Shown: positions 1-32,823 of the stretch, in pieces
Position numbering within the stretch: position 1 is the stretch's first letter
How the letters are laid out: each line of letters begins with the position of its first letter
DNA from: Bacillota bacterium
GTDB taxonomy: Bacteria > Bacillota > Sulfobacillia > Sulfobacillales > Sulfobacillaceae
Length of the DNA stretch: 32,823 nucleotides
NCBI GenBank assembly: GCA_021797635.1
Contig: JAJZZI010000067.1
Span: forward strand, 1-32,823
Reading direction: 5' to 3'
Program-made: the position numbers and the translations under genes
The notes under the pieces: generated by a model
Databases searched by the model: none
Seen by the model: the letters and a program-made list of their open reading frames with translations, nothing else
Told to the model about the DNA's origin: nothing

Positions 1-127
1 ATCCCACCCACCACCGTCGAACGACGGCAGGTCATTGACTTACCGAATCAACCGGTCATCGTCACCGAACATCAAGGGGAAGTAAAAGCCTGCCCCCACT
101 GTGGCGCGCGGACGCGCGCCCAGTTCC
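1..127 (+). pseudogene. IS66-family transposase (TnpC) fragment, 5' exon of the group II intron, truncated by the window edge
   Basis: Frame 1 reads [42 protein letters not shown], with the CPHCG zinc-finger-like motif and context typical of IS66 TnpC; the frame is interrupted at the GTGCGAC intron start. Confidence 0.75.
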
Positions 128-702
128 GTGCGACCGGCAGGTCGCAGTGCTTGTTGGTGCAAGTCCAATCCCTGCTAATTTCTCGTTCATGTGGGGTAGC
201 CGATAGTGGCAGGGTGTCTGGGGTAACCCAGAATCTGGTGGGCCTGAGGCGAATCTCGGGGCCGTAATCTCAGTGAACCGGTGGTGGCCCTCCCTGGGTG
301 ACGAGCCTTCGGAAGACGGGCGAAGTCTACGACTGCGGCGGTTGAATGGGGATGCGCTCCCTGAAGGCGCGAACGGAACGAGCAGCACCGCAGCAGACCC
401 GGGAGGGTGGTTACGGATGGCACCGAGGGAAAGCACTGCGACTGACCCGGTGAGACCCTGTCTGGTCCGGTGGTCGAATGAAGTAGGGCAATGCGACGAC
501 CGCCAATCCCTCACCACTGGGTGGGACAGGGAGTCGGAGACGGGAATAGTAGCGAAGTACCGCACCGGACAACAGAACCGGGCGGGAAGGCGAAGGCCCG
601 TCACTTCGATAGGTTCTAACACGAAGGTGGTCTCTGGCAAGGCGAGATTGGCCACAAGGCCTAGCGACAGCCACGGCCCGAACGGGCCGTCTGGAGCCAC
701 CC

Positions 703-1935
703 ATGGAGGAAACGAGGATGGTAAAGAAATGGTATAGCTTGGCCGACAAGGTCTGGCACCCGAGCAATCTGGCGAAGGCGGCGGCAGCCGTCCTCGCGAA
801 TCACGGCGCGGCAGGACTGGACCATCAAAGTTGCGTGCAGTTCGGCGAGCATCTTGCGGACGAACTGGCCGCCTTGGGCCTCGCCCTGCGCGAACACCGG
901 TACCGGCCGCAACCGGTCCGACGGGTCTATATTCCCAAACCGGGCAAGCCCGACCAGCGGAGGCCATTAGGCATTCCGGCGGTACGGGACCGGGTGGTTC
1001 AGCAGGCCGTGCGCCAGGTTCTCGAACCCATCTGGGAACCGACGTTTAGTGACACGAGCTATGGCTTTCGCCCAGGACGCAGTGCCCATGACGCCGTAAA
1101 CCGGCTGTATGACGCTCTGACCCGCGGTTATCACTGGGTGGTTGATGCGGACATCCAAGATTATTTTGGGTCTATCGACCACACCCTGCTAATCGACCAA
1201 ATCGCCGAACGGGTGTCAGATGGCACGGTGCTCCGATGGCTACGGGATATGCTGCGTGCGGGGGTTCTCGAAGAGGGACAGATACGCCCGACACTAAGGG
1301 GTACACCTCAAGGTGGCGTGGCGAGTCCACTCTTTGGGAATATTTACCTCGACGCGCTGGACCGTGCCATGGAGGTCTTGCCCGAGGTCATCTACCTGAG
1401 GTACGCCGATGATTGGTGCGCGCTTGCGCGCACCCAAGAGGCGGCGGAACAGGCGCTGCAGGTGGCACGCGGCGTGGTCCACGACCGCCTCCATCTGACG
1501 CTGCACCCAGAGAAAACCCGCATCCTGGACGCCCGCGTGACCCCCTTCGATTTTCTCGGGTTTACGTTCTTCTGGACCAACCCGGGGGACACGGGGCGAC
1601 CCTTGTTCGGACCGAAAAGTGCGGCGACCGAGCGTCTCAAGGACCGCGTGCGTGTCCTGACCAGACGTAAGCGCCCGGCGAGCCTGAACATGGTGATTCA
1701 GGACCTTGCTCCCGTCATTCGGGGCTGGGGCCAGTATTTTACCATCAGCCAGCATGGGGAGTATTACCGCCTCGATGCCTGGATTCGGGAACGGTGTCGG
1801 GCCTTCGTCGCCAAACGATGGAATCGGAGTCGAGCGCTCGACCGTGTCTGGACCAATCAGCGTCTAGCCGACTTGGGCCTACCATCTCTCGCCGCCATGC
1901 GACGTAAAGTCCTGGCGCAACCTCCTCGCCCCTGA
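703..1935 (+). CDS. ltrA: Group II intron reverse transcriptase/maturase, apparently lacking an HNH endonuclease domain
   Basis: 410 aa; RT motifs RPLGIPAVRDRVVQQAV, SYGFRPGRSAHDAV, TPQGGVASPLFGNIYLDALD, LRYADDWCALAR, FDFLGFTF; X/maturase region; C-terminus ends shortly after it. Confidence 0.95.
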   Translation: MEETRMVKKWYSLADKVWHPSNLAKAAAAVLANHGAAGLDHQSCVQFGEHLADELAALGLALREHRYRPQPVRRVYIPKPGKPDQRRPLGIPAVRDRVVQQAVRQVLEPIWEPTFSDTSYGFRPGRSAHDAVNRLYDALTRGYHWVVDADIQDYFGSIDHTLLIDQIAERVSDGTVLRWLRDMLRAGVLEEGQIRPTLRGTPQGGVASPLFGNIYLDALDRAMEVLPEVIYLRYADDWCALARTQEAAEQALQVARGVVHDRLHLTLHPEKTRILDARVTPFDFLGFTFFWTNPGDTGRPLFGPKSAATERLKDRVRVLTRRKRPASLNMVIQDLAPVIRGWGQYFTISQHGEYYRLDAWIRERCRAFVAKRWNRSRALDRVWTNQRLADLGLPSLAAMRRKVLAQPPRP

Positions 1936-1954
1936 CGGGGCAACTATCGTCGGA

Positions 1955-1987
1955 GAGCCGGATGTGGGAAAACCACAAGTCCGGTTC
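1955..1987 (+). other. Group II intron domain V
   Basis: GAGCCGGATGTGGGAAAACCACAAGTCCGGTTC folds as a hairpin with a GAAA-like loop; AGC triad at 1956-1958. Confidence 0.75.
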
Positions 1988-2028
1988 GATGAGGGGACGG
2001 GGTTCGTAAGAACCCCTCCTACTCTACC

Positions 2029-2658
2029 ACAGGCCGTTTTCACTGGACGGCCCCTCGTATTCCCCGATCCATCCAACCCCCTTTTTGGTTGGCCGGGGGC
2101 ACCGCCTTTGCGGTCTGGTCGGTCACGGCCTTCTTCATGTCCCTCGCGCCAAGCTACGTTATGACGCTACTCCATGTGAACAACCTCGCTGTCGCGGGCG
2201 GGGTGGTCTTTTTGATGCTCGCCTGCGCGTCGGTAACCCAATTGGTGACGCGCGGGATCTCACCTCGTTGGGCTATGCCCATCGGACTCGCGCTGATCGT
2301 ATTGGCCGTCTTCGGTCTACTCTGGGCGGTGCCTGCCCACGCCCTCTGGATGGTGGTGGTGAGCACCGTTTTGTCGGGGATCGGGCAAGGAACCGCGTTT
2401 TTAGGGAGTATGACCACGGTGACTCGGGTGGCGCCCCCGAGGGATACAGCCAGGGTGGTTTCAAGCTTCTATGTGGTGGTCTACTGCGGCGTCGGAGCAC
2501 CCGTACTGGGCCTGGGTCTCGTCGCCCAACGGATCGGCCTCTATGGAGCCATGTTGTATTATGCCGCCTTTATCGCTATCGTGGCCTCAGGTGTCTTGAT
2601 CGGGTTATGGGTGTGGCGCAAAGGGGTGCGCGCCGCCCTAGAAAGCCTCTCTGCGTAG
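2029..2658 (+). pseudogene. MFS transporter, C-terminal remnant
   Basis: Frame reads TGRFHWTAPRIPRSIQPPFWLAGGTAFAVWSVTAFFMSLAPSYVMTLL... through several TM helices to ALESLSA; no N-terminal half, begins at the intron 3' boundary. Confidence 0.72.
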
Positions 2659-2688
2659 TGCCAAATCCAGGAAGGTAGGGATGTTTCC

Positions 2689-3378
2689 ATGAGCGATCCG
2701 GAATTGCACACGGTCGCGGCTCTGATGGGTGACCCTTCCCGGGCCACGATGCTGATCCACCTGATGGGCGGTCGCCGGGTCCCTGCGTCTGATCTGGCCC
2801 GGGCGGCCCAGATTTCCCCGGCCACGGCAAGCGAACATTTGGCGAAGCTCGTGGCTGGGGGATTGATTCAGGGGCGGCGCCACGGTCGCCACCGCTATTA
2901 TGCGTTGGCCAGTCCCGAGGTGGCCCGGGTCGTGGAGGGACTGTTAAGCTTGGCCCCGGCGGAGCCCGTGCGGTCGCTCCGGAGCTCGGTGCGCCAGGCG
3001 CAACTTCGTGCAGCCCGAACGTGTTATGATCATTTGGCGGGAGTTCTGAGCATGCAAATCACGGAATCGTTGATCGCGCACGGGTGGCTGACCTTCGACT
3101 GCATCCAGGAGGCGATGACCCTCACTGGTGGAGGACGGGACCAGGCCGCACGCTGGGGCTGGGACCTCGACCCGCGCCGACGGATGCCTTTGGTGCGCCC
3201 CTGCCTTGACTGGAGTGAACGCCGGTATCATGTAGCCGGTCAAGTGGGTCGATCCGTGGCCACGTGGCTGTTCGACCAAGGATGGGTTGTCCGGGGATCG
3301 GCTGATCGGGTGGTGTTAGTAACCGAGACGGGACAGCATGCTTTGGCCGAGTACTTCGGGTTCGGGTGGACGCCCTAA
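2689..3378 (+). CDS. ArsR-family winged HTH transcriptional regulator
   Basis: MSDPELHTVAALMGDPSRATMLIHLMGGRRVPASDLARAAQISPATASEHLAKLVAGGLIQGRRHGRHRYYAL: classic ArsR HTH; follows the MFS remnant in the same direction. Confidence 0.85.
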   Translation: MSDPELHTVAALMGDPSRATMLIHLMGGRRVPASDLARAAQISPATASEHLAKLVAGGLIQGRRHGRHRYYALASPEVARVVEGLLSLAPAEPVRSLRSSVRQAQLRAARTCYDHLAGVLSMQITESLIAHGWLTFDCIQEAMTLTGGGRDQAARWGWDLDPRRRMPLVRPCLDWSERRYHVAGQVGRSVATWLFDQGWVVRGSADRVVLVTETGQHALAEYFGFGWTP

Positions 3379-3776
3379 TCCCATCACCTCGGGAGCGGCC
3401 AGTTGGGTGAAGGAGAACGCGGTGCCAAACGGCCATTTGTGACCTCACGCGGTTTTTCTAACCGGGTTATGACAAGAAAATGATTTGAAAACGTGAGGGT
3501 GCGTTGAGTCCAGCCGCGAGTGGAAGACTAGAATCCGCCCCATGGCATTTACCCCGACCGAGTCGCGTTCGTCACAAAAGTCCCTGCATGTGGCATCGGA
3601 GAGCCGCTATTACAAGCGGAGGAAGTTCCAGTTGACGCCGATGGAAGACGGTGATGTCCATCAAATGCGACAACCGCGCCCAATCGCCCCGACATTCACG
3701 TTCATGTGTTTGTCGGGGCTTAAACACACAGCAAGTGCCAAAGTCGCCGAGTTGGCCCCCACGTGATGTGGTGTGG

Positions 3777-3825
3777 TCGCCATGAATCAATCCTCGTTCC
3801 TCGAAGCGGGATTGATTCATGGCGA
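3777..3825. repeat. Perfect 17-bp inverted repeat (hairpin) with a 15-nt loop
   Basis: TCGCCATGAATCAATCC (3777-3793) / GGATTGATTCATGGCGA (3809-3825). Confidence 0.9.
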
Positions 3826-4098
3826 GAGAATGGTACGCGTTGATCCCTGAGCGCTCTATCTGAGGATTTGGCTTATTCGATGATATTCCGACTGATGGAG
3901 AGGGGCTTCTCTATCAGCTGATGGTGTCAAGCGGCTCGTCGTTCAGAATCGACCGCCCCATGGCACCCAGGTGATCGTTGACGAGTTTCGCGCGAGGATC
4001 CCCATTTCAGCGAGCGCATTGACGAATGGCGTCACCGCTATCGTTGGAGGGATGCTATTAATCTCTATCGACGTTCTGGAAGTCGCAAGCCCTAGGGC
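3820..4098 (+). pseudogene. Possible degenerate coding remnant of unknown family
   Basis: Protein-like stretches in shifting frames: MAREWYALIPERSI*, then DGVKRLVVQNRPPHGTQVIVDEFR, then EDPHFSERIDEWRHRYRWRDAINLYRRSGSRKP*. Confidence 0.25.
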
Positions 4099-4598
4099 AG
4101 CTCGGTGATTTTTTCCGCGACCGGCTTTCGCGGTCTGGCCAGGGGCACCTCTTCGGGATATCCAAGGGCGATGACGGCAATTACCGCTCGGTCCTCGGGG
4201 ATCCCCAGAACTTCACGTCCATGTGCGGAATACCCGATGGATGCCCAGCGCGCGCCAGCACCGGCGGAAAATGCAGCCAAGGCCAGGTTTTGAGCGAAAC
4301 ACGCCACCGAGACGATGTTTTCGTCGGTTTCCTCCTGGCTTCTCCCCGGGGCGGCCAACAACGCTAGGACCACGGGAGCCCCGCCGAAGTCGGCAGCATG
4401 GTGCAGTTGCTTTCGGGTCTCAGGACCAATCCTTAGAATTTCCCAGGGCTCGGTCAATCGATGGTTGGGAGCAAAGGTGGCCGCCTCAAGCCATTCTTCT
4501 AGTTCGCTCTGGGGAATCGGATCGGGTTTAAAGCGCTTGATATTTCTTCTGCCAGCAATGGCTTCGAGCACAGTCATCAGTAACCACTCCTTCAACAT
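4092..4598 (-). CDS. Nitroreductase family protein
   Basis: MTVLEAIAGRRNIKRFKPDPIPQSELEEWLEAATFAPNHRLTEPWEILRIG... typical nitroreductase N-terminus and AHGREVLGIPEDRAVIAVIALGYPEE C-terminus. Confidence 0.87.
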   Translation of the reverse strand: MLKEWLLMTVLEAIAGRRNIKRFKPDPIPQSELEEWLEAATFAPNHRLTEPWEILRIGPETRKQLHHAADFGGAPVVLALLAAPGRSQEETDENIVSVACFAQNLALAAFSAGAGARWASIGYSAHGREVLGIPEDRAVIAVIALGYPEEVPLARPRKPVAEKITELP

Positions 4599-5005
4599 GA
4601 TGCTTTAACTATACACGGTCGGCGACCGGGAACACGGGGGGAGCCCTAAATTCCGCGACCTGCTAAGGAACCCCTGGGCCATCGTTTCCCGAAGCGTCAC
4701 ACCCGTTGGGCTGGCATTCGCGCTGAGGGATACGACCGATGGAGGTCGGCACCTCAACGCGACTCAAGGAGAAATTCGCATTCACGACGACGTCTTTCGT
4801 CTAGAGAGACGGGCTCAAAAATCTTTTTTGATAATGGGGTCCCCTTACTAGCCACCGATGGGATCGTGTCGTAAGTCGCCAAGCTCACATCACATCTTAC
4901 CCCGCTAACCGCTCTTCGGTGTCGGATCCTAACCAAAGACACAGCATGTTGCACGTGCCTTCGCCTTTAATCTGACGACTCGAAAGCGGCAGTGGGTAAC
5001 GATCA

Positions 5006-6240
5006 TTAACGGTGCGACGCGGTGATGATGAGCGCCATGATGATGTAGCCTATCCCGACACTTAGAGTTAGATAGACGAAACGCGTCCCCACCTGCGTCA
5101 TGAGGTAGCCCGCTAACAGCAAACTAATCCGGTCCCCCCGGTGACTGTCAGCCGGACCGCGGCACTGGCACGGCCTCGAATCGTGTGCGGCACCACCCGT
5201 TGAAACATGGCACCAAACGCTACGTTCTGCAGCGCAAGAGCAAAGGATGCGGTGCCCATGGCGACGAACATTATGATCAACGTGGAGCTTTCCGCGACGA
5301 ATCCTATGGCTATTCCAAAGACGTCCAAGGAGAATACCCAGATGCGCCATAGGGCAACGCGTTGACTGACCTTGGCAGCAATCCGTGCCGCGATAATTCC
5401 TCCAGTTCCCATGGACGCTTCCAATATTCCAAAGTCTCGAGCCCCCCCGTGCAAGACGAGTTTGCTAAAGGTGACGCTGAATATCGCGAGCGGAGCCCCG
5501 ACAAAATCCATCAGAGCGCTAATGGAGAGATAAGCGCGTAAGGCTTTTCGTTCCCACAAAAATCGTACTCCGCTGGTCATGTCGGTCCAAAACGCTCGCC
5601 AGCCCTGGCCGGAAGAGGCCTGAAGATCTGGTATGGGTATCATGCTGAGCGCACACGCCGAGAGGAAAAATAAAATTCCATCCAGCAACACGGCATGGTC
5701 AGGATGAATGATACTGACTACCAAACCGCCCAAGCCATATCCTACCCACTGCAGCAGTTCGCCACCGGCACCAAACCATCCGTTGGCAGGCACGAGGTCT
5801 TGCTCCGGGTTGGCCACCATGTGCGAAAAGATGGCTTCACTGGCCGGGCCGAATATCTGCCCACAGAGACTTAACAGGAGGTTGGCCCCGATCAACAAGA
5901 ACGGACTCGCGTGGCCTGCGATCATCCGCAACGCCACGGAAATCGTGATTCCCCCTCGAAAGAGATCTAAGGTGATCAAAATGCGCTTTTTAGGCAATCG
6001 ATCAGCGAGCGTTGCGAGGGGCTGAGAGGTAATTAACGGAGCGAAACGGGTTAACGCAGGAAGAATGGCCAGGTCGAGCGGAGAGCCTGTTTTGACCAGA
6101 TACCACATCGCGGCCATCATGAAGAGAACATCGCCCAAGCCGGAAACGATTCGACCGGACCAGAACACCATAAACGTCATCTGGCGCAATAGGTTCCCGT
6201 ACGTGGACGTGAGTGCGATGGGTTCGCGTGGTTGGGCCAT
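5006..6240 (-). pseudogene. MFS transporter with an apparent frameshift in a G-run near the 3' end
   Basis: ORF 5113-6240 is an MFS protein; the C-terminal helix ISLLLAGYLMTQVGTRFVYLTLSVGIGYIIMALIITASHR continues in another frame (ORF 5006-5350). Adding one G to the G6 run (5134-5139 on +) restores LTVTGGDRISLLLAGYLM. Confidence 0.8.
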
Positions 6241-6370
6241 CTCTCATGCCTCTATCCGATGAAATGTTGGTGGTAAGCAGCAAAGCAATGAACCCATTAT
6301 GCAACTATCGACGTAGAGCCCACCTCATCCCGATGGGTCCCGTGGCAAGAGGTCAGCCGGGCCTGAGGGC

Positions 6371-7675
6371 CTACGGCTTGGCTGGAGCGATAAGGGTCGA
6401 AATAGGCCGGGCAAACATCATTCCTCCGCGGGTGCTAAGGAAAATGGTGTTGCCCACGACAAACGGCACACCGGGCATAAAGCCTCCCCCAGGAAATTGG
6501 ATCGTCTTGAGTAGTTTCCCGTTGGTCGCATTCAGCACGAACAGTTTCCCAGAGTTATCACCGACCAACAGGCGTTGGCCGATAATCACGGGAGCTTGCG
6601 CAATTTGCTGGCCCGCGAGCGGATTAGACCAAAGCACGTTGCCCGTCTTGGGGTTTATGGCGTAGACGGCGTTAGAAATCGAACTTCCGGCATAAAGCGC
6701 GCTTGGGGTGAGAAGGGGCACACCGGATTCGAACAGCGGGCCACTCGTTGGCCGAACCCCAAACCCGATGCGGCTGGACCAGGTAAGCTTGCCCGTCGAT
6801 TGGTTAAAGGCCAGCAACATCGCCGCGGACTGTCCCTGGTCGTCGTAGACGGCGCCGATGTATACCTGTCCGTTGCCGACGACGGGGGGATCGTCGTCGA
6901 GCCCCGCCACGGCCCGGGTGTGCGTCGCCCAACTGACGGTCATGGTGTTTAGATTGATGGCATACATGGTGTAGGGAAAGGCGCCTCCAAAATATGCCGT
7001 GTGCCCCACCACCGTCGGTGACGACATACTGACATAACTTGGAATGGCCAGCGATCGCATCACGTGGCCGCTTTCGGGCGACAGCTCCAGGACCTGGTCC
7101 GCGCCATTGGCCACAAAAAGGCCCTGCTGGTGAAGCACGAAGGTGGGCATATCTTCACCTGCCGTGTTGTAGACCCACTGGGTGACGCCAGTTCTTGCAT
7201 TGACTGCCACAACCTGGTTCAAACCGGTTCCGCGCAGATCAGGATGGGACACCACCGGAACGGCCGGGAACTTATTATTGCCGAGACCGAAAAAAAGCGT
7301 GCCGTGATCATAGATAGGGCTGTTCATCATCTGGTTGGCAAAGGGATGAAACCACAAGACATGGCCATTGACCGGGTTGATGGCGGCGGCACCATAGGGA
7401 GGCTTGGAGGTGTCGCCGTAGAGGACACCGTCAATGACTGCGGGATCCATGATCGCGGGGCCTTTTAATGTCCAGTCAGCCGTGAAGCCCCGGTTAGATC
7501 CCGTTTCGATCACTTGGTTATGATCGCCATTCAAGCCAAACTCATTCAAATACGTCGTGCCGGTGGGTGCATTATCAGCTAGGGCTAAGGGCAGGGGCCC
7601 GGCAGCAAAGACGAGTAGGGTGACCGCTACGAACAGTGAAGCCATCGGAAATAACTTTTGGCGTATGCAAAACAT
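6371..7675 (-). CDS. Secreted PQQ-like (BamB-type) beta-propeller repeat protein
   Basis: N-terminal signal peptide (MASLFVAVTLLVFAAGPLPLALA); repeated blade motifs such as INPVNGHVLWFHPF, VNARTGVTQWVYNT, FNQSTGKLTWSSRI, INPKTGNVLWSNPL, LNATNGKLLKTIQF. Confidence 0.82.
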   Translation of the reverse strand: MFCIRQKLFPMASLFVAVTLLVFAAGPLPLALADNAPTGTTYLNEFGLNGDHNQVIETGSNRGFTADWTLKGPAIMDPAVIDGVLYGDTSKPPYGAAAINPVNGHVLWFHPFANQMMNSPIYDHGTLFFGLGNNKFPAVPVVSHPDLRGTGLNQVVAVNARTGVTQWVYNTAGEDMPTFVLHQQGLFVANGADQVLELSPESGHVMRSLAIPSYVSMSSPTVVGHTAYFGGAFPYTMYAINLNTMTVSWATHTRAVAGLDDDPPVVGNGQVYIGAVYDDQGQSAAMLLAFNQSTGKLTWSSRIGFGVRPTSGPLFESGVPLLTPSALYAGSSISNAVYAINPKTGNVLWSNPLAGQQIAQAPVIIGQRLLVGDNSGKLFVLNATNGKLLKTIQFPGGGFMPGVPFVVGNTIFLSTRGGMMFARPISTLIAPAKP

Positions 7676-7898
7676 GACCAGCGCTCCCCTGAGGGACTAT
7701 TTGACAGAGTGCTTACACAAACCCAACCCGATTTCCTGCTAAATTTCTCCTGGCTTAGAAAATTCAGCTTGTCAGGCCAGTTCTCATCCATCACACTGAA
7801 CCACATGGAGGCAGTATGTCGAAGGTGCGTTAGCACCATCCTTGCCCTAAAGAACGGGAAAACGTATAGAGATTCTGTGAAAATGAGGAGTGGTCTAG

Positions 7899-8708
7899 TT
7901 GCGAACGACGCATTTGGTGGTTGGAGCCTCGGGTCAGGTGGGCAGCCATCTGTTAAGTGAGCTGCAAAATTTGGGTGACCGGTGTTTAGGAACCTACCAT
8001 CGCCGCAGTCGACCAGGGCTTATTCCTTTGGACTTGGAACATTCCGATGGCATTCACGCGCTGCTTGCGGCCGAGATGCCGTCGGTGGTGTGGATGCCAG
8101 CGGCTCTGCCTGACGTGGATCTCTGCGAGCGCGAGCCTGAACTTAGCCACCGCATCAACGTGGGAGCCGTTTCGACCTTGGCCGAAGCGTCCCGTCGAAT
8201 CGGGGCCCGGTTCGTCTTTTATTCGACGGACTATGTCTTCGATGGGACGCACGGTCCCTACTTTGAGGAGGATGCGGCCCACCCCCTACAAGTATATGGT
8301 CGGCACAAACTCGAGGCGGAAACCTGGCTGCTCGAGCATCTGAAGGAAGTCCTCATTATTCGCACCGCCTGGGTCTACAGCCAGGAGGCTAACCCCCGAA
8401 ACTTCATCTACCGCATTGAACAGCAATTGCAGTCGGGCAACATGCTCAAGGCTGCCACCGATCAGGTGTCCACACCCACCGAAGCTCAAGACCTAGCAAA
8501 ACGGTCCATTCAAGCGGTCCGTGAGGGGATGACGCAAATTTTGCATGTCGTCGGGCCAAATCGCCTGAGTCGCTATGACTGGACGGTCGCCCTGGCCCAA
8601 CAATTTGGCTATAGTTCGGAAGTGGTTCAACCGGTTTTAACAGAGAGCATTGGGCTTTTGGCGGCCCGCCCCTTAAATGGAGGGCTGGCGACGCGCTACT
8701 CCAGATGA
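7899..8708 (+). CDS. RmlD-like NAD(P)-dependent sugar-nucleotide SDR (dTDP-4-dehydrorhamnose reductase family)
   Basis: VVGASGQVGSHLLSEL; FYSTDYVFDGTHGPYFEEDAAHPLQVYGRHKLEAE (YxxxK); TTG start after AGGAG. Confidence 0.85.
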   Translation: MRTTHLVVGASGQVGSHLLSELQNLGDRCLGTYHRRSRPGLIPLDLEHSDGIHALLAAEMPSVVWMPAALPDVDLCEREPELSHRINVGAVSTLAEASRRIGARFVFYSTDYVFDGTHGPYFEEDAAHPLQVYGRHKLEAETWLLEHLKEVLIIRTAWVYSQEANPRNFIYRIEQQLQSGNMLKAATDQVSTPTEAQDLAKRSIQAVREGMTQILHVVGPNRLSRYDWTVALAQQFGYSSEVVQPVLTESIGLLAARPLNGGLATRYSR

Positions 8709-8857
8709 TCGACCTAAAATTACACCGACTTCACGGGGTTACCGAGAAGACCATGTGCCCAAAAGCTCCTTAATTATTGGATGAGGGGAACTCCCTTGGC
8801 TATAGTGAACACAAGAGGAAGCTTCACCAGTCCCTTGGTCCCAAGAAGGAGCATCGC

Positions 8858-10099
8858 TTGGAAAAACTGCTATCATTGGCCATGATTGTCAAAAATGAAG
8901 AGGCGTTTTTGGCCGATTGCCTACGCTCGGTGCAAGGGGTCGTCGACGAGATGGTGATTGTCGACACCGGCTCGACGGACCGCACGATCGACATTGCCCG
9001 CGACTTTGGGGCCCGGCTCATTGAGATCGAGTGGCCCAATGATTTCTCTAAGGCGCGAAATGTCGGGCTAGATGCCGTGACTACGCCCTGGGTGCTGGTT
9101 ATGGATGCCGACGAGGAGCTGGTAGCGGACGACCGTGACACGCTTCGGCGAGCCCTCACCAACCCGACGGCGGATGCCTACAATATTCGCATCATTTCAC
9201 TGACGGAACGGGCCGAAGACATCACCGAGAGCTACGTCACGCGGGTGTTGCGTTCCCATCCGGCTTTGCGCTTTAGCGGATCGATTCATGAGCAATTGTT
9301 CCATGCCATCGTCGAAGCCAAGATGAACCTTGCGCAACTAGACGTGCGGCTGACCCACAAAGGCTACTTGCCATCGGTCATGGAAATGCGCAATAAGCAA
9401 GTGCGCAACCGGCTTCTCCTGGAACAAGAAGTGGCGCGCCAGCCCAACGATGTCTATACGCTTTGGCAGTTGAGCCAAACCTACTTTGGGTCGAATCGGC
9501 CCGACGACGCCATCAAGATGGTCCGCAGGGCCCTCAAAGGGGCTACCTTAGATAATCCGCTATGGGTACTATGCATGATGACCTATGCCCGGGCCCTAGT
9601 TCAAGCTGAACAACCGCGCAAGGCCTTGCGGGTAGTGCGCCAAGGCCAGTTGGCCCGCCCCAATTACACCGACTTTTGGTATTTTGAGGGCGGGGTGTTA
9701 TTTCATCTCGGGGATTGGGAACGGGCGGAAGCCTCTTTCCAAAAGTGTCTCGCACTGGGCGAAGCCCAGGGATTTTTGTCCACGGACACCGGCATTGGTG
9801 GATTTAAGTCGTTATATCGCATCGCTCAGTGCCGTCTTCGCCAAGACGATCCCAAGACCGCGCTCGCCTACCTATTGCTGGCGATTAAGCAACAACCGCA
9901 ATATCGCTCGGCTTGGCGGGCCATCATGGAGATGCATGCGGGAAACCCTTTAAGCAAAGTGCTAGAAACCATTGAATTGAGTCTCAGCCTTGACGATATC
10001 ATGCGGGCGGTGTCGGCATGGCCGCAACGGGACCCAAACGAAGAAGGGCTTTTGGCGCTGGCTAGAGATAAAAAAGCGGCATCCATCTCGCCGGATTAG
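8858..10099 (+). CDS. Family 2 glycosyltransferase with C-terminal TPR-like region
   Basis: SLAMIVKNEEAFLADCLRSV...VDTGSTDRTIDIARDFGARLIEIEWPNDFSKARNVGL...VLVMDADEEL; TPR-like downstream. TTG start at 8858 preceded by AAGGAG (ORF track start 8777 is probably too early). Confidence 0.9.
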   Translation: MEKLLSLAMIVKNEEAFLADCLRSVQGVVDEMVIVDTGSTDRTIDIARDFGARLIEIEWPNDFSKARNVGLDAVTTPWVLVMDADEELVADDRDTLRRALTNPTADAYNIRIISLTERAEDITESYVTRVLRSHPALRFSGSIHEQLFHAIVEAKMNLAQLDVRLTHKGYLPSVMEMRNKQVRNRLLLEQEVARQPNDVYTLWQLSQTYFGSNRPDDAIKMVRRALKGATLDNPLWVLCMMTYARALVQAEQPRKALRVVRQGQLARPNYTDFWYFEGGVLFHLGDWERAEASFQKCLALGEAQGFLSTDTGIGGFKSLYRIAQCRLRQDDPKTALAYLLLAIKQQPQYRSAWRAIMEMHAGNPLSKVLETIELSLSLDDIMRAVSAWPQRDPNEEGLLALARDKKAASISPD

Positions 10100-10542
10100 C
10101 CGACGAGATGGATGGACGTGGCCCCGGGGGACTCCACACTCGGTAAGGCGGCAGGGGTGCCGAAAGTCGTCTGCTGTTTCAAGAAGCTCCGTAGGCCGTC
10201 CATTAAATTTTGTAAAACCGGCTCGATTTCGTTGAGGGGGGTAGGGGCGTGCTGGGTTTGAGCTGATACGGCCTGCTTCCAGCAGAAGAGATACAGGTCG
10301 CGCAGCGTGCGCGCCTCAGCAAGCTCGAGATTCAGCATATCGGTCAACCCGATCATGATGTCTTGAAGCTGACGGCCATACGTTCCCATATCCTCGAGGT
10401 TGTTCTCTGTGATTGCCTTGCGGCAATCTTGACTAGCTTTTAAAGCCCCCTCATAGAGCAGCAATACTAACCGATCGACGGACGCCGTTTGAATTTGACT
10501 GGTGCGGTATTGCGTTAAGGCGGATGCGTTTTCATGAGCCAT
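10096..10542 (-). CDS. fliS: Flagellar export chaperone FliS
   Basis: ALTQYRTSQIQTASVDRLVLLLYEGALKASQDCRKAI...NLEDMGTYGRQLQDIMIGLTDMLNLE, FliS signature. Confidence 0.9.
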   Translation of the reverse strand: MAHENASALTQYRTSQIQTASVDRLVLLLYEGALKASQDCRKAITENNLEDMGTYGRQLQDIMIGLTDMLNLELAEARTLRDLYLFCWKQAVSAQTQHAPTPLNEIEPVLQNLMDGLRSFLKQQTTFGTPAALPSVESPGATSIHLVG

Positions 10543-10544
10543 GA

Positions 10545-12056
10545 CTATCCTCCACTGCTACTGCCGCCGCTTTGTTGTCCAAAAAGCGCGGTCAGCATGG
10601 TGTTTTCTTGGGCATATTTGGCGACTTGATTCACCCATTGGCCATATTGCTTGATGGCCTGTTGCTCTTGGGTTTGCACTTCACTTTTGAGCGAAGCAAC
10701 CTGGGTCTTCAACTGGCCCGAGGCACTGGTTAGATAGCTGATGGCTTCTCCCGTGACACTGGTTGGCCCTTGGTAGAAGGCCGGCAGCAAATCCGAGCTG
10801 GAACTGCCGCTAAGGCTTTGATACAAGTGTTGAAAGATGGCAGCCACCTGGTTGGGATGACTCGACAAGGCGTTGGCTAACGTGCTTTGATTCAGGGCTA
10901 ATGACCCATCGCTCTTGAAGGTAATCCCGATGGAACTTAAGTTTTGATAGTTGGCGTTGCTGGTGTCTTGGAACTGTGCCAGGGCCGAGGACACCTGGTT
11001 TAACATACTTTGAGGCTGCCCAGAGGTTAAAACTTGATGAGAGTTGCTTTGGTATGCGTACGAATTGCCCGAGGCCGAGGCCGTGACCGAGCCGGAGTCG
11101 GCGAGTTTGGCCGTATCGCTCACCCACTGGTTCCAATCGCTAATAAACTGCTGAACCGAAGACGTCATGCCTTTGATATTCGGGGCGACGGTTACCGTCG
11201 TCGTCCCCTTCGAAGCGACGTTCAAGGTCAGACCGGGAATGACATTGTTAAAGGTGTCGGTCGAGGACGTAATCGCTTGGGATGAATTAAAGGTAGAGCC
11301 AAAACTGATTTCTGCAGAAGATGGTGCCTGGACGACATTGCTAGCTGCGCCGCCCGAGGTGCCGGTGACGCCAAGGTAGTAGAGGGGACCGTAGGTTTGC
11401 GTGCTGGAACCCGAAGGCGCGGTGTCACCGTAGGTGATGCTTTGACCGGTGGTGTTGGCGCTGATCGAAAGCACCCAATTTCCGCTGGCCAACTGTTCGA
11501 CGGAGGCCGTAGCCCCCATCCCCGGAGTCTGATTGATGAGTTGGGCCAGGCCATTGAGACTAATGCCTGACGAAGGGATGTTGACGGACACCGGGGTGCC
11601 CTTGCTACCTACTTGAATGCTGAACGAGCCGGCCAGGTTAGCTCCATTGAGCGTCAGGGTCTGACTCGGGCTGGTCACCGCCAAGTTGGCAGAGCTTCCC
11701 TGGTCGACTTCACCCTGAGCGACGCTGCCCACACTAATTTGATAGGAGCCCGCGCTGGCACTGTTGTCTACGGCGCTGGCCACATTGGCGTTGCTAGAGG
11801 TTGCCGCAAGTTGCTGAAAGGTGCTGGCTTGATTCAGGGTGCTCAGATCGCCAGCGAATGTCTGGGCATCAGACTGCAAGGTGGTCCAGGCGCTGATCTG
11901 ACTCTTATCGGTGCTTTGCTGCTTCTCGAGATGACTAAGCTGCATTTGACTGGCCTGGGTGATGACGTTGACAAACGAAGAGGGGGTAAAGTCCGCCAAA
12001 ATTTGGCCGACCGGACCGTTATAGATGGATGACCAGTTAATCGACAAACCGTTCAC
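10545..12056 (-). CDS. fliD: Flagellar filament capping protein FliD
   Basis: 503 aa; FliD N-domain (QASQMQLSHLEKQQSTDKSQISAWTTLQSDAQTFAGDLSTL), VNIPSSGISLNGLAQLINQ, NNVIPGLTLNVASKGTTTVTV, C-terminal coiled coil; located between flagellin and fliS. Confidence 0.93.
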   Translation of the reverse strand: MNGLSINWSSIYNGPVGQILADFTPSSFVNVITQASQMQLSHLEKQQSTDKSQISAWTTLQSDAQTFAGDLSTLNQASTFQQLAATSSNANVASAVDNSASAGSYQISVGSVAQGEVDQGSSANLAVTSPSQTLTLNGANLAGSFSIQVGSKGTPVSVNIPSSGISLNGLAQLINQTPGMGATASVEQLASGNWVLSISANTTGQSITYGDTAPSGSSTQTYGPLYYLGVTGTSGGAASNVVQAPSSAEISFGSTFNSSQAITSSTDTFNNVIPGLTLNVASKGTTTVTVAPNIKGMTSSVQQFISDWNQWVSDTAKLADSGSVTASASGNSYAYQSNSHQVLTSGQPQSMLNQVSSALAQFQDTSNANYQNLSSIGITFKSDGSLALNQSTLANALSSHPNQVAAIFQHLYQSLSGSSSSDLLPAFYQGPTSVTGEAISYLTSASGQLKTQVASLKSEVQTQEQQAIKQYGQWVNQVAKYAQENTMLTALFGQQSGGSSSGG

Positions 12057-12066
12057 CTCCCATCAT

Positions 12067-12107
12067 GCCTTGGACACCGAGCCCCAAAGGTGCCCGATGC
12101 CCAAGGC
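12067..12107. repeat. Nested hairpin in the flagellin-fliD intergenic gap
   Basis: GCCTTGG (12067-12073)/CCAAGGC (12101-12107) enclosing CACC/GGTG. Confidence 0.6.
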
Positions 12108-12116
12108 GTTCGCGGT

Positions 12117-13277
12117 TTACGAGAGCAGCTTCAAGACCATCGACGGCAGCTGCTGAGCCGTGGTCAAGGCTTGAATGCCCGTCTGCTCGAGAATCTGGGT
12201 TTGAGCAAACTGGCTAGTCACCTGAGCCATGTTCGCATCCATGATGCTGGCTTGCGAGGACTGCAAGTTGGTGCCCTCGGTCTGCAGGTTGGTGATGGTG
12301 TAGTTAATTTGGTCAATTTGCGAGCCCACGGCGCTTTGGGCGTTGGTCAGCAGCGAAAGCGCCGACTGGGCCTGGGAGATGGCGTACTGGGCGCCTTGGC
12401 CGCTGGTCACATTAAGGTTGCTGAGACCCAAAGTGGCGCTGGAAAAGGTGCCAAAGCTGGTTTGCAGCACGTCGCCGGCCCCTTGATTGGGGCCCGTCTG
12501 AAATTGATACTGCGTTCCTGCCGCTACGCTGAACGAGGAAGAAACCGTCGCGGCGACAGAAACAAGATTGGCCTGGTTGACGTTGACAATGAAGCTATCT
12601 GGCCCGGTGGAGTTGGCGCCTGAGACTAACTGCAAGGCGATGGTGCCTGCGGTCGAGCCCACGTTGGCAACCGTACCCATAGCCAAGGTGGTGTTGTTTC
12701 CTCCCGCCGTTGAGGTCAACACGGTCACGACGTCGGAGCCACCGTTTACCGACGAATAAGAGACTTGGACCGCATACGAGGCGCCACTGGCCAATCCGCC
12801 TGTGTCGGCTCCGATGTTGATCGAGCCAACTACGGACGTTCCCGTAAGGCTTGCCTTTGGGCCTTGATTTAGGACTTGTTGGTTGTTGTAATTCAAGGTG
12901 GTGCCGACGTTGTCGAGCGAGACCAGCAGTTGCTGGATTTGACCTTGAATATCCGCCGTGTCTTGGGAGTTGTTGGTGCTGTTGGAAGCCTGCACCGCCA
13001 GTTGCTGGATCTGCTGGACGATTTGGACATCCGTTTGCATCCCGCCGTTGGCCGTGTTTAAGAGATTTGAGGCCTCCGTGGCGTTGTTGGTGGCCGAGTT
13101 GATGGCGCCGAGCTCGCCGGACATCAAATTGGAGATGGCCAAGCCGGAGGGGTTGTTCGACGGCGAGTTGATCTGATAACCCGTCGACATTTCCTGCTGC
13201 AAGGTGTTGAGGGTGTTCTGCGTGTTGGAGAGGGAATTTTCCGCAAACAATGCCGAAACGTTGGTGTTGATATACAT
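12117..13277 (-). CDS. hag: Flagellin
   Basis: MYINTNVSALFAENSLSNTQNTLNTLQQEMSTGYQINSPSNNPSGLAISNLM N-terminus; C-terminus ...QTEGTNLQSSQASIMDANMAQVTSQFAQTQILEQTGIQALTTAQQLPSMVLKLLS; Ser/Thr-rich middle. Confidence 0.96.
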   Translation of the reverse strand: MYINTNVSALFAENSLSNTQNTLNTLQQEMSTGYQINSPSNNPSGLAISNLMSGELGAINSATNNATEASNLLNTANGGMQTDVQIVQQIQQLAVQASNSTNNSQDTADIQGQIQQLLVSLDNVGTTLNYNNQQVLNQGPKASLTGTSVVGSINIGADTGGLASGASYAVQVSYSSVNGGSDVVTVLTSTAGGNNTTLAMGTVANVGSTAGTIALQLVSGANSTGPDSFIVNVNQANLVSVAATVSSSFSVAAGTQYQFQTGPNQGAGDVLQTSFGTFSSATLGLSNLNVTSGQGAQYAISQAQSALSLLTNAQSAVGSQIDQINYTITNLQTEGTNLQSSQASIMDANMAQVTSQFAQTQILEQTGIQALTTAQQLPSMVLKLLS

Positions 13278-13479
13278 CGCTATATCCTCCTTGATTTTGC
13301 AAACCCAACATCCTGTCGGGCGGTTGACGGTACATGTGTATTGTAAGAGCTGGGTGCCACGGTTATCAAAAATTAGGACGGTAATTCTGCAAGAAAATTT
13401 TGCTGAGTCCCATCAAGGCATACCGGTCCGTAAGCAATCGCACTTACTGGCAGCGGACGGGGCGAGAAGCCTACCCCAC

Positions 13480-13505
13480 AGATCGATATCGAAATCGATA
13501 GTTTA
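13480..13505 (-). promoter_or_regulatory. Candidate sigma-28/SigD-type promoter for flagellin
   Basis: Minus strand TAAA-N15-TCGATCT resembles TAAA-N15-CCGATAT; it would leave a ~200-nt 5' UTR; imperfect -10. Confidence 0.3.
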
Positions 13506-13666
13506 AGTTTTTGGCCCTCAGTTTGACCAACGCCGTCAAAATTCAACCAAGGAGCATCGTGGCTGGGGTTAAAACCGGGTGGGAGAAAGAGGACTTCACG
13601 GGATCGGTACGAAGAATCTTACTATAATGATTGATCGATGATTGGACGAGGAGAGGATCAGATTCG

Positions 13667-15877
13667 GTGCGTATTTTATGGGAGGGGCCCTTTTTTCGTC
13701 CCCTGAGTTTGGATAAGGTGAACCGTGAACTGGTTTTGGAAGGACTGCTTGCCGGCCAGGAAATGCTGGTTCAGGCTCTCGATTCCCTTCCCGAAAATGC
13801 CAGCCAAGTCTATCAAACCCTGGTGCCGCTGCTGACCGGACCCCAGCCCGTGGACTGGCATGTGCGCCACATGTGGCCGCCTTATTGGAGCAACCGTGCG
13901 GGCCCCCTGGTAGTCAGCCAGCATTGGGAATTTGGAGCGGTCCCGAAAGATTGGATCGAACCCATCGCGTCACAGGTGGCCAAACTGGTCGTCAGTTCGG
14001 AAGCGGAACGGGAGATGTTCACCTATAGTGGTGTGCGAGCGGAGAAGATCGGGGTAATCCCGCTTGGCGTCAACCCCGCGATCTATCATCCCTATGGCCC
14101 CATCCAGTCGCTGGTGAAACAGAGTCGAGTTATCTTATGGGTAGGAGGGATGGTCCATCGAAAGGGGTTGGACCTTCTTATCCAAGCCTATCAACGCGCA
14201 TTTCACCCCCACGACGATATTGCCTTGGTGATCAAGACGGTGGGGCAAGGCTCGGTGTATCAAGAGCAAGAGATACCACGATTGTTGCAGGCAGCACTAA
14301 AAAGCCCAAAGTCACCGCCGATCGTGGTCATCGACCGGGAACTGACCGAATCTGACATGGCCGTCTTATACCGCAGTGCGGACGTGCTCGTCTCTGCATA
14401 CCGCGGAGAAGGCTTTAACTTGCCCGTCTTAGAGGCCATGGCCTGCGGTACCTTGGTGATGGCTAGTGACAGCAATCCGACCAACGAATTTGTTCCGCCC
14501 GACATCGGTTGGCGCATCCCCGGCGAGCGTCGATTCATGACGGTGCCTTACTCCACCCAAGAGGGATGGCTGTTTGAATGCGATCTTGGGGCGTTGACCG
14601 AGTTGCTGAGAAACGTGGTGGATGTGCCTGAGTCCGAACAAATCAATCGACGATTAAACGGGCTTGAGCACGTTAAACAGAGTTACACGTGGCGCGGAAT
14701 CTGGCGACAATGGGAAGGGATGCTGCAAGGGCCTTCGACCAGTTCGCTGATCCCTAGGTTAAGAGTCAGCGCTCGAAAGGGCAAGGTCATTTGGCGGGGA
14801 CCCATCAGAAATGCTTCTGGCTACGCTTCCGAAGCCCGGGAGTTTCTGAAATGTCTGCCCGCGATGGGGATGTTGCCGCGCATCATTGATGAGAGCAGCG
14901 TAAGCCCGTCCATCTGTACGCCTGAGGAGGAGGCATACTTTAGCGCCTTAGAACAAATTTCCGTTTCCGTTGACGACCTCATGATCCACAGTCTTCCGGG
15001 CCACGGGTTCTATCGGAGGAACCACGGGCTGGATCTGGCTCGGTCCATGTTTGAGACCAACCGGGTACCTGACGAATGGAGCTCTCGCTTGGCGCGAGCT
15101 CAAGGCGTCCTGGTTGCCTCGCCTTTTAACGTCGAGACCTTTACCGAAAGCGGCATCGATCCGGCCCGCATCCATGTGGTGCCCAGTCCCATCGATACCG
15201 AACAATTTGTCCCTCCTCAGGGCCCGATGGCAGGCGACCTCTTTCGCTTTGTCTCGGTCTTTGACTGGTCGCAGCGAAAGGGTTGGGACGTACTTATCGA
15301 CGCTTGGATGAAGGCCTTCCGTAAGACCGACCCCGTGATCTTGATTCTTAAGGTCACCAGCATTATCCGCGATGACCCGCAGCAAGAGCTATCCCGCTAC
15401 ATGACATCTAAGGGATACTCGCCGTCGAATGCACCTCGCATTAAGCTCATCGTGGAAAACTGGCCCGCAAAGCTCTTGGTTTCCTTTTATCAAATGGCCG
15501 ATGCGTTTGTTCTGCCGACGAGGGGCGAGGGATGGGGACGACCAATTCTAGAGGCGATGGCGTGCGACGTGCCCGTGATCGTGACCGACTGGAGCGCTCC
15601 CCATTACTATCTCACCCCTAAAAATTCATACCCGATTGCCTATCGGCTCATCCCCATTCCCTCCTCCTATCCCATCGTCCACTATCGTGGCCATCAGTGG
15701 GCGGAACCCGACGTCGATCATCTTGTTCATCAGCTGCAGGCTTGCTTTGAGCATCGCCGAGAAGGCCTGAACGACATCCGTCAGACGGCGCTCAACTTTT
15801 CCACGAAAGCGACCGTTGGCGCCCTGCTTTCCGTCCTACGGCAATTCGGGGTCGAGCCCGTGCTGGCTGGCGTGTAA
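13667..15877 (+). CDS. Tandem two-domain GT4-type glycosyltransferase
   Basis: Two GT-B catalytic motifs in one ORF: GEGFNLPVLEAMACGTLVMASD and GEGWGRPILEAMACDVPVIVTD. Start may be GTG 13667 or the 13631 ATG. Confidence 0.9.
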   Translation: MRILWEGPFFRPLSLDKVNRELVLEGLLAGQEMLVQALDSLPENASQVYQTLVPLLTGPQPVDWHVRHMWPPYWSNRAGPLVVSQHWEFGAVPKDWIEPIASQVAKLVVSSEAEREMFTYSGVRAEKIGVIPLGVNPAIYHPYGPIQSLVKQSRVILWVGGMVHRKGLDLLIQAYQRAFHPHDDIALVIKTVGQGSVYQEQEIPRLLQAALKSPKSPPIVVIDRELTESDMAVLYRSADVLVSAYRGEGFNLPVLEAMACGTLVMASDSNPTNEFVPPDIGWRIPGERRFMTVPYSTQEGWLFECDLGALTELLRNVVDVPESEQINRRLNGLEHVKQSYTWRGIWRQWEGMLQGPSTSSLIPRLRVSARKGKVIWRGPIRNASGYASEAREFLKCLPAMGMLPRIIDESSVSPSICTPEEEAYFSALEQISVSVDDLMIHSLPGHGFYRRNHGLDLARSMFETNRVPDEWSSRLARAQGVLVASPFNVETFTESGIDPARIHVVPSPIDTEQFVPPQGPMAGDLFRFVSVFDWSQRKGWDVLIDAWMKAFRKTDPVILILKVTSIIRDDPQQELSRYMTSKGYSPSNAPRIKLIVENWPAKLLVSFYQMADAFVLPTRGEGWGRPILEAMACDVPVIVTDWSAPHYYLTPKNSYPIAYRLIPIPSSYPIVHYRGHQWAEPDVDHLVHQLQACFEHRREGLNDIRQTALNFSTKATVGALLSVLRQFGVEPVLAGV

Positions 15878-15908
15878 AAGGGACGTCGGCGAATGCCTGA
15901 AGGGGTGC

Positions 15909-16580
15909 TTATGGTCTAGCCCAGACGGCGTAATCCTGAGGACCATAGAGCCACTGAGAGACATGTTCCCAACCACCGCTTTGCACGGGCAGTTGAAATT
16001 GCAAAGGAATAGGCGAATAGTATTGGACCCCCACCCTGGAAAACCCCGCCTTTTCTGCCATGAACTGCAACAGCTCTGGAGGCCATGGGGTCAGGTGCGT
16101 CGGATCATAGGCGAAGTGATTCCAGGCCCATAGGGATGCCACATTGACCGTCTCTAAAATTAACAGGCCTTGGTGATCGAGGAGTCGGTGCATGAGCTTT
16201 AAGGCGTCGAAGACCATTTCAGGCGGCCAGTGTTCGACCACTTGGATGGCCGAGATAACGGAATAGGTATGCTCCGCCGTTGACTCCATGACTCGTAGGG
16301 CATCGCCATGGATCACGTCCAAGCCCTGTTCCACACAGCGCTCTACTTGGCGTTCGTTCAGTTCAATGCCTTGGGCGGGAATCTGGGTTTGCTTTAGAAC
16401 CTTAAGCCACTCACCTCGGCCTGAGCCAATGTCGAGCACGGGTTTACCCAGGTGGAGGGCCAGATCGTGGGTAGAGCCCAGGTACCGCTCAGCATGTAGG
16501 GCGGCGATGGTGGCGACTGGGCCTCGGAACTTGTCGGCAAACGCATCCATAAATTCATCCCAAGAGAGGGCCTTCGTCAT
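15909..16580 (-). CDS. Class I SAM-dependent methyltransferase
   Basis: KPVLDIGSGRGEWLKVLKQTQIPAQGIELNERQVERC...VISAIQVVEHWPPEMVFDALKLMHRLLDHQGLLILETVN. Confidence 0.87.
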   Translation of the reverse strand: MTKALSWDEFMDAFADKFRGPVATIAALHAERYLGSTHDLALHLGKPVLDIGSGRGEWLKVLKQTQIPAQGIELNERQVERCVEQGLDVIHGDALRVMESTAEHTYSVISAIQVVEHWPPEMVFDALKLMHRLLDHQGLLILETVNVASLWAWNHFAYDPTHLTPWPPELLQFMAEKAGFSRVGVQYYSPIPLQFQLPVQSGGWEHVSQWLYGPQDYAVWARP

Positions 16581-17031
16581 GCCTTGTAACCTCCGTGGTT
16601 GGCCTCAAGGACAGCCGCCGTATGACATTTCATTTTCCGCGGCGAGGCGACACGCAACGTACGAAGCGACAAGAGCCTCGCCGTTATCGAGGGCAGCGCC
16701 ACAGGATAAACCATCAAATGAACCGAACCAAGGGCTGAGCCTACTTTCGTCCGATGATGTCATTATTGTACGTCCGCAGAGTGAAATCTCTAAGCAATAA
16801 GCGAGAAATGCGGATATCCCAAACGGACGAAAAATCCTTAAATGCTCGATGTCGTTATCCATCCTTCGTTGTCCGCCAGAGCGATAGCTTTCGCAATGTG
16901 ACGATGGCTTCCGCGGGGACGCGCTAAAAATCCGGTCGGACCCTTTGCCAGAGGAGCGGCCATTCGATTAAACGACGGCTTATCGAACCACTCTCGACGA
17001 AGAACGGAAGAACTTCTTCGCGGGCATGTTG

Positions 17032-17247
17032 AAAGATCGGGAAGAGGACGAGCAGCGTAACCCCAGTCGTAACGGAAGCACGCCTCACTAGTTTTTCAGG
17101 TGGCTAGAGCGTGAATATTGAGGTTTGAGGGTTCACACCTGGCAAAGCGCGTTGAAATACTGGATGTAGTGGGAGTATTGCGCCTATGTCGATCGAGAGG
17201 CTCTGAAGTTCAAGTCTTATGGGCGGTTGGGGTATGCTGTACAGTAG
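17032..17247 (+). pseudogene. Possible degenerate ORF remnant of unknown family
   Basis: One frame reads FFRWLEREY*GLRVHTWQSALKYWM*WEYCAYVDREALKFKSYGRLGYAVQ*: protein-like composition with in-frame stops. Confidence 0.2.
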
Positions 17248-17344
17248 CCAGGTCGGTTGTCGGTCGACGGGCGCGCAGGGCGTGCGCTCGCTGGTAAAGA
17301 TAGGACTGACTACACGGTACTAACCGGGATTTAGGGGGCGCTTC

Positions 17345-18454
17345 GTGCGAAGACTAGCAGCATGGGAAAAGGGTTTAGCGGCGGCCATCCTGATGGTCGG
17401 ATTGGCGGGCTGCGGTGGCGCGTCCAAAACACCGTCGTCCAAGGCTCCGAAAAAAGCTTCTAAAGTGCTGGCCTGGAAAAGCCGTCATTACAATCCGGCC
17501 ATTCCTGGGGACATTTTGATTGCCGACAAGAGAAACCATCGTATCTTGCTGGTTACTCCAGGAAAGCGCATTGTCTGGCAATTCCCGACCCCGGGAGTGA
17601 AGCCCAACCGACGGTTTGCCTTTCCGGATGACGCCTTTTTTGGTCCCCATTTTGATGAGATCATTACCAATGAAGAAGACCGGCAAATCATCAGCATTAT
17701 CAACATCAAACACAAGAAAGTGGTGTGGGAGTACGGCCATTTTGGCGTTCCGGGATCCAATCCGGGATACCTCAACTACCCCGACGATGCCCTGTTATAT
17801 GATCGCCAGGGAGGACTGATTACCGCGGCCGATATTCGCAATCAACGCATCGTCTACATCAGTCGCAAGACCCATCGCATTATCAAGCAATATGGGCAAA
17901 CGGGCGTTTACAACGCGAATCCTCCCATCAGTTATGCGGCCCCCAATGGCGATTTTCCCGCACCGCACCGGGGGATGTTGGTCACGCAGATTGGCGGTCA
18001 GGACGCGATCTTGCTGAACAATAAGGGGCAGGTGGTATGGACGCTCCACTTTCCCTTCGCCTATCCTTCTGACGCCAACTTTACCCCCCATGGCAACGTG
18101 ATTTGCGCCTTTTACAATCGTCACGGGGCCATTGTCAAAATGAGTCCAAGCGGTAAAATTCTGTGGCAATACCATCCAAAGTCCGGTTCGGGCGCCCTGA
18201 ATCGGCCTTCTTTGGCCATGGAACTGCCTAATGGCAACATTTTAGCGACCGACGATCACAACGACCGGGTCATCGTGATTAATCCCAAAACGAAAAAAAT
18301 CATTTGGCAATATGGCCACAAGGGGATTCCGGGGAAGGCCAAGGGCTACTTGAATGTGCCTGACGGGGCGGACTTTCTTCCCGCAGGGATCGTCCCCGGC
18401 GGCAAAAATCCTCTGGGTCGCACGCTCTGGAGCTATCCAGGAAATGGGGGATAG
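17345..18454 (+). CDS. Lipoprotein with beta-propeller (NHL / PQQ / arylsulfotransferase-like) repeats
   Basis: Lipobox LMVGLAGCGG; repeats such as ILIADKRNHRILLVTPGKRIVWQFPTPG, ITAADIRNQRIVYISRKTHRIIKQYGQTG, ILATDDHNDRVIVINPKTKKIIWQYGHKGIPG; GTG start. Confidence 0.85.
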   Translation: MRRLAAWEKGLAAAILMVGLAGCGGASKTPSSKAPKKASKVLAWKSRHYNPAIPGDILIADKRNHRILLVTPGKRIVWQFPTPGVKPNRRFAFPDDAFFGPHFDEIITNEEDRQIISIINIKHKKVVWEYGHFGVPGSNPGYLNYPDDALLYDRQGGLITAADIRNQRIVYISRKTHRIIKQYGQTGVYNANPPISYAAPNGDFPAPHRGMLVTQIGGQDAILLNNKGQVVWTLHFPFAYPSDANFTPHGNVICAFYNRHGAIVKMSPSGKILWQYHPKSGSGALNRPSLAMELPNGNILATDDHNDRVIVINPKTKKIIWQYGHKGIPGKAKGYLNVPDGADFLPAGIVPGGKNPLGRTLWSYPGNGG

Positions 18455-18463
18455 TCGGCTCGG

Positions 18464-19813
18464 CTACGCTTCGGGAACGACGTGGTTTGCCTGCGGAACT
18501 TTCCCGGGGAAGCCAGACAGCGCAACGAAGCCTAAAAGTGCAGCCAAGGCAAGGAACAGGACATGCGCCCAGAGGCTCGATATCATGAGACTGACTAAAG
18601 CCGACGCCGTGATGCTGCCTACGTAGCGAAAGGTCGAAAAGATTCCTGAGGACGATCCCGCCATCGCCGGGCTCACCGCTTCCAACAGGGTGGCCTGCAT
18701 GGCCACATTGCCAATCCCGGCCCCGATGCCGGCCACGATTAGACCAGCGAGCAGGTAGCTCATGGTCGCGACATGGCTGAGGCCCACATACCAAAGGACA
18801 ACCCCGAGATCGAGACTAAAGGCGAGGGCGATGACTCTGCGAGCGCCGAACCGCCGGCCGATATGGCCGCCCATATACGACATTAAGGACATAGAGAGGG
18901 AAAAGATAAAGAGTAAGAGTCCGGTGGCCGATGTGCTAAGACCACGATGGCGAAGAAAGACTGGTATGTAAAGAAGGGTACTGTACATGAAAAAGTTGCT
19001 GGCCAAAACCGAGAGATTGGCACTGCGAAAGGGAGCTCGCCGAAAAAAGGAAAAGTGCACCACCGGATCCGCGGCCTTGCGTTCGGCGAGAACAAATCCG
19101 GCAAATAGGGCGCAAGCGAGGAGGGTGGCGCCCACCTCCAGGGAAGAAAAGGAAGCCGCCTGGTGAGGCACGGCGAGGGCCAACACGGTAAGGAAACTGG
19201 CTAAGGCTAAAGAACCCCAATAATCGATAGCACGCCTTGCCGCCGCCGGAGCTTGGGGAAGCCGCTTAGCGCCTAGGATAAGGGCGGTGGCGGCGAAGGG
19301 AAGGTTAATCCAAAACATGTACGTCCAGCCGCCGACATGAATCAGAGCGGCTCCCACGAGAGGGCCCACGGCTGCACCCATCCCCTGGATTAGGCCCATG
19401 CTGCCGAGCACACGGCGCAGCGCATCGCCTTGATAAAGCTGGCGTACCAGAGCCATTGCGCTCGGCACCACCAGCGCGCCGCCGACCGCCTGACCCGAAC
19501 GAAAACAGATCAAAGCGGTCAAATTCGGCAGTGAGGCGGCGAGCACGGACGACGTCAAGAATATGGCCAATCCTAGCAAAAGCAGGCGTCGGCGGCCAAA
19601 GAGGTCACCCAACTTTCCGGCAATCGGTTGCAGGGCCGCTTGCACGACGAGATAGGAGGTTACCACCCACACCACCGACGTTTCGGGGACCTTAAGGGCC
19701 GTTGCCATCGGCTCCAAACCGACCGCGATCATGGTCGAGTTGAGGGGCATTAGCACCACGGCTAGGATAATGGCGACTAGGGGCCAGGGTGAGGTCTTAG
19801 ACCTATCCATCAT
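18464..19813 (-). CDS. DHA2 (EmrB/QacA-type) MFS drug exporter
   Basis: LNSTMIAVGLEPMATALKVPETSVVWVVTSYLVVQAALQPIAGKLGDLFGRRRLLLLGLAIF...; start overlaps the upstream gene. Confidence 0.9.
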   Translation of the reverse strand: MMDRSKTSPWPLVAIILAVVLMPLNSTMIAVGLEPMATALKVPETSVVWVVTSYLVVQAALQPIAGKLGDLFGRRRLLLLGLAIFLTSSVLAASLPNLTALICFRSGQAVGGALVVPSAMALVRQLYQGDALRRVLGSMGLIQGMGAAVGPLVGAALIHVGGWTYMFWINLPFAATALILGAKRLPQAPAAARRAIDYWGSLALASFLTVLALAVPHQAASFSSLEVGATLLACALFAGFVLAERKAADPVVHFSFFRRAPFRSANLSVLASNFFMYSTLLYIPVFLRHRGLSTSATGLLLFIFSLSMSLMSYMGGHIGRRFGARRVIALAFSLDLGVVLWYVGLSHVATMSYLLAGLIVAGIGAGIGNVAMQATLLEAVSPAMAGSSSGIFSTFRYVGSITASALVSLMISSLWAHVLFLALAALLGFVALSGFPGKVPQANHVVPEA

Positions 19814-21443
19814 CGACGACGGCTATGCCCTTGGTGCCGTCAACCACCACCCGGTCTCCATCATGAAACACCCGAGTCGCCTCACGAGTACCCACAATGC
19901 ACGGCAAATGGTACTCGCGAGCAACCGTGGCAGCATGGGACAAGATGCCCCCGGTTTCGGTAATAACGGCCCCTACGGTGGCAAAGAGCCCTGTCCAGGC
20001 GGGAGCGGTATTGCGGCATACTAAGACGTCACCGGGCTTAATCTTGAAAAATTCTTCCGGTCCGCGGATGATGCGCGCCGGGCCCACGTGGCGCCCAGGT
20101 GATGCAGAAAACCCGCGCACTTCGCGCGTGGCTCCTTGAAGTCCTGGCGATCCCTCACCAAAGACCCGGGTGCCAATTAAATTTGGCTCGGGACTGTGCG
20201 CAAGACCCAATTGCGGAGGCGGGGTCCGGTCAAACTGAGCCGCAAGCTCGCGGCGGCGCGTTGCGATGAGATCGCGAGGATTTGATAGTTTTTCTCCGTC
20301 CAACGTTTCGAGCAATTCATCCAAATAAAAGAAGAAGATGTCTTGGGGAACCTCTATCACGCCACCATGGACCAGTAAGTCGCCAATCTTTAACAACAAG
20401 GTACGGCTTCGTGCGGGAAGCATGGCGTCAATGTAAAAATGATGATCCTCGTCAATGGACCAGGCTTCCAAGGCGTTTTGGTGGGCGAGCCTAAACGTGG
20501 CCTTCATGGTGGGATCCGCGATTTGCGCCAGGGCCTCGTCGACTTTGCGTTCTCGAGTCGCGACCACACTCTGCCAATGGGCATCAAAATCAAACTCCTG
20601 GTACAGATATCCTTTCAGCACGGTCAAGCAGTACTCGGGGTTCTCGCGCCAGGTTTCGTGTAAAAATTCGTGAACGTAGTGAGTTCGCCAACCATAGATG
20701 TCAAGATATTGACGCAAGGCTTGACGAAATTCTAGGGTCAAGGGATCTTTGAGCAAAGCGGGATAAACCTTGTCGGCGGAAAAGGCTAAAAGCACGTGAG
20801 CATTCGCCTTGGAAACGGTGGCCAACTGCCATAAGGCGCGATCCTGCTCAAGCGACTTATTCATCGTACCTAAGAGGAGGTCGTAAGCCTCGGCCGGATT
20901 TCTGTCGGGAAAGGCGGCGTGGTAAACTTGTTCGAAGCCGAGGCCGGCAGTGGCGCGCCCAAGCACCACGCGGAAATGCAAATCCCAAAATTTAAAATAG
21001 ATGGCTTGCAGGCGAGTCAATGCGCCAATCGCGTCAGAGAAGGTTTGTATGCCATCGCTTAACTGATCAATTTCATGATGAAGGGGCCACAGCTCTTCTT
21101 CCACGATCGTTTGAAATACCGCGTGCTGGCGGCCCATCAAGGGCTCGAGTACGCGCTCATGGGCTTTCATGATGGCCTGAGGATCCCCTTCAGCCGGGAC
21201 CACCGCTTGGTAATAATAGCCGTCGTGGATCTTGCCGATGAATTGGCGCAAAGGCGCCTTTAGCGCACCCATGGCCAAACGCGTGCCCTCAGTCATCGCA
21301 GGCACCATGTAAGATGCGAATAGCGGACTTAGGGGATGGCCAAAATGCAGGCCATCTTGACTCCAAGAGTGAGTTTGAAGGTCCTTTGGCGATAGCGTGA
21401 GTTCGGCTTGCATTGAGCTTTTGCCTTCATTGCTTCGACTCAT
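19803..21443 (-). CDS. PEP-utilising dikinase C-terminal subunit: central helical region plus swivelling phosphohistidine domain (PEP synthase / rifampin phosphotransferase-like)
   Basis: C-terminal PGDVLVCRNTAPAWTGLFATVGAVITETGGILSHAATVAREYHLPCIVGT (phosphohistidine motif); no ATP-grasp domain. Confidence 0.85.
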   Translation of the reverse strand: MSRSNEGKSSMQAELTLSPKDLQTHSWSQDGLHFGHPLSPLFASYMVPAMTEGTRLAMGALKAPLRQFIGKIHDGYYYQAVVPAEGDPQAIMKAHERVLEPLMGRQHAVFQTIVEEELWPLHHEIDQLSDGIQTFSDAIGALTRLQAIYFKFWDLHFRVVLGRATAGLGFEQVYHAAFPDRNPAEAYDLLLGTMNKSLEQDRALWQLATVSKANAHVLLAFSADKVYPALLKDPLTLEFRQALRQYLDIYGWRTHYVHEFLHETWRENPEYCLTVLKGYLYQEFDFDAHWQSVVATRERKVDEALAQIADPTMKATFRLAHQNALEAWSIDEDHHFYIDAMLPARSRTLLLKIGDLLVHGGVIEVPQDIFFFYLDELLETLDGEKLSNPRDLIATRRRELAAQFDRTPPPQLGLAHSPEPNLIGTRVFGEGSPGLQGATREVRGFSASPGRHVGPARIIRGPEEFFKIKPGDVLVCRNTAPAWTGLFATVGAVITETGGILSHAATVAREYHLPCIVGTREATRVFHDGDRVVVDGTKGIAVVDDG

Positions 21444-22306
21444 GCGTGCATCACTCCTTTAAGCGCTATGGGGCGCATTTGTAAACAGTACAGGCTGTCC
21501 TCGGCGATGGCCCATTCCACATCGACGGGATATCCCGCCAATCGTTCCAAGGCCAGCGTCAGGTGATGCACTCGAATCACGTCGCGATCGCTCAAACAAA
21601 AGCGCGTGCGCAGCTCTTCGGAGGTTTCCACCTCCTCGGTGCCTCCTTCTGGTCGCAGGCGAAGCATCGCCTCCTTGTCTCCCAAAAGCCCCTCGATCCG
21701 GGAGGTAGCTTTATCGACGATGAAGGTGTCGGGGGTGACCATGCCGGAAACCACGGACTCACCCAGCCCATAAGCGGCATTGATGACGACCTCATCCGCA
21801 CCGCTGACCGGGTGCAAGCTGAAACTTACTCCAGCGGTTTCGGCGGGAACCAGGGCCTGCACGATGACGCCCATGGAGCTCTTTTCCAGTGAAAGGCCAT
21901 GCTGGGCGGCATAGGAGTGCGCATGATGGTTGGCCGCCGATGCCCAGCAGCGAAAAATAGCGGGCATGACCTCCTCAGCACCCACGTCCAGCACCGTATC
22001 ATATTGTCCGGCAAACGAGGCCGAAGCCAGATCTTCGAAGGTGGCCGAGGATCGCACGGCAAAGCGGGTAGTTGGGGCGAAAGCGGATAACGCCTGACGC
22101 ACCTCCTCGTTGAGATCGCCTGGGATAGGACCGCTTGCTCCGCCATCTTGCAAGTAGGCCTGATGAGCGTGGGTGGTGACCACGAATCCGGGCGGAACGG
22201 CGACTTGGTGGTGAATCAGATACGTCAAAGAAGCGGCCTTCCCCCCGACTTCTTCGGGGCTCAGCGGCCCGTCTTGGAGCGTAACAACATACATAGCTCG
22301 TCTCAT
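21440..22306 (-). CDS. PEP synthase/PPDK-type ATP-binding (N-terminal) subunit encoded separately
   Basis: VGGKAASLTYLIHHQVAVPPGFVVTTHA; FAVRSSATFEDLASASFAGQYDTVLDV; AAYGLGESVVSGMVTPDTFIVDK; VDVEWAIAEDSLYCLQMRPI; ATGA overlap with the next gene. Confidence 0.9.
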   Translation of the reverse strand: MRRAMYVVTLQDGPLSPEEVGGKAASLTYLIHHQVAVPPGFVVTTHAHQAYLQDGGASGPIPGDLNEEVRQALSAFAPTTRFAVRSSATFEDLASASFAGQYDTVLDVGAEEVMPAIFRCWASAANHHAHSYAAQHGLSLEKSSMGVIVQALVPAETAGVSFSLHPVSGADEVVINAAYGLGESVVSGMVTPDTFIVDKATSRIEGLLGDKEAMLRLRPEGGTEEVETSEELRTRFCLSDRDVIRVHHLTLALERLAGYPVDVEWAIAEDSLYCLQMRPIALKGVMHA

Positions 22307-22366
22307 ACCTCGCTTTAATGTAGATGGTCACCAAGCCGAACAGGGATGGTGCCTCTCTTGACGGTG

Positions 22367-22402
22367 TTAACTAATCTTTAACCTATTCGCAATGCGGGCC
22401 AA
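22367..22402 (-). CDS. Candidate 11-codon leader peptide upstream of the dikinase/exporter operon
   Basis: Minus strand AGGAGG-AAATT-TTG GCC CGC ATT GCG AAT AGG TTA AAG ATT AGT TAA (MARIANRLKIS*), strong SD with 5-nt spacing. Confidence 0.25.
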   Translation of the reverse strand: MARIANRLKIS

Positions 22403-22466
22403 AATTTCCTCCTAAAAACTTGCTGGACGATCATTTGCGGACATTGCTCGCCAAAAAACGCAGAAG

Positions 22467-22646
22467 ATGTGGCCATCACCAGACCCGGGAAACTTTACCC
22501 CTATTCTCAGCTGGAGTAGACTCAGAGCCATCGAGGAAGCCAGACTTCTTGGCATTTGGCAGTCTAGGCAATGGGGCGTGGAACGTTCTTGGCGAGAGGC
22601 CAATAGGCTTTCTTTGCCTGGGCACAGCGAAAGGAAACTGCGGTGA
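22467..22646 (+). CDS. Short ORF (59 aa from ATG; frame open from ~22416) overlapping the FecCD permease start by GTGA
   Basis: MWPSPDPGNFTPILSWSRLRAIEEARLLGIWQSRQWGVERSWREANRLSLPGHSERKLR*; absent from the supplied ORF track because it is short. Confidence 0.3.
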   Translation: MWPSPDPGNFTPILSWSRLRAIEEARLLGIWQSRQWGVERSWREANRLSLPGHSERKLR

Positions 22647-23674
22647 CCGGATTAGACGCAAAACATCGCCAAGTAGGGATTTATTTACGCACGCGAACGA
22701 CGCTGGTCTTTCTTCTCTTGGTGGCGCTACTTTTGGCGGCGTTTGCCATAGGCCTGGTGCATGGATCGACGAAAATGGCCCTTTCGACGGTGTGGCACGC
22801 CATGCTTCATCCTGCTGGCGGCATCTCGTCCGTGATCGTGTGGCAAATTCGCTTTCCCCGCTTGGTGGCCGCGGCGCTCGTCGGCGCAGGCTTAGCAGTG
22901 TCGGGTGCGGTCATGCAGGCCTTGCTGCAAAACCCGTTGGCCGATCCTTATGTCGTGGGCGCGTCGTCAGGAGCTGGGCTGGGCGCGGTGGTGGCAGAAA
23001 CGTTTGTTCCGGGGATGGCCTTGGTCGCTCCCGCGGCCTTTTTAGGCGCCTTAGCGGCCGTGTTCTTGGCGTGGATGTTGGCTCGCGCTCGTAGCCGTTC
23101 GCCCATGCTCACCCTGTTGTTGGCCGGCTATGCCTTGAGTGTGCTCTTTTCGGCGATCTCGACCTATCTCATGTTGCAAAATCAACGGTCCCTAACCACC
23201 ATCTTCGCATGGGAACTGGGCGGAATTCATGGCATCACGTGGTCAGCCGTGGGTGTGGCGGCGTGCATCATGGCGGCCTCAGCGCTAATGTTAATACCGT
23301 ACCTGAAGACGATGAATGCGCTACTTTTGGGGGACGATGTGGCCCATGGGGTGGGCGTGGCTGTGCGTAGGAGCCAATTTGTACTTCTGTTGTCGGCCAG
23401 CCTGTTTACCGCGGCGGCCGTGTACCTGAGCGGGCTGATTGGTTTTGTGGGGCTGGTCATTCCTCATTTGGTGCGACGTCTCTCGGGTCCGGAGCATGAG
23501 AGAGTCATCCCCTTTAGTTTTTTGGTGGGAGCCACGTTCATGGTGCTCGCCGACACGGTGGCCGAGCGCCTACCACCTCTAGGGACGGTGCCCATTGGAC
23601 TGATTACTGCGTTCATCGGGGGACCGTATTTTCTCTATGTGCTGGCCCGACCCGGGGGTCGTCGCTTCTTCTAA
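22643..23674 (+). CDS. FecCD/BtuC-family ABC transporter permease (siderophore/cobalamin/haem type)
   Basis: WQIRFPRLVAAALVGAGLAVSGAVMQALLQNPLADPYVVGASSGAGLGAV; LSGLIGFVGLVIPHLVRRLSGPEHERVIPFSFLVGATFMVLADTVAE; GTG start. Confidence 0.93.
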   Translation: MTGLDAKHRQVGIYLRTRTTLVFLLLVALLLAAFAIGLVHGSTKMALSTVWHAMLHPAGGISSVIVWQIRFPRLVAAALVGAGLAVSGAVMQALLQNPLADPYVVGASSGAGLGAVVAETFVPGMALVAPAAFLGALAAVFLAWMLARARSRSPMLTLLLAGYALSVLFSAISTYLMLQNQRSLTTIFAWELGGIHGITWSAVGVAACIMAASALMLIPYLKTMNALLLGDDVAHGVGVAVRRSQFVLLLSASLFTAAAVYLSGLIGFVGLVIPHLVRRLSGPEHERVIPFSFLVGATFMVLADTVAERLPPLGTVPIGLITAFIGGPYFLYVLARPGGRRFF

Positions 23675-23703
23675 TAATGGTTTGGTGAAAGGCGGATGCA
23701 GCC

Positions 23704-24495
23704 ATGACGTCATATCACGTGTCCATCGATCGGGTTGGCTTTCACTGGCCAGGTTCTTCCGAAACCTTGCAAGAAATTTCCGGAGAGATTACGGAAGGGA
23801 CCTGGCTTGCCTTGATCGGACCGAACGGTGCGGGCAAAACTACGCTGCTGCGCCTTATGGCGGGATTAGAGATACCCTCTTTGGGTCGTATTCATGTGGG
23901 TCAGCGTGCTCTTAGGGAATACAGCCATCAACAACGGGCAGGGCTTCTAGCCCTCATGCCGCAAGCGATGAGGCCAGCCTTTGAACTCGAGGTCAGGACG
24001 GTCGTGGAAATGGGCCAACTGGGGCAACTTGGCTTTTGGGATCGCATCGGTCGGCCGCGAGCGTCCCATCGCGAGGCCGTGGATGAGGCGCTGGTAGCGA
24101 CCGACACCTATGCTTTGGCAAAGCGCAAGTTCACGGACCTCTCCGGTGGCGAAGCCCGAAGGGTGCTGTTGGCGATGGTGTTGGCCCAACAGACGCCCAT
24201 CTTGCTATTGGATGAACCCATCGCCTACTTGGACCCAGGGCACGCGAAAGACCTGCTGGAGAGGATAGAGCGCTTAGTGCGGGAGCAGCGAAAGACGGTC
24301 ATCATGGCGTATCACGATCTTACCACCGTGGGCCTATATTGTGATCAGATTTGGGCGTTGGAGCAAGGGCGCATACGACTCCAAGGCGCTGCCGCCGAGG
24401 TGCTTTGCCAACCGGAGCTAAAGGCACTCTTTGGTTTGGATTTTTTGACGCTTACCCATCCCACCAGAAAGCGGCCGGTGCTGCTCTGGTCTTAG
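23704..24495 (+). CDS. ABC transporter ATP-binding protein (FecE/BtuD type)
   Basis: Walker A GPNGAGKTTLLR; signature LSGGEARRVLLAMVLAQQTPILLLDEP; H-loop MAYHDL. Confidence 0.94.
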   Translation: MTSYHVSIDRVGFHWPGSSETLQEISGEITEGTWLALIGPNGAGKTTLLRLMAGLEIPSLGRIHVGQRALREYSHQQRAGLLALMPQAMRPAFELEVRTVVEMGQLGQLGFWDRIGRPRASHREAVDEALVATDTYALAKRKFTDLSGGEARRVLLAMVLAQQTPILLLDEPIAYLDPGHAKDLLERIERLVREQRKTVIMAYHDLTTVGLYCDQIWALEQGRIRLQGAAAEVLCQPELKALFGLDFLTLTHPTRKRPVLLWS

Positions 24496-25097
24496 GGCGT
24501 TCCGAGCCGTAACGACCAGCGTCCGCTTTGGCCCCGCGAGAGATGCAGCATCGCGGTGTTGGGGCTAAGCACCCGCCGCGCGGCGTGTCCGGGAGCGTCG
24601 AGGACGACCAAGAGCGTTCCCTTTAAGCAGTCAGCGTGCGTGGTCGCTACCGTGAGACCCGAAGGGCGATCGGCGAGAAACTGATCAAGGCCGCTCAGTA
24701 CACGACGGCCAACCGTCAAGATGGATTCCCCGCCCGGGGGCGGTGAGGTCTCCGGATCCTGCATCCAGTCACGGAAACGGTCCGCATCAGAGAGGCGCAA
24801 CTGGTCCAAGACGGCACCGTCCCACTGGCCCAAATTCACTTCGACCAATTGGGGCAGGATGTAAGGCTCTAGACCCATCTCATCGGCCAAAGGTTTGATC
24901 GTGTCCTTAGCCCGCTTTAGGGGGCTGGTGGCCAAGTACGTGATGGGCAGGCGAGCCAGCCATCGGCTTAATGCCTGAGCTTGGGCGTTTCCCTTAGGGC
25001 TAAGCGGCGGATCCCAGATTTGATAGGCGAAGCGGCCACTGATGTTGGCCAGGCTTTCTCCATGGCGGACTAAGATAACCTCGTGAGCCGTGGGCAT
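24492..25097 (-). CDS. Histidine phosphatase (phosphoglycerate mutase-like) family protein
   Basis: LVRHGESLANISGRFAYQIWDPPLSPKGNAQAQALSRWL...TSPLKRAKDTIKPLADEMG...VATTHADCLKGTLL. Confidence 0.9.
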   Translation of the reverse strand: MPTAHEVILVRHGESLANISGRFAYQIWDPPLSPKGNAQAQALSRWLARLPITYLATSPLKRAKDTIKPLADEMGLEPYILPQLVEVNLGQWDGAVLDQLRLSDADRFRDWMQDPETSPPPGGESILTVGRRVLSGLDQFLADRPSGLTVATTHADCLKGTLLVVLDAPGHAARRVLSPNTAMLHLSRGQSGRWSLRLGTP

Positions 25098-25183
25098 GGG
25101 ACGGCGGCCTCCTAAGCGACTTCATCATGATGTTGGTTGAGGAAGCCTTCCCTTGGGCAAGTGCGTTGCCCTTACGCTAAAGG

Positions 25184-25400
25184 AGGATTCCACGGTGCGA
25201 CGATATCATATCCATTCCAGACCTAGAAAGGAAGGGGCGACAAACTGCCTCGAAGGACGCTGACATGACGAGAAAGTGGCCTGCCTTTGAGAGCGGGGGC
25301 AGCTTTCAGCAACCAGGTCATGCTTGGACAAGCCAATTCTTGCATGAATAACCCGTAAGGCTCCCCTCCCCCCGTCCAGAGAGGGATTGCAGCGCATGAC
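25184..25400 (-). pseudogene. Partial, decayed duplicate of the PilZ-domain gene at 26693-27418
   Basis: Minus strand GRPLSRHVSVLRGSLSPLPF*VWNGYDIVAPWNP aligns with TRLSHHVSVLRTSLSSLPFQGSNGYDVVALWNPP of the intact gene; in-frame TAG replaces CAG; frameshifts upstream. Confidence 0.78.
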
Positions 25401-25594
25401 CCCCCTGGTTCAGCTAAGGGAGCTTGAAAAGAGTCAGTCTTATGCGAGACCGCGCGATGGTTGAGCTCGCTTTACCTTCCAAAATCGCCCTTCTGGCGCG
25501 GACACGCTTGATCGATGCGGCGGTTTAATCGTGGTGGCGTCTGATCCAAAGCTCGATCGGCCAGGCTATCGTCTTGTCGATGAGTCATTAACGG

Positions 25595-25779
25595 TCAAGG
25601 GCCATTTCCGGTACCGGATGCTACGCCTGCCAGGAGTTTGAGATAGTCCTTTGGAGCCTGTTGAAACGGGTAGAATCCCTTTTTGACGGTCCACTGCCAT
25701 ACCTCATAGGCGTGTCTCGAACACATCACGAATACGTCCTGGTTAGAAAAACCTATGATAATCTCTTTCGGCTTTTCTC
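25595..25779 (-). pseudogene. Coding-like C-terminal fragment of unknown family
   Basis: KPKEIIIGFSNQDVFVMCSRHAYEVWQWTVKKGFYPFQQAPKDYLKLLAGVASGTGNGP*; no credible start inside the structured region. Confidence 0.2.
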
Positions 25780-26041
25780 GGTCCCTCACGGGACCCGCAG
25801 TCCTCACAGGAGCCCCAGGACTCGCTGTAAAGCTCGTCGTCTGCTCGGGGGTGGCTTCCGCTCCATCGCGTGGGGATGTTTTTCCCCCACGCACCGCTCA
25901 AGATCCCGGCAGGAGAAGGATGGCAGGAAACTCCCATCGGTGTCCCGTCGGTGGTGCCCTGAGCCCCAGTGTTACTGGGTCCTCTCCGAGATGCCCCGTC
26001 GCTCCTTTCGCCACGTGGTGGCGACGGGGGTGCGATGTCCA
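25780..26041 (-). ncRNA. Densely structured non-coding region; candidate omegaRNA / right-end of an IS605/IS1341-type element
   Basis: Consecutive perfect stems: GGTCCC/GGGACC (25780-25795), AGTCCT/AGGACT (25799-25822), GCGTGGGG/CCCCACGC (25868-25892), CCCAGT/ACTGGG (25965-25979), CCCCGTCGC/GCGACGGGG (25994-26029); immediately 3' of a possible TnpB remnant. Confidence 0.42.
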
Positions 26042-26347
26042 TTATTCGGAACGTACTTCCTGACGATGCGCTAACCAGTCGTCCAAATACTGATGGTGCG
26101 AGGCCAAGGTCTTAATAACAAGCCGTTTCATCTGTGCCCAGGTACTCCAATCATTTTTACGATAGCTTGCGTCGTTCCATTGATGTTGGGCTTGCATCCA
26201 AAGACGCCAGGCTTTGGGCACATTCTCCCGTCGGGCAATCACCAGAGCCGCCGCGTGATGCACACTAATCCCATATTGCGGTTGATACCAGCGGGTGGCT
26301 TCGACCGTGAGACCCCAGGCAACGGGGCGGTGATCGAAGGAGGGGGC
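26042..26347 (-). pseudogene. Possible remnant of an IS605 OrfB/TnpB-like protein (tentative)
   Basis: APSFDHRPVAWGLTVEATRWYQPQYGISVHHAAALVIARRENVPKAWRLWMQAQHQWNDASYRKNDWSTWAQMKRLVIKTLASHHQYLDDWLAHRQEVRSE*; upstream in-frame stop. Family call from memory of similar thermophile TnpB sequences plus the structured 3' region. Confidence 0.33.
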
Positions 26348-26354
26348 TCAAACG

Positions 26355-26696
26355 CTGGTTATCCGTGGGATACGGTATCATTTCGAGACGGTGGGCGATG
26401 GGCCGCCGTTGCTACGGCTTCATGGTTTTATGGGAGCCAGACATAGTTGGCATGCGTTGGACGGTCGTCTGGGTCCTGATCATCGTCGGATTGCACTCGA
26501 TTTGCTGAGTCGTGGGCCATCGGATGGTCCCTCTCGGGTACAGTGATATGGCATGGTGGAGGCGGTGTCCGATCTGAACCGGATATGCGAAGCGTTGAGT
26601 CTCGGTTAAACGGCGGTGCTGGGCTATTCGGTGGGTGGCAGGGTGGCCTCGTCCCTGGCGTTGTGGCGGCCGCTAAAGCCGTTTAAAAAGACTTAG
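26355..26696 (+). pseudogene. menH-like alpha/beta hydrolase pseudogene (SHCHC synthase-like), truncated
   Basis: LVIRGIRYHFETVGDGPPLLRLHGFMGARHSWHALDGRLGPDHRRIALDLLSRGPSDGPSRVQ*YGMVEAVSDLNRICEALSLG*TAVLGYSVGGRVASSLALWRP: HGF oxyanion motif and GYSVGGR nucleophile elbow; in-frame TGA (26544-26546) and TAA (26607-26609). Confidence 0.82.
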
Positions 26697-27418
26697 TCAT
26701 AGCGGTGCCGGTCAAAAAATTCCTTCCATTGGGCGAGTTCGTCGCCTTCTATAGGAGGATTCCACAGCGCCACGACATCATATCCATTGGAGCCCTGGAA
26801 GGGAAGGGAGGACAAGCTGGTTCGTAGAACGCTGACATGATGGGAAAGGCGCGTTGCGGTGGTGTCCAGGGTAACTTCGAGCCACAAGATGGTGCCCGGG
26901 GCATGTTTCTGCAAAGAAAAAAATCGCACTCCCGCATACGAAATGTTGCGGGTCACGCTAAGCTGGGGCGTGGTCACGCCCGAGTCCTGGTGCTCTAACA
27001 CGACGTGGAAGCGGACCGGGGCTTTAGTGTCGGCTCGGGCTTGATGGCGACGGTTGTGCTGGCGCGGTGGTCCAAGGTAGGCGACTTCGAGGGAGGGTAT
27101 GGGATTGAGTACCTCGCAAATTTCAATCGGGTATTCCAAAAGGTGTTGCTGGTAGCCCCACCAGAGGCGGACGGTCAATCCGGTATCGCCCCAGGCATTC
27201 GTGGGTTCGCCGTGGCGATCGCGCAAGGCATCCAGGTAGTCTACTCCGTGCTTTCTCAAGACAATCCGACTGGAATACACGGCTTTGGGTTCCGCTCCCT
27301 GGTGGGTGTCTTGAAAGCTCACCTGCACCAATGCTTTCACGGGAGGCAAACTCGTGCTAGGGATCAACGGGGAGGAGGACACTTGCTTGCTGTCGGTTGG
27401 GCGCGGCATCGAGGCCAT
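26693..27418 (-). CDS. PilZ-domain protein (putative c-di-GMP-binding)
   Basis: RHQAR (RxxxR) followed by NISYAGVRFFS ([DN]xSxxG) with PilZ-like spacing; preceded by a YcgR-like N-terminal region. Confidence 0.7.
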   Translation of the reverse strand: MASMPRPTDSKQVSSSPLIPSTSLPPVKALVQVSFQDTHQGAEPKAVYSSRIVLRKHGVDYLDALRDRHGEPTNAWGDTGLTVRLWWGYQQHLLEYPIEICEVLNPIPSLEVAYLGPPRQHNRRHQARADTKAPVRFHVVLEHQDSGVTTPQLSVTRNISYAGVRFFSLQKHAPGTILWLEVTLDTTATRLSHHVSVLRTSLSSLPFQGSNGYDVVALWNPPIEGDELAQWKEFFDRHRYD

Positions 27419-27588
27419 CTCCCTCCATAATGCGACTCTATCTCCCTAAAACGATGCGCCGCGGGTTGCCATCAGGGGGTTCATCGGCGCGTACAGGTAC
27501 CTAAAGGGCGGTGTTTAGCATCATGATTCGACGAGGCATCCCCATCCCCTTTTATTTGATGGCCGTTTTATCTTTTCGGGATTCAGCT

Positions 27589-28002
27589 TCAGGCGGCTTG
27601 AAAGAGATAGAAAAAGATGACTAGGCCGCCTAGGACCATGATCATACCCATGACCGTCGGCATCTGGGAGTGCGTCAAGGCGAGCCCGCGTTGCAGACGG
27701 GCGCTGACCCGGTGATAGTGGAGAACGCCTGAGACAATGAACAAGATGCCGCCCCCGACCATGGTAAGGCCTAAGCGGTTCGGACCAAATTGGGTGTGCG
27801 CCGCGATTCTGAGGTACAACCCAAACTTTGACACGACAAAGCCAAAGGCCATCAGCGCGATGCCTGTGCGCATCCATGCCAGGAAGGTGCGCTCGTTGGA
27901 CAAGATGGTGCGGGGATCGAGCGCATGCTGCTCTTTGGGCGCTACCAACTCAGGACGATGAGGCAAGCCCTCGCGTAATTTGGACGATTTCTTGGTTGAC
28001 AT
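27589..28002 (-). CDS. DUF202 / YidH-family membrane protein
   Basis: DPRTILSNERTFLAWMRTGIALMAFGFVVSKFGLYL...GGGILFIVSGVLHYHRVSARL...VMGMIMVLGGLVIFFYLF. Confidence 0.83.
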   Translation of the reverse strand: MSTKKSSKLREGLPHRPELVAPKEQHALDPRTILSNERTFLAWMRTGIALMAFGFVVSKFGLYLRIAAHTQFGPNRLGLTMVGGGILFIVSGVLHYHRVSARLQRGLALTHSQMPTVMGMIMVLGGLVIFFYLFQAA

Positions 28003-28315
28003 GGGTAAGCACCTCGTATTCGGTTTTCGTTCGGGCGTCGCGCGTCGAGTCGTTCGGTTGGGGGAGGGAAGCCACCGGGGGACCGATCATGCTGACCAAA
28101 GACCTTAAAACCATCACCAAGGGGATTGTGGCCGGTCGACCTGAGAGCACATCGGCGTTATATTGCGCCAAGAGCCGACGGGTGTTGGCCAGCACTTGAG
28201 CATCCTGTTGGCGGATGGCACTAGCCAGAACGGCTTGCTTGGCGGTGGCCTTCGTACAGGCCAAACAGCTTTCCAGCACGAACAGGCCAGCCACCAGTGC
28301 CGCCATTTTCCTCAA
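27950..28315 (-). CDS. Small secreted/lipoprotein-like protein of unknown function
   Basis: Hydrophobic N-terminus MRKMAALVAGLFVLESCLACTK; overlaps the annotated DUF202 start by 53 nt, so one start may be wrong. Confidence 0.5.
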   Translation of the reverse strand: MRKMAALVAGLFVLESCLACTKATAKQAVLASAIRQQDAQVLANTRRLLAQYNADVLSGRPATIPLVMVLRSLVSMIGPPVASLPQPNDSTRDARTKTEYEVLTHVNQEIVQITRGLASSS

Positions 28316-28375
28316 CTAGAGCCCTCCTCCAGCATTTATGGGCATAGCATTCCACGGGCGTTGGATATTTATCCC

Positions 28376-29659
28376 TTACTGGCGGGGGCTCTCTTGGACG
28401 CGAAAATATCTCAGGGCAAGGAAGGCGATGGCCAGAGCTAGCAGGGGAACGCCTGCTATGAGCGAACGGAGGCCAAAAATGACTAAGCCAGTCGCGTGGC
28501 CAAGCGCGTTGGCGTGATAGCCCGTGCTATGCAAGACCAAATAGACCACCAGGGCTTCCAAACTCACGCCAAAGCGCACGGCAAATCCATTGACGCCGTA
28601 AAAGCTGCCTTCGCGTCGATGGCCTACGACTTTGGCGTCGGCGTCGATGACTTCCGCGATTAAGACGTCGGCGAGTGTCAAAAATCCGGCCAAGCCCAAG
28701 CCTAAAATGACGCCAGCGGCAATCGCCCAGGGCAGGTGTTTAAGCCACCAAAAAGGCAAGACCCCCAGCGCCAGCAGGAGGATGGTGGTCAACATGGCGC
28801 GATGTGAACCGACTCGCACGAGGTAGCGAGACCACGGCCACATGGTGATCAGGGCCACCACGAAGATGGAAGCCAGCAAGATACTTAGGTCCAGACCTCG
28901 AAGATGCATCACATACTTGGCGAAAAAGGGCAGGGCCGCAGGAATAAGGCTAAACATGAACTGAATGAAAAAATTCATAGTAAGAAAGCTTAAAAAGGAT
29001 CCATTAGCGGCGGTTTGCCGAAAGGCGGCGGCGACCGAGGGCGTTGGCTCTGCGAACTCGGAAGATTTTAGCCGGGGCGCTTCGTGTGTACCAAACAGGG
29101 AGAGGATAAAACCTGAGGTGCCGACCACCGCAAAGCCAAAGCCCATAGCAGACCATCCATAGCGGCCATAGATCAGGGGAGGAGCCGAGACACCCATCAT
29201 CAGCGCGACCACACCCACACTTTGGCGCCAAGCCTGGGCGCGTGAGCGTTCGCTCAGGGTGCGATACATCTCGGGGAACAGGCTGGTCCAGTTTAGCACG
29301 ACTATGATGTAAAAGAAGTCGAAAGCGGTCACGCTGATGGCGAAGTACAGCGGAAGATGGGAGCGGCTGACCCAGGGACGCCACATCAGCCAATAGGCTA
29401 GACCAAGCGGAAGACTGGCCAAGGCAATATAGGGTTGGCGGCGGCCAAAACGCGTCCGGGTCTGGTCGGAAACCTGACCGACCATGGGGTTTAACACCGC
29501 ATGCCAGATTCCCTGAAGTCCCATCACCGTGGAGATGAGACCAATGGAGGCGCGCAGGTGATCGACGTAAAAAAAGAGGATAAAGGTCGCAAACGATTGC
29601 AAAAAGATATTGGTGCCGAGATTGCCTAACGCGTAGATGACGGGTTTACCGGTATGCAA
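28376..29659 (-). CDS. GPH-family (MelB/YicJ/YihO-like) glycoside:cation symporter
   Basis: VIYALGNLGTNIFLQSFATFILFFYVDHLRASIGLISTVMGLQGIWHAVLNPMVGQVSDQTRTRFGRRQPYI: GPH N-terminal signature. Confidence 0.87.
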   Translation of the reverse strand: MHTGKPVIYALGNLGTNIFLQSFATFILFFYVDHLRASIGLISTVMGLQGIWHAVLNPMVGQVSDQTRTRFGRRQPYIALASLPLGLAYWLMWRPWVSRSHLPLYFAISVTAFDFFYIIVVLNWTSLFPEMYRTLSERSRAQAWRQSVGVVALMMGVSAPPLIYGRYGWSAMGFGFAVVGTSGFILSLFGTHEAPRLKSSEFAEPTPSVAAAFRQTAANGSFLSFLTMNFFIQFMFSLIPAALPFFAKYVMHLRGLDLSILLASIFVVALITMWPWSRYLVRVGSHRAMLTTILLLALGVLPFWWLKHLPWAIAAGVILGLGLAGFLTLADVLIAEVIDADAKVVGHRREGSFYGVNGFAVRFGVSLEALVVYLVLHSTGYHANALGHATGLVIFGLRSLIAGVPLLALAIAFLALRYFRVQESPRQ

Positions 29660-29825
29660 TCGAGAGGGCTCCTCTGGGCCGAACGAAGTTCCGCCGTCGT
29701 TTTTGCTTATCTTCGGGATCGATCTAAGGAATCCTGCTGAAACAACATGCCCGCGCCTGGCCTACTTTGGCGGGCGGCGATATCTAGCAGGACAGTGGGG
29801 ATGCGGGCGCATGAAGCCGCCGTGG

Positions 29826-32237
29826 CTAGTTGCCGAGTCGGCGCAAGATGTACCAACGCGCGGGACCCCCCTCGATGCTTAGGCCAAAGGTTTGGCCGTT
29901 AACAGTCAGCCGGGTGCTTTGACCTGGAGCAAGAAACACGGCAAGACCCAAGGCACTACCCGCGGGCAAGTGATCGTGGTGATCCGGCGCCGGGGCGTTT
30001 CGCTGGGGAGCGGGGCTGCTGGCCGCTTGATGGTGGCCTAGACGGATCCTCGTGCCATCGCCCAAATGAAGATCCGCTGGGGCGCAGGGGGTAAACTCGG
30101 TAAGGAGGAGAGTAAGGCTCCGGTTGAGTTCGCGCCAATCGTTTAGGCCATCGGCCTCGGCCAACGTGTCGACCAGGCCGTCGAGCTGATACTGGTCAGG
30201 AGGCTCAAGCCGTGCCCGACCCTCGAAGAGAGGCAACATCGATCCATGGCGGATAAACAAAGGCAGTTCGTTTAAGTCTGCCGAGATTTCGACCCAGCCA
30301 GGGCCGCTCATGGTAATTCCTTGCCACCAGTGCCGCCAGCTCCCTGGCGGAAGCCAGAGGCGTCGGCGGCGGGCACCTGGTCGAATTACGGGAGCGACCA
30401 AGAGGTCGTTACCGACCAAGAACTCGTCACTCACCGTCCAGGCCGGAGCGTGTTCGGGGAATTGCAGGAATAAAGGCCGAGCGATGGGAAGCCCACGCTC
30501 GGCCGCTTCTTGCGCCAGCGCGTACCAGTAAGGGGCCAATGCCGTATGCAGGCGCGTATAGCGGGTATATTGCCGTAAAGTTTCTTCGTCCTTTTGAAAG
30601 TTCCAGTTTAACGGACGGGCTGTCCCGTGATGCGTGCGCATCACGGGACAAAGCGCGCCCAGCTGCATCCAGCGGATGAACAGTTCTCGAGTGGACGGAC
30701 GGGTCAAACCAAAACTCATGTATCCGGCGATGTCCGTGGCCCAATAGGGGAATCCCGATATGCCCGCAGAGAGCAACTGCGGGATGACTGAGGCCAGACC
30801 ATCGCCCCGGTCCCAGTCGGTGTCGGAGTCTCCTCCCCACATCACAGAAGTGGTGGATTGGCATCCAAGCGAGGCGGAGCGTGTAAAGTAGACAAAGTCT
30901 CCTTCGGGGCGGGCTTGGCGCCAAAAGTTTTGCTGAACCTCCTGCCACCAAAGGGGATAGCGATTGTGGCTTTCCCACCCGGAGGCGCCATTGCCAAGAC
31001 GACTGTCGACCGGAAGATATTCGCCAAAGTCCGCCATCCAGCCATCAAATCCCAAATTCATCAGAGGAGCCAGCATGCGCTGCGCGATAAAGTGCCGGGT
31101 CCTTTCCTGGCTGAGATCCAACTCCCCGTGGCTCACCGAAAGAATTCGGATATCGACGGGGAGCCCGCCTTGATCGACGACAAGATGCTGGCCAGCTAAC
31201 GCCTCCTGATACAGCATCGTGCCTCGGGTAAGCTCGGGGCAAACGTAGCCCAGCAACCGAAAGCCCAGCTGGTGGCATTCCTGTGAAAAAGACTCGATGG
31301 ATGGATAGAGATCTCGGTCCAACTGATGGCTTAACGGGCGCATCCAAAAGCGGCGGGTATTTTGTTGCGAACCCATCCAGTCTTCGATCCAAATCGCGGA
31401 CGAGGGAATGCGGCGATCCCTGAGCAAATGGACCAGGTCGCGCGCATGGTCTTCGCCCCCGACGCTATCGTTCCATGGACAAAAGATCCAAGGCGGCGGT
31501 AAGCTTGGTCGGCCCAGGATAGCACTCGACTGCTCTAAGCCCTCTAACGGATCCGTAAAGGTGAGGATCTGGCCGGTGGCCGAAGCACTCCAAATCGTGG
31601 CCTCCAGGCGGTTCGCACTAAGCCGAAAGCGGACCATCGACGAGGTGTCTAGCCACGCCACGTATCCCTGATTAGAAAGCCACCAAGAGAGGGGGGCGGG
31701 GGAGGTGTAACCGCCCTTGGGGAAGGGGACCCGTCCCGTCCAGCGGAGAAGGGGCGAGAGGGGACCTAGTCCTACGGCGCCCTCTTCCACCCAGGTGTCG
31801 AAATGCGCCTTGGTGGTCATGGGGCGAGTGCGTTGACCGAACCCGCGAAGAATGTGAGGATCTCGCGTCTTAAATCCCCACGCAAGATGGATTTGGCCGG
31901 AATCAGGCGGGGCGATGGCTTGCATGCGCCAACTTAGGCGATGGGACGAATGCCAATGAAAACGAAGACACACATCCACTTGATGGGGGAGACAGCCGAG
32001 TTCCAAGATATGGTCGGCGCCATCTTGGTGTTCGGAGATGAGATGGCGTAAGGGGCGTCGGGAAAGGCGGCGTTCTCGCAGGAAATCCCAGGCGAGCACA
32101 TGGCGGGCGCTTACCCCCGACACGTGGAGTACGGCCAGCGTTTCGGAGCTCCAAACCATGACCGGAGTGCCCTGACGTGAAAGGACAATACGGAGCGGAT
32201 GCTCGGTTACCGTAAGGGTGAGGTCGGGCATGCTCAT
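29826..32237 (-). CDS. Glycoside hydrolase family 31, closest by eye to the YihQ (sulfoquinovosidase) branch
   Basis: IWIEDWMG...RRFW; FDGWMADFGEYLPVD (nucleophile motif); VMWGGDSDTDWDRGDGLASVIPQLLSAGISGFPYWATDIAGY; MRTHHG. Start moved to 32237 (ATGAGCATGCCC), where ATGA overlaps the upstream stop. Confidence 0.92.
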   Translation of the reverse strand: MSMPDLTLTVTEHPLRIVLSRQGTPVMVWSSETLAVLHVSGVSARHVLAWDFLRERRLSRRPLRHLISEHQDGADHILELGCLPHQVDVCLRFHWHSSHRLSWRMQAIAPPDSGQIHLAWGFKTRDPHILRGFGQRTRPMTTKAHFDTWVEEGAVGLGPLSPLLRWTGRVPFPKGGYTSPAPLSWWLSNQGYVAWLDTSSMVRFRLSANRLEATIWSASATGQILTFTDPLEGLEQSSAILGRPSLPPPWIFCPWNDSVGGEDHARDLVHLLRDRRIPSSAIWIEDWMGSQQNTRRFWMRPLSHQLDRDLYPSIESFSQECHQLGFRLLGYVCPELTRGTMLYQEALAGQHLVVDQGGLPVDIRILSVSHGELDLSQERTRHFIAQRMLAPLMNLGFDGWMADFGEYLPVDSRLGNGASGWESHNRYPLWWQEVQQNFWRQARPEGDFVYFTRSASLGCQSTTSVMWGGDSDTDWDRGDGLASVIPQLLSAGISGFPYWATDIAGYMSFGLTRPSTRELFIRWMQLGALCPVMRTHHGTARPLNWNFQKDEETLRQYTRYTRLHTALAPYWYALAQEAAERGLPIARPLFLQFPEHAPAWTVSDEFLVGNDLLVAPVIRPGARRRRLWLPPGSWRHWWQGITMSGPGWVEISADLNELPLFIRHGSMLPLFEGRARLEPPDQYQLDGLVDTLAEADGLNDWRELNRSLTLLLTEFTPCAPADLHLGDGTRIRLGHHQAASSPAPQRNAPAPDHHDHLPAGSALGLAVFLAPGQSTRLTVNGQTFGLSIEGGPARWYILRRLGN

Positions 32238-32823
32238 TGGCTTAGCCCTAGACGCTGAACCCACCATCCGGTAGTAGCTCCCTGGAGGAGGATGGTGAGT
32301 AAAACGGCCATGAATACGAGGGCCGACAGCGTGTGGGCTCCAGGCACGCGCGTGGCGGCCAGGATACCAGCCAAGGCTACCGGCATCACGCCGGTTTCTC
32401 GTACCCAGGACACGAAGGCCATGTCGTTCAGGGTCCAGTGCCCACGCCGGTCTAGTGACAAGCACACCATCACGGTAAGGGGGCGGGAAATAAAGATAAA
32501 CACTCCGATGGTGAGGAGCCCGGGCAGCAAGATTCTGAATACGTCGGTGAAGTTGATTTGAGATCCGAGCAAAATAAAGAGCAGCATGCGGATCAATGTA
32601 GCGTTGGTGAAAAGATAGTTCTCGTGGGCCAAGCCTTGCTCATCCGACATAGCATGTCCGAAGGTGTGGCGGTTTCCGCTGACGATGCCCGCTGTGAATG
32701 CGGCCATGAAACCGCTCGCCCCCACCCAGGTGGCCACCATGTAGCTCACCAGCATAATCACCAAGGAGACGATGGCCGGGTGTTCAAGCGAATCCAAAAC
32801 GATGTGTTGGTAAGGGCGCTGGG
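32234..32823 (-). CDS. Cation:proton antiporter (CPA-type), C-terminal part; N-terminus beyond the window
   Basis: Multi-TM; LVSYMVATWVGASGFMAAFTAGIVSGN, FILLGSQINF, VSWVRETGVMPVALAGI; frame open to the window edge (QRPYQHIVLDSLEHP...). Confidence 0.8.
   Translation of the reverse strand, partial: QRPYQHIVLDSLEHPAIVSLVIMLVSYMVATWVGASGFMAAFTAGIVSGNRHTFGHAMSDEQGLAHENYLFTNATLIRMLLFILLGSQINFTDVFRILLPGLLTIGVFIFISRPLTVMVCLSLDRRGHWTLNDMAFVSWVRETGVMPVALAGILAATRVPGAHTLSALVFMAVLLTILLQGATTGWWVQRLGLSQ

Follow-up and report, generated by a model that had tools for sequence, protein, structure and literature searches.

A predicted two-subunit kinase of the YvkC/ZPH clade encoded together with an efflux-type transporter in Sulfobacillales

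The kinase genes and an overlapping transporter gene

In the window, by which we mean the whole 32,823-nucleotide stretch of Sulfobacillaceae DNA analysed here, the ATP-grasp and phosphohistidine portions of a dikinase are encoded by separate, overlapping genes. This raises the question of whether the split is genuine and, if so, what such a kinase might act on. A first-pass annotation had described two open reading frames at 19803-22306 joined by an ATGA overlap, and the positions, the lengths and all of the motifs quoted were as described. Its assignment of an ATP-grasp half and a phosphohistidine half was confirmed by a Pfam HMM search, which found one PPDK_N and one PEP-utilizers domain. 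On the minus strand, the N subunit gene (21440-22306) encodes an ATP-grasp protein of 288 aa (PPDK_N, 2.6e-75), and the C subunit gene (19803-21443) a substrate/phosphohistidine-swivel protein of 546 aa (PEP-utilizers, 3.2e-24). The stop/start overlap, read as ATGA on the coding (minus) strand, lies at 21440-21443, and a 4-nt overlap is also present at loci L035, L036, L038, L041 and L042. The C gene is preceded by a Shine-Dalgarno-like sequence of its own, AAAGGAG, located inside the N gene ~10 nt 5' of the C-gene ATG. Homologs of the N subunit start at an in-frame MYVV..., which corresponds to residue 5 of the window protein.

A third gene on the same strand, absent from the first-pass annotation, was judged the most telling for function. 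It encodes a transporter of the major facilitator superfamily (MFS) of the drug:H+ antiporter type (18464-19813, 449 aa; MFS_1, 4e-61) and shares 11 nt with the end of the C gene. No regulator gene adjoins the window copy. Genes for FecCD, ABC and histidine-phosphatase proteins adjoin the trio solely in the window and in genomes G006 and G014, and were rejected as partners due to this limited adjacency.

The N, C and MFS genes occur together in 13 of the 42 Sulfobacillales genomes, that of the window included, and in two families. Among these copies, the C subunit is between 66% and ~37% identical to that of the window. The MAG Sulfobacillus acidophilus AMDSBA3, with 58% identity in this subunit, was the closest named relative found. 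The flanks of the trio vary, with common flanking genes among near relatives alone. A 14th copy, in the order N-C-MFS with a divergent TetR gene, was identified in another Bacillota family (G415, locus L107). In AMDSBA3 (L033), the gene order is C-N-MFS, and a single indel in a fused gene cannot explain a split of this kind. The swapped order and the separate reading frames in the 13 Sulfobacillales genomes and G415 rule out a sequencing or assembly error or a pseudogene, and speak against the artificially split gene that the first-pass annotation had asked to be checked. The split into two genes is thus real, as is the three-gene cassette, which is conserved and present in an acid-loving bacterium.

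Relatives of the two subunits

The N subunit carries the motifs G-x-KA, RSS-x-x-ED, SFAGQY, GLG, PD and LQxRP, which are kept across the clade. Neither a PPDK nor a PEP synthase was found in the window genome, which is 96% complete; unlike this genome, most of the related genomes searched harbour a PPDK-like protein of 880-900 aa.

The C subunit comprises a helical substrate-binding domain (residues ~1-440) and a phosphohistidine swivel domain (~445-540), and the ~440 residues before the swivel domain contain no Pfam domain. The catalytic His503 sits in the sequence TETGGILSH, which fits (T/S)xxGGxxxH, and the substrate-site motif DEDHHFYID is found at residues 331-339. In all copies, both halves have kept their catalytic motifs. 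An AlphaFold2 model of the C subunit made from two sequences had a mean pLDDT of 42, too low for the model to be of use.

Full-length profile matches were obtained between the C subunit and proteins resembling PpsA, CreH and HpeH. With PpsA from an Azoarcus plasmid, the HHalign alignment ran end to end (516 columns, E 1.9e-63). This PpsA was labeled from the adjoining annotated ppcABDG genes, a CBS-domain gene also lying beside it, and other plasmid genes were labeled CreH-like or HpeH-like from their gene context (P450 and aldehyde dehydrogenase; biotin carboxylase, respectively). A substrate-domain motif, E-[DN]-H-x-F-Y, is common to the window clade and these proteins. The plasmid collection contained no close relative of the C subunit, the best one being 27.5% identical over 95% of the subunit. 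The two-subunit dikinases PpsAB, CreHI and HpeHI, with ATP-grasp and substrate plus swivel domains on separate proteins as in the window, are already known, and this architecture phosphorylates phenols (PMC12167813). In HpeHI, the ATP subunit and the swivel subunit meet transiently, AMP is the main product, and mutation of the His is fatal to activity (PMC12167813).

In a tree of the C halves, the window clade consists of 22 rows (14 linked copies, 4 solitary C subunits and 4 fused proteins) with a support of 100/100. It stands apart both from the phenol kinases PpsA/CreH/HpeH, which form their own 100/100 clade, and from the rifampin phosphotransferase Rph, another 100/100 clade at a distance. 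The N-half tree was less resolved, but consistent with that of the C halves. The proposal of the first-pass annotation, that the two proteins form a dikinase comparable to phenylphosphate synthase and acting on a drug, a phenol or some other small molecule, is therefore upheld by the end-to-end PpsA alignment, the trees and the domains, and the phylogeny it called for placed the window clade as distinct from both Rph and phenylphosphate synthase. From these comparisons, we place the kinase in the YvkC/ZPH clade, as a member that consists of two subunits.

The solitary C subunits (L043 8973-10586, L044 4506-6107, L045 6252-7841 and L046 2413-4053) form a 100/100 group in the window clade; their catalytic His is intact and no N gene adjoins them. 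In L044, another MFS-type gene lies after the solitary C gene.

Of 37 genomes sampled from one genus, 26 encode the fused relative, a protein of 834-843 aa, and no copy was found in the plasmid collection at 1e-60. Next to the gene for this protein are uvrB and genes for a TetR protein and an MFS protein, the latter 37-39% identical to its counterpart in the window. This order, uvrB, kinase, TetR and MFS, is presumably that of the yvkC-yvkB-yvkA locus of B. subtilis. In addition, the fused relatives have an Asp and a His that precede the swivel His by exactly 168 and 165 residues, the same spacing as in the B. subtilis zearalenone phosphotransferase ZPH1101. Based on this gene order and residue spacing, we identify the fused relative as the putative Bacillus YvkC, and infer that ZPH1101 and YvkC are the same protein. 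A literature search on yvkA and yvkB gave nothing useful, and the name YvkC is not used in the paper on ZPH1101 (PMC11768653). In that study, activity was lost on changing D627, H630 or H795 (PMC11768653). These residues correspond to E332, H335 and H503 in the window, with Glu replacing D627 in the Sulfobacillus proteins. YvkC, as Hsu et al. 2023 is cited in PMC13099321 and PMC11124408, is a flavonoid phosphate synthetase with a broad flavonoid range that makes AMP and Pi. The window proteins share with YvkC/ZPH1101 the C-half clade, the domain content, the acidic-x-x-His and catalytic His residues and a homologous MFS gene nearby. On the other hand, the Bacillus enzyme is one chain and the enzymes of the window and G415 are two, and the TetR gene that lies between kinase and MFS in the Bacillus-type locus is missing from the window locus. 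The fused relative is ~32% (C) and ~37% (N) identical to the window proteins, and at this identity the substrate may differ.

The first-pass annotation had regarded the window genes as a normally single-chain enzyme that was secondarily split, and a fused reading frame in relatives as evidence against a two-subunit enzyme. Such fused frames do exist, yet they are nested within the split clade, as sister to the split G415 copy (99/98), which speaks against secondary splitting and makes fusion most simply the derived state. A constraint holding all split members (trio and solitary C) together, against the nested fused group, was not rejected (p-AU 0.152). Despite this value, the clades neighbouring the window clade are mostly split too, so that parsimony gives the same direction either way. 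The two-subunit form is probably ancestral in this clade, and the single-chain Bacillus enzyme a later fusion.

Proposed function and its alternatives

Concerning the transporter, the best NCBIfam model was EmrB/DHA2, with a score under its cut-off, and the nearest solved structures were the efflux pumps EfpA, an antiseptic-resistance (Qac-type) protein and EmrB. The antiporter motif GAAxGP is kept in all linked copies. In Sulfobacillales, all MFS homologs with at least 47% identity adjoin the kinase pair, and the four inspected homologs with 34-38% identity (L108-L111) had no dikinase gene in the stretch examined. In G036, an MFS gene product with 42% identity is encoded next to a C gene from outside the window clade (L053), indicating that this MFS type met dikinases more than once. 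Judging by transporter family, the MFS protein probably exports the compound.

The likeness to YvkC, ZPH1101 and HpeHI, combined with an efflux-type MFS protein, favours a system that phosphorylates a toxic compound of the phenol type and exports it. By analogy with the characterised relatives, dikinase chemistry and a phenolic class of substrate are most likely. The N protein would bind ATP and transfer the beta-phosphate to the C protein at His503 (ATP to AMP and Pi), and the swivel domain would carry the phosphate to a phenolic hydroxyl of the substrate held in the helical domain near E332 and H335. The substrate may be a flavonoid-like or polyketide-like xenobiotic or antibiotic, and the MFS protein would export either the compound or its phosphate ester. 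We consider it reasonably probable that the cassette as a whole is a phenol-type kinase coupled with MFS export for detoxification.

A gluconeogenic PEP synthase, or a PEP synthase or Rph gene broken by sequencing error or recent mutation, can be practically dismissed. The N half alone does have PEP synthase as its best NCBIfam match, and the N subunit is the sole PPDK_N protein found in the genome. PEP synthase (E. coli PpsA type) and PPDK have ATP-grasp and swivel domains homologous to those of the window, but also a C-terminal PEP/pyruvate TIM barrel and a regulatory Thr, both of which the window proteins lack: PPDK_N and PEP-utilizers were the only domains found, the PEP-synthase barrel was not matched in Pfam, and in GGILSH (Leu501-Ser502-His503) Leu stands at the Thr position. 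This domain content excludes a placement within gluconeogenic PEP synthase, an outcome that the first-pass annotation had named as fatal to its reading, and a broken gene was already refuted by the separate genes in 14 genomes and the order swapped once. Rph and RphT share the logic of ATP-grasp, substrate domain and His swivel with the window proteins, Rph was among the best solved-structure matches, and an efflux gene is consistent with resistance. However, they are single-chain enzymes in a distant clade, with a substrate domain that aligned in part (364 columns in HHalign) and in which EDHxFYID, or E-[DN]-H-x-F-Y, was not found. Scores for the NCBIfam Rph equivalog NF041857 (N 192 bits, C 112 bits) were far under the cut-off of 999 bits. 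Identity with Rph was thus ruled out by scores, domain alignment and trees, and a two-chain enzyme that functions as a rifamycin kinase alongside a rifamycin efflux pump is highly improbable.

The cassette might instead serve catabolic scavenging, the MFS protein importing a phenolic growth substrate that the kinase traps as its phosphate ester, a role suggested for HpeHI, CreHI and PpsAB. The best-characterised two-subunit dikinases are indeed catabolic (PMC12167813), and the plasmid relatives lie in aromatic-degradation clusters with phenylphosphate carboxylase, P450 and aldehyde dehydrogenase, or biotin carboxylase genes. Those examined have no adjoining MFS gene, and belong, as described above, to a clade separate from that of the window. 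No carboxylase, phosphatase, P450 or ring-cleavage gene consistently accompanies the trio, whose flanks differ between genomes, and its MFS protein resembles efflux pumps. We regard scavenging as unlikely. A biosynthetic role, in which the kinase activates an endogenous metabolite, either for a PigC/RedH-like condensation or towards a phosphorylated natural product, with secretion of the product by the MFS protein, would be compatible with an exporter, and PigC and RedH models matched both halves, although below cut-off. No recurrent biosynthetic genes were seen with the trio at the loci examined, and we find this role quite improbable.

We know of no biochemistry for split members of the window clade. 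Two-subunit dikinases and the single-chain YvkC had been described before. What is added here is a YvkC-clade kinase in two-subunit form, the conserved overlap of its genes with one for an efflux-type protein, and evidence of later fusion. The cassette links the phenol-catabolic two-subunit kinases to the single-chain resistance-type kinases, in that a putative detoxification-type kinase of this clade has retained two parts and is tied to an efflux-type pump, its Bacillus counterpart apparently being a later fusion. The proposed phenol kinase with export also provides a testable function and substrate class for genes that commonly carry the annotation PEP synthase or 'PEP-utilizing enzyme'.

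Numbers of N and C subunits and other kinase loci

The numbers of N and C halves differ in several draft assemblies. G006 and G014 each gave one PPDK_N match and three C-type genes, and as both are drafts, N genes may be missing. In G011, also a draft, a single free N half and a PPDK accompany two C halves, and in the draft assemblies of G034 and G040 the C-type genes appear to outnumber the N halves. This excess of C halves suggests a shared ATP subunit. We tentatively raise the possibility, itself rather doubtful, that several interchangeable swivel/substrate subunits draw on a single ATP-grasp subunit in a modular phosphorylate-and-export system. If so, the arrangement would be comparable to the sugar PTS with its shared EI/HPr, and new specificities could arise by duplicating the C subunit alone. 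One C-type gene in G006 (L052 377-1743) is broken by a stop and is apparently a pseudogene.

Outside the window clade, C-type dikinase subunits of another clade are encoded directly upstream of ABC transporter genes in L091 (3992-7863) and L092 (4760-8284), representing a second kinase-transporter pairing. In G001, a fused dikinase of 964 aa and a separate N/C pair lie within 10 kb of one another (L051 1177-10708), and a related cluster was found in G057 (L054).
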